DNA from: Stramenopiles sp. TOSAG23-3
Lineage: Eukaryota; Sar
Assembly (NCBI GenBank): GCA_900128585.1
Contig: LT642159.1
Span: forward strand, 1-52,562
Direction: 5' to 3'
DNA: 52,562 nucleotides
The position numbers were made by a program, and so were the translations under genes. Of the stretch, positions 1 through 52,562 are shown piece after piece; the first letter of the stretch is position 1; each line of letters starts with the position of its first letter. Below the pieces are notes generated by a model, which saw nothing but the letters and a program-made list of their open reading frames with translations, was not told the DNA's origin and did no database searches.

Positions 1-434
1 AAGAAGAAGAAGAAAAAATCAGTGGTGGTTGGATGGAGTTTAATAATAAAAAAAGAAGAAAGAAGCGATTATTATTTATTCTTCTCTTCTTTTCTTGTTT
101 TTTAATACTGCTGCTGTTAGCTTACACATTAATAATAATATATTTTTTTATTTATTTTATTTTTATTCTTGTATTATTATTAGCGCCGTAAAATAATTAA
201 AAAATAGTAGATACGTATACGGATAAAAAAATTATTACTTTGTATTTTATTTATGCTGAACGACAATGCACATAAACAAATGTATATTTTTCATTATGAG
301 ACGGTGACATCTAGATCGGAACAAACTGACAGAGAAGAAGGGTTAGGTTGAATTAGGGAAATAGTTTACTTTAATATAGTTTAGATTGAACAAAAGCAGT
401 CCGGCAGGCGTTGAAACCTTCGTGAGTCGGCAAC
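1..434. other. Intergenic, AT-rich leader of RPC1
   Basis: The window opens on a short AAG tract (1-18), then A/T-rich DNA with TTA/ATT runs. From about 300 the composition becomes more balanced, leading into the RPC1 start. I see no gene here. The last 130 bases probably hold the RPC1 promoter and 5' UTR, but I recognise no specific element. Confidence 0.6.
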
Positions 435-3400
435 ATGGACCACAAAGACAGCGCGACGGGCGTGCTGCTTCCCCCGCAGCTAGTGAAAGAAACAAAAGGG
501 CCGAAGCGTATTTCTAAGATTTCTTTCAATATGCTAAGTGCAGGGGACATCGTTAGTGCCAGTGAAATACAGGTAGTTCAGAGGGAACTGTATCAGATCG
601 GAACCCGAAATCCAAAAGCGCTTGGGGTCCTAGATAAGAGGCTGGGAGTGTCCCGGCCAGAGCCATCAAACCCAGAGCATAGGTGCGAGACTTGCCATAA
701 AAAATTGCAGAACTGCCCGGGTCATTTCGGATACATACAGCTGCAGCTGCCTTGCTTTCACATCGGTTATTTTAAGCACTGTATTGAAATCCTGCAGTCT
801 ATCTGTAAGGAGTGCAGCCGAGTCTTGTTGTCTCCTGAAGATAGGCTAAAACATTTGCAGAAAGTGAGGACGGTGGACAGCCACTGGAGTGTAGATTCAA
901 AAGCAAAGAAAGACGCATGGAAGTGGGTCGTTGATAAGTGTAAAAGGACGCATGCATGTCCCTACTGTGGTTCAATGAACGGAAGCGTCAAGCGGATGAC
1001 TGGGCAGAAGACGTTGAAAATAGTACACGAAAAGTACAAGAAGGGGAAAACGAAGCTGGCAGACTTGCGGACGGCGTACCTGGACTCTTTCCGGACTGCC
1101 GTGGCGAAGACAAAAGACCTTGAGCATCATCTAGAGAAAGTAGAACACGAAGATTTGACCCCTTTAAGGGTGCATGAATTGTTCAGTGCAGTTTTAGACA
1201 GCGACCTTGAGCTTCTCTACCTCAGCGATAAGTCCAGGCCCGAATGGCTGCTTTTTACGAACGTCCCAGTTCCACCTGCCTGCATTCGCCCTAGTGTTGT
1301 CAACCGCTCCACGGGAGCCAGTAATGAGGATGACCTTTCTACCATGTTGGCAGAGGTAGTCCACATAAACGAATCCTTGAACATGACGATGCGTAAGGGG
1401 GCTACTCTTAAAGTGCTGTCAGAACAGTGGGACCATATGCAAGTTGAATTGGCGCAATACATCAATAGTGACCTACCCGGACTGCCTCCTGGTATGAGCA
1501 TGTCGTACAAACCAATATATGGATTGTGCCAGCGGCTGAAAGGAAAGCAAGGGCGATTTCGTGGGAATTTGAGTGGAAAACGCGTAGATTTTAGTGCCCG
1601 GACCGTTATTTCGCCGGACCCTAATCTGTCCGTGTCGGAAGTTGGCATTCCCGAACTAATCGCAATCAAGCTGACTTACCCCGAAAAAGTCAACAAATAC
1701 AACATAGCCCGCCTTAGAAAGGCGGTAGAAAATGGCCACTTCGCGTACCCTGGTGCAAACTTCATCAGGACCAGAAGCGGAGTGAGTTACTTTTTGAAAT
1801 ATGGAGAGTTGGATGAAATGGCGGAGAACTTGCAGATCGGAGATATTGTGGAACGGCACTTGATTGATGGTGACATTGTGTTATTCAACCGTCAGCCAAG
1901 TCTTCATAAAGTATCGATCATGGCCCATTCTGCTCACATTGTGAAGGGTCGTACGTTTCGTTTCAACGAGTGCGTCTGCACGCCATACAACGCTGATTTC
2001 GATGGAGATGAAATGAACGTGCACGTACCGCAAACTGAAGAAGCGCGCGCAGAAGCGAAACACCTTATGGGGGTGGCACAAAACATATGCACCCCCAAAG
2101 ATGGGGCGACCCTTATTTCAGCGACCCAAGACTTTATTACAAGCACATTTTTGATGACACAGAAGAACGTATTTTTGACCAGAGACCAGCTGTGCTGTAT
2201 AGTTTGTAGCGCTGGGGATGGGAAAGATTTTGTAGATATTCCACCCCCAGCAATATGTTGGCCAGTCCACTTGTGGACGGGGAAGCAAGTGTTCTCCTTG
2301 TTGCTTTGCCCCAACAAAGACAAGACTGCAAGAGTGAACTTGCAAATGAAAGAACGGAATTTTACCGACAAAAGAACGTGTCCTGAAACGGAGCACCCGT
2401 GTTTGTGCCCGAATGAAGGGTACATCTGGTTTCACAACAGTGATCTCGTGTGCGGCAATTTGGGCAAAAATTGTTTGTCTGGGCGAGGAATTTTTTACGC
2501 GTTGCTCCGAGAGCACGGGCCCCGAGAAGCTTCGAAGGCCATGAATCGGATGACAAAGCTGTGCACTCGGTGGCTGACGAATCACGGGTTCACCATAGGA
2601 ATAGACGATGTCGTGCCTCCCACGCGGTTGGAGGATGAGAAAAACGTGCTCATCAACAAGGCTTACGCAACATGCGAGGAAAAGATTAGCCTTTTCAAGA
2701 GCGGAAAGTTAGATCTCCAACCAGGGTGCACGATGGAAGAGTCGTTAGAAAGTGAAATAAACGGTATTTTGGCTCGGGTAAGAGACAAGGTCGGTCAAAT
2801 TTGCATGGACGAACTGCCATGGAGCAATGCGCCCCGCATTATGTCTGCGTGCGGAAGTAAGGGAAGTACCTCGAACATATGCCAAATGGTTGCTGCAGTA
2901 GGCCAGCAGCAGGTAAACGGCGCGCGAGCCCCTGAAGGATTTTTGTCCCGTTCGTTGCCCCATTTTGCAAAAGAAGAACGAGGTGCGGAAGCAAAAGGGT
3001 TTGTGGCCAACAGCTTCTATACAGGTTTGAGCGCCTCTGAATTTTTCTTTCACACAATGGCAGGACGCGAAGGGCTCGTTGACACGGCTGTAAAAACTGC
3101 TGAAACGGGGTACATGTCAAGACGTTTGATGAAGGCCTTGGAGGATCTGTCTATCATGTACGATCGTACCGTTCGAAACTCCAAGGGCAACGTCATAGCG
3201 TTCGATTATGGTGACGACGGCATGAACCCTGTGTTGATGGAGTCCAACAAAAAACCCGTAAATTTCGAACGCATACTGTCGCAAATTCTTGGGGACGTGC
3301 GCCTATCCAAAACTGGGACCTCTTGCTTCGACGATATACCGTGTGCCCTTGACATAGTCCGCAGGAAGCTTCTGCCATACGTCAACGCGAATGAATCTGA

Positions 3401-5024
3401 CAATGCCGGCTTTGGCGGGTCCCGAATTCCGTTGTGCGAAAGGCTATCACAGACTTTCATTTCGGATATGTGGAGTTTCTGCAAAGGTATGGTGGACAAA
3501 TTGAACTCTATAAAGGTAGAGAAGAAGGACAGAAGGGTTTTTGGAATGTCGACGTCCCAACTTACTGCGTTTGTAGACGCGTCCATTTTCAGGTACCAAG
3601 AAGCAAAGATCGAAGCTGGCGAGGCTGTTGGGGCCATAGGGGCCCAGAGTTTGGGGGAGCCAGGGACACAAATGACTCTGAAGACCTTTCACTTCGCTGG
3701 GGTAGCCAGCATGAACGTTACCTTGGGGGTGCCACGCATCAAAGAACTGATAAACGCTTCAAAGAATATATCTACACCGCTAATTATGGCCCGGTTAAAG
3801 AAAGATGACGACGAGCGAGTGGCCCGAATAGTGAAAGGCCGCGTTGAAAAAAGCAAGTTAGGGGATATAGCGGAGTATATTGAAGAAGAGTGGTGGCGGG
3901 ACGACCACAAAGTCCGCATTAAGCTGGATTTGGCGTCTATATCGCGGCTGAGCCTTGACCTTGACATTGTTTCGATCATAGGGGCAATATGCAGTGATAC
4001 AAAGCTAAAACTGCTCCGCCGGTACGATATCATTGCGGAGGGGAAAGATGTAATTATTGTGCGGCCAAAAACTGAAAAATTCAAGGGGAACCTGCAGAAC
4101 GGGAACCACTGGACAGATCGCAATCAGACGCCCCTAACCAGCACTACTTCGCGACGTGGAAAGGACTCGCTAGGTCCGCCGATCACTTTTGCAATGGCAA
4201 ACCTGAAAGAAAATCTCAGAAATGTCATCATCAGTGGAATTGTCACAGTCTCCAGGGCGGTAGTCAATATTGTGGACAACCGCGACGACCTTGCAGAGCA
4301 CCATCGTGGGCACGTAAGCGACGCCACCGAAGTTTACCGGGAAATCAAGTCAAATTCTAAGTTGAGTGTGAACGGTGAAGGCCTCGTAGAGATCCGGGAA
4401 ACTATCAAGTTAGAATCGGACGATGCGCCAGCAAAAGAGCGCTACAACCTGATAGTCGAGGGCTCGGATCTTTTGGCAGTCATGGGTACCCCTGGGGTGG
4501 ATGGGTGTAGAACACGCTCAAATGATGTCATCGAGGTTTTGTCTGTTCTTGGGATCGAGGCTGCCAGAGTAGTGCTTCAGATGGAGATCGCGTATGTATA
4601 CGGTCGTTATGGGTTGGATATTGACCCAAGGCACCTGATGCTTCTCTCTGACACCATGACCTACCGTGGCGAAGTTCTAGGAATAACTCGGGAGGGTATT
4701 GCGAAGATGAAAGACTCAGTGTTGATGCTTGCTTCTTTTGAAAAAACACCGGACCATTTGTTTGACGCAGCCGTTCATGGCAAAGTGGATGCCATCGATG
4801 GCGTCAGCGAAAGGATAATCATGGGAACTCCAATAGGTCTAGGTACCGGTTGCTTCAAGCTACTTCACGACCCTAACATGGCCAGCGACAATAAAGAGGA
4901 GAGAGAAATTGTGAAAATGATGGGAATGAAACGTAACAAAAAAAACTCGCGATCCAAGGCAAAGGAACCAATGCTCAAAAGTCTATTAAGGGCAGACCTG
5001 AACAGGTACAGCGCAGAACCATGA
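435..5024 (+). CDS. RPC1: DNA-directed RNA polymerase III largest subunit (RPC1)
   Basis: Catalytic largest subunit of nuclear RNA polymerase III, which makes tRNA, 5S rRNA and other small RNAs. 1529 aa, a little longer than the human protein. N-terminal clamp zinc ligands are visible (C84, C87, C94, H97; further pairs C124/C127 and C175/C178). The absolutely conserved Mg-binding loop NADFDGD is at 519-525. A Pol III-type block follows (IPPPAICWPVHLWTGKQ). The bridge helix/trigger-loop region begins near 1060 (EAVGAIGAQSLGEPGTQMTL). The C-terminal part carries GVDGCRTRSND and MGTPIGLGTG, as in RPC1. There are no heptad repeats, which excludes RPB1. A lineage-specific linker lies around 1220-1250 and a basic tail follows about residue 1485. 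ATG start in a clean context; the stop is TGA. Confidence 0.97.
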   Translation: MDHKDSATGVLLPPQLVKETKGPKRISKISFNMLSAGDIVSASEIQVVQRELYQIGTRNPKALGVLDKRLGVSRPEPSNPEHRCETCHKKLQNCPGHFGYIQLQLPCFHIGYFKHCIEILQSICKECSRVLLSPEDRLKHLQKVRTVDSHWSVDSKAKKDAWKWVVDKCKRTHACPYCGSMNGSVKRMTGQKTLKIVHEKYKKGKTKLADLRTAYLDSFRTAVAKTKDLEHHLEKVEHEDLTPLRVHELFSAVLDSDLELLYLSDKSRPEWLLFTNVPVPPACIRPSVVNRSTGASNEDDLSTMLAEVVHINESLNMTMRKGATLKVLSEQWDHMQVELAQYINSDLPGLPPGMSMSYKPIYGLCQRLKGKQGRFRGNLSGKRVDFSARTVISPDPNLSVSEVGIPELIAIKLTYPEKVNKYNIARLRKAVENGHFAYPGANFIRTRSGVSYFLKYGELDEMAENLQIGDIVERHLIDGDIVLFNRQPSLHKVSIMAHSAHIVKGRTFRFNECVCTPYNADFDGDEMNVHVPQTEEARAEAKHLMGVAQNICTPKDGATLISATQDFITSTFLMTQKNVFLTRDQLCCIVCSAGDGKDFVDIPPPAICWPVHLWTGKQVFSLLLCPNKDKTARVNLQMKERNFTDKRTCPETEHPCLCPNEGYIWFHNSDLVCGNLGKNCLSGRGIFYALLREHGPREASKAMNRMTKLCTRWLTNHGFTIGIDDVVPPTRLEDEKNVLINKAYATCEEKISLFKSGKLDLQPGCTMEESLESEINGILARVRDKVGQICMDELPWSNAPRIMSACGSKGSTSNICQMVAAVGQQQVNGARAPEGFLSRSLPHFAKEERGAEAKGFVANSFYTGLSASEFFFHTMAGREGLVDTAVKTAETGYMSRRLMKALEDLSIMYDRTVRNSKGNVIAFDYGDDGMNPVLMESNKKPVNFERILSQILGDVRLSKTGTSCFDDIPCALDIVRRKLLPYVNANESDNAGFGGSRIPLCERLSQTFISDMWSFCKGMVDKLNSIKVEKKDRRVFGMSTSQLTAFVDASIFRYQEAKIEAGEAVGAIGAQSLGEPGTQMTLKTFHFAGVASMNVTLGVPRIKELINASKNISTPLIMARLKKDDDERVARIVKGRVEKSKLGDIAEYIEEEWWRDDHKVRIKLDLASISRLSLDLDIVSIIGAICSDTKLKLLRRYDIIAEGKDVIIVRPKTEKFKGNLQNGNHWTDRNQTPLTSTTSRRGKDSLGPPITFAMANLKENLRNVIISGIVTVSRAVVNIVDNRDDLAEHHRGHVSDATEVYREIKSNSKLSVNGEGLVEIRETIKLESDDAPAKERYNLIVEGSDLLAVMGTPGVDGCRTRSNDVIEVLSVLGIEAARVVLQMEIAYVYGRYGLDIDPRHLMLLSDTMTYRGEVLGITREGIAKMKDSVLMLASFEKTPDHLFDAAVHGKVDAIDGVSERIIMGTPIGLGTGCFKLLHDPNMASDNKEEREIVKMMGMKRNKKNSRSKAKEPMLKSLLRADLNRYSAEP

Positions 5025-5859
5025 AAAAACCAGCGTCTTCCTATCAAAATATAATATACAATACAAATATTGTTCTTAGACTAATTGTAGGCGGACTGTA
5101 CGGCATGTTTTTACAAAAAGAACCTTCGTAATAAATAATAATCGAAATAAAAAACAAGGTTGTTGTGATAAATATTATACAAGAAAGAACACAGCAGGGA
5201 ATTAAAAATACTCAGAACATCTCTTTTACGAAGTACACTTCTTTTTAATTAGTTAGAAGGTGACTGGTGGCTGGTGGTCGTATTGGTGTATTAATACTAA
5301 TGCTGTGCCAATATTAATACAAAATACAATAATAAATCATTTTTATTTTTTTAGCGAATCTTTGTAACACCACTACGTGGACTCCTCGTACGGTAGTCTC
5401 TACCGGTGGTACTCCTCTCGTAATACCGATATTGTACGCACTCTAGTTGGTTTTAATTCCAGGTTTCAGATCATTCCTCTGTACTACCGTAGAGTACAGC
5501 AGCAGCGGAACCCCAAGAAATGGTACGGTACTACTTCTGAGTACATTAACAAAGAGTACCATATGAAATATTAATAATAATAATGAGTATAGTATCTTCA
5601 ACATCTAAAAAAAATAATAATATATCAAAATAATATAATAAAACAACACGAACCAGGTGAGGAACCAACCGATGGACTATATAAACGACACGTGAATGGA
5701 CAATCAGACAACAAAATATATTCGATCTAATGGATTTGGGCAACAGAAACGAAAGGAGCAATAAAGCCACAGGTAATTTTTTTAACGTACCGACAAAAAG
5801 AAAGCGTAAAACGAATTGTTTAGTGACCCTTTTGTTTGACACCAGAAGAACAACTGCAA
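5025..5859. other. Intergenic between RPC1 and the aminotransferase
   Basis: AT-rich spacer of about 830 bases with short palindromic TATTAATA-type stretches near 5290-5320. An open stretch at 5377-5574 begins with GTG and resembles no protein, so I treat it as chance. No RNA gene or mobile element is recognisable. Confidence 0.5.
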
Positions 5860-7377
5860 ATGCTGGTCAACAAACTGCACTCGCGCACTATGACTTCTTA
5901 TAAGAAAGTTTTGCAGCGCTCTACTATCAGCAAGAACGTGTTGCGTACACAGTATGCAGTGAGGGGGGAGCTGGTCTTGCGATCGTTGGAGCACAAGAAG
6001 GCGCTGGACAAAGGTAATGGGTCAGGTTTGCCCTTTGACTCTATTGTCTCGTGCAACATTGGAAACCCTCACGAGTGTGGGCAAGAGCCTTTGACGTTTC
6101 CGAGGCAAGTCCTTTCCTTGGTAAACTGCCCCCAGCTACTGCAGAACGAGCACGTTGGCAAGTTGTTCCCATCTGACGCCATCCGTCGCGCATCCGACTA
6201 TCTCCGTGAAATTCCAGGGGGGGTTGGAGCGTACTCGCATAGCAAGGGGGTTGAAGTTGTCCGCAAGGAAGTGAGTGATTTTTTGCAAAAACGGGACGGT
6301 TTCCCGTCGGACCCAGAGTCCATTTATTTGACGGACGGTGCAAGCCCCGCCATCCAGCGCACGTTGAGCATGGTAATTTCGGACGAATCTTGCGGGATCA
6401 TGATCCCCATCCCCCAGTACCCATTGTATTCGGCTGCTATTACTCTTACTGGGGGGGCCCAGGTCGGGTATTTCCTGAACGAAGATTCGTGCTGGGGCAC
6501 AAAGCAAGACGAGCTGATGCGCTCCGTAACGGAGGCACGGGACAAGGGTATAAATGTGAAGGCCATGGCCGTTATCAACCCTGGAAACCCAACTGGCCAA
6601 TGCTTATCATGGAGTGATATGGAAGGCATCGTGTCTTTCTGCCACGATCAGAACATAATGCTAATGGCAGACGAGGTCTACCAGGAGAACATATGGCAAG
6701 ATTCGAACCCATTCCATTCTTTCAAAAAAGTTCTTCGAACCATGGAATCTAAGGGGAAAATCCCATCTGGTGAATTGGAACTTTTTTCGTATCATTCCAC
6801 TTCGAAAGGTTTTCTAGGCGAATGCGGTCGCCGTGGTGGGTACATGGAGTTGACCAACATTCACGATGAAGCGGGCGAAGAACTATACAAGCTTGCATCA
6901 CTTACACTATGTAGCAATCTTGTGGGTCAACTTTCCGTCGGGTTGATGGTCAACCCTCCGGCCGAAACGGACGAGTCCTACCAGCAATATGTTTCTGAAA
7001 GAAACAACATTCTGGAATCACTCCGAAGGCGGGCTGGGATGTTGGTAAAAGCGCTGAATGATTTAGAGGGAGTCTCCTGCCAAGAGTCACAAGGGGCAAT
7101 GTATGCGTTTCCTAAAATCACTTTGCCAGAGGGCGCAATGAAAATAGCGAGTGAAATGGGCAAAGCAGCAGACGCGTATTACTGCATGGAACTGCTGGAC
7201 GCCACCGGGATTGTTGTCGTGCCGGGAAGTGGATTTTTGCAAGAGCCAAATACTTTCCACTTTCGCACGACAATCTTGCCCCAAGAAAATGAGATTCAAA
7301 CCGTCATTGAACGTATAAAAGTGTTTCATTCGAACTTTCTGAGGAAACATGGTGGTTTGAAAAAGAGCAAGCTGTAA
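5860..7377 (+). CDS. Alanine/glutamate-glyoxylate aminotransferase with peroxisomal signal
   Basis: Class-I PLP-dependent aminotransferase of the alanine aminotransferase family, 505 aa from the first in-frame ATG at 5860; upstream the frame is closed by TAG at 5821. Family landmarks: an AVRGELV-type N-terminal strand, IPIPQYPLYSA, VINPGNPTGQ, LMADEVYQENIW, and the PLP-lysine loop STSKGFLGECGRRGGY, where K316 is the Schiff-base lysine. The protein ends -KSKL, so the last three residues are the canonical PTS1 peroxisomal signal. In plants the peroxisomal members of this family are glutamate:glyoxylate aminotransferases of photorespiration. I infer that role here; plain cytosolic alanine aminotransferase is the alternative. 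A second ATG at 5890 is also possible and would not affect the fold. Confidence 0.93.
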   Translation: MLVNKLHSRTMTSYKKVLQRSTISKNVLRTQYAVRGELVLRSLEHKKALDKGNGSGLPFDSIVSCNIGNPHECGQEPLTFPRQVLSLVNCPQLLQNEHVGKLFPSDAIRRASDYLREIPGGVGAYSHSKGVEVVRKEVSDFLQKRDGFPSDPESIYLTDGASPAIQRTLSMVISDESCGIMIPIPQYPLYSAAITLTGGAQVGYFLNEDSCWGTKQDELMRSVTEARDKGINVKAMAVINPGNPTGQCLSWSDMEGIVSFCHDQNIMLMADEVYQENIWQDSNPFHSFKKVLRTMESKGKIPSGELELFSYHSTSKGFLGECGRRGGYMELTNIHDEAGEELYKLASLTLCSNLVGQLSVGLMVNPPAETDESYQQYVSERNNILESLRRRAGMLVKALNDLEGVSCQESQGAMYAFPKITLPEGAMKIASEMGKAADAYYCMELLDATGIVVVPGSGFLQEPNTFHFRTTILPQENEIQTVIERIKVFHSNFLRKHGGLKKSKL

Positions 7378-7621
7378 AAAAACAAGAGAGGGGAGGAATA
7401 TGTAAATGTTTTCTTTTTTATATAAAATTTTAAAAACTAAAAAATTAAATCTCTTTTTTTGAGTTAGTTAACATTTTTTTTAAAACATAGTAAAAAACAT
7501 TATGTAATATTCGTACACGTGTACTTCGGGTCAAAAATTAATAATCACTCAGACGGGATATGTGTGCTGAATCATACATGTATGTACAAGTGCTGCTGTG
7601 GTCCCATTCCATTACACTGCG

Positions 7622-7963
7622 CTAGCCGGACCTATGCTCGTAGCTGCACTTGACACATTTGTAAAAAAAAGTACTGGGCTCGTCTGCCGAACGAGTCTGC
7701 AGCTCGATGAAATAGGCCCGTACGTGGCCGCATTTCGGGCACAACGCTTCCGTTTGGTCGACGTTCTTCCACGCTTCTGCACCACCCATGACATCGTCCA
7801 CTTTTTTCCTCTCTAATTTTGCTCGCAAACTAAATTCCGTTGTGACGGGATATTTATACGGGCATGTTCTGCACGTAAAACACAAGTTACTGTCCGTAGG
7901 CTCCCCGTCCACCAACAACATTGTCCCGTCAAGGGGACAAAACAGCATGCCTTGAGTCGACAT
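7622..7963 (-). CDS. RPC11: RNA polymerase III subunit RPC11 (TFIIS-like)
   Basis: Small zinc-ribbon subunit of RNA polymerase III (POLR3K/RPC11), needed for RNA 3' cleavage, termination and reinitiation. 113 aa from the ATG at 7963. The central linker VDDVMGGAEAWKNVDQTEA and the acidic hairpin LQTRSADEP (with the catalytic D-E pair) are diagnostic for RPC11 rather than RPB9 or RPA12. The C-terminal ribbon keeps all four cysteines (CPKC ... CVKC). The N-terminal ribbon is odd: the usual CPxC is CPLD, and an extra cysteine precedes the second knuckle (CFTCRTC). The gene is transcribed toward the aminotransferase gene; RPC1 lies 2.6 kb away. Confidence 0.93.
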   Translation of the reverse strand: MSTQGMLFCPLDGTMLLVDGEPTDSNLCFTCRTCPYKYPVTTEFSLRAKLERKKVDDVMGGAEAWKNVDQTEALCPKCGHVRAYFIELQTRSADEPSTFFYKCVKCSYEHRSG

Positions 7964-8981
7964 ATTTGCAAAACTCACAACAACAAAACAACAAAATTAT
8001 ACGCTCGCGCAGTGGTTCCTTACAATTCCGTTACAAAGTATACCATTTCAAAACTTATCAAAATACTTGATAAACGCTTACTTCGTTTGTATTAATTATT
8101 TCGCCAACAACAAGGAAGATATTTATTCATCGTTGGATAAGAAATTTATACAGTAGTAGTAATAATATTATTATTATATAAAAAATAATAATTTTTTTTA
8201 TTACAAAAATACAGTATTAATACTGTATTATATTTATTATTTATTAGTAGTCGTCTATTTTTTATTTATTTTTTTATTCAATACTACTACGTACTACTTC
8301 TGTAGTAATAGTCCAAATAGACTAATTATTCTAGTCATCTACGTAATTATTATTATAAATTTATTTATTTTTTTCCTTCTTCTCATCGTGTCACACCACC
8401 CATCCCATCGTATCGTTTTATTATTTTTTGACCCTTGCTGTCCTCGTAGTTGTAGTGTTCCTTTTTTTGTGGTGGTGAAATTATTCCTCTTTTGCTATTA
8501 CTGGTACGTTCGTACCGTACTATGTAATAATAAGAATGTGAAAAATATGATATAAAATCGCGAGAAGAACGAAGGAGGAACGAAGAAGAATAGAAGTTTT
8601 TTTGTTGTGTTGTTTGTTGTTTTTTTTTGTGATGAAATAAATAATATTATTTATAAATAAAAATAATTTTAAAAAAAGAAGAAGAAGAAGAAGAAGAAGA
8701 AGAAGAAGAAGAAGCGAGAAGATGAGGCAGGAACGAGGAGGTTCGATCATTGAACAACTAAGAACACAAATCGCTGGGCGACTATAACGAAAGATGAACA
8801 GATTGGACAAATAAAAGTTGTTCAATCGAATTACTTCTCAAATATATCATTTTTTAAACTGAGATGGTACAATCTGAAAGATCACTTCAAACTAGGGATT
8901 AATCGGTTTTGAGTCGTCAGCATTAAAAGTTTTGGTTTGGGCAGAGTCTGAGAAGACACTGTTGATACATTTTAGGTAACC
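7964..8981. other. Intergenic with AT-rich and GAA repeat DNA
   Basis: Divergent spacer between RPC11 and CWC25, so both promoters should lie in it. It contains long T/A tracts (8160-8360), a CGTACGTACC-like palindromic patch near 8505-8525 and a GAA microsatellite (8677-8714). I recognise no gene; an open stretch on the minus strand at 8520-8825 is low-complexity Leu/Lys and judged spurious. Confidence 0.5.
8677..8714. repeat. GAA microsatellite
   Basis: About 12 uninterrupted copies of the trinucleotide GAA, directly following an A-run. Purine-strand repeats of this type recur in the window (1-18, 14012-14044, and TTC at its right end). Confidence 0.95.
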
Positions 8982-10082
8982 ATGTCTGCACTCGCGTTTT
9001 TGGCAAAGAAGTCATGGCATACGAAAAATATGAAAAATGTGAAGAAGGTGTGGGAGAAAGAGCAGCAGAAAAATGCGGAAGATAAAAAAATAGCAGAGTT
9101 GAAAAAACAGATAGAAGAGGAAAGGGAACAGCTAGACATGCAGCGTATGCACGAAGCTTCTGCGGGAAAGAAGGGAAAGAAATCCGGTAGACAGCGCGGC
9201 CTGAACTGGATGTACAAGGGTGATGCCGAATCGATTGCGAAGGGAGGGCCCACTGACCAGGCGGACGAAGAGAGAAAGCTTTTAGACGAATTTTTGATGG
9301 GAAAGAAACTCGAACCTTCCAAAACTGTGGGCAAGGCGGCTGGCGTAGACGACTCCAAATTTAGTTCTAACAACATGGCGACAGCACAACTGAAGCGGAA
9401 GGGTACCGACAACAACAGCGTTTCGAAATCCCGGCCGGTGCACGAGGACCCCCTGTTTTTAATTTCTCAGCAGCGCCTGGCGAAGCGGATGAAGATGTCG
9501 GGCGACACTTTTACGAGCAGCATGGCCAAGCGTCAGTATGCTGAAATTAGCGAAAATGGAAGGAGCGCCGAAAAGAGCATCAAGCAGGACAAAGAAAGCA
9601 AGAAAGAGAAGAAGAGGCGAAAGAAGGAAAAGAAGAAGCTGAAAAAGGAAAAGAAGCGACTAAAAAAGGAGAAGAAGAAAGAGAAGAAGCGGAACAAACG
9701 GAAGAAAAAAGAGATGAAAGGGAAAGGCGAAGGTGGGGGATCAAGCAAGAGCAGTAGCAGCTCTGGGAGTAGCAGTGACGACGAAGCGCAAATTCCACCT
9801 CCTTCCACCACGCCGCCTGCCGTAGATGTTCCTGGACCAAGTGCAGGAGTGTCAAGTTATGGGCTGCAGGGAGATGCCGGCAAAGTGGCACTCCCAAGCA
9901 AAGGCGCTACTAGTGCAAATTTGGGCCCCACAGCGTATATTATTGGAAAACGAAAGGGTTATGTGCAAGAGCGGCAATGTCAATCGGGGAGAAAAGGCAA
10001 TTATAGACGACAAAGCGCCTCGGAAGATGCCAATCACTTTCTTGAGAATTTAGGTCAATCCCTGATGCAGAAAAAGAAGTAG
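8982..10082 (+). CDS. CWC25: Pre-mRNA splicing factor CWC25-like
   Basis: CWC25 joins the activated spliceosome to promote the first transesterification. 366 aa. The N-terminus carries the Cir_N-type block (KKSWHTKNMKNVKKVWEKEQ, residues 9-28), a short charged helix and the LNWMYKG signature at 74-80, in the same order and spacing as CWC25/CCDC49. A downstream EDPLF motif also matches the family. The middle is strongly basic and repetitive (lysine/glutamate blocks, about 200-250), followed by a Ser-rich patch and a poorly conserved tail. Probably nuclear. ATG at 8982 sits just upstream of the conserved block, so the start is secure. Its presence implies active splicing even though the neighbouring genes are mostly intronless. 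Confidence 0.88.
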   Translation: MSALAFLAKKSWHTKNMKNVKKVWEKEQQKNAEDKKIAELKKQIEEEREQLDMQRMHEASAGKKGKKSGRQRGLNWMYKGDAESIAKGGPTDQADEERKLLDEFLMGKKLEPSKTVGKAAGVDDSKFSSNNMATAQLKRKGTDNNSVSKSRPVHEDPLFLISQQRLAKRMKMSGDTFTSSMAKRQYAEISENGRSAEKSIKQDKESKKEKKRRKKEKKKLKKEKKRLKKEKKKEKKRNKRKKKEMKGKGEGGGSSKSSSSSGSSSDDEAQIPPPSTTPPAVDVPGPSAGVSSYGLQGDAGKVALPSKGATSANLGPTAYIIGKRKGYVQERQCQSGRKGNYRRQSASEDANHFLENLGQSLMQKKK

Positions 10083-10477
10083 CAAAAAGCGCAAGAGTGT
10101 GAGAGAGTGTTTTTTTTTTTAATTCATCATGTGGGATAGTTTAGACCCCACAAGACGCATAATATCGTTTGTACACAAGGTTTTCAAGATTACTCGCACC
10201 TCTACACGGCGTACTCTTCCTTCGTTCTTTTACTGATCTAATTGATATTTTACAAACCTAAAACATCTTAGAATGATAGTCAAGACTAAGTGACAAGAGG
10301 GTATATCGATTAGTAAAATCTCAGGAGCAGAGATAAGTTCGCAGTTCATGAAGGAATGTAAACCTAGAATGTCTAAATCTAGATTTCAGTTCGCAGTACA
10401 TTAATTTTATTACGAGTAAAATGCTTTAAACCTTGTTTTGGAAATCTTCAAATCTAAAACAGAGAGAGGTGGGCCTC
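10083..10477. other. Convergent intergenic region with a dispersed repeat copy
   Basis: Spacer between the 3' ends of CWC25 (+) and the Tudor-like gene (-). Most of its centre (about 10268-10410) is a copy of a dispersed repeat also found at 18.3, 38.5, 44.9 and 45.2 kb. No coding potential seen. Confidence 0.6.
10268..10410 (+). repeat. Dispersed repeat family, copy A
   Basis: Starts with GAATGATAGTCAAGACTAAG and contains ATCTCAGGAGCAGAGATAAG at 10318-10337. It is nearly identical over about 95 bases to the copy at 18270. A degenerate second unit (TTCGCAGTACAT near 10389) follows about 51 bases after the first (10338). It lies between two convergent genes. Confidence 0.85.
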
Positions 10478-11527
10478 TCAGTCTCGCCCACCGAAAATTA
10501 TATCTTTCAGACTTGGCGTCCCGCGTTGACGCTGCAGCCGATTCTTTGTTTCTCTCGTGTGTAGAAGCTTGTAGTTTTCTCGTAGGCTGTATACCCACGG
10601 TTGATATCGCTCAGCAGGCGTAGTAGTGCTGTCATGTTTGCATGCGTTTGGTCTATTCCCATATAGATTCTCTCGAAAAACATATTTTGAGTGTCCAGGC
10701 TTCTGTAGCCATACGAATCGTGATGCCTCTACCAAAGGCATTACCCACTGCTCAAAATTTTCTACCGTAGACTCGATGAGCCCATTGCTCATATCCCTGC
10801 ACGCGTAGTCAATCGTTACTTTGTCCCCTCTCATTGCCAAAATCTTTCCTGCGATCCACCTGTCGTCTAGAGTGTCTTGAAATTCAAATTCTATGTCTCC
10901 AAGAACTAGTGACCGAATGGGGCCAACGCAGTAATCATTTATCCTAAAACCAAACCCATCTAACTGAACTTGAGAATCATCCGACCACTTAAATAATCCT
11001 TCCTGGAACAATTCAACGATTTCGAACAATGTCTCTCCACTTGCCCATATGGGCAGCGACAGTGAGTAAAGGCAATCAAATTCGATCATTATTAGATCAT
11101 CAATAGCAGAAACCACTCTCGCGCGAATCCATGAGTCCGGGTCCAACCCCTGTACATCGAATTCGGTCCCTTTTGTCTGCAGCCTCTCTTTTACCTGTAA
11201 CGCAAAAAAGACATCTATGTGCGACGGAGTGTTCTTCATGTCTTCGGGAATTTCTATATCAAGAGGGTCTGCCTTTATAGCAAAATTTTCGACGTGCCCT
11301 TCGTCGTCCTCTTCGTCAGCAAACTCTGGAAGAAGCTGTTTCCTCATTTTTCGTTCGATTTCACTCTTTTCGTAATCCAAGCATTCTTTTGCATCAAGCC
11401 CTTGCGCAATTTCTTGCATGCATTGGGGGTGTTGGACGTAGTCTACCATTCCCATCGCAGAACAACACGAAAGAAGAAACCATGTTGCAAACAGATTCAT
11501 GAATGGCGTGCACCAATTCACCGACAT
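10478..11527 (-). CDS. Unrecognised protein with two Tudor/Agenet-like repeats
   Basis: 349 aa from the first ATG (11527). I do not recognise the family as a whole. Two segments look like small beta-barrel Tudor/Agenet units: DSWIRARVVSAIDDLIMIEF at 131-150 and DRWIAGKILAMRGDKVTIDY at 222-241. Both have the W-x-x-(A/G)-(R/K)-(V/I)-(V/L) strand, a turn, then an I/V-rich strand. An acidic stretch lies at 69-80 and a basic segment near the C-terminus (329-336). The first 24 residues include a hydrophobic, Cys/Phe-rich stretch that could act as a signal peptide or anchor, which would be unusual for a Tudor-like protein. A start at M25 or M27 would remove it. Function unknown; chromatin or RNA-tail reading is only a guess. 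Confidence 0.6.
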   Translation of the reverse strand: MSVNWCTPFMNLFATWFLLSCCSAMGMVDYVQHPQCMQEIAQGLDAKECLDYEKSEIERKMRKQLLPEFADEEDDEGHVENFAIKADPLDIEIPEDMKNTPSHIDVFFALQVKERLQTKGTEFDVQGLDPDSWIRARVVSAIDDLIMIEFDCLYSLSLPIWASGETLFEIVELFQEGLFKWSDDSQVQLDGFGFRINDYCVGPIRSLVLGDIEFEFQDTLDDRWIAGKILAMRGDKVTIDYACRDMSNGLIESTVENFEQWVMPLVEASRFVWLQKPGHSKYVFRENLYGNRPNACKHDSTTTPAERYQPWVYSLRENYKLLHTRETKNRLQRQRGTPSLKDIIFGGRD

Positions 11528-12070
11528 ATGCTGTCGTTGAACGTCCAAAAATTCTGCTGCAAACACGACGTCTCGGGCTGTTCTTTTACGTTTACGTCGT
11601 CTAAAATAATTGCGAAATCTGTATTACTGCACAAAATCACAATTGTCAAGTGCGAACATAATCGTATCAGTCGGTGATAATACAAGTGTAACAACGTTTT
11701 ATTGATTGGTTTTAGCATAGGGACTAATATATATTATCATATACGACTTTTTTGCTTCTTAAAACATAACGTTTTTTTTATGGCGGCTGCTGATGAGATT
11801 CTTCTCCACCACACCCGCAGCATCGCTGCTACTTATCAGTCTTGTACCGGTACCTGGTACTTACCTGTATAAATACCGTACGGTACCCCAGGTACAGGTA
11901 AAAACACGGTATTAATACCAGGTACCGTACCAGGTACAGAACCACAGGAAATCATTTTGCCTGTATCAACGATATTTGACGATTAGTGTTCAAAATAAGG
12001 TAAGGTACATGTACAAGGTATTACTTGTTTCAAAAGCAATTAAAATTAGTTTTTTTTTAATATCATTGAC
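11528..12070. other. Intergenic with GGTACC-rich palindromic block
   Basis: Lies upstream of the Tudor-like gene and downstream of the Gly-rich gene, so it should hold the promoter of the former. Between 11842 and 11940 the DNA is dense in GGTAC/GTACC motifs that are self-complementary and could fold into hairpins. Similar patches occur near 29320, 36455 and 47455. No gene seen. Confidence 0.5.
11842..11940. repeat. GGTACC-rich palindromic cluster
   Basis: Repeated ACCGGTACCTGGTAC, TACCGTACGGTACC and CCAGGTACCGTACCAGGTAC motifs. Most are inverted copies of one another, giving many alternative stem-loops. Confidence 0.7.
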
Positions 12071-13534
12071 TCATGACGGTTCGAACTTCATGCAATTTCC
12101 AGCGGTTACCATGCTGTTTCCTTGCCCGTTGTACACGGGGCAAGAGATCGGTTTATCGGTGCCCATGGGGCAGTATTGGGCCTCGGCGCAATCAGTACAG
12201 CTGTCTATCCGTATCTGAGCTTCCTGGTCCTGGTAAGAGCCCTGGTAGCACGCAACCTTATCCGAACCCGCTGGGCAATAATGCCCTGTTGGGCATGTCT
12301 TGCAGCCTGCTATGGAATTTTGAGACAGTATATCCCCATACTTCCCTTCGACGCAATCTGTGCAAGGCGTGTCCCCGGAGCCACTCCATTTCCCCCTCGG
12401 GCATGGGTAGGCGGGGGGCTCTATCACGATTAGCCCATTGCCAGCGCGAAGGACAATGCCGACCCCTCCGGCTGCCACGCCATCTACGTAACCCATCGCA
12501 TTTGAAGCCGGCGGCTCCTCAACCCCGTTCACACATTCAGCGCCGTATGTATACGCCCATGTATTTGATGTTGGTGTTGAAGATCCCCCACCCCCGCCGC
12601 CTGCTGGTGGTGCCCAGCCACCCCCGCCGCCTCCGTAGTACCCTGCACCACCCCCACCAGCATATTGAGACCCCAAACCACCCAAAAATTGCGATCCATC
12701 ACCACCAGACTTTGTACAACCTGATACATGAGTCCCTCCAGTGGATTGGCTAGCCCCATTGCCCATGCAAGTCCCGACGGTACCGTCAACGTCTTCGGCT
12801 ACTCCGCTGTTCCCATCGACTCTGCCACCACACCCACCTGTTGACCCAGCGTCTGCTCCCGCCCCGCCTCCCGCCCCGACTGACACCACTTCCACGTACT
12901 GCGCACTACTCCCGAGTACAATAGACTGAATTATAGCAGATCGCCCTCCCCCGGTGCCGCCACCTCCTGCATTTCCTCCGCCTCCACCATACGGAGAAGA
13001 AGGGTCTGTCGTGCCATGCATTCCGCCTCTCCCTACCACCAGCTTAAGAACTTCTCCGGCTGTCACTTGTAAGACCCCTTTTATGTACGCACCCGCCCCT
13101 CCATAGACGTTTGTGTTCATCCACTTGGACCCACCGCCGCCAGCCCCCCATAAATGCATGGTCACCTGCGAAACACCTACTGGAACCGAGTAATACTGCT
13201 CTTCTCCAGAGTATTGGTAAACTATTGGGGGGTTGACGCTGGGACAGGACGTGCTCGTCTTTGTCGAAAGAGAGTAGGCTCCAGCAGTCTGAATGCTACA
13301 CTCTTTGAAAAAAACGCATTCGTCAGCTTTCCAACCACTGGCCACGCAATAGGGATGTATGAGGCATGCATAAATACACTCAGCCTCCGTCCTTCCGTTG
13401 AGGTAACTGTCCGTGAAAATCTCCGTGGTGTCGCAAGTTTTACTCGAAATCGCAGTGTCGGTGCAGTAGTCACTTCCTGAAACAGACAACAACTGCAATA
13501 CCGAAAGGAGAAGGCCGTGCCAGAAAAACTTCAT
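12071..13534 (-). CDS. Secreted Gly-rich protein with C-terminal Cys-rich repeats
   Basis: 487 aa from the ATG at 13534, which starts a convincing signal peptide (MKFFWHGLLLSVLQLLSVSG). A Cys-containing region of about 100 aa follows, with a PAN/apple-like pattern (YLNGRTEAECIYACLIHPYC). Next comes a large glycine-rich domain (GAGGGG, GGGGGNAGGGG and similar, roughly 130-370) with the layout of Gly-rich receptor-ectodomain modules. The C-terminus has ephrin-receptor/GCC2_GCC3-like Cys motifs (CPRGKWSGSGDTPCTDC, CPTGHYCPAGS, AQYCPMGTD). No transmembrane segment or anchor is evident, so it is probably secreted as a cell-surface or matrix protein. The exact role is unknown. The upstream GTG at 13591 is rejected as a start because it would bury the signal peptide. 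Confidence 0.8.
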   Translation of the reverse strand: MKFFWHGLLLSVLQLLSVSGSDYCTDTAISSKTCDTTEIFTDSYLNGRTEAECIYACLIHPYCVASGWKADECVFFKECSIQTAGAYSLSTKTSTSCPSVNPPIVYQYSGEEQYYSVPVGVSQVTMHLWGAGGGGSKWMNTNVYGGAGAYIKGVLQVTAGEVLKLVVGRGGMHGTTDPSSPYGGGGGNAGGGGTGGGRSAIIQSIVLGSSAQYVEVVSVGAGGGAGADAGSTGGCGGRVDGNSGVAEDVDGTVGTCMGNGASQSTGGTHVSGCTKSGGDGSQFLGGLGSQYAGGGGAGYYGGGGGGWAPPAGGGGGGSSTPTSNTWAYTYGAECVNGVEEPPASNAMGYVDGVAAGGVGIVLRAGNGLIVIEPPAYPCPRGKWSGSGDTPCTDCVEGKYGDILSQNSIAGCKTCPTGHYCPAGSDKVACYQGSYQDQEAQIRIDSCTDCAEAQYCPMGTDKPISCPVYNGQGNSMVTAGNCMKFEPS

Positions 13535-14383
13535 TGCTTCGCTTCTTAAACAGTAGAAAAAGCTAGGGAGTAAGAGAAGTTGAAGCTGCACTCCGGAATT
13601 ATTTAGTTAACCATCCCATTTTAAACTATCTTTCTCGCTTCAGAAACATCTACTCCAGGGTGTTGATTAGCCATTTGTCAAAACTACATGTAGTTTATTA
13701 TAATTCCTTGGTGGTTTAATAATAATAATAATAACGGTGGTGTATTTCACCTGGTGAACTGGTGAAGAAGAAATTTCCATTCAGTTTTTCCAGTATAAAA
13801 GTTTTTAATATACTAAATGTTATACTTATAATTCTTTTATACATTGTACAGCATCATTGTTACTATGAGACCAATAAAACTCAGTCTTTCGGATGATCCC
13901 TGCTCTGCTGGAAAAGGCTCTATTATTAATATCTCTGCTTGGACTGCTGCTGAGCTCTGAATGAGAATGAAGAAGAAGGATTGATTTTATTTTATTATTT
14001 TTTTCTTTTTTTAGAAGAAGAAGAAGAGAGGAAGAAGAAGAAATAAAATTTTGATGTGAGCTGATGGTTTTGAATTACTGTACTACTATTATTTTTGTAT
14101 TTTATTTTTATTTTATCATCATTTTTCTTCTTTTTTTTTTTAAATTAATAAATACTGTATTATATTTTAATACCCTTACATTCATTCATGTACCATTCTT
14201 TCCTAATTGCCAACCATGAATTACCAACGAAAATAAGTTTTTGTTAATTTTCTGGGCTGTCTAGCGTTGTATTTCCTGAGGAAGCTTTTGTTTGTGTTGG
14301 CGTTGGTTTCTTGTGTGTGTGTGTGTGTGTGTGTGCACTTGGTACCCGGCTCTGTTTCTTTCTTGTGCAACACGACAACAGAT
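13535..14383. other. Divergent intergenic with microsatellites
   Basis: Spacer upstream of both the Gly-rich gene and TAF2. It holds a GAA/GAG purine tract (14012-14044), AT-rich DNA and a TG dinucleotide repeat (14312-14335) close to the TAF2 start. The TAF2 frame is open through the TG repeat back to 14267 but without an ATG, so I treat this part as 5' UTR. Confidence 0.5.
14312..14335. repeat. TG dinucleotide microsatellite
   Basis: About 12 TG copies, 50 bases upstream of the chosen TAF2 ATG. Length variation here would not disturb the protein if the ATG at 14384 is the true start. Confidence 0.95.
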
Positions 14384-17300
14384 ATGGACGGCTGGGTATG
14401 CGTTCATACGGACGTACATTTAAGTGTCCCCAACCTGAACGAGGGTGCTTGTGTACAAGGTGTCTCAACGCTTACCTTTGTTTTTCCCGCTGCAGAAAAC
14501 TATGCGGACGAGAAGATATTCCGCATCCACTGCAAGCAGTGCAAGGTGTTGAAGACGTATGTCAACGACCAAGTGCAGGTGCATCAGCACCGGGACTACT
14601 TGGGCAACCCGTCCGTCCCGATAGTTCCCAACAGTGATAATTTCACTGACTTGGATGCTTTCGATGTTAGATATCGAGAGAAAGCTAGCGCTGCAGAGCA
14701 GGGCGAGTTGTCCGTCTCTCTACCTGAAAATGTACTTGCACAACTTGAGGCAGAAAGTAGGACGGCGGAAGTTATGATCAAGGTCGCCGTCCACTTTCAG
14801 TTTGAGGTTCAAAGGCAATCGTCTGGTTTGTATTCCGGCTATCCCAGGTCAGGAAAAGCGGGAAACGGCACGAGGGCGCCAGATGCTTACTCCAGTTACG
14901 ATGGGCCGTTCTGGTCAAATGGTGATCGCCCATTGCACATTTTTACGTTCAACGAACCGTTGTGTGCTGGCACAGTCCTTGGGGGGGCGTCCGGAATCCG
15001 AACATGGCTGCCGAGCATTGATCTGTTGGACTCGCGATGCACGTACAACATTACAATACAAGCCGGAAACGGTTTGGTGCCGGTGTGCTCTGGGAATTTA
15101 GTGAATAAACGTTCCGTCAAAAACGGGAAGACGGTAATCAACACGTTTGAGTTCAAAATTGCAGACCCAATTCCGCCGCATGCGGTGGGCCTAGCGATCG
15201 GCGAATTCGTCGTCGTTGCAGACAAGTTCTACCCGTCACGAGTCACCTATTTTGCCCCGAACTGGGGCGTTGACGAAACAACGGCATGCATCCAGAACTG
15301 CACAAAGTATGTCGCTAAAGCGATTCACTTTTTTGAGGAAATATTCGATTGCCAGATACCAATGGGGTGCCACAATGTAGTTTTTGTGAATGACCCACCA
15401 ACGTCACGTCCACTGGTCGGGTCCCACAGCGCGTCCATGACCGTGCTGTCCAGGGATTGCTTGCTCCCAAAGAGCGTAAGAAGCAGCAAACTGATCAATT
15501 TTGTCGATCTTGCTGCCGAGCTAGCGATGGGCGTTGTTTGGAACTGGTTCGGGGTATTGGCCAATGTGAAGCACTGGCAAGACTCCTGGCTGTCTATTGG
15601 ATTAGCAAACTACATGGTAGACCTGTTCATCAAGGACGAATTTGGTGAGGACTTGTACAGGGTGCGTTTGAACGAAAAAATGGAAAGGGTACGAGACGCC
15701 GCGAAGCGCCGCTCGCTGCGTTCCCTCATCGCGAAAAACAACGAAGAAATATTCGAGTTGGGGCCCAGGCACTCTTCGTCCCCGTTTGCTTCTCGCGCAT
15801 CCATGACAATTCATGCCGTGGTTGTCCGGTTGAACTTGGCGGGCCACGTATCATTCTTGTCGCTGCTGAGGCAGTGGCTAAAAGATACGACCGCCAATCG
15901 GCGTGAATCCCACTTAGATTTGTATGGTACCTTTAAGGCCGACCCGGAAGTTAGGCAGAGAATCGCGTTGCCACCTTCCAGCAAGACAGGGGCGGGTGGC
16001 GCGGAAGCGAGTGGCAGCAAGCCGCTAGCAGCGGGAAAGCTCCAGCCTGACGTGTGCGACAGCAGCATACCCTTCATCCGGAAATTAGCGTTCTTAAGTG
16101 GGTGCCAACGGGTGCTTGACGATGCCTTTATTCGCCATTGGCTGCAGAAAAACTCCATTCCTATGTTCACCGCTGATTTTGCGTACTACGACAGCAAAAA
16201 AGCCAACCAGGTCGAACTGGCCATAACCCAAGCTGCGGGAACGAATTTTGAGGGCGACATGGTTGTCAGCATACACCAGGGCGTCGATTTGGTAGACTTG
16301 CACTCGATCGGTATCTACTCTGGCGTTGCAGAGGCAACGCAGAAAATAGACTGCAAGAAGAAAGACCGGACCAAGCGGCAGGGATTGCACGTGCGCTTTA
16401 TTGAGTTTGATCCCAAGATGCAACTCATCCACGACATTAAAGAGTTGAAGACTCCCCCGGCCATCACCAAGGTGCAGTTTTATGGTGAAATGCTGATGAA
16501 CACAAAAGGGAAAAACGATGGGGACCTGGCCCTGCAATACCGGGCGATTAAAAACTTAGCAGCCCTGCCAAGCAGCAACGCGGGAGTTTTGCTGCCGGAC
16601 ATCAAGGCGTGTGAATTTCTTTTAATGTCCTTGGACCCCAACGGTAAATACTCGAACGATGTAAAAGAACGCGCGGTAGAAGCGGTGGCCGAGTGGCAAA
16701 ACCTCCATACTCCGAACACGTATGCTGCGAGCAACAGAGGAGACTGTGGGGGTCTGACGCATGCCAAGCTATGGCCCAGCAACAATCCAGCAAAAAAGGG
16801 GAGCAATGGGAAGGCCACGGGGGGGCGTGGCCCGGGGAGGGGTGGAAAAGGCAAGAACGCGGCAAAAAACAAAGGCGAGTTCGTTGCCCCGAAGCCCGTC
16901 ACCAGTGCCCCCGAAGCCCGTCCTGTTGATGGGTGGTACGGGTTGCACGCGCTGATTGCCGCCTTTAGGGCGTATTTTTGGTACTATGACGCTTCTACAA
17001 GATCGTACGAGATTTTACCGAATGATACGACGTTATTGAAACGTTCCAATTCGCTACGGAACAAATTTATCGAGAGCCTTTCAAAGATTCGCGACAGCGA
17101 AGGATGCCCGCCCCCAACACTGTACAAATTCTTTTCTAGCTTGCTGAAACACAACATAGATGCGCCCACCAGCGGAGACGAAGTCAATGTGACTTACATC
17201 GCTTCTTTGCTGCGGGCGTTGGGGAAAGTCTCCAAGGAAAAGCTGGAAGTTAAGAAGACCCTCGATGTTTACCAGCAGTACATAAACTACCAAGCTGTCC

Positions 17301-18241
17301 TTCCATGCCCATATCGAAGTGTTCTCGTTGCTTGCATTCGAGGAATCGCGGACATGGAAAGTTGCGGTGCAAAGCCGGCCTCGTTTGAGTTTCATTCGTA
17401 CGCCATGTTCTCTCCCTCGTCACGTGTTCGCCAGGCGGCATACGAGTCAATCATGCGGGTGTACTTGATTGGGAATCATGGTGATGGTTTTCAGACCGTA
17501 GGGTGGCTGGTTGAAAGATTGTCTCCGACGAGCGACATGTTCGAGGCCTCCGCCAGTTCGAGGCGCGTTGTCGTAGACATTTTGCTGAAAATTATCAACG
17601 GTGGAATTGCTGACTCAGCGTTCAAGGAAATTCTTCTGTCAGACAGTGAAATTCTGCACAATGGGGAAAAAAAAGGGCTGAAGAAGGCATTTGTTGAAAA
17701 GTTGTGGGAGTGCCTGAACCAAGTTTCGTGTTACGATTGGTACGTGCGGGAAAAGATGTATTCTGCATACAAGGCGCTCTTCTCTTACAAAACCCCAGAA
17801 CCGTTCGAAGGCGTTGACGACGAGAGGGAAGACGATGACTGGGCAGATCCTTTGAAACCCCCCTCGAAGTGGTCGAAACAGACGTCGCAATCAACCAGGT
17901 ACAAGAGTCGATGCCTTATGTCCAGGATCCAGCCCATGAAATCCCCGCGCGTGGTTGGCAAAGAATATGGCACGCCGCTGGTTTCGCCACGGGCTGCACC
18001 TCGTGGGACTAGTGCCGAGTTGCCGGCGTTTGGGCTAGGGGAGGCGGCCTCGCAGTCGACCTTAGGTACCAATAGAAATGGGCACGCTGGCTCAAGTATT
18101 TTGCAAAGTACCAGCAGCCCTCGTACAGGTGGTCTGTTTGGACTGTCAAATGGTAGCAGTAAGCCTGTGGCGTCACCGAATGCAAAGACCGGCACTAAAT
18201 TAAAACTTCGAATCAACTTCAAACGCAAGCGCGAAGAGTGA
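14384..18241 (+). CDS. TAF2: Transcription initiation factor TFIID subunit 2 (TAF2)
   Basis: TFIID subunit that contacts core-promoter DNA near the initiator. 1285 aa from the first ATG. The N-terminal half has the M1-aminopeptidase fold: beta-sandwich with the family's K-Q-C patch (HCKQCKVLKTYVNDQ), a TAF2-type block THFxxP-like (YFAPNWGVDE), and the pseudo-catalytic helix around 375-400 (AELAMGVVWNWFGVLANVKH). The HExxH zinc site of true peptidases is absent, as expected for TAF2. The C-terminal half is HEAT-like (LQYRAIKNLAALPSSNA; YRSVLVACIRGIADME). A Gly/Lys-rich insertion at about 795-830 and a Ser/Pro-rich, basic tail (ending KLKLRINFKRKREE) look disordered and are not typical. Nuclear. 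The initiator choice is supported because family homology begins within ten residues of it. Confidence 0.9.
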   Translation: MDGWVCVHTDVHLSVPNLNEGACVQGVSTLTFVFPAAENYADEKIFRIHCKQCKVLKTYVNDQVQVHQHRDYLGNPSVPIVPNSDNFTDLDAFDVRYREKASAAEQGELSVSLPENVLAQLEAESRTAEVMIKVAVHFQFEVQRQSSGLYSGYPRSGKAGNGTRAPDAYSSYDGPFWSNGDRPLHIFTFNEPLCAGTVLGGASGIRTWLPSIDLLDSRCTYNITIQAGNGLVPVCSGNLVNKRSVKNGKTVINTFEFKIADPIPPHAVGLAIGEFVVVADKFYPSRVTYFAPNWGVDETTACIQNCTKYVAKAIHFFEEIFDCQIPMGCHNVVFVNDPPTSRPLVGSHSASMTVLSRDCLLPKSVRSSKLINFVDLAAELAMGVVWNWFGVLANVKHWQDSWLSIGLANYMVDLFIKDEFGEDLYRVRLNEKMERVRDAAKRRSLRSLIAKNNEEIFELGPRHSSSPFASRASMTIHAVVVRLNLAGHVSFLSLLRQWLKDTTANRRESHLDLYGTFKADPEVRQRIALPPSSKTGAGGAEASGSKPLAAGKLQPDVCDSSIPFIRKLAFLSGCQRVLDDAFIRHWLQKNSIPMFTADFAYYDSKKANQVELAITQAAGTNFEGDMVVSIHQGVDLVDLHSIGIYSGVAEATQKIDCKKKDRTKRQGLHVRFIEFDPKMQLIHDIKELKTPPAITKVQFYGEMLMNTKGKNDGDLALQYRAIKNLAALPSSNAGVLLPDIKACEFLLMSLDPNGKYSNDVKERAVEAVAEWQNLHTPNTYAASNRGDCGGLTHAKLWPSNNPAKKGSNGKATGGRGPGRGGKGKNAAKNKGEFVAPKPVTSAPEARPVDGWYGLHALIAAFRAYFWYYDASTRSYEILPNDTTLLKRSNSLRNKFIESLSKIRDSEGCPPPTLYKFFSSLLKHNIDAPTSGDEVNVTYIASLLRALGKVSKEKLEVKKTLDVYQQYINYQAVLPCPYRSVLVACIRGIADMESCGAKPASFEFHSYAMFSPSSRVRQAAYESIMRVYLIGNHGDGFQTVGWLVERLSPTSDMFEASASSRRVVVDILLKIINGGIADSAFKEILLSDSEILHNGEKKGLKKAFVEKLWECLNQVSCYDWYVREKMYSAYKALFSYKTPEPFEGVDDEREDDDWADPLKPPSKWSKQTSQSTRYKSRCLMSRIQPMKSPRVVGKEYGTPLVSPRAAPRGTSAELPAFGLGEAASQSTLGTNRNGHAGSSILQSTSSPRTGGLFGLSNGSSKPVASPNAKTGTKLKLRINFKRKREE

Positions 18242-18269
18242 TAGAAGAATTTGTTTTAAAATGCGTATT

Positions 18270-18460
18270 GATAGAATGATAGTCAAAACTAAGTGACACG
18301 GGTATATTGATCAGTAAAATCTCAGGAGCAGAGATAAGTTCGCAGTATATGAAGGAACGTAAACCTCAAATGGACAAAAGGAGCAGATTCACTTTCGCGG
18401 TACATGAAGAAGATAAATTTTTAATTACTTAAATAACAGCCATTATTTCGTTTTTAATTT
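18270..18460 (+). repeat. Dispersed repeat family, copy B (most complete)
   Basis: Contains two related units: GGAGCAGAGATAAGTTCGCA at 18325 and GGAGCAGATTCACTTTCGCG at 18380, offset by 55 bases and each followed by a GTAYATGAAG motif. It ends with TTAATTACTTAAATAACAGCC and an AT-rich tail. It begins 29 bases after the TAF2 stop. Confidence 0.88.
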
Positions 18461-18560
18461 AGATAAACCGAATTAAGAATTAGTTTTATTCAGCAAGAGA
18501 AGGAATTAATTGTAGGACGAACCGGTTGACTGGGATGACAGTCATCTCAAGTATGGGGAA

Positions 18561-18790
18561 TAAATAACAGCCAAATTTTTTGTTTTTAATTATTAATTGT
18601 TTATTAACCTTCTTTTTTTTTTAATCGTATTAAAACATAGTAGTAGTATTAATAGTCTACGAGGACTAATTTGTTTTTTAATTGTTTTTAACAGCCGCCA
18701 ATTTTCTTGTTTTTAATAAAGAATTAAATAGACTATAATAGTCGTCTAACAACAAGCCAATTTTTCTTGTTTTTTTTTTTTTAACGAGGA
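18561..18790 (+). repeat. Short AACAGCC...TTCTTGTTTTT motif cluster
   Basis: Three variants of the motif AACAGCCAATTTTCTTG followed by TTTTTAAT, near 18566, 18690 and 18752. It matches the tail of the dispersed repeat and recurs alone elsewhere (23803, 24050, 31864, 31900, 45087). Confidence 0.7.
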
Positions 18791-19685
18791 GGACTTTTAT
18801 TAATAGTATTTTAGCTCGTATTAATAAAAGCGGCGCACACGAATCATCATGTATTTTACTCAATTTTACAACTTTTATATTGTATATGGACACAGCATTG
18901 ATCACAGAGAGAGACGAAATATTGCAGATGCAAGTATCTTTGGCGCGGAATTGAAAACAGGCACACGACTTTGTGTTAACTATTTGAAACACAGAGATCT
19001 TTACGAAAAAAAGATAATTTTTACAATTTTAAACAGTCAAACGTCCTTTCAGATACCTAAAATTTTGGCTCCACCGCCCATTTTTTCCGAACACACAAAA
19101 AAATAAGCGATCGTTCGAGTGGCGTTTGGTCCAAATCGCCCATTTCATACAAAATTGTCCCTAGGAACCACATTTCCAAGTCAATTGAAGGCAAACAATT
19201 CATAAGCGTTCGTTGAAGGCCGGACACCGCGCGAGGAACAATCGCCTAATCTAAACTTATGGAGATAGACGTCCCCCTTCCTTTCTTTTGTCGTTTTCTG
19301 TCAGAATGCTTCCATACTTTGAAAATCGAGTCGGATTTTTTTTCGCGCCAAGGACACTGAACACTTTTTTAAACAGGTGTCTATCATTGCAGTTTACTTA
19401 AAGGAAAACAGCGACGGTCGTCTTTTTATTTTTTAACAAAAATGGTCATAAATACAGGAAATTAGAATGGGTGGTCCTTGTAAAAAAGAAGAAGAAAAAG
19501 ATTTAATTTTTCTTATTTTTTTCGGTGGTGTGATAGTGTTAAAATGAAATGTAAAAAAAAAAAAGAATCTAAAAAAATAGTTCCGCACAAGGGGTTCAAA
19601 CTTCGTCGGAACAGATTTCTGTACCTGCGTGTTTGGTGCTTATAAAATTATCGACACAAGAGTTTTCCGGGACCAAAAAAGTGAA

Positions 19686-21005
19686 ATGAAGTTGCAAGAC
19701 ACTCCGCCGCAGCACCATCATCAGCCAGGCGCACTCATCCACAAAGCGACCGATGACAGAACAATGGCATCGTTTGCTAAGGCCGACTATGGTTTCGAGG
19801 AGGACGACGATGAGGATTCCCCGCGCGGGCAAGAAATAATGGTGCTACAGTCTATGTACGAAGAAGAAATGGAGTTCTCATTCGGCAAGAGCTTCGAGTT
19901 TGATATAAAATTGATGATGGAAGAGACACATGAGGTCACGTTACACGCGACACTCTCGACTGAATACCCGGACGCAAAAGCACAATCCATTCTGAGCTTG
20001 CAGATTCCTGCGCTGGAGCGCTCGACCTTTGACATAATGACGCAGGACTTGAATTCGGAGCTAGATGGGCTCGACCTCGAGGAGGAACCTATGAAGGTCT
20101 TACATGCAATCGACTGGTTGAAAGAACATATCGAGGAATATTTGGAACAACAAGCCTCTTTAAAGAGCTCCAAGGCTGCCGCGGCAGACAAACAAAACTC
20201 TTCGGCCGCTGTTGCCAACGCGTCGTCTGTGTCATCGCCGGCCTCGAAAATCATATGCAACGGTTTTATGAGGGAATGGTGTTCATTCGTATCTCTGTAC
20301 AAGGACTCGTACATTGCGGGGCCCAACCGATTTGAGGTGTTGAACAATCTCGCCAATCAGCGCGGACTTGCAATAACAGGCTTGGCCATTGCGGGAAAGC
20401 CAGGTGGTCTTGTCGTCGAAGGGCGGGAATCGGACGTGATGGATTTCATGAACTTGATGCGCACCGAATTTTTTGAGACCCTGAATCCGCGCGGGCGCAA
20501 ATTGACGACGAGGCTGCAGGAACGGTGGCCATTGGACTATGAAATAGATAGATACGAGGCAGCGCGTGCGCGGAAAAACCTTTTAGAAGACTTGCACCAA
20601 CGGGCGCGAAGGGAGCAAGAACAGGGCGTCGCAAAAACGAAAGGAAATAAGCAAAATAAAGTCTTGGAAAACGAACGTCTCGCAGCGTGGGAAAAAAAAG
20701 ATCGGCAGTTGTTGGAAGTTTTTGAAAATATGCGGAAAGAAAAAATGACGGACGAAGAAATGAATGTGCTCGTGGACTGCGGTCCCCCGTCTATGGGCAA
20801 CAATGCATCCCAAGTGTACCTCAGGTTAGGGCAAGGGGTAGCTGGCTCAGATGTAGACAAGCAGCGAAAATTTTCGAATTTTACAGTTCTTACCGGTGGT
20901 AACAACAGTGGCTACGAAACCGCGTACCAGGATGCCGGGGTGCTTCTGACCAATATGGATATGAAGCACGGGTTTGATGCTATGTTTGCGTATAGGTTTT
21001 CGTGA
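19686..21005 (+). CDS. RWD domain protein with DUF1115, RWDD2-like
   Basis: 439 aa from the first ATG; an ATG at 19764 is an alternative that removes a low-complexity leader. An acidic stretch (FEEDDDEDSPRGQE) leads into an RWD domain (QEIMVLQSMYEEEMEFSFGK, then LSTEYPDAKAQSILSLQIP), about 45-150. After an Ala/Ser-rich linker comes a DUF1115-type domain (REWCSFVSLYKDSYIAGPNR ... GLAIAGKPGGLVVEG), about 195-270. This order is that of animal RWDD2A/B, whose molecular function is poorly known. A charged helical region (about 280-380) and a C-terminal tail of about 60 residues are extra compared with short family members. Cytosolic or nuclear; no targeting signal seen. Confidence 0.82.
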   Translation: MKLQDTPPQHHHQPGALIHKATDDRTMASFAKADYGFEEDDDEDSPRGQEIMVLQSMYEEEMEFSFGKSFEFDIKLMMEETHEVTLHATLSTEYPDAKAQSILSLQIPALERSTFDIMTQDLNSELDGLDLEEEPMKVLHAIDWLKEHIEEYLEQQASLKSSKAAAADKQNSSAAVANASSVSSPASKIICNGFMREWCSFVSLYKDSYIAGPNRFEVLNNLANQRGLAITGLAIAGKPGGLVVEGRESDVMDFMNLMRTEFFETLNPRGRKLTTRLQERWPLDYEIDRYEAARARKNLLEDLHQRARREQEQGVAKTKGNKQNKVLENERLAAWEKKDRQLLEVFENMRKEKMTDEEMNVLVDCGPPSMGNNASQVYLRLGQGVAGSDVDKQRKFSNFTVLTGGNNSGYETAYQDAGVLLTNMDMKHGFDAMFAYRFS

Positions 21006-21173
21006 TCTGGCCATTGTTGTGTGGAGTAAATAACGGAATAAAAGTAACATATATGAAGTACGAATTCTGAGCGTAAGAGTACAAAATTACTAAGAGCACC
21101 TTTATTTCCTGTACAATTTTCTACGAGATTGGGGTTTCTCTCGGCTTGTCTTTGCAACGGCAACGCCACCGAA

Positions 21174-23427
21174 TTAGTCCAAATCGGATATGCCTGCTGC
21201 AACGTTAGCACGAGAAGCTGGGACTACTGGGGCTTTCGTTTTCGACGACGCCCGGCAGACCAAATCGTCAATGCTTGTGGCGCTCCAGCAAGCGGGATCC
21301 GCGTCGGATCTGCAGAACACCACGTTTGCATCGATGTACATTTGTTCCTTGCCAAAATAATACACCTGTTTGCCGCCAACTTTGTGCTCGAGGCGAGGGG
21401 CAAACACCAAATTGTTCTTCTCCGCTTCAATCATCATCAGTTTCTTAAGATTAATTCTGGTTTGAAAGTTCGGCTTATGCATTCTTAATTTTGGCTTCAC
21501 CACCCCAATCGACCCATTTATCGATCGCAGTATCCTTTCGTACGAAGAAAACTCAGGAAGTGGCACTCCATCCATATTTTTGTCCGCAGTCAAAGCTACG
21601 TTGACAATTTCAAGCAAACCGTTTATCCTCGCCTTCGGGGAATACTCGTTTCCATCGAGAACGTGGGTTGGAAAACTCGACTTTAATCTCTCGTACCAGC
21701 TTAGAATATTTTCAAACTGCGGGCTGCCCTCCAGCAGCTTCTTCAATCCTCTGTAACAATGCGGAAAAAATTCTCCCTCCAGCAAACAAAATACATTTTT
21801 CTTTCCAATCAGGCCTTCCCATTTCATCAAAGTCTTCAGTTGGCGAAACTTGCAATCTATTGAGGCAAGGGAGGATTTACAGTCGTGCATAGAATCTATG
21901 AGTTTCGGCAAAATTGACTGATTAATTATTCGATCTACAAAAGAATGTGCGTAAACTCCCTTCCACGGGGCTATTATATCGATAGTGACTTGGTTCAACC
22001 CGGCGGACCTGTAACTCTTGTTCAAGTGTTGGGTCAGGACGGGGCGAAGAGCGCTGCAGAGCTGAGTTGCTTTGTCTTTCAAGAGCGGCAGCCAGGGGTG
22101 TATCCAAATGTCTGGCCGGAGCGCGTTGGCATCCGCAACACCGCCCTCGCCGTGAAGGGCGAGCTGACGCTTCAGTTTTGGTACCACCTGCTCCTCCAGT
22201 AAACCTTCGACGTGAAAAGCGCAAGCAAATTTTGTTACACTGTCCATCAGCTGCACGCCCTCATCAATATAATCGCATGGGTTCCAAGACCTGACTAAGT
22301 CTTCTCTTACTGCGGGAAGAATGGCGTTCTCTACGATTCCATCGTACATGTTCAAGCGGTTACGACTACTTTCAGGCATACGATCTTTTCCAAACAGCAA
22401 TCTGAGTTTTGCCATGAACGAAACGATGCAGCTTGGTTCACGTAGTGGTTCCCAACAGGACAACGTTCGCTGCAGCCGACTAGTCACCAGGCTCGGAATC
22501 AAGCGCCGTACCTTGTACACAAAGAAGAATTCCCGGTGTCGCTGCCGTAGTTGCTCCAACCTCGTGCCTAACGCCGTGATCCACTCAGCGTCTATTTCGC
22601 CACCTTGCGAGTCTGCAACCACCCCCTCCTTTACCAGCTCTTGGCACCCCACGAGCATTCTTTTGGCCGATTGCAGGTTCAACACTTTCTCTTCCTCTCG
22701 TTGGACCCACTCTTCGGCGGCCTCTCTCGTCGCCTTCAAAGCATGTAAATTTGTCTCTGTAAATCCCATTTCACGCCTTGCGTTGATGACTTTATCTTCT
22801 GCAAGTCCGTGCAGCACTTTCAGATTGTACATCAACTCCGCCCCATACGCCTTCTTTTTAATTATTTTCTTTTTGGGTTCAGATACACTTGCGCCGGCCA
22901 GTCCAGCTATCGGGGGGCGCGTCCTCTCTCTTTTCCTCTTTTTTTTTTTACCGTGCTCGTGCCCGTAATGGTTGGCACCTGCACTGCCGTAGGCACGCTG
23001 CCACAGAGGGCGCGTCGTTGTCTCCCTTTTCCGCTTTGTCATCGTTTTCTTGGACTCCAAATATATCCTCCATAATCTCCTTGTTTTCGCGCAAGTTCGT
23101 TGCCTCCTTTACCGCCCCTAGCCCTGCCCCTGGCAGCCTTGTCATCACAGATATTGGCCTAGTGATACCTTGTTCTTGTTTACCCAGGCGGCCCTTAAAG
23201 TTAAACTTCGCTAGGTACTTCGAACCAAATCCCTTGGTGTGCTTCTCGAACTTTCCCCAATCCCTATCATACGTGACAGGTTTAAAGTCGGGTTGTTGAT
23301 TCGCAGGGGTAGAGCCACCCCCCGCTCCTAATCCTGCACGCTGACCATCGCCGCCAGCAGCCCCCCCACCCGCCGTCGACCCCGTGTCAACTGGAGTCGA
23401 CTTTGTTGATGCCTTTACGAAATTCAT
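21174..23427 (-). CDS. TFIP11: TFIP11/STIP-like spliceosome disassembly factor, frame broken once
   Basis: G-patch plus GCFC protein that activates the Prp43/DHX15 helicase in lariat-spliceosome disassembly. The first part (from ATG 23427) holds the G-patch at about 61-105 (HTKGFGSKYLAKF, LGKQEQGITRPI). The second part, in another frame down to 21174, holds a Lys-rich nuclear-localisation region, a coiled coil and the long GCFC domain (SCWEPLREPSCIVSFMAKLR, SWNPCDYIDEGVQLMDS, HPWLPLLKDKATQLCSALRP). Both pieces are in family order, so this is one gene. The frame moves by one base somewhere between about 23112 and 23000. A small intron or a one-base sequence error fits; a real pseudogene is less likely because both parts are otherwise intact. 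Combined length is about 750 aa, near that of human TFIP11. Confidence 0.85.
23000..23112 (-). other. Frame-break interval in TFIP11, possible small intron
   Basis: The G-patch frame stays open to 22948 and the GCFC frame opens upstream of 23060, so the switch lies in their overlap or just before it. Lengths of 1 modulo 3 are required if bases are removed. A donor-like GTAAAG starts at 23112 (minus strand). Acceptor-like AG dinucleotides at 23049 or 23034 would give introns of 64 or 79 bases, both of the right length. Neither has an obvious pyrimidine tract. No other gene in the window needs an intron. Confidence 0.5.
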
Positions 23428-24161
23428 TATTCAATCATTCGACCATAGACATATATACACACAAATAGGATGTCGATCAAATATCTGTTTAAACAAACTA
23501 AGAAAACTAAAAAATACCCAACCACACTGAAGTTTGGTCCAAATTCATACAGACACTTTAAATATTTGTTCTTGAACTGCCGCCGTAAAAATATGTATTT
23601 AATAATAGGACTACCACAGGTACAAAATATTTTTTTAATAAATAATATTTTTTTTTTTTTTTGTGGTGGTCTCGAGGAGAAGTACCGAAAGGTCGGCGAA
23701 AGAATACAAGCAGAGTAGTATTAATATTAATAATAATGAAAAACGAGGAGTCCTTAGGAAATAATCAAAGTAATAACAAATGAAATAATAATAACTAATA
23801 AAATAACAGCCAATTTTTCTTGTTTTTAATTTTATGATAATAAGAAAAAATGATAAATTTTAGCTTCGTCGTACCCTAATAATAATGGCTGTTATTAAGA
23901 TTACTTTTTGTACAAAAAATAATAAACTAGAAAAAAAATAATAATTATATAGTACTCGTAGAAAAAAAAACCAAAATATATAGTAACTAGCCTAAAAAAG
24001 TATTTAGTACTGGGGGGGAAGTAATCTCTTTAAAACACACAAACACGCAGAATTTTCTTGTTTTTAATTTTTGTACACAGCACACATATATTTAGTTTAA
24101 GAGGGGGCTTTTTTTTAAAAAAAAAAGTCAAGTTTTTATTAAAAGTCGCATTTGATCGCCT
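23428..24161. other. Intergenic upstream of TFIP11
   Basis: AT-rich spacer; TFIP11 and the ProRS gene point the same way, so it holds the TFIP11 promoter and the ProRS 3' side. It contains a T-run (23648-23662), single AACAGCCAATTTTTCTTG-type motifs near 23803 and 24050, and a poly-A/T block just after the ProRS stop. No gene seen. Confidence 0.5.
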
Positions 24162-25943
24162 TTAGTAACTTCTGCCCCACAGGCACCATGCGGTCGCTTT
24201 CTTACCAAAGCCGGGAGAGCCTTCCACCGAGGTAAAGCAAAGTTGGCCCTCTGGCATCTCGGGTTGAGCAAAAGGAATGCAGAGCGTTTTTGCAGCCCCG
24301 GACAAACTCTTTCCATCATCTTCCACAACAGCTTCTCCAGCTTTCTTCTTTCGCTCCGCTTCTCGTGTGTTGTAAATCTCTTTCGAAGTGTTTTTCACCC
24401 ACACTTCAGAGTCTATCAATTCACACCATGGTGTCAGGCACATGTTGCCCTTGTCCAAAGCAGCGATAAAATCTTCCCACTTTGTAACAATGGAGATTCT
24501 TGCGTCACGTTCGCGGCGTGCTTTGTCGAGCATGTCCTCCTGGATCTTTATCAGCAACTTTTGTACCACATCGGTAACCTCCTCGTCCTTGCACTCAATT
24601 ACTTCTCCGGTATCCCGGCGATTCATAGCAACTTTGCCACCGTCGAGCTCAGCCCGGCCAATATCAATACGGAGTGGGACACCTTTTTGTTCCCAGTAAT
24701 TGCGTTTCCACCCTGCCGTTTTGTCGGTGCGGTTATCAACTTTCATGCGCACGCCTGCTTTTTTCAGCACCTTTCCAATGTTGGCTGCTTTGTCCGCAAG
24801 GGCGTCGATCTCTGTTTGGGTATCGCCACTCTTGTAGAGCCAGACAATGGCAACTTGGTGGGGGGCGACTCGTGGCGGTAGCACCAACCCTTTGTCGTCC
24901 CCATGAACCATCGTAAGCACCCCAATTGTGCGCGTTGTAATACCCCACGAGTTTTGGATCGGTATTTCTCTACGCTTGCTTCCATCAGCAGCCTCATAGC
25001 TGATGTTGAAGATTTTTCCAAAGTTGGTGCCCAAGCAATGGGAGGTGGCACCTTGCACCGATCGGCCAGCCTCTGGGATGAACGCTTCTACCGTGGTCGT
25101 GTAAAAACCTCCCGGGAATCGTTCTTTTTCGCTCTTTCTCCCTTTAACGACGGGGACTGCCAACAATTCCTCGTACACACGTGCGTACAAGTCGAGAATA
25201 TCCAGCACTTCTTCGTCGGCTTCCTCTTGTGTGGCAAAAGCGCTGTGTCCTTCTTGCCACAAAAATTCACGCGTGCGAATGAAAGGCGTGGGGTTTTTGA
25301 ACTCCCATCGTACAACGTTGCACCATTGGTTGACACGAATTGGCAGATCACGGTGACTTCCAATCCACTTCTTAAAGGCTGGGTAAATGATGGTTTCACT
25401 CGTGGGGCGGATGGCGATGGGTTCTTTCAGCTCACTGCTGCCACTTTTTGTCACCCAGGCGACTTCCGCCGCAAAGCCGTCGACGTGGTCCTCCTCAGCA
25501 GTCAACGCCTTCTTACTAACAAATATTGGAAACGAGGCATTTTCAACCCCAAGTTCCTTTATTTCTGTATCAAAAAACTTGGTAATACTCTCCCAAATGG
25601 AGTAAGACCAGGGTCGAAGAATGTAGCACCCGCTCACGTCTGGGTAGTATTCGATCATTTCTGCCTTGGTGATGACTTGGGTGTACCACCCAGCAAAGTC
25701 CTCTGACTTTTTGACACCGAGCCCCAGTCCAGTCACTTTCTTTTTTGCTTTTTTCTTTTTACCGGCGTTTGCCTTTTTGCTTGCAGCCTTGGCCGCTTTC
25801 TGTGCCGCCTTCAGCGCTTTCTTAGCGTCGTTAAATTTGGCCTGCGCCGCCTCAATAGCGGCGGCATCATTGGAAGAACGGGCCTCCTTCACCTCCAGTC
25901 CGCACTTGGACACTAAAGTGGACAGTTCTTTAATATCAGACAT
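24162..25943 (-). CDS. Prolyl-tRNA synthetase, eukaryotic/archaeal type
   Basis: Class II aminoacyl-tRNA synthetase that charges tRNA-Pro in the cytosol. 593 aa. After an Ala/Lys-rich helical N-terminal extension (1-70, possibly a degenerate WHEP-like or tRNA-binding helix), the catalytic core starts at GLGLGVKKSEDFAGWY. Motif 2 is RWEFKNPTPFIRTREFLWQE (212-231), preceded by IRPTSET (178-184). Motif 3 includes GLVLPPRVAPHQVAIV. The anticodon-binding domain follows, then the C-terminal zinc-type domain of eukaryote/archaeal ProRS, with Cys residues (MCLTPWCEL, KTLCIP, GQLCF) and the terminal GRSY typical of this class. No glutamyl-tRNA synthetase fusion. No organelle presequence is visible, so a separate organellar enzyme must be encoded elsewhere. 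Confidence 0.96.
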   Translation of the reverse strand: MSDIKELSTLVSKCGLEVKEARSSNDAAAIEAAQAKFNDAKKALKAAQKAAKAASKKANAGKKKKAKKKVTGLGLGVKKSEDFAGWYTQVITKAEMIEYYPDVSGCYILRPWSYSIWESITKFFDTEIKELGVENASFPIFVSKKALTAEEDHVDGFAAEVAWVTKSGSSELKEPIAIRPTSETIIYPAFKKWIGSHRDLPIRVNQWCNVVRWEFKNPTPFIRTREFLWQEGHSAFATQEEADEEVLDILDLYARVYEELLAVPVVKGRKSEKERFPGGFYTTTVEAFIPEAGRSVQGATSHCLGTNFGKIFNISYEAADGSKRREIPIQNSWGITTRTIGVLTMVHGDDKGLVLPPRVAPHQVAIVWLYKSGDTQTEIDALADKAANIGKVLKKAGVRMKVDNRTDKTAGWKRNYWEQKGVPLRIDIGRAELDGGKVAMNRRDTGEVIECKDEEVTDVVQKLLIKIQEDMLDKARRERDARISIVTKWEDFIAALDKGNMCLTPWCELIDSEVWVKNTSKEIYNTREAERKKKAGEAVVEDDGKSLSGAAKTLCIPFAQPEMPEGQLCFTSVEGSPGFGKKATAWCLWGRSY

Positions 25944-26484
25944 GACTTTGTTGTCCTTCTGCTGTTTGTTTTTTTAAGTAGCAATTATTACAGTACTCGA
26001 GACCTGATTCAAGACCACAGAAACAGAATAATAAATTGTAGTAGATGATTGCTTCTTACTGCACTTTTATCCCAAGGCGAATGAAGAGAAACAACCTTTG
26101 AACTACTTCAATTCTTTTCTAAAAGGAAACAATAAATTACAGAACACAAACCTTCCTTTTGTTGTTGTAGTACCAAATAGATTATTAGATATTATTATAT
26201 TTTAATTAATAATTAGTCGTCTGATATGATGTAATACAATAGAACGACTATACTCTTCTATTCATTCAATGGTACTTGGTGTTAAATAGCAGTGATATGA
26301 GGAGTACGAGGATTTCTGATGGCTGAGAACGATTGAGAATCGAGATCGATCTTCCGGAGAAATTATATTTAAGGAATATCATATAGACTACGTCTATTAT
26401 TATTTAAGGTTAAATAATTGAATAATATAATAATTACAACTTCGTTTTCAAAAGAAGATTATATTTCAACATTTGTACAAAACA
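25944..26484. other. Intergenic upstream of prolyl-tRNA synthetase
   Basis: AT-rich spacer that should hold the ProRS promoter and the 3' region of the LRR/coiled-coil gene. No open frame, RNA gene or copy of the dispersed repeat is recognisable. Confidence 0.5.
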
Positions 26485-28917
26485 TCAAAGTTCATCAAAT
26501 TTCGCCTTTTGCTCTATATTCAACTTGTTCACGGCCTGTATCATTCGTTTGCTTGGCATATGATTCTTCATTTCAGAAATGATAGGTTCAAGAACATTTA
26601 CAACAATGTTGGCGCACTCGTTCCTAGCTTTCATTATTTTTTGTTTCATTGCGTTAAGATCGGAACCCCTCTCCTCCGAGACCTTTTCAATCCTTTCAAT
26701 TTGGTCTTTTAGCCCGGCTTCCCGGGCAGAGCTCTCCTCCAACTGTTTCCCTGCAGCATCTAACTTTGGGGAAAATGTTGCCATTTGGTCTTTTGCTAAC
26801 TTGACCGCATTTCTCAGTTGTGCGTTGGTTCTCTCTAGTTTTGCCTGCGAGTCCACAGCGGCCGCCAGTGTCGACTCCTTTTCTTTCAAGAGCAGAAGAC
26901 TACGATCTAGTTCTTTTTGTAAGTTCGACTTACCTTTCGACAGCGACAAAATTTCCCTTGATTTTTCTTGAATTTCTATTTTTAGCATTTCTACTTGTTT
27001 AAGTTTCCCGATGGACTCACTATAAAGCCCTTGATTTTTTTCCATTTCAGCCTCTTTCTCTTTCAGCGCAGTTTGGAGCTTCACCAGCTCCTTCTCAACT
27101 ACGCCATTCTCTAATTTCAGAGAATTTGCCGCTTCAGCCTGCTGGGCAAGGGAAGACACTTTGGACGCAAGAGCTCTGTGCCGGTCTTTCAATTCCTCCA
27201 AGGATGTGGCGAGGAAGGATGCCCTTTCTTCCGCTCTAATTCGTGCTTTCTCAGACGCTCGTGACTGCGCTACTTCAGACTGAGCAAACTCCAGCTTTGC
27301 TTGCATTACAGCGATTCTATTGTCCATTTTGTTGCTGTTTGAAGAGGAACTCTGGTCGGAGATTTCAAGCTTCCTTTCAGTGGTGGGTATTAGCAGTTCA
27401 AAGACTTTCTGCCGCCACGTTGCGAGCAGGCGAGTGTACCCGTTCGCAGTCTGACGAATGCTCAAGGCAGTATCTTTCTTTACTACAGCATCGTTAAAGT
27501 TTTCTGAGGAATGAATTGCACCCGCTTCACTCTCGTCGTCTTCTTTCGCTTTTCCCCAACCTAGCACTCGTTCTTGGATTGCAAATTGTTTCTCAGTGGC
27601 GTTTAGCTTTTTCCGTAGTGAGAGGACTTCGTCGCGCAACTCTTCCCTCTCCCCAACGACTTTTTCAATGGCCGCACTAACGGCGGCATTCACTGCAACA
27701 TTCTTTCCTTCGTCATATTTATCTCGAAATTGCCGCTCAATATTTCGAAGGCGGGCTTGAAATTCATCATCTCCTCGCTTTCTCTCTACTTCATATTTCG
27801 CAGACATCTCTTCTGCCGTCTCAGTTTTTGCTTGGCGTGCCGCCGTTTCGGTGGCTCGTTCCAGCTCGTTGTCAAACTTTCTCTTCAAAGCAGATATATC
27901 GGACTCGCGCGTTTCGTTTATTTGTGCGGCCCGTCTTTCCATTTCCACGTTGTTCCTAGCATTTAGCATTTCGGTGGTTTCCTCCCTTACCACCATGGAC
28001 GCCTGCTGAACGGCAATTTCTTCCGATAATTTCGCTTGTTGTTCAAGGCGCTTAACACTAGTTTCATGCTGAAGCTTTAGCTGACTGATCGTGGCCTCGT
28101 GCCGCTGGTTTAAATTCTCAGTAACCTCCTCCATCGTTTCTCTCCGAACCTGATCACGAATGCTCTTTATTTCTCTACGATGATTCTCGTCTTGGTTATC
28201 CTTTTCCATCTGAATTTGACTCTCGAACGAGCTCTTCGCATGCCGCAGTTGCGCTTCTAAATCCTCTTTGTACTTAACACTGGACTGTTCCCGTACATCA
28301 TCGAGCGCTTTGTTAAACACGTCTGGGTGCACACGCTGTTTATTGTCTTGGTACAGCGGTACCATGGCCGTTTTCGTTTTTATGTCATCTAGCTTATTTA
28401 ACGATGGGATTTTGGAGCACAGAGTGTCCCGGTACGAATCTTCCTCCACACAAGGATTGCCACGCAAGTCCAGCTCGCGGAGCGCTTTCAATACACTCAA
28501 GTGGTCTGCAACTACGATGTCAAGCCTGTTCCTAGAAAGGCCTAGAATTTCTAAACGACGTGCGCACGCCTTCCAGCTGGATGCTGTTATCGAATTCACG
28601 GTCAGCGAATTCCCATCCAGGTAAAGTTCTCGCAGATTAGCGAACCATGGGAAGCATAAAATGCGGGTCAATTTGTTTCGGCGAGCACTAACGCGATTCA
28701 GGCTCGGGAACCGCGAACAAAGTACTTCGGCATTCATTTCCCGGAGTTCGTTGTCATCTAATTTCATAGCAAATAATTTTGCATCTTCCTTTGAGGGCGG
28801 CAAGCGGTCCAGCAAGTCTAAGGAAAGATCATGAATGGGAAATCTAGGCCCCTTTGGTCTGGTCGACACTAAGTTTTGTTTCGACGGAGTCGCAGCATCA
28901 GGATTCAACAAGCTCAT
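26485..28917 (-). CDS. Leucine-rich repeat protein with long coiled coil
   Basis: 810 aa from the ATG at 28917; the frame extends to a TTG at 28959, which I reject. Residues of about 50-200 form several SDS22-like leucine-rich repeats (FPSLNRVSARRNKLTRI, FANLRELYLDGNSL, RLEILGLSRNRL, LRELDLRGNPC), ending in an LRR-cap-like IPSLNKLDDIKTK. The remaining 600 residues are almost entirely Glu/Lys/Arg/Gln-rich heptad sequence. There is no transmembrane or targeting segment. LRR plus long coiled coil is typical of centrosomal, basal-body and cytoskeletal scaffold proteins. I infer a structural role but cannot name an orthologue. Confidence 0.8.
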   Translation of the reverse strand: MSLLNPDAATPSKQNLVSTRPKGPRFPIHDLSLDLLDRLPPSKEDAKLFAMKLDDNELREMNAEVLCSRFPSLNRVSARRNKLTRILCFPWFANLRELYLDGNSLTVNSITASSWKACARRLEILGLSRNRLDIVVADHLSVLKALRELDLRGNPCVEEDSYRDTLCSKIPSLNKLDDIKTKTAMVPLYQDNKQRVHPDVFNKALDDVREQSSVKYKEDLEAQLRHAKSSFESQIQMEKDNQDENHRREIKSIRDQVRRETMEEVTENLNQRHEATISQLKLQHETSVKRLEQQAKLSEEIAVQQASMVVREETTEMLNARNNVEMERRAAQINETRESDISALKRKFDNELERATETAARQAKTETAEEMSAKYEVERKRGDDEFQARLRNIERQFRDKYDEGKNVAVNAAVSAAIEKVVGEREELRDEVLSLRKKLNATEKQFAIQERVLGWGKAKEDDESEAGAIHSSENFNDAVVKKDTALSIRQTANGYTRLLATWRQKVFELLIPTTERKLEISDQSSSSNSNKMDNRIAVMQAKLEFAQSEVAQSRASEKARIRAEERASFLATSLEELKDRHRALASKVSSLAQQAEAANSLKLENGVVEKELVKLQTALKEKEAEMEKNQGLYSESIGKLKQVEMLKIEIQEKSREILSLSKGKSNLQKELDRSLLLLKEKESTLAAAVDSQAKLERTNAQLRNAVKLAKDQMATFSPKLDAAGKQLEESSAREAGLKDQIERIEKVSEERGSDLNAMKQKIMKARNECANIVVNVLEPIISEMKNHMPSKRMIQAVNKLNIEQKAKFDEL

Positions 28918-30020
28918 ACTATAAAACACGGGGGCAGGAGAAGGCCAGCCGCTGCGCAAACTGTGAACTCAATAGACTTTGTAACGTCCCTCGAGGAGGT
29001 TCAATATCCTAACCTTCGTGACCTTGTCTTAAAAAGCCTGTTTGTTCAGATTTAAAATCTTGTAATTTGAATTAGAAGCAGGACGAACTAATACAATGTA
29101 TTTCAAAACCAGAAAATCATACTAGTTTTTAAATTTCCGTTCGTCATATCACTTTTTATGTGTGCTTCAGCAATGCAATGTTTTAGATAGAAGACGGACG
29201 ACCGGCGCCATGGTCTACTAATTTAAATTACTGTATACTACTTCTATAAAAGATAGTTTAAATTTTATTATTATTTGTATTTTTTTTTTATTCGTGATCA
29301 TTATTTGTTGTATCCGGTTCCGGTACCGGTTGGTATTATCACGGTATTAAATAGGAACAAGACGACAGAAACAAAGAAGGAAAAAAAGACAGTTGTTTGA
29401 AAAAAAAAAAAGAAAAAGCAGAGGCAACAACAACATCAGGACAGTATTGAGTAAATTATAATATCACGAGGATACGAGGGATGCCCTTGTGATGGTTACA
29501 TTTTCAAAAAAATTAAAATTATTATCAATATAATAATAATACGTAATATGGCGAGGTCACACATAGTCTAATAAATAATAGGTCAATAGCAATGAGAAAT
29601 ACTGCGGGAGGGAATTCATTCCTCTTCTTTTTTCTTCTTTAATTATTTTATCTAAAAAAAAAAACCAAATAAATAACACAACAAACTTCCCAGTCCTCTT
29701 ATTCAATGTGGTGGTACGTACAGGTATTAATATTATACGGTACAATAATAACTCAGCAGAGGATCATCTTCTTCTCTGATCATCATTTTATTTAATTAAT
29801 TAATCCTGCCCCTCCTCCTCCGACTAATACGGTTCAATTACCTGTATCTTGTAAAACGAATGCCCAGTTACACGCGAAATCAATTTAGCATCATAGATAT
29901 AGATGTGATAAATCACGATGCTGTCAAGGAATACGCCGACGTAATTATCTACAAAAGGTGTGATCCTGGTTTAAATTACCACAGGATACCCGCGAGAGAG
30001 AACTTGCTCAGACCAGTACC
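28918..30020. other. Divergent intergenic region of 1.1 kb
   Basis: Lies between the divergent LRR and IQ-motif genes, so it contains both promoters. Contents: moderately complex DNA to about 29220; then T-runs; a CCGGTTCCGGTACCGGTTGG palindromic patch at 29316-29335; A-runs; and CT-rich DNA near 29800-29822. An ATG at 29860 opens a 67-codon frame that overlaps the next gene in another frame (see findings). No RNA gene seen. Confidence 0.45.
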
Positions 30021-31685
30021 ATGTCTTCCCAACCTTGTTGGGCGGGGAATAGAGCACAAGTAGAGGAAAATGCATCAGTAACAATCCAAGCGGCCTGGCG
30101 AATGCATAACGTCTATTTAACTCATGTGCAAAAACCACGACGTGCGTTTGAGAAAATAGTTAAACAGTTAGAAAATACTTGCTGCTTGCCAGAAAGTCTT
30201 ATAGAATGTCGGTGGATTCGAAAAAACGTTTTGTGTCGCCCAACGATGGTGCTGCCTTCGATACCGTTTCAAAACGGGAGTAGGCCGGTGACAGAGGAAG
30301 TAGAAGAACAAGACCGTGGCCGTTGCGGGAAACTTATGGGCAGCGACAAGGACCTTATTGCAGAGAGCACCACACCAATCGACGCAATCAGCAGGAAGTT
30401 GCATGGAGAGGAAGACATTGAAGAGCGTGCGGCTAGTGCCGAGGTGCAAGGTACTGCTTCGGTCGATGACGTGTTTATGGAAGAGGATAGTTTAGACGGC
30501 GATTTAGAGAGTGATAGTGAAATGTACATCAACTTTGGCCATGAAACGTTAGAAACCACGTTGTTCCCTATACCAATAGTCGACCCGGTGGTTCGTGTGA
30601 TTGATGCCATCGCAGGTTTTTCTGCCTTTTCGGGATCCGGTGATGACGGAGTGGCGGAATCCGAGGATGACGGAGTGGAGGGATCCAGTGATGATGGAAG
30701 GGAGGGATCCGATGACGGAATGGAGGGATCCGATAACGGAATGGAGGAGAATCAGGCCATGCACGTAGAAGGTTTGTTGGAACAGATTCAACCGACACCA
30801 GAGTACCGCGTTAGTACAGAAATAGATATTTCACCGCAGACGACAAGTGAAGAGAAAGATCAAAACGGATTTTCCGACGAGGAATTAGGTTCTTGCCTGT
30901 CAGAACCTAAAGGTATAGAGAGCGGAACTGTGCAGGTGGAAGTGCAATGTGGGTCGGAGGAAAGGAACGAGGTGGCAGAGATAGAAGAGAATTTTGCAGG
31001 AGATGCGGAGGATCCTTTTAGGGAACAAAATGACGCTTTACCGATTGTGTATGAAAACAAAAATGCAGGCGGTGAAGTCCCCAACGTAGATCGATTGGTA
31101 GCAGTACCAATCGTAGAAATTATACGGGACGAATCTGCCGATGATCGAGCTGGAGAGGACCCAATGGTCGAAGATAGCGTTCGTGACGTGGAATGTATTG
31201 CTCTAAACGAAGAGGACGATGCGACTCCCACAGGGGAATCCCCGAAAAGCCAAGCCAAAGATACGACCACAGAAATTAGAGCGGAAGTATCGGCAAAGCC
31301 ACAAGCAGAAAATTTTGACGAAAGCCTAAACGAAAGATCAGCTTTAAGTGCAGTTGAATTTGCAACCGAAATAAATTATGAAAGCGAGGGGGTGATTGCG
31401 AAAACCGACAAAGATGATTGCTCCATCATTGCAGAGCCAGGCAACATTTCTTCTAGTGTAGCAGATCGAACTGGCACTAGCAATCCCCATCATAGTACCT
31501 TGTATTCTGTTAAACATGCTAGCCCAACTACGGAATTCGACCGAAAGGATCGCATGTTTAGCCCGGAGCGATTTCTGAAGCTAGTATCTCCAACAAAACG
31601 AAAACTTATCAGTGAGGAAGAAGATTACGATGACTCAAACGACGAGCCCATCGAAGTGTGCAAAGACGAGGAAGATTTTCCTTGA
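30021..31685 (+). CDS. Acidic disordered protein with N-terminal IQ motif
   Basis: 554 aa. Residues 18-34 form a plausible IQ calmodulin-binding helix (SVTIQAAWRMHNVYLTH). The segment that follows (AFEKIVKQLE ... IECRWIRKNVLCRPTMV) distantly recalls the region after the IQ motif in IQCC-like proteins. The rest is strongly acidic and low in hydrophobics, hence probably disordered. A short repeat, (G/E)S(D/S)DDG(V/R/M)EG, occurs about five times near 208-240 and is encoded by a GGATCC-containing DNA minisatellite (about 30640-30750). A Ser/Pro- and acid-rich C-terminus contains SPERFLKLVSPTKRKL. No catalytic domain is seen. A Ca2+/calmodulin-regulated scaffold is only a guess. Confidence 0.68.
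   Translation: MSSQPCWAGNRAQVEENASVTIQAAWRMHNVYLTHVQKPRRAFEKIVKQLENTCCLPESLIECRWIRKNVLCRPTMVLPSIPFQNGSRPVTEEVEEQDRGRCGKLMGSDKDLIAESTTPIDAISRKLHGEEDIEERAASAEVQGTASVDDVFMEEDSLDGDLESDSEMYINFGHETLETTLFPIPIVDPVVRVIDAIAGFSAFSGSGDDGVAESEDDGVEGSSDDGREGSDDGMEGSDNGMEENQAMHVEGLLEQIQPTPEYRVSTEIDISPQTTSEEKDQNGFSDEELGSCLSEPKGIESGTVQVEVQCGSEERNEVAEIEENFAGDAEDPFREQNDALPIVYENKNAGGEVPNVDRLVAVPIVEIIRDESADDRAGEDPMVEDSVRDVECIALNEEDDATPTGESPKSQAKDTTTEIRAEVSAKPQAENFDESLNERSALSAVEFATEINYESEGVIAKTDKDDCSIIAEPGNISSSVADRTGTSNPHHSTLYSVKHASPTTEFDRKDRMFSPERFLKLVSPTKRKLISEEEDYDDSNDEPIEVCKDEEDFP
30640..30750 (+). repeat. Coding minisatellite (GGATCC units)
   Basis: About five imperfect tandem units of 18-24 bases with a GGATCC-GATGACGGA core, all in frame with the IQ-motif gene. 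They encode alternating Asp/Gly/Ser/Glu. The unit length is a multiple of three, so copy-number changes keep the frame. Confidence 0.8.
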
Positions 31686-31967
31686 GGCGCTCCCAAAGAG
31701 TTTTAGAAAACTGATGAAGGACTCTTAGTAGTATGGGCTACACTTCGTATCACATTCACAATAAATTAAGACACGTCTGAAGTTAGATTGTCTCATATGA
31801 TATACAAAATTACAGAACCAAGTTAGGATTAGGGTAGGAGGAAGCTAAATTTAATTACTTAAATAACAGCCAATTTTCTTGTTTTTTAATTACTATAAAA
31901 TAACAGCCAATTTTTCTTGTTTTTTGTAAAAAAAAAACATGACGTATGATCTCGCATAAGCATGCTA
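31686..31967. repeat. Convergent 3' spacer with two AACAGCC motifs
   Basis: Short spacer between the 3' ends of the IQ-motif and J-protein genes. At 31850-31925 it holds TTAATTACTTAAATAACAGCC and two tandem copies of AACAGCCAATTTT(T)CTTGTTTTTT, 36 bases apart. The same tail ends dispersed-repeat copy B. Confidence 0.7.
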
Positions 31968-34202
31968 TCACAGTCTGCCAGCAATTCTCCCCCTCGACCT
32001 ACCCCCACCCCCAGAGCCATCCCAGGGAAGCGGTGCAGCCCTCTTAGGACCATTCCACATAGGAGGTGGTGGAGGCGGAGAAGGAGGAGATTCTTCCTTC
32101 TTCTCGTCTTTGTCAAATTCACCAGCATCACCGTTTGTCAATGACCCAGAACCTATCATGTCACTCGCTAGAGACAAACGTACGGCCTTCTCGGTTATTT
32201 GCAATGCCAAATGTGGCTCTAGCTCATTGGAGTTGTAAAGCGTTTCGCCCTTGTTTGACAATTCCGTATCGTGCTTTTCGCCTTTCCCCCATACCTTTAC
32301 AATGGCAGGATGGGGCGCCCTTGGAATCTCTTGATTACTGTAGCAAAAATCGTGCTCAGACTCCTCCGAGCAATCCACAATGCCAATACGGGCCATCCCG
32401 TTAAGGGCAGCACCCAATCGCAGCATATTAGTAGAAGCAGTTTTACACGACGAACAATCCAGCCCGTCAAGAAAGCAGACGACCCAAAACTCCGTGGTGT
32501 TCAAAACAGTCCGTTGGAAGTTTGAGTGATTTAAACGTACCAGGTTCGAATTCGCAAATAGGTATCGCCATTCTTTTTCCACCTGGCGAGCCCATTCACT
32601 AATCCCAGCAACGTCTTTGTTTCCATGGTATATCTGCTGAGTTCCAAATTCATTGTTCAAAATCATAATGGTGGGGTACGAGGGAATATCGAACCATTCA
32701 GAGCATACCGTAGATGATTTTTCACAATTGACAGCACCGATTTCAATCGAGTCAAGTTTAAGTTCTTCCGCCAGCTGTTTCCATTTTGGCACCAGGGATC
32801 GACAGTGAGAGCACCATGGGGCATAAAATTCAACAAGCCAGATCGACTCTCCTCGGATGCGGCGATCCCAGAGTTTTTCGTTCAGCTGCGTAATTAGTGG
32901 ATGGTGAGAGTAAAAATCTCGAGTGTCCTTTTCACCACTTTGTTCGTACTCCCAAAACGTATTAAACCCCCCATCGTCCTTATCAGTGGACCCATAATCG
33001 TCAAAGGCAGCACGCTTGTCCGGGTTCCCAATTACTTCATACGCCGCAACGATGTCTCGAAAGGCAGCTAAGGCCGCCTCTCTTAGAGAGGCAGGGTTTT
33101 TGTCGGGATGAAGCCTAAGGGTCAAGTGGCGATAGGCTTTTCTAATTTCTTTGCTCGTAGCGCCTGATGAAACTCCAAGCGTCTCGTACGGAAAACTGGC
33201 CCCGTGACACTTCCCTAACGTGCCTGACTCACTAGCAATTTTGGCCCGCTGTTCAATTTCCTGCGCACGCTTAGCCCGCTCTTTTGCTTCCTCTTCACTT
33301 AATTTGCTCTTTGATTCGGTGTCTTCTTCAACGGACTCCTGCTTCACCCTCTCCAGCTCTTCCAATTGCCTCGTTTCCAATCGGGCTTTTGCACGCAGTT
33401 TCGCCTCTTCGATTTCCATACTGCCTGCTTTTTGATTACATACCAGCGCGCCATCGCTATTTCCGATTCCAGACCCGCCCGCGCAACTGGACACATCAAG
33501 CTGCGACGGGCGCGAAGCCCCGTTACTACCCATGCACCCAGCACAACGCAGCAGCAGCGTTTCTTTGTCGTACAGGCACTCGGTGCACGAGTCTTTGTAC
33601 GTTCCAGCGGGAAGTTTGTCATTTTCAACACTCCCACTTTTTAGCAATTTTCTCCATTTGTGAGCGTCCCTGTTGTCTTCTTCTGATGGACAGGTGCTGT
33701 GCTTTCCAACTTTACCAACGTGGTCGTGGTCCCCACGGCAGACCCATGCAATATCTTCGATGCAACGTCGCCCAGCAATACACCAGCCGCAGCCGTTAGC
33801 TCGGCAAAGGTTGCAGTTTAAATAGTTCGCACAATTAATCGATTCAGGGCTTTTCTGCTCACCGCTGTCTTCAAGAAAATTCGAAGGGGATGAGGTTGGA
33901 TTCTCAGACTCTGCGGCCCTTTCGTCCTTCAGAAACTTAGGAAGTTCGACTTCTCCGTCATCATTAATGTATACATCGTAGTACTGGTTTGATTTTTCAA
34001 ACACGCGCTTCAACAGGTCATGCGCATGGCTCAACTTCGCAATAGCGTCATCAAGGGTTACAATATTTTCGGCACTAAGGTCCGTCGCCAATACTTCGCG
34101 CACACTATCAACAAGTTTTTCGTCCTTGATATCGTACGACGTGACCAATAACACACCAAAAAGGAAGACGCAACAAGGAAGCAAAGAACGCAAAAGGTTC
34201 AT
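31968..34202 (-). CDS. Secretory-pathway J-protein with PSI, cyanovirin-like and thioredoxin domains
   Basis: 744 aa. Signal peptide 1-22. Cys-rich PSI-like module at 124-171 (CANYLNCNLCRANGCGWC ...). Residues 198-256 resemble half of a cyanovirin-N homology fold: AGTYKDSC, LLLRC, SQLDVSSC, GNSDGALVC. A charged coiled coil spans 262-325. A J-domain follows at about 336-405 with an intact HPD (365-367). A thioredoxin domain (about 450-545) has active site WCSHC (463-467) and cis-Pro P510. A second thioredoxin-like domain (about 545-650) carries DCSSC. The C-terminus is Pro- and Gly/Arg-rich, without KDEL. J plus thioredoxin domains recall ER folding/ERAD reductase ERdj5. The added lectin-like module suggests glycoprotein substrates (inference). 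Confidence 0.9.
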   Translation of the reverse strand: MNLLRSLLPCCVFLFGVLLVTSYDIKDEKLVDSVREVLATDLSAENIVTLDDAIAKLSHAHDLLKRVFEKSNQYYDVYINDDGEVELPKFLKDERAAESENPTSSPSNFLEDSGEQKSPESINCANYLNCNLCRANGCGWCIAGRRCIEDIAWVCRGDHDHVGKVGKHSTCPSEEDNRDAHKWRKLLKSGSVENDKLPAGTYKDSCTECLYDKETLLLRCAGCMGSNGASRPSQLDVSSCAGGSGIGNSDGALVCNQKAGSMEIEEAKLRAKARLETRQLEELERVKQESVEEDTESKSKLSEEEAKERAKRAQEIEQRAKIASESGTLGKCHGASFPYETLGVSSGATSKEIRKAYRHLTLRLHPDKNPASLREAALAAFRDIVAAYEVIGNPDKRAAFDDYGSTDKDDGGFNTFWEYEQSGEKDTRDFYSHHPLITQLNEKLWDRRIRGESIWLVEFYAPWCSHCRSLVPKWKQLAEELKLDSIEIGAVNCEKSSTVCSEWFDIPSYPTIMILNNEFGTQQIYHGNKDVAGISEWARQVEKEWRYLFANSNLVRLNHSNFQRTVLNTTEFWVVCFLDGLDCSSCKTASTNMLRLGAALNGMARIGIVDCSEESEHDFCYSNQEIPRAPHPAIVKVWGKGEKHDTELSNKGETLYNSNELEPHLALQITEKAVRLSLASDMIGSGSLTNGDAGEFDKDEKKEESPPSPPPPPPMWNGPKRAAPLPWDGSGGGGRSRGRIAGRL

Positions 34203-35193
34203 GTCACTTAACTATTCACAAAAATTGAACGGGCACTCCTACTTACACAGTTAACTGGTTGACTTCCCGTTCGTAAACTAAATTCTTAGGCATGTATTAT
34301 TTTATTTTTGTGCCGATTTGAATGGTCGTCTACAATAGTCAAACCCGTGCGATGTTAATGTTATACGCGTAGTCGTCGTCTATGAATTATGAAACGAAAA
34401 AATATTACTCTCCTTCGTCGTGTACTACTTTTCGAAGGTTTGTTGTCGTTGTTCATATTTGTCTTCGGTATAATATTTATAATAATATTTAAATAAAATA
34501 TATTAGACTAATTACATTATCACAGTAGCGGTATAACTATTATAATACGATGGAATAACAACAAGAAGAAGTCTTGTTGAGATCCGAAAATCGGTGAAGT
34601 GGTGGTCTGCTATTGCCTGTACTTTTTCACTATGCACAAATATACAGGCACAGAGCACCGACTAACTTTTTTGGGGGCATTTTTTGCTATATGGATTTAT
34701 ATAGGTAAATATTACAAGTACAACACGCGTTTATCGCAAAAACTTTTAATATTGTACTTATAATATTTACCTATATATATTTGTATAGTAAGAAAAATAA
34801 TAAACCTGCCTGTGCCACGCTAGCTAGCACTTTCTCCAAAAAAAGTTAGTCGGTGCTCTGTGCCTGGACATTTGCGCCTAGTGAAAAAGTACAGGCAATA
34901 GCTTATTATTTTTTTGTTGTATTACTACTAGGTAGTCTACTGTATATTTATTATATTATTATTAAAAAATATATAATAATAAAAAAAAAAAAAAAAAAAG
35001 GAGAAGAAGAAGAGAAGGAAGAAGAGAATAATTGAGAATGAAAGGAGTTCGTATTCTTCGTCGAGAGAGATGAACTCATAAATAATGTGACGGTTAACAC
35101 GAAGATCGTGGAAAGATTGTGCTCAAGTGCGACAATGCTCGAAGATTTCGTCACTAACAAACCGGAACGCGTACCAATAGCTTACACAATGAT
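34203..35193. other. Divergent intergenic region carrying a foldback element
   Basis: Between the divergent J-protein and SMYD-like genes. About 30% of it is a 294-base element with long terminal inverted repeats (34609-34902). It is followed by an A-run (34981-34999) grading into GAA/GAG DNA. The SMYD promoter presumably lies in the last 150 bases. No gene seen. Confidence 0.5.
34609..34902. mobile_element. MITE-like foldback element with long terminal inverted repeats
   Basis: The ends are inverted copies of each other. The first 24 bases of the left arm, starting GCTATTGCCTGTACTTTTTC, match the reverse complement of the right end exactly. After 16 partly matching bases, another 24-base block (CACAGAGCACCGACTAACTT, then T-run) is again identical. 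Closer to the centre, TAGGTAAATATTACAAGTAC pairs with GTACTTATAATATTTACCTA. The element can therefore fold over nearly its whole length. TA flanks the TTGCCTG/CAGGCAA ends, as a mariner-type TA target site would. It has no coding capacity, so it would be non-autonomous. Confidence 0.82.
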
Positions 35194-36438
35194 ATGGAGG
35201 AACTGTTGCAAGGCTTCCCAGTGGCGTTGAAGCAAGTGTTGGTCGGCGGCGGTCGGGGCGTTTTCGCAAAGCGGGCCGTTAAGTCAGGAGAAATAATTTT
35301 ACGAAGTGCTCCAGCTGGTGTCTCGGTACATCGGAAACACTATCCTCTCCTTTGTTTAAGTTGTCTGAAATTTAGTGAAGACATTGACCAAATTTTTCCA
35401 CATGGGTGTGAAGCTTGTCAGACAGTTTACTACTGCTCTGAGCAGTGCAAGAAAAACGATTACCCTCTTCATTTTGCACACTGCGAATTGTTGCATAGCG
35501 TAGAAGTAGACAAGGATTTGAAGAAGGAAGAAACAAGTTTAGTGAGACTTCTGTTTCGAATGCTTGCTAGATCTTCGTACGCGAAGTTGACCGCTAAAAA
35601 AAGAGCGTGCAGCGGTGCTGAAGCTGAAGGTGAAAATGAGGAAATTGGCAAAATCAGCGTCCCACCGGCATGCGTTCGGCATGTGGAATTAATGATGGAA
35701 GATAACAGGTTGATAGCTGGGTACAAAAGAAGGAAGCGCCAGCGCTTGACAGCTGCAAAAGCGTTTGTGAAGTTGCTACGCACGACTTCTGCCAATGCCA
35801 AAAGTGATAGTAGCGATGGTTGTGCGGCTTCTGGGCGGCAATTGCTCCCTCTTGTTGAACAGCTTACTTTATGCCCATCGTTTCAAAACGTACGCAGAGT
35901 CGAACGCCTCCTCGCCAGTGGGCCATTGAATGAATTTGCATTATGGGATCTCGAGGAAGAGGCTTGTGGCAGTGGTTTTTTCCCGGGGGCTGGGTTGATA
36001 AATCACAGCTGCATTCCTTCCTCCGCGGTACAGCTTGAAGGAACTGATTTGTGCTTCTACGCTACCACGGATATTGAAGAAGGCGAAGAAATTACCCAGT
36101 CTTATGCCAATTTGAACGGCGATGGCCGACTAAGCCGGCAAGAGAATTTAATGACTAGTTGGGGTTTCGTTTGTAAATGCATTCGTTGTGAATATGAAAA
36201 TTACGTAAAATCTAACACAGGAACAATTCCAAACAGCGTGACCAAAACACAAAAAATAATAGAAAAATTCGATCGACTACATGTTTGCAATTGTGGAGGG
36301 ATTTCTTGTCCATTAGATCGACGTGGGTCGCGTAGTGTAGCCCCCTCCCACTCTTGCGTTGGCGGTGAAAAGACAGAATCACCAGAATGCGATTGTAATT
36401 GTTACAATCTTTTACGAAGAAGCTCTGCCGAAGTCTGA
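35194..36438 (+). CDS. SET/MYND (SMYD-like) protein methyltransferase
   Basis: 414 aa, probable S-adenosylmethionine-dependent lysine methyltransferase. The split SET domain begins with GGGRGVFAKRAV (18-29), whose GRG binds the cofactor. A MYND zinc finger interrupts it at 54-97, with the full set of ligands (CLSC, CEAC, YCSEQC, H, C). The SET core then has NHSC at 270-273, the EEITQSYAN strand with the catalytic-site tyrosine, and a post-SET cluster CKCIRC. All key residues are present, so it should be active. The C-terminus has further Cys pairs (CNCGGISC, CDCNC) but lacks the long TPR-like domain of animal SMYD1-3, so it is closer to short protist/plant SMYD proteins. Substrate unknown. 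Confidence 0.88.
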   Translation: MEELLQGFPVALKQVLVGGGRGVFAKRAVKSGEIILRSAPAGVSVHRKHYPLLCLSCLKFSEDIDQIFPHGCEACQTVYYCSEQCKKNDYPLHFAHCELLHSVEVDKDLKKEETSLVRLLFRMLARSSYAKLTAKKRACSGAEAEGENEEIGKISVPPACVRHVELMMEDNRLIAGYKRRKRQRLTAAKAFVKLLRTTSANAKSDSSDGCAASGRQLLPLVEQLTLCPSFQNVRRVERLLASGPLNEFALWDLEEEACGSGFFPGAGLINHSCIPSSAVQLEGTDLCFYATTDIEEGEEITQSYANLNGDGRLSRQENLMTSWGFVCKCIRCEYENYVKSNTGTIPNSVTKTQKIIEKFDRLHVCNCGGISCPLDRRGSRSVAPSHSCVGGEKTESPECDCNCYNLLRRSSAEV

Positions 36439-37101
36439 ACTCTTGTATTAGCTGTACCGGTACAGGTAATACCGTTACCGGTACGTAAATAAAACCTTTT
36501 CTGATGCTGTATCTATATTTTCAAATAAAAAAATAATTCGCGAAAGAAGACGCATATCAATCAACCACAACCAGGTACAGGAATTTTACCGAACTGGAAC
36601 CAGGACCCTAATTTGTCCCGAAAAGCGGTAACTTTTCACACTAAGCCCATGCTAATTTCTCAAAAAAAATTCTCAACAGCCTGACCTAATTTGTCACTTG
36701 ACGGCAACTTTTTATTAGCGATGCTATGTATATGTATTCCGAGTCGATATTTACGAAAAAATAGTTTTTTTACTAAAAAATAGGAAAAAAAAGAAATAAA
36801 AAAAAGGGAATAACAATACTATTCCTATATTATTTTCTCTCCTTGCTCTTCTCATCTTTTATTTATTAGAAATTATCGATTTTCTTCAAAATCGGTAACT
36901 AAAAAAAAATGAAATAATGTGGTGGTGGTGCATCATTCATTTTTCACTCCTCCTCTCAATTTGTGGTATCCCCATATTCGTACGGTACAAACACATGTTT
37001 ACCAAATTCCAGGAGGTGCTGGGTGTAATTCGATTATTTTGCAGACCGAAACGATTTTGTTGTACAATAGAAACGCTCCTGGAACGTAGTCTGAGCACCG
37101 C
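36439..37101. other. Intergenic between SMYD-like and PDCD2 genes
   Basis: A TACCGGTACAGGTAATACCG palindromic patch lies at 36453-36485. Two imperfect direct copies of GACC(C)TAATTTGTC ... CGG(T/C)AACTTTT occur at 36604-36636 and 36683-36712. The rest is AT-rich. The PDCD2 promoter should lie in the last 200 bases. No gene seen. Confidence 0.5.
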
Positions 37102-38358
37102 ATGGCTTCGCTTGCTACAAAGGACCCGGCTGGGCAGGAAACCGCGCAAGGTCCTAGCCCGTTAGAAACGTTTACAAAGTATCGCACACAGCTACTGGCT
37201 TGGAAGCAGGGCAAACTTGACAGTTTTTCAAAAAATGCAAGCCTAGTTGAAAAGCATAGCAATCTGCAACAGTACGAACAATATTTGAATAGCAAGATAA
37301 CAAAAAAGCTCAAGCCGTGCCAGACTAAAATTTTTCCTTCCGAAATAAACTCAAGCAAAACAGACCTGGGTTTTGTGGAGCCAGTGGAAGGTGGCGGTGA
37401 TGCAGCGTTTTTGCTCGAGACATCACATTTAAACAAGAATTGGAGCATGTGGGATGGTGGTTTTGTAGGCAGGAAACCGTGCTGGTTAGACCCAAAGCGG
37501 CTTCCTTCCGCCGAGGTGCTGAAATGCAAGTCTTGCAAAACCCCCATGTTGTTTCTATTGCAAATTTACGCCCCTTTAGACGCGCCGGAGTTTGAGAACC
37601 GGGGGTTTCATCGTACCCTGTATTTGTTTTGCTGCAAAAATCCAAAATGTCTGTCGGGGGACAAGGGCGGGATTTGCGCGCTGCGGTGTCAGTTGGGAAA
37701 GGAGAATGACTGTTATCTAAGTGCAACGGATGGGATGTCGGAGGATGAAGTAGTAGTTATGGAAGAGCAAGGCGCCAACGATTTTTCTATGTTCGACAGC
37801 GCACTTCAGTTCCCATTTTTTGAAATCGTGACAGAATCTGAATTGGACTGTTTACAGGACAGCAATGAGGATATAATGAAGAAGTTTAACGAGCAGGTTG
37901 AGAAAGTTACGATTACAGCAGACAAGATAAAAGGAGACGAAATAACAGGTGAAGATGTGAAGGAGGTAATGAGCACTCTCCCGAAAGCCGTGAACGACGG
38001 CGTCGGCAAGTCGATGACGTTTTTCCACCATCGCGTTTCGGTTGCAAAGGACCAATGCTTGCGATATTCGCGTTGGGAAGATGGGGAAGAGCTGTGGACT
38101 AGTACAGAGAACCGGCCTGACGTGCTCCGTGGGGTCCCGCTGTGTCCGCGTTGCAATAGTCCACGACGCTTTGAGTTTCAGGTAATGCCCCAGCTCTTGT
38201 TCCACCTGGACGGAGAGAACTCAGTCGGGTTGAGCAACGACTTCGACTTCGGCACCATAGCAGTGTACACCTGCACCAACAGTTGTACGTCAAATTCCGC
38301 AACGAACTATTTGGAAGAGTACGTTTGGTGCCAGCAGATGGCTGCCGGAAAAGAGTAG
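37102..38358 (+). CDS. PDCD2: PDCD2/TSR4-like ribosome biogenesis protein
   Basis: 418 aa. Family members act as dedicated chaperones for ribosomal protein uS5 (RPS2) and promote 40S assembly. The N-terminal TYPP-like part contains GFVEPVEGGG, then FVGRKPCWLDPKRLP, and the Cys pairs LKCKSCKTPM and CCKNPKC that build the first zinc-bearing sheet. The C-terminal PDCD2_C domain has VPLCPRCNSPRRFEFQVMPQ and GTIAVYTCTNSC, matching the family closely. No MYND finger is inserted between the halves, unlike animal PDCD2, so it resembles PDCD2L/TSR4. Cytosolic/nuclear. The ATG is the first in frame, and the stop TAG precedes a dispersed-repeat copy by 150 bases. Confidence 0.9.
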   Translation: MASLATKDPAGQETAQGPSPLETFTKYRTQLLAWKQGKLDSFSKNASLVEKHSNLQQYEQYLNSKITKKLKPCQTKIFPSEINSSKTDLGFVEPVEGGGDAAFLLETSHLNKNWSMWDGGFVGRKPCWLDPKRLPSAEVLKCKSCKTPMLFLLQIYAPLDAPEFENRGFHRTLYLFCCKNPKCLSGDKGGICALRCQLGKENDCYLSATDGMSEDEVVVMEEQGANDFSMFDSALQFPFFEIVTESELDCLQDSNEDIMKKFNEQVEKVTITADKIKGDEITGEDVKEVMSTLPKAVNDGVGKSMTFFHHRVSVAKDQCLRYSRWEDGEELWTSTENRPDVLRGVPLCPRCNSPRRFEFQVMPQLLFHLDGENSVGLSNDFDFGTIAVYTCTNSCTSNSATNYLEEYVWCQQMAAGKE

Positions 38359-38850
38359 AGAACATTAAAGAGAGTACAACTTAAGAGTGCAAAATGGTCT
38401 TTTAAAAGAATCTTACTACGAGAATTAATATTGCCACTCCTTGTCGTACAGAGTAATGCACTCTCTTGCAATTTCACAAGATACACCACTAAAAATTTGT
38501 CCAAACATAAGGAGCAGAAATACATTCGTAGTACATGAAGGAAGATAATTTTTAAATACCTAAATACCAGCCATTATTTTGTTCTTAATTTGTTTTTAAA
38601 ATTAGCACACTGCACGCGCGCACAAATCTCTTGTCTCTTCTCCCACCCCAAAGAAAATTTCAAAAAATTGTAAAGAGGGTCAATGTTTGTCAAATGCCAG
38701 AGAAGTAAAGTATTGTGCCAATACCACACCATAAACCTTTGGAGCGGCACCATAACGTTGGCAGGGAAGCTATCCGGCCTTTTCCCACAGTGACCTGTGC
38801 ATAACGCACTCGTTTCAGCGTTGACATATCCGCAGCGGTCATTACGCGTT
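38359..38850. other. Convergent intergenic region with dispersed repeat copy C
   Basis: Between the 3' ends of PDCD2 and the coactosin-like gene. It contains a partial repeat copy (38511-38600). The rest is moderately complex DNA (38600-38850) without an ATG-initiated frame that resembles a protein. Confidence 0.5.
38511..38600 (+). repeat. Dispersed repeat family, copy C (partial)
   Basis: GGAGCAGAAATACATTCGTA followed by GTACATGAAGGAAGATAATT and a TAAATACCAGCCATTATTTTG tail. It matches the second unit and tail of copy B, with the first unit missing. Confidence 0.8.
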
Positions 38851-39639
38851 TTAAAAATTGTCACCAGCAACGGCTTTGCCTATGTCCGCTAGGGACAGTT
38901 TGGTTCCACCAAAGTCGTAGTGGCTCGGTTTGTGGGCACCACCGCAATCCGCAATTTTAATGGCAATATCTTTCATGTTGAGGTCGTCTTGGCAAGTGGC
39001 ATTAATGTTGACTGCAACGGCACCCCCGACCACGTTTGAAAAAATCGACTTGCCCTGCAAAGCCTGCATGCGCTTCATCGCAGAAACAGATTCTCCCACC
39101 CAGGTGACGCTAATCGGCTTCGTGCGCACACTAACAACACTCCGGCGTTCGTCCACCCCGTGGACCGCAAAGCACCCCCACATGACCGAGTCGGATTTGA
39201 ACGCCGCGCAAAATTCTTCCCAGCCTTGCCCGCTCCCCTCGTTGGTAAGCGACTTTTTGTTCTTCCCAAGTTTGCAAACCATCCAGCGCGTGCCAGACTT
39301 CTGCTTCATGACCTCTTCGAACACTTGTTCAACTTGCGCCCCGTCCAGTGCAGACTTGGCGGCTTGCACACTAGCGGCCCGGGAGACTTCGTTCATTACG
39401 GTAGTCTTTGCCGCCTCTGCAACGCGGGCAGCTTGCTCTTCGTCCGCAGCTTTTTTGGCGGCTTCGATGTTGCTCTGTTTTACAAGATCAGCTTGAACAT
39501 CGGCCATATTCCCTTCCGACACGCGTCTTTGCCGTTCCCCTTCGGCGGCTTCGACGGCAATTTTAATATTATCCGCGCGGTCGGCCAACTCCTGCGCTTC
39601 TTGCTCTGCGGTTACACCCTCTTCTGCTACAGCTGACAT
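38851..39639 (-). CDS. Coactosin-like ADF-H protein with N-terminal helical extension
   Basis: 262 aa. The C-terminal 150 residues form an ADF-homology domain of the coactosin class: DSVMWGCFAVHGVDERR, KPISVTWVGESVSAMKRMQA, SIFSNVVGGAVAVNI and a GGAHKPSHYDFGG C-terminus. Coactosins bind F-actin and antagonise capping. Standard coactosin is about 140 aa; this one carries an extra N-terminal segment of about 95 residues rich in Ala, Glu and Arg with heptad spacing, predicted to be a coiled coil and so perhaps dimerising. The ATG at 39639 is the first in frame. Cytosolic; no targeting signal. Confidence 0.85.
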   Translation of the reverse strand: MSAVAEEGVTAEQEAQELADRADNIKIAVEAAEGERQRRVSEGNMADVQADLVKQSNIEAAKKAADEEQAARVAEAAKTTVMNEVSRAASVQAAKSALDGAQVEQVFEEVMKQKSGTRWMVCKLGKNKKSLTNEGSGQGWEEFCAAFKSDSVMWGCFAVHGVDERRSVVSVRTKPISVTWVGESVSAMKRMQALQGKSIFSNVVGGAVAVNINATCQDDLNMKDIAIKIADCGGAHKPSHYDFGGTKLSLADIGKAVAGDNF

Positions 39640-40481
39640 TGTTAAGTGTTCCTTTCGTTACTGTTTTGTATTTTTTCTCTTTCGTTTTTTGCAGTTTTTT
39701 TGATTTACGTTCATTTAAATCTCCATAAACTTTATGATCTAATTGAACACTTTCTCTTTTTATAATAAGACATGCCTACTAATAAAGACGATTACACCGT
39801 ACTTGGGAGAGCGAGCATTAAAATAGAAAGAAGAAAGTCCGTGTAAAAAATAAAAAAAGATGATATTATTATTATATACCGTACCTTGGCAGTTTGGCAG
39901 TAGAAAAAAAAAAAAAAAGATAATTAATAATAATACTCTAATACTGTAATAATAATAATAATACACAAAAAATAATAAAATAAAAATAGGCGGCAATACG
40001 AAGAAGAAGGGAGGAGGAGAAGGAAAGAAAAAAAAAAAGATCGTAAAAAATGTTTTTGTTTTTTCTTTTATTCCATTTATATGTCTTTTATTAGTCTACT
40101 TCTGCGTGTGGTGTTGTTTGTTTGTGTTGTTATAGTCTATTATAATTTCTATGTCATACATATAAATAGCATTGCAAAATATGTGTGGTCCTCCTCAAGA
40201 ACCAACTGTACCTGAACCGTAGTTGAAGTAATCGAAAAAAGAAATAATAATAAACATTACACAGCAAAAGGGGAACACTAGCAAATAAGAACAAAAAAAT
40301 GGAAAAATCACAATTATAATTAACTATTTATTTATTACTAGATCTACCTATATATAGACTATTAACAACAAGTACGATATATTTTACTTTCTTTTAATTC
40401 TTTCTTTCTTTTTTTTAATTCTTTCTTTCTTTTCTTTCTTTCTTTTAATTCTTTGTTAGTTTCTTTCTTTCTTTGTTAGTT

Positions 40482-40513
<32 letters not shown>

Positions 40514-40549
40514 TGTTAGTTTCTTTCTTTCTTTCTTTCTTTGTTAGTT

Positions 40550-40617
<68 letters not shown>

Positions 40618-40959
40618 TGTTCGACTCGTATGTGTGATGATGATGCATCAAGCTTTTTTTCTTCTTTTTTTCTTTCTTAAATACATTGTTGTTGTAATCT
40701 AATATTTTTTTTTTTATTATTATTATTTTTTCATCAATCAAATAATAGAGTTTTTATGTACATACTATATTTTATTAATATTCCTTCTTCAACAAACTAT
40801 CAATCAATAGTAAGAGCACGACGATTCCACAAAAGTGACTCTACGGAATATTTTATTCAAACAGATCAAACCAAACTAAATCACATTCACGGACGAACGT
40901 ACGCAAGGAATCACAAACATTCAACCTTACGTTTGATCGCGACGAGGAACCTGTTGAGC
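39640..40959. other. Divergent intergenic region with TTTC microsatellite
   Basis: 1.3 kb between the divergent coactosin-like and hydroxylysine-kinase-like genes. It contains A-runs and AAT/AATA repeats (39900-39980), a purine-rich patch (40001-40045), the long TTTC repeat (40388-40618) and T-runs. From 40756 the frame of the next gene is open and starts with an ATG, but the first 68 codons look non-conserved, so I count them as probable 5' UTR. Confidence 0.45.
40388..40618. repeat. TTTC tetranucleotide microsatellite with GTTAG interruptions
   Basis: About 230 bases of CTTT units broken at intervals by GTTAGTTT (several times) and TTTTAATT. The longest pure run is near 40547-40617. The interruptions form a loose higher-order pattern, which suggests growth by segment duplication and not only slippage. 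Confidence 0.93.
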
Positions 40960-42114
40960 ATGTCGGAAGGGGTATTGAAGCACGCGGCGGACGACGAGGC
41001 GAGGCGAAAGGACGAGAAGCCCGTGGTCACTGTAGCGGAGGCAATCGCTGCAGCGAAGGAGTTGTACGGTCTTGAAATTGCGGAAGAAAATGTTAGTAAA
41101 GTGAAACAATTAGATAGTTACGACGACCGCAACTTCTTTATGCAGGGGAGCCTGCCGTCGTCCAACGGGGCGGTTGCGTCGTACCTTTTCAAAGTTCACA
41201 ACGGGGTGGAGTCCGATAGAAAAGAGTTTTTGTCGTGCCAGAACGCGATAATGTCATTTTTGTCCAGCAATGGGTTTGCATGCCCAAGCCCGATCGCGTC
41301 GAGGAGTGGGGAAGATATTGAGTATTTAGAGTTGGATTTAAAAGTAGCCAAGGAGGATGGGCAAACGAAGAAGAACCACGCGGTAAGGCTCTTGAGCTGG
41401 GTGGAAGGGAAGCCGTTAAGTACCGTGGAGGTATCGTCGGAGAAACTCGTGTGCGTCGGCCGGTACTTGGGGAGAATGATGGAAACACTGCGTGGATTCG
41501 ACCACCCTGGTGCCCGTCGCGTGCATTTGTGGGATCAAAAGAACACGAACCTCATTCGACCTTACATCGAAACGATCGACGAGGAGGATGTCAAGAAAAT
41601 AGTGTACGAAGTCGTGGACGATTTCGAGGCCACCGTGCTGCCCATCCAAGACACTTCCCTTCGGCAAGGAATCATCCAGGGAGATTACAACGACGCAAAC
41701 ATTATCATGGGGGACGGGGACGATGTGAGTGGGATCATTGACTTTGGGGACATGAGCTACAGCAACATCGTGTGCGATCTGTCGATCGGCATGGCGTACG
41801 CTATGCTGACGCCGCCAAAAGACTCGGACGGTCTGTCTGCAGCGTGCGCGGTGTTCGAAGGGTTCAGCGAAATGTTCGATTTGGAAGAGGCTGAGCGGGA
41901 CTCGTTGCGCACGTTGATCGCGGCAAGGGTTGCGACATCGGTAACCCTTGGGGCATTCTCCATAAGCAAGGACCCTGAAAACGAGTACCTAAAATTGCAT
42001 GCCAAGCCTGGGCGAGTGGCGCTCGTTAATTTTTGGCAGAAGTGGGGCAAAGAGGAAGTCGAGACACGTATCGACGAGGCCGGGGAGAAGGGTCGGGGGA
42101 GGCGGAAGGATTGA
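40960..42114 (+). CDS. Hydroxylysine kinase-like aminoglycoside-phosphotransferase-fold enzyme
   Basis: 384 aa from the ATG at 40960. Family match to HYKK/AGPHD1, a GTP-dependent 5-hydroxy-L-lysine kinase. Visible blocks: LDSYDDRNFFM near the N-terminus, AVRLLSWVEGKPL, the catalytic loop GIIQGDYNDANIIM (Q240, D242), and the metal-binding IIDFGDMSYS. The usual HGD is QGD here, but the catalytic Asp is kept, so the enzyme is probably active. The substrate in a protist is uncertain; other small hydroxylated amines are possible. The ATG at 40756 would add 68 residues rich in His/Arg/Asn; these could be a weak mitochondrial presequence, but I prefer the shorter form, where homology starts about 45 residues in. 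Confidence 0.83.
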   Translation: MSEGVLKHAADDEARRKDEKPVVTVAEAIAAAKELYGLEIAEENVSKVKQLDSYDDRNFFMQGSLPSSNGAVASYLFKVHNGVESDRKEFLSCQNAIMSFLSSNGFACPSPIASRSGEDIEYLELDLKVAKEDGQTKKNHAVRLLSWVEGKPLSTVEVSSEKLVCVGRYLGRMMETLRGFDHPGARRVHLWDQKNTNLIRPYIETIDEEDVKKIVYEVVDDFEATVLPIQDTSLRQGIIQGDYNDANIIMGDGDDVSGIIDFGDMSYSNIVCDLSIGMAYAMLTPPKDSDGLSAACAVFEGFSEMFDLEEAERDSLRTLIAARVATSVTLGAFSISKDPENEYLKLHAKPGRVALVNFWQKWGKEEVETRIDEAGEKGRGRRKD

Positions 42115-42437
42115 ACATTGAACACCCACTCCGCCACCTGAAACCTGGCACTGCGCGTGTTGTTTTTACACGCGCTGAACTGAGTTTGCACTGCAAGTAG
42201 ATTGATTTACATGAAATATATATTAAGAGCTTGTGTGTAAGAGCAAGGATTAATTGCCCGTAAATACGCTCCTTTATTAAATGTCACCAGATTTTAATTT
42301 TTGTTCCAAGACTTTTTTTCTCTCTCTTGTCTTTTTTCACTAAAACTTAAGTAATCATATGATATGATAAAAGTTATTTGTATCTCTTAACTTCCCCCTC
42401 CTTGACGCCAGCCCACAACGGCCCATGCATCACTCAC
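42115..42437. other. Short convergent intergenic region
   Basis: Between the 3' ends of the kinase-like gene and secreted protein SP-a. Moderately AT-rich with one TTTCTCTCTCTTG stretch. Nothing recognisable. Confidence 0.5.
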
Positions 42438-42848
42438 TTACTTGAAGGTTACTCCCGCGCCTCCTGGGAGCCCTGGTGCCGCTACCATGGCGCCAGCAAG
42501 TGCACCACTACTGACGGGCGATCCGTACATTCCTCCTAAGTTCGGGTTCGTAGCTGTTGGAATACCAGTCGGAAGTTTTCCAGGGTTCTGAAACGCTCCT
42601 CCGTCGACGCCCATGGCCTGGAAGGCGGCGTTCGGCGATGTCATTTTTCTCGCGTCTCCGGCCGGGCGCATCCACGTAGGCAATTGATCGGGGTGAAAAA
42701 AATTGGAACCTTCTGGTGATGGGATACCCACCATTTGCGGTGGCCTGTGCATAAGTGTTCTTGGATCACCTCGCAAGTTCTTCGTCGCCATTGCGCCAGA
42801 CCCTAACACACTAGCCACTATACCTACCAATACGAGACTTCTGCTCAT
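42438..42848 (-). CDS. Small secreted protein SP-a, WMRP family
   Basis: 136 aa, not a family I recognise. The N-terminus is a clear signal peptide (SLVLVGIVASVLGSGAMA). The mature part is Pro/Gly/Ala-rich without cysteines. It shares a block with the divergently oriented gene at 43901-44734: here VGIPSPEGSNFFHPDQLPTW then MRP; there VVIPSPDGDIDYSPDNLPVW then MRP. The C-terminal GGMYGSP matches IGMYTGP of the other. The two genes therefore derive from one ancestor. Low cysteine content and Gly/Pro/Met bias suggest an extracellular matrix, wall or scale component; this is inference. Confidence 0.72.
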   Translation of the reverse strand: MSRSLVLVGIVASVLGSGAMATKNLRGDPRTLMHRPPQMVGIPSPEGSNFFHPDQLPTWMRPAGDARKMTSPNAAFQAMGVDGGAFQNPGKLPTGIPTATNPNLGGMYGSPVSSGALAGAMVAAPGLPGGAGVTFK

Positions 42849-43900
42849 ATTTGAAACTATATAACTATATAACTAAACAACCAAAATAAAAAGACGAACA
42901 AACGATCCTACCTTTTCTTTCTCGTTCAATTGGACAATCGTATACAAACACGTTTGAAGGTAATACATGATGCATTTTTTTCTCATACATAGTATACATT
43001 CATTACTTTCTTCTGGCATCATTACTTTTGTTTCTACAAGATGATGTTAATTATACGAGATAAGGAAATATAATTGTGTTGTTAATAATAATAACAATTA
43101 AATTATTATTATAAAATATTTTATATTTTTTTATTATATGAGATTTTATTATTTTTATTAATAATAAGCTGTGAGCTGTGAGCTGTGAGTGAGAGAAGAA
43201 GGAGGACAAAGTTCGTCACGATAGCATTTAGTTCTCATATTACGCCTACTCATAGTTAAAGACTAATAATAGTATTTTTTCAGCTTTTACAAAATTGGAC
43301 TATTCATTAGTAGTACGGTATAATTAAAATATGAAGTATTCGTCATTGTTTTAGTCTTATGTAATTATAATACTTAATCATATAGGTACGTATACTATTT
43401 ACTATTAAACACCCACCCTTCATCCATAATCCATCCCCCCCCCTTTTTGCTATTACAGTATTTTAATTTTATCAGCTCCTTCATTGGATTCATTATTCAT
43501 GTTTTAAAATTTTTTAATACATGGTTAATATATATTTATCCAATTGTATTCTTTACTATATACAAAGAGGAAATTCGAACATTACATATTTATATATTAT
43601 AAATTATTAAAACACAGAGGTTTACAAGATATAAAATATATAATAATGACAAAAAGAAAGAGCAAAGAAAGGCAAAAAAAATAAAAAATACACGACAACA
43701 ACAGGCAATAAATCATGACTCATGACTCAATCAATTGTTTGTTTAATATGCAACGGTAGAAAACAATGCAATGTAATGGTTTTAGGGTAACGAGTGCTAA
43801 TGTCTAGGAAAGCTGGTTTCTTTCGCTTTATCTATTTATAAAGTGTTTTTAGATATTGTGTATACACAGTGTAGTATAAATTCAAGATTATAACGGAACG
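42849..43900. other. Divergent intergenic region shared by the two WMRP-family genes
   Basis: About 1 kb of AT-rich DNA between the two divergent paralogues, which may share regulatory sequence. It contains a triple GAGCTGT repeat (43170-43187), a C-run (43435-43443) and many ATTATA runs. Nothing coding or RNA-like recognised. Confidence 0.45.
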
Positions 43901-44734
43901 ATGGATAGAATGTTTTTTTTTGGGACCATCCTTGCGGCAGGGCTACTATGCTTGGCCGGCATGGTGAATGGCAAATCCATGCTTCGCACTAAAGGGTCGA
44001 GTTTAATGGCTCATGGAAATAGAGCGGGCCTGTCGCCCCAAAAATTAATGGAAAAACCGTACAAGAACGTGGTTATTCCGAGCCCAGATGGTGACATCGA
44101 CTACAGCCCGGACAACTTACCGGTGTGGATGCGTCCGGACAGCGATGATGTAAAGGAGAAAAAGCTAGACTGCGGAAGCAAAGCTCCAGCCACAGAGGAA
44201 GGGGCAGGGCAGAAGAAGGAAGGCTCTGGGGACGCCAAAGTGGACAGCGGCTGCGACCAGAGCGGGGGTGGAATGCAAATAAAGTTAAAAGCAAGTTTTT
44301 TCCGGAAACCAGTGCCCCCGCCCCCACCTTTAGAAACACCAGACCAAAGCGCAGTGTACGGAGGCAACTTTATGGGAGATGGGTCCAAGCCGATGATGTT
44401 TACTCCCCAAGGGGGGAAAGGCGAAGGGGCGCTGAACCATGCCGTTTTGTTCCCCCCAGAAGACTACAAAATTCTGGCCGGAGGAGCAGTTTCTAGTGAT
44501 AGCGAATTGGGAAAAGACCCAAAGTTGTACATGGAGCCGCCGGGCAAGCCGAAAGTAAAAGGGTTTGGGGCCCCAATGCCAAAGCCTGCAGTGGACACTA
44601 CGTCTTCAAAAGCTAGTGGGGTGTCCAAGGGCAAGATCGGAATGTACACAGGGCCACCCATTCCGATTAGCCCTGCAATGGGAACGCCGGCATTGGAGTT
44701 TCCTGGACAAAAGTCCACCGATGTTATCGCATAG
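43901..44734 (+). CDS. Secreted Pro/Gly/Lys-rich protein SP-b, WMRP family
   Basis: 277 aa with signal peptide about 1-24 (FFFGTILAAGLLCLAGMVNG). Residues of about 55-80 carry the IPSPDGDIDYSPDNLPVWMR block shared with the smaller divergent gene. Unlike that protein it has a long middle part: a Lys/Glu/Gly-rich patch with two cysteines, PPPPP (about 143-147), and several PGKPKVKG/PMPKPA-type stretches. The GKIGMYTGPPIPI C-terminus again matches. No transmembrane helix apart from the signal. Probably secreted and disordered; no enzyme motif. Named here only for reference. Confidence 0.75.
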   Translation: MDRMFFFGTILAAGLLCLAGMVNGKSMLRTKGSSLMAHGNRAGLSPQKLMEKPYKNVVIPSPDGDIDYSPDNLPVWMRPDSDDVKEKKLDCGSKAPATEEGAGQKKEGSGDAKVDSGCDQSGGGMQIKLKASFFRKPVPPPPPLETPDQSAVYGGNFMGDGSKPMMFTPQGGKGEGALNHAVLFPPEDYKILAGGAVSSDSELGKDPKLYMEPPGKPKVKGFGAPMPKPAVDTTSSKASGVSKGKIGMYTGPPIPISPAMGTPALEFPGQKSTDVIA

Positions 44735-44804
44735 AACGAGAAAATAAAATAAATAAAAGAATACGAGTGAAAGATTTACGAGTGAGACATCGGATGAGGA
44801 AATT

Positions 44805-44980
44805 GACTACGGCCAGCTGTTATTTAAGTTAATTAAAATTAAACTGTCACATGTATGATACCGCGAAAATACTACTATATAATTTGTTTTTTTTGATATC
44901 GCGAAAATGAATCTGCTCCTTTTGTCCATTAGAGGTTTACGTTCTTTCATGTACTGCGAACTTATCTCTGCTTTTTCTGC
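44805..44980 (-). repeat. Dispersed repeat family, copy D
   Basis: On the minus strand: CAGAGATAAGTTCGCAGTAC, ATGAAAGAACGTAAACCTCT, then AATGGACAAAAGGAGCAGATTC. These match copy B almost base for base. The AATTAACTTAAATAACAGCTG tail is also kept (44812-44833), with an extra degenerate unit between. Confidence 0.87.
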
Positions 44981-45086
44981 TTTTTGTTTTTAAAAAATAA
45001 TATATATTTATTTATCTTCCTCTCTTATTTTTTTTTATCTTCCTCATGATCGTAATTGATATAAACTGAGAGTCTTATAGCATACT

Positions 45087-45215
45087 ACAGCCAATTTTCT
45101 TGCTTTTTATAGCATACTATATAATTGATTTTTGTTTTTTTATATCTTCCTCATGTACCACGAAAATGAATCTGCTCCTTTTGTCCATTAAAGTTTTACG
45201 TTCCATATATCATAC
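45087..45215 (-). repeat. Dispersed repeat family, copy E (partial)
   Basis: On the minus strand: GGAACGTAAAACTTTAATGG, ACAAAAGGAGCAGATTCATT, then a GTACATGAGGAAGATA tail. It corresponds to the end of unit 1 and all of unit 2. It lies only 20 bases from the stop of the membrane-protein gene. The leftmost part (45087-45108) is a tail-type motif in plus orientation. Confidence 0.82.
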
Positions 45216-45234
45216 GATAGCATATCTCTTTTAT

Positions 45235-47124
45235 TTACATCGTTTTGTCCTTTTCGCAGGTCTTTTTCTTCCACAGGCTGATCCTTTCGACGGCGTTTCG
45301 ATGGCTGTCATACATGCGAAGGCGCTCCCGCGATGAAGTTTCGGCGTGCACACCATGAATACCATACAGCCCGCCCCTTTCGCCGTAGATGGGCCCAGTC
45401 CCATCGCTTACAATTCTGTGTTTGGGTTCCCATCCTTGGGAACCCTTGTTTCGCTTCACCAAGTACTCCTCCCTGCCGCTGACTTTGTTTATTTTCTTGC
45501 CACGGATGCTGACAATATTCCCACTAGTTGGTTCCCCTTCAATTTTGTAATACCTGGGAAGCTTAAGGTCCCACACGATGTCAAATATTGTCCTAGGGTA
45601 GGCCAAAATGGCGGCAAAAAGGTAGACGCTCAGGCCGCAAAACCCGAGCAACATCATGACGTACTCGGGGTATATACTCCGCAATCCGCCCGTGCCGTCG
45701 TCATCGACGTAGGCCGTCCCACAAATGGTGTACCACTCCGCCCCCGCCGTGGGGAGGCGGCACACGTCGCCCATGCCAGCCCGGCAGCGGTTTTCCTCGA
45801 CACACCAAAATTCATGCGTGTCCTCCGAAAAGTTAGAGGGGCATATACTATGGTTACGCTCGACGACAACGGGCCTCCCAGGGAACGGCAGCACTTCGTA
45901 CGGCCCGTACCGCAGCCGCACTTTTGTGGTCAGGTTTAAGCTGGGGTCATAATATTTTTCTCTAGTAATGTCCCCGAACCAGGGGATGGCCTCGTTCGGC
46001 GTGTTGGGAAGCCCGACCAAGCCTACCGTCTCCTCCAAGACCATTGGGCTGTGGCAGCCAACCGGGGCAATAGGCTGGTGCAAGCCTGTGGCCCGGACGG
46101 TAGTGGGATCCGCCCCCACCACCAGCAGCATGTAAAAGACGTAGTGAAAAACCACCGCCACAAAACACTCGTCCACGTGCCACTTCCCAGGCCCCCGTCG
46201 TTTGGCACTTCTTCGTTCCTCCCGCTCCCCATCTTCCCGCAAGTTGACAGGTTGGGCACGGAAAATGCCCCATAGGGTAGTGCTGACGTAAAACAAGACC
46301 AGCACCCCAACACATATTTCAGAGTGAATCCCAAAAATATCGTGCGGGATGTGGTACAAAGGGACAAATTGCAGCATGACCCCGAGGGGAAACGAGAACA
46401 GGCCGACGATGACCATCACTGCGAATTCACCCCAGAACGACCCCGCCATTTGTTTTTTTCGGTACGGCATGGCCTCCATTTCGTCGCCGCTGTATAGGCC
46501 GGAAACGCCCGTAAAGTACCTTCTTGAACGCTGCAGCAGAAACGTAAACGCCATGCCAAACGACATATGGAAAAAGTACGATGTCCACGGAACGCCGTAC
46601 GCACGGTCATAAATATTCGCGTCGGTATCGTGCCACGTCCACCACAGAAGTTTCACCCCCATAACGTCGTACGGAACGTCCAGCAGGACCTCGAACAGGC
46701 CAGCAGCAAACGGCTCGCAGTTCTCTACCATTCGCAGGCGAGCGAGGGCGACGGACGCCGTGTAAATAAACCCAGGGTAAAGACAAATAATGTGAAACGG
46801 CTCCCGCTTACCGAACCACATCACGAGAGATTGGGCATGCCAAAAATTGTCAATGTCTTCGTACCAGTACGAAACCAACTCGGTGGTCAAACCATGGAGT
46901 ATCGTGGTCCACCATAGCCACAAGTAACGCCCGCCATGCCTGTGGGCATGCATGTAGGTCAGGATGCAAAGCACATAAAACTCTAACTCACACAGTAAAA
47001 AGGTCGGCTCGTCGTGGACTATTTCGCCCAGCGAGCGAAACGATACCAGCCACGCCAAGCTCCCCGAATCGAAGGTCCCCATAGGGGCGGCGGTGTTGTT
47101 CGTCACTGGGTAAACCTCGTTCAT
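45235..47124 (-). CDS. Polytopic membrane protein, DUF7802-like
   Basis: 629 aa with about eight hydrophobic segments. The N-terminal half (SLGEIVHDEPTFLLCELEFY, YLWLWWTTILHGLTTELVSY, DIDNFWHAQSLVMWFGKREP, FHIICLYPGFIYTASVALAR) recalls an uncharacterised polytopic family known mainly from animals (DUF7802, from memory). It is rich in His, Asp and Glu within helices, which could bind metal or catalyse lipid chemistry. A large loop near 350-480 has paired cysteines and N-glycosylation sites (NLTT, NHSI, NFSE) and is probably luminal or extracellular. The last helix (PEYVMMLLGFCGLSVYLFAA) is followed by a long, basic, presumably cytosolic tail. No cleavable signal. Function unknown. Confidence 0.7.
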   Translation of the reverse strand: MNEVYPVTNNTAAPMGTFDSGSLAWLVSFRSLGEIVHDEPTFLLCELEFYVLCILTYMHAHRHGGRYLWLWWTTILHGLTTELVSYWYEDIDNFWHAQSLVMWFGKREPFHIICLYPGFIYTASVALARLRMVENCEPFAAGLFEVLLDVPYDVMGVKLLWWTWHDTDANIYDRAYGVPWTSYFFHMSFGMAFTFLLQRSRRYFTGVSGLYSGDEMEAMPYRKKQMAGSFWGEFAVMVIVGLFSFPLGVMLQFVPLYHIPHDIFGIHSEICVGVLVLFYVSTTLWGIFRAQPVNLREDGEREERRSAKRRGPGKWHVDECFVAVVFHYVFYMLLVVGADPTTVRATGLHQPIAPVGCHSPMVLEETVGLVGLPNTPNEAIPWFGDITREKYYDPSLNLTTKVRLRYGPYEVLPFPGRPVVVERNHSICPSNFSEDTHEFWCVEENRCRAGMGDVCRLPTAGAEWYTICGTAYVDDDGTGGLRSIYPEYVMMLLGFCGLSVYLFAAILAYPRTIFDIVWDLKLPRYYKIEGEPTSGNIVSIRGKKINKVSGREEYLVKRNKGSQGWEPKHRIVSDGTGPIYGERGGLYGIHGVHAETSSRERLRMYDSHRNAVERISLWKKKTCEKDKTM

Positions 47125-47960
47125 TTTGAGATGGCACGGATGCGATTTCTACCTGTCAGAGATGATTTCTCTTTGCAGCCAGTAATCTGAAACTATGTAG
47201 TATACTAGTCGACGGAATTGTAAAAAAGAAATGAATCTGGTGATTTCAAGCCACATACTTTTTCTTCATTCGCGTTTGTTGCCTCTTCTTTTGTTGGAAG
47301 AAGAGAAGGATTTGAAAATGCAAAAAAAAAATGATTTTGTTGATGAGTGATGAGATGATAGGAGGATAATATTAATGTATAGTTATTACACATATAAGTA
47401 TGGTACCCGTATATAGACTAATAATACCGTATGAAATATACCATGTACAAGTACGGTACGGTACGAGGAATGAGGAGTAATTGAACATTGAACCTTGTGT
47501 CGCCTGTCACCGGGGTAGTAGAGTTTCATTTTTTAAAAATATTTTATTCATTTCATTTTTTTTATATTTATTATAATAATTGCTTTTTATCACAGAAGAA
47601 CAGAAGAGAAGATTGAATCGCATATCGTGAAGGAAGAATGATGTAGACACAGTATTTATTATTACAGTGTACATATTATAAATTAATAATTAAGAAATGT
47701 AAAATAAACGTTGTTGTGTCCTGGTATCCTCGTATATATTACATATTTGGAAATATTTAAAGAATCAAGATCATCGACGAGATGATTAGTTTTATTTTTC
47801 TGTTCAAAAATTCATTAAGAAGATGAAACAAATGTTTCATTGGAAATGTTTGATTGAGACAAGGAAATATAGAGAATTAAGGCGTTTTTAAACATTTGAA
47901 CACTTTAATATACAGTGCAATTGATTCAATCCTCGTAGGAAGGAATCATACTACTGGATC
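47125..47960. other. Divergent intergenic region
   Basis: Spacer that should hold the promoters of the polytopic protein and of the small single-pass protein. A GTACGGTACGGTACGAGG patch lies near 47452-47469. The rest is AT-rich with no recognised gene, RNA or repeat copy. Confidence 0.5.
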
Positions 47961-48389
47961 ATGGGCCTTTGTGCTACCAATAGAATTCCCCCATTGCTCT
48001 GGGTGCTCTTTTCTTGCCTTTGTGGAAGCGCCTATGGAGCGGACGATGATGATGGGTCTCCAAGTGCAACTAACATTATCGTAGGAGCGTGCGTATGCAT
48101 TTGCCTCGTTTTTGTGGTCGTAATGTATTGCAAACCCTACATTCAGGGAAAGCGTAAATCAGCAGAAGTGGAAAGTGAAGTCCATGTGATCCAGGTATCA
48201 ACTTTTAAAAACCCGAACGCCAAAGCAGCGGCAGCGTGGGATGCAGAAGAGAAGCCACTGAGCGCGGAGGATATATACAAAGAGTCTGAAGAGAGCGCGA
48301 AAGCGCACGGAGAAAAGACCAAGGAAGCACACGAAAAGAAAAAGTCCAGGCTCGAAGCAAGGCTTGCCGCTCGAAAACAGAAAGGATAG
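47961..48389 (+). CDS. Small type I single-pass membrane protein
   Basis: 142 aa, no family recognised. Signal peptide about 1-26 (LLWVLFSCLCGSAYG), a very short acidic ectodomain (DDDDGSPSATN), then one transmembrane helix at about 38-57 rich in Cys and Val (IIVGACVCICLVFVVVMYC). The cytosolic part is highly charged, ending in an Ala/Glu/Lys-rich helix (EKKKSRLEARLAARKQK). With almost no ectodomain it looks like a membrane-anchored cytosolic helix or adaptor. The ATG at 47961 is the start that gives the signal peptide. Confidence 0.7.
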   Translation: MGLCATNRIPPLLWVLFSCLCGSAYGADDDDGSPSATNIIVGACVCICLVFVVVMYCKPYIQGKRKSAEVESEVHVIQVSTFKNPNAKAAAAWDAEEKPLSAEDIYKESEESAKAHGEKTKEAHEKKKSRLEARLAARKQKG

Positions 48390-48814
48390 AGTGATTTTGT
48401 TTTCCGTCGGACAAATTTGCTGCGCACACAGTTAAAAACAAAAAAATAGACTTCTTTAAACAATGGCCGCCGTCTGTATCATGTTTATATTTCGTAAGAG
48501 TACCGAAGTGTCTTAAAACGTACGAAGTAAAAAAACAACATGATGAATTTTTAATAGTCCATATATATTATATAAGAGAATATAACTTTTTTTTTCATAT
48601 TTTTTTATAATTTTTTACATCATAAATAATACTCCATCCTGTTCTGTGTATTTCTTTGATTTTTGTGATGGAACGTTTTACTATACATTATTTATGTACT
48701 TCAAGCATATTTTTATTTTCCCTATCAAAATTTCAATGGCTTCCTTCCGTCTTTTTTCAACAATTTTTTTTATAATAAAAATAAATATAACAAACTGTGT
48801 ACTTTACTTTGAAC
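48390..48814. other. Convergent intergenic region
   Basis: AT-rich spacer between the 3' ends of the single-pass protein gene and SP-c. Long T-runs near 48588-48615. No gene or known repeat seen. Confidence 0.5.
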
Positions 48815-49444
48815 TTAGGACGATTCTTCCCCCGAACCGCTGGCGCCTTCCGTTGGCCCACTGGCATTACTGGAGCCACTGGCACCGCTGCTCCCGGACA
48901 TGGCGGCTACGCCGTCTGGGCCAGAGGGGCCACTTTCCATTCCCAGCTTCATTCTTAACTTCTTTTTCTCCTCGTCTTTTTTGTCTTGCAGCGCAATCCT
49001 GGCGTTCAACGCTATGTTTGCTGCCAATAAATTCCTGGTTTCCGCCGAATATTTAGCTACCATTTCCCCGACGCCTTTCTCAGTCTCCGTGTGGGCCTGT
49101 CGGGACAACACGTGGGCCGGTGGGATACCAAAATGATGCTCCGCCGCCACTTTTGGCACGCGCACTTTGGGGGGAATGTAGGTTTTGTTTTTTTCTAGTT
49201 CTGGGGTCAACGGAGCGGGCTTTGGGATAACGTCTTCATCGGACCATTTGTCACCACGGTTGGTCAAAACTCCATCTACTTTAGTAGGGGGCGGGGCCTC
49301 CACCTTTGCACCCCTCAGAATCACCTTCAAGTTGTCAGAATGGGTCAGCCCTACTATTTTCGGCGCATCTTGCGCACTGGCCGAAGCGATTAAACTACAG
49401 ACAGCGGCAGCCGCAAATACATACAACGCACGTGGAAACACCAT
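48815..49444 (-). CDS. Secreted protein SP-c with Ser/Gly-rich tail
   Basis: 209 aa, family not recognised. Signal peptide 1-24 (ALYVFAAAAVCSLIASASAQ). The mature N-terminal half is Pro/Lys/Val-rich (KVEAPPPTKVDG, IPKPAPLTPE, IPPKVRVPKV). A helical Ala/Lys/Glu segment follows (SAETRNLLAANIALNARIAL). The C-terminus is a low-complexity Ser/Gly/Ala tail (SGSSGASGSSNASGP). No cysteine in the mature part and no membrane anchor. Probably extracellular. It does not share the WMRP block of SP-a and SP-b, but the composition is similar. Confidence 0.7.
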   Translation of the reverse strand: MVFPRALYVFAAAAVCSLIASASAQDAPKIVGLTHSDNLKVILRGAKVEAPPPTKVDGVLTNRGDKWSDEDVIPKPAPLTPELEKNKTYIPPKVRVPKVAAEHHFGIPPAHVLSRQAHTETEKGVGEMVAKYSAETRNLLAANIALNARIALQDKKDEEKKKLRMKLGMESGPSGPDGVAAMSGSSGASGSSNASGPTEGASGSGEESS

Positions 49445-50226
49445 GACTACTCACTCACGCGCAGTTATTTACACGGTCTTAAAATTACAAAATCAAAATA
49501 CGTGCCGTTACCTGTCTAACGTTTTGCTCACACTCCTCAAGACTCCACTTTTCAGCCTACAAAAGCTTACATGAACTTGGTATCAACACTGATATCCAAG
49601 CAATCCCCCACAGTTTACTAAAATTTACAACGGGAGCTTAAAATTGTGCCTCCTTTGCTAAGTTCTCCCATCCTTCATCCTCCCTGTGTTTGCTTTTTGC
49701 TTTGCTGCTAAAAGAAAAACAAATATAATATTAGAATACGAATAACTATTGTATTTACTATACTTAATTTATTTATAATATGCCTATTTGATTATATAAA
49801 TATATGTTATTATTATATAAATTAATTAAAGTATATACCTATATTTTATTAAACAACTACTTTCTTTCCTCCCCCCCCCCTTTTTATTTTTCATCAATTT
49901 GCTCTGCTGTTACTGTTGCACCTCTCTCTCTCTCTCTACTACGAGTACTGTACGAGTATATAAAATCATCAGATATCTCATCTTCTCTATCTACCTGGAC
50001 TAGTATAATACGATACGAGTACACCACACCACACCGTATCATCATATAATAAAATATCATCACAGAAGAAGAAGAATATTAAAAAAAAACAAATAAAAAT
50101 GATGATCTCATTTTCTCTTTCTTCTTCTTCATCATCAAAAAAAGCAAGCAGCGCAAGAAGAAGAAAGAAGAAGAAAAAAATAATAAAAAAAAAAAAAAGA
50201 AGAGAAAAAAAAAAAGAAAGAAGAGA

Positions 50227-50280
<54 letters not shown>

Positions 50281-50595
50281 AGAGAAAAAAAAAAAGGAGA
50301 GAAGAAAATAAATATTTAGACTAGTCGTCGTCGTCGTCTAATTAATAATTAATAAATAATAATTACTACTTATTATAATCCAATTAAATTATTATTAATC
50401 ATCTCTCAACACAACAAAAACAAAAACAACGGAGCTTTGAAAAATGAAAAAAATATACGTGACAGAATAGTTAAAAGGATACTACACGAAAGAAATATAA
50501 GATTACATTGTTTCATTTTGTTTCGATTCGTATCGAATGAATTAACCAGAGGTTATTAATACAAGATTTTGAAAAGTATATAACATATTGAAAAA
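49445..50595. other. Intergenic upstream of SP-c and the SERF-like gene
   Basis: 1.15 kb of divergent spacer. Contents: moderately complex DNA to 49700, AT-rich DNA, a C-run (49870-49879), a CT repeat (49922-49937), and a long A/G-only block (50150-50310). An open frame of Lys/Arg/Glu codons spans the A/G block (50099-50311), but it only reflects the repeat. No RNA gene recognised. Confidence 0.45.
50150..50310. repeat. A/G homopurine tract
   Basis: About 160 bases, nearly all A and G on the plus strand, made of A-runs separated by GAGA or GAAAG. Mirror-like homopurine DNA of this kind can form triplexes, and it is prone to assembly error. Confidence 0.9.
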
Positions 50596-50826
50596 ATGGT
50601 AAGAGGTCACGCAAAAGAGGCTGCTCAACAGAAGCGCGCGAAGGAGATGGCGAAGAAGAAGAAAGCCTCTTCTAACTTGAAATCGGACACGAAGGGGGAC
50701 TGGGCGAGTGCACAGAAAGACCGCGAAGCGAAGAGGGCTGCTAAAGAAGAAGCGAAAAAGAAAAAGGAAGCGAAAGCGAAGAAAGAAGCGAAAAAGGCCA
50801 TGAAGGCACTGGGGAAGAAGAAGTAA
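50596..50826 (+). CDS. SERF/4F5-like small basic protein
   Basis: 76 aa. The N-terminus MVRGHAKEAAQQKRAKEMAK follows the M-x-R-G-x-x-(K/R)-x-x-(A)-x-x-K pattern of the 4F5/SERF family. These are short disordered Lys-rich proteins that affect amyloid formation and bind nucleic acid. The rest is Lys/Ala/Glu-rich (GDWASAQKDREAKRAAKEEA, then KKK repeats). Family assignment relies on the N-terminal pattern and composition only. Coding DNA has balanced composition, unlike the A/G tract upstream, which supports a real gene. Confidence 0.62.
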   Translation: MVRGHAKEAAQQKRAKEMAKKKKASSNLKSDTKGDWASAQKDREAKRAAKEEAKKKKEAKAKKEAKKAMKALGKKK

Positions 50827-51185
50827 ACTGCTGGTCGGAGTGTGTCGGGCAAGTTTTTTCTTACTCCGTCGTTTGTGTAAAACATACTTCGCACCGAGAA
50901 GAACGAGAGAGTGAGTGAGGGTTACAGTGTCAATTGCGGTTTGCTTATTGTACAATTTTACAAAATAGTGTGCAAAGTTATTCTTATTCATCGTACACAT
51001 TCGAATACACCCTTTTTTATATCTACATTTTACTTTTTGTTCGTGGAGCTGCCGCGCCAGGTGAGGAGGGACGGCAAGTTTCATTTAATATTTTATAATT
51101 CGTCACACCTCTTTCTGTGTGGCCACTATTTTTCATCATACCCACGAACAAAATATCAAGCGGCAGCATGTGCCTGCCTCTTTCC
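50827..51185. other. Convergent intergenic region
   Basis: 360 bases between the 3' ends of the SERF-like and coiled-coil genes. Moderately complex sequence, no recognised motif. The plus-strand open frames here lack homology and overlap the next gene. Confidence 0.5.
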
Positions 51186-51842
51186 CTATAGGTCCAAAAT
51201 TTTCTGCAGGCGTTTGTTTTCTTCATCGCCACAGGATTTTTGAAACACAAACTTTGGCTGGTACTCAGGATCTAACAGTCGTGTCAGGTTTGTTGCTTCG
51301 ACACTACTTGGTAAGCGGAGGATCAGGTCGCTCAATTCCTCCTCGGCGGCCTCTTTCTGCCGCTTGCCCCGCTTCAATATCCGCTCTTGTGCCTCTTTCA
51401 TAGCTTGTTTTGCCGACCGCTTCTCCGCTTCGCTGGGACGCGAATCCTTTTGTTTCGCGAGGCGTTTTTCTCGCTCTTCCTGCGCCCGTTTGGCAACCCT
51501 CCTTCTGCACTGCTGCCTTAGCTCGTCGGGGCTCACCTTCTTCCTCCGCCTCGAATCTCTTTGTTTCTCCCTCCGGTTTTCTCTTTCTTCCATTTCTTCC
51601 GCTTCTTTCTGTTGCTGTTCTCGCTTTCGTCGCATTTTAATCTGAGAATTCATCCGTTCGTTCATTTTATTCTTCAGCATCTGTATCTTGTGGTCTTTCC
51701 TCCTCTGCTCTGCAATAGCCCTTTCGTACTCAATTAGTTCGGCAAATATTTCACCCTTCAGCTCTTCGCCCAGGATATCGCCCACTGCACGCTGTCGCCG
51801 GCGTTGCCTTGCCAATTCATGTCGATTGCCAAGATGGGACAT
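51186..51842 (-). CDS. Charged coiled-coil protein, unrecognised
   Basis: 218 aa from ATG 51842. Composition is dominated by Arg, Lys, Glu and Gln from about residue 8 to 165 (RQRRRQRAVGDILGEELKGE, NSQIKMRRKREQQQKEAEEM), with long predicted helices and no hydrophobic core. The last 50 residues change character (ELSDLILRLPSSVEATNLTR, EYQPKFVFQKSC) and may form a small docking segment. The layout recalls ciliary or cytoskeletal coiled-coil proteins, but no orthologue can be named. No signal or membrane segment. Confidence 0.68.
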   Translation of the reverse strand: MSHLGNRHELARQRRRQRAVGDILGEELKGEIFAELIEYERAIAEQRRKDHKIQMLKNKMNERMNSQIKMRRKREQQQKEAEEMEERENRREKQRDSRRRKKVSPDELRQQCRRRVAKRAQEEREKRLAKQKDSRPSEAEKRSAKQAMKEAQERILKRGKRQKEAAEEELSDLILRLPSSVEATNLTRLLDPEYQPKFVFQKSCGDEENKRLQKILDL

Positions 51843-52562
51843 CTTAAACTGGTCAAAATCGAAACCGAGTTATACAAAGCAAGAAATACCAAAACCCCTG
51901 TTCACCGCGGATACGCCTGGACCAAAATGCGCGCCTTGGGGTCTAACCGTTATACTCTTAATGTTCCTTCCTGCCGTCTTTCCTAGGGAGGGAGGGGCCG
52001 AATACTTTATTGATGCTCCTTTTCTTCCCTGTAACTTCACTGTTAATTTGGAAAACGATCATTTACATCTACATTGAACACTTTAAAAACACAAAATTGT
52101 AAAAAATCTCTCTCTGAAGATACGCAGGAGACCGGAGGCGGTATAGGTGTCAATTAATAATCATCCAAAAGTAGTAGTATTCCACCCACCAGCTCTTGAC
52201 TAGCAGACTAGCAGCAGAGGATAGAAGACAGAAAAAGAAAAGAAGAAGGGGGGGGATGAAGTGAAACGGCCCTGCTCCCTGCTACTGGTATTTATACTTG
52301 GTACCCTACCTGCATCACAGTCTTACGAATTATTTTGTTACTCTCTTCTTGTTATTACAGTACTGTATTAATATTAAAATAATTATATAATATTCAACAT
52401 TACATTACGACACATACGTACTACAAACGAGGAATATTATTAATACCCTCCCTCCTCCCGGGGAAAATCTTCTTCTTCTTCTTCTTCTTCTTCTTCTTCT
52501 TCTTCTTCTTCTTCTTCTTCTTCTTTCTCTTCTTCTTCTTCTTCTTCTTCTTCTTCTTCTTC
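51843..52562. other. Right end of window, intergenic
   Basis: Upstream of the coiled-coil gene, so it should contain that promoter. An open frame on the plus strand (51688-52077) mostly lies opposite the gene and is considered a shadow. After 52130 the DNA is AT-rich, ending in the TTC microsatellite. Confidence 0.45.
52467..52562. repeat. TTC microsatellite at window edge
   Basis: About 30 TTC units with one interruption (TTTCTC near 52524), continuing to the last base. The left window edge is the complementary AAG repeat. Confidence 0.95.

Follow-up and report, generated by a model that had tools for sequence, protein, structure and literature searches.

A protein of 744 residues encoded by a contig of an uncultured stramenopile combines an ERdj5-type arrangement of J-domain and thioredoxin domains with a short segment (residues 198-256) that, judged by its family profile, is homologous to one repeat of the cyanovirin-N homology (CVNH) domain. 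By the Pfam cut-off and by repeat number this segment is no full CVNH domain but rather a homologous single repeat, and its predicted fold indicates that it is probably closed on itself, pairing three sheet strands with a hairpin of its own, next to a PSI-like block. The cyanovirin-type fold is known from mannose-binding lectins, and the reading that we consider most likely, at about even chances, is that the protein acts in the secretory pathway as a co-chaperone and disulfide reductase of ERdj5 type, equipped with a sugar-reading CVNH repeat.

The passing of a glycan signal to the chaperone/reductase step of ER-associated degradation has been studied mainly in animals and yeast, and a protist lineage may have fused glycan reading and the chaperone/reductase in one protein. 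If so, a single chain would bring together tasks that animals divide among EDEM-type glycan readers and ERdj5. It would also hold the smallest natural CVNH unit, offering a test of whether one repeat folds and binds sugar alone.

Locus and domain organization

The window, by which we mean the whole stretch of DNA analysed (52,562 nucleotides, contig LT642159.1 of Stramenopiles sp. TOSAG23-3), was studied together with its draft genome, searched as 12.9 Mb in 660 contigs. Translation shows an intact open reading frame (ORF) with exact limits at 31968-34202 of the minus strand and an ATG start; in the same frame, the plus strand over this interval is interrupted by stops. The genome is eukaryotic in its gene content: neighbouring genes on the contig include the largest subunit of RNA polymerase, splicing-factor families, and prolyl-tRNA synthetase, while two further neighbouring ORFs (30021-31685, plus strand, 554 aa; 10478-11566, minus strand, 362 aa) match no Pfam family at E values up to 0.001. 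Public protein clusters contain a full-length copy at 100% identity (P0002, from ENA) as well as P0003, P0004, and P0005, which share 59%, 54%, and 44% identity, respectively, across 95-98% of the length, so the ORF is no assembly accident. Its features are as follows.

31968..34202, minus strand: whole ORF, ERdj5-type J-PDI with PSI and one CVNH repeat, 744 aa
34137..34202, minus strand: hydrophobic N-terminus, probable signal peptide, residues 1-22 (judged by eye)
33690..33833, minus strand: PSI-like block, residues 124-171, eight Cys
33435..33611, minus strand: single CVNH-type repeat ('hemi-CVNH'), residues 198-256 (profile, sub-cut-off Pfam fragment match, AlphaFold, Foldseek)
33231..33413, minus strand: long helices, residues 264-324 (model helices 264-293 and 303-324, where the initial annotation proposed a coiled coil)
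33000..33191, minus strand: J-domain, residues 338-401, HPD at 365-367 (Pfam)
32589..32891, minus strand: thioredoxin domain, residues 438-538, CSHC at 464-467 (Pfam)
32232..32543, minus strand: second thioredoxin-like domain, about residues 554-657, CSSC at 583-586 (Pfam and model)
31971..32060, minus strand: C-terminal tail, residues 715-744, with conserved WNGP (alignment; disordered in the model)

The J- and thioredoxin domains are as the initial annotation had described them. Pfam places the J-domain with its HPD at residues 338-401 (DnaJ, E 3e-18) and the WCSHC thioredoxin domain at 438-538 (Thioredoxin, E 2.8e-24). It counts a second Thioredoxin stretch as well, which agrees with the order of strands and helices in the model, where the CSSC motif that had been read as a second thioredoxin-like domain sits at the start of a helix. 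The nearest relative of this J-plus-thioredoxin architecture is ERdj5.

The Cys-rich block proposed earlier as PSI-like has the eight cysteines of a PSI fold (124, 130, 133, 138, 141, 147, 155, and 171). The Pfam PSI match (PF01437, residues 123-152, E 0.018) reaches 15.8 bits, under the cut-off of 23.1; the best score among the homologues scanned, that of P0013, is 22.6 bits.

Sequence evidence for a single CVNH repeat

The repeat contains six cysteines (206, 209, 220, 223, 240, and 255), all of them invariant across nine modules, and Pfam detects it faintly. A scan of the whole 744-residue protein does not list CVNH (PF08881), and an initial search for the family across the genome returned no candidate, missing even residues 198-256. 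When a 75-residue fragment is scanned, CVNH is the sole family listed, with a match to profile positions 1-49 of 102 (E 0.071). A search with the CVNH profile, as had been proposed, thus names the family and no other, but at 14.3 bits against a cut-off of 24.5. Scanned as fragments, five of the nine modules list CVNH (best E 0.0014); among ten whole homologues (nine bearing the module, plus P0009, which lacks it), three do so, namely P0003, P0005, and P0013, at 16.5 bits at most. These matches are confined to the first half of the profile, running from positions 1-3 to 49-53 of 102.

The homology emerges from the family profile. Built from nine modules and compared with the PDB, it yields 12 matches at E values up to 10, nine of them CVNH proteins, headed by microvirin (PDB 2y1s, 2yhh; E 3.8e-6), TbCVNH (1e-5), CrCVNH (2.8e-4), and a designed CVNH (1.5e-3); the other three are ribosomal bL36 (best E 0.051). 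Two column-shuffled control profiles recover no CVNH protein from the PDB, one giving a single match (E 0.97) and the other seven (best E 0.28). The CVNH half-domain that the initial annotation had placed at residues 198-256 is therefore borne out at the level of the family, and it is on this profile that the case rests, because the window's fragment alone finds no CVNH in the PDB by phmmer (one match, a ribosomal protein, E 1.4). Divided by clade, a profile of the three sequences of the window's clade places CrCVNH first (E 0.043), and one of the seven sequences of the other clade finds TbCVNH at 4.1e-5, outscored by WD-40 repeat proteins (to E 2.5e-16). In the WD-40 proteins no single stretch passes, and we read their scores as sums over numerous weak repeat copies. 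The best single-stretch match of each clade profile is a CVNH protein.

Predicted fold and the single-repeat state

Structure prediction and a Foldseek comparison, the check suggested earlier, point the same way. Two AlphaFold runs give the repeat a turn followed by three strands and a hairpin, and CVNH structures fill Foldseek ranks 1-22, none at E below 0.001, before a sharp break at rank 23 (E 1.9). Chance resemblance in a Cys-rich stretch, which we judge extremely unlikely, is hard to reconcile with one family making up both these ranks and nine of the 12 profile matches. The shuffled controls are likewise empty of CVNH, and the first three matches of the PSI-plus-CVNH model in a viral fold library are annotated Cyanovirin-N.

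A model stretch of 57-58 residues matches ranges of the CV-N chain such as 2..101, with 48-53 residues aligned at 1.7-1.9 Å. Such ranges would place the stretch on the repeat-one sheet and the repeat-two hairpin, that is, on one structural half. Alignment ranges rather than coordinates thus suggest that the module's own hairpin is folded back in the predicted structure, with which the large rmsd of sequential Foldseek alignments agrees. As had been noted from the sequence, only one repeat is present: each of ten aligned sequences carries one copy, and a single-sequence search of the genome found the module once and no further copy. From the hinge Cys to the invariant Asn there are 6-8 residues in the nine modules caught by pattern, compared with 2 in TbCVNH; the tenth module, in P0005, which the pattern missed, has 8 when counted by eye, and the first repeat of microvirin shows a 6-column gap at the hinge when aligned to the module profile. 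Given one repeat in all ten sequences and a lengthened hinge, we think that the repeat closes on itself.

Alternatively, two chains might exchange hairpins to form a classical two-lobed CVNH, in which case the protein would always be dimeric and have two sugar sites. In CV-N, site A combines residues from both termini, and dimers arise by 3D domain swapping (PMC4926178); moreover, AlphaFold was given one chain only. A hinge of 6-8 residues rather than the 2 of TbCVNH should nevertheless favour a closed monomer, to which the match with CV-N ranges also points, and we find the swapped dimer distinctly unlikely.

Comparison with the sugar site of microvirin

The CxxC...C-x(1,2)-C arrangement of the module is close to the CxxC...CxC in the second repeat of microvirin, the best profile match. 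For gp120 binding by microvirin (PMC11768445), N44, Q54, and T59 are essential, with contributions from N55, E58, Q81, and M83. With equivalences anchored on the cysteines, N44 corresponds to N248, an Asn in 9/9 modules, and T59 to S205, a Ser in eight of nine (Asn in P0005), while the Q54 position is Gly in 8/9. One of the three essential residues is thus invariant, one conservatively replaced, and one lost. Among the contributing residues, E58 corresponds to D204 (D, E, or Q in six of the nine), and the equivalents of Q81 and M83 are not kept. Mannobiose was bound at both sites of a microvirin variant that carries domain A twice, each copy being modelled with a pair of inter-strand disulfides (PMC7077325). 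These comparisons are compatible with mannose binding by the module.

The main rival to a sugar-reading module, somewhat unlikely in our estimate, is a CVNH-derived repeat that has lost its lectin role and serves as a disulfide-stapled structural or protein-contact element beside the PSI block, where it would position the J and thioredoxin domains or contact a partner protein. The six cysteines are invariant while contact positions vary (the E58 equivalent) or are lost (Q81 and M83), which counts in favour of this reading, and the neighbouring PSI is not known as a sugar-binding module. Set against it are two residues at positions essential in microvirin, the invariant Asn in the N-x-[DN]-G hairpin and the Ser that precedes the first Cys, although both may be kept for folding.

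Homologues and possible module exchange

The module occurs in ten aligned sequences (P0001, P0003, P0004, P0005, P0010-P0013, P0020, and P0021); two more searches with the PSI-plus-CVNH region returned no further protein. P0007, P0009, and P0015 have PSI without the CVNH repeat, and neither is seen in P0008, P0014, and P0017; P0006 begins too late to be judged. Ahead of the J-domain, P0008 and P0017 carry other Cys-rich stretches, to which Pfam assigns no family up to E 0.5, and this position may accommodate modules that are exchanged for one another. The viral matches annotated Cyanovirin-N span 84-102 alignment columns and come from Powai lake megavirus, Tupanvirus deep ocean, and Moumouvirus goulette; exchange of the module with such viruses is conceivable.

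Compartment and glycan-handling context

The probable signal peptide is modelled as a helix at residues 9-22 with low confidence. Judged by eye, all ten module bearers have Tyr or Trp after the probable cleavage site (residues 22-23 here, 34134-34139, minus strand), a feature not seen in P0007, P0008, P0009, and P0014. At the other end the protein reads GRIAGRL and hence lacks a KDEL, as the initial annotation had stated. The position where KDEL would be is occupied by the WNGP tail, present in seven of eight aligned rows judged to reach the true C-terminus (P0017, whose end looks out of frame, is left out of this count), absent from P0014, and shared with homologues that lack the CVNH repeat.

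In the genome, GH47 has three matches, glucosidase-II-beta-like ORFs number two, and there is one calreticulin-family ORF. One glucosidase-II-beta-like ORF (L013, 40-1971) ends in RDEL, and a KDEL-type retention signal thus seems to be in use in this genome. STT3 has no match in the draft genome, where absence is weak evidence.

The same chemistry could be carried out elsewhere, by a protein secreted or sent to another compartment, a plastid-related one having been considered because of the aromatic residue after the probable signal peptide. The missing KDEL, that residue in every module bearer, and the conserved WNGP tail all fit such a location; the J-plus-thioredoxin architecture, with ERdj5 as its nearest relative, fits the ER instead, and no chlorophyll-binding family was matched in the draft genome, which is possibly incomplete and in which absence is weak evidence. 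On balance we hold another location to be very unlikely.

A candidate glycan receptor within a J-protein/reductase

A more specific form of the sugar-reading hypothesis, which we advance tentatively and at somewhat less than even chances, is a natural, self-closing one-repeat cyanovirin acting as the glycan receptor of an ER J-protein/reductase. In the broader reading, to which we give about even chances, the hemi-CVNH would bind terminal mannose on the N-glycans of misfolded clients, the J-domain would bring in the ER Hsp70 (BiP), and the CXXC thioredoxin domains would reduce wrong disulfides of those clients. The initial annotation's idea that the module could recruit mannose-bearing misfolded glycoproteins is thus partly supported. 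Support for this glycan-reader interpretation comes from the CVNH homology and fold, the ERdj5-type J and thioredoxin domains, the microvirin-like Cys pattern, the retained N248 and S205, and the genes for N-glycan handling. Those same GH47 and glucosidase-II-beta-like genes also speak against it, for a genome that already has them could do without a further glycan reader. Also counted against it are the losses at Q54, Q81, and M83, the lack of KDEL beside an ORF that ends in RDEL, the missing STT3 match, and the homologues P0007, P0009, and P0015 without the module.

Comparison with known systems

ERdj5 carries a C-terminal KDEL, and animal ERdj5 is held to obtain glycan recognition through its partner EDEM; in the mechanism proposed here, that recognition would be built into one chain. 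Like ERdj5/DNAJC10 (PDB 5ayk, 3apo, 3apq), this protein has a CXXC thioredoxin domain after an HPD-bearing J-domain. In contrast to ERdj5, the PSI block, CVNH repeat, and long helices stand ahead of the J-domain, there is no KDEL, and two thioredoxin-like domains are seen rather than the six that ERdj5 has in tandem, in two clusters and four of them with CXXC (PMC10591012). Compared with the PSI domain of plexins and integrins (3okt, 5l74), the block here and in the scanned homologues stays below the Pfam cut-off. TbCVNH, CrCVNH, and the fungal CVNH-LysM proteins (2jzk, 2jzj, 2l9y) have two repeats each, split in the LysM type by an inserted LysM domain (PMC4926178), whereas the stramenopile protein has one.
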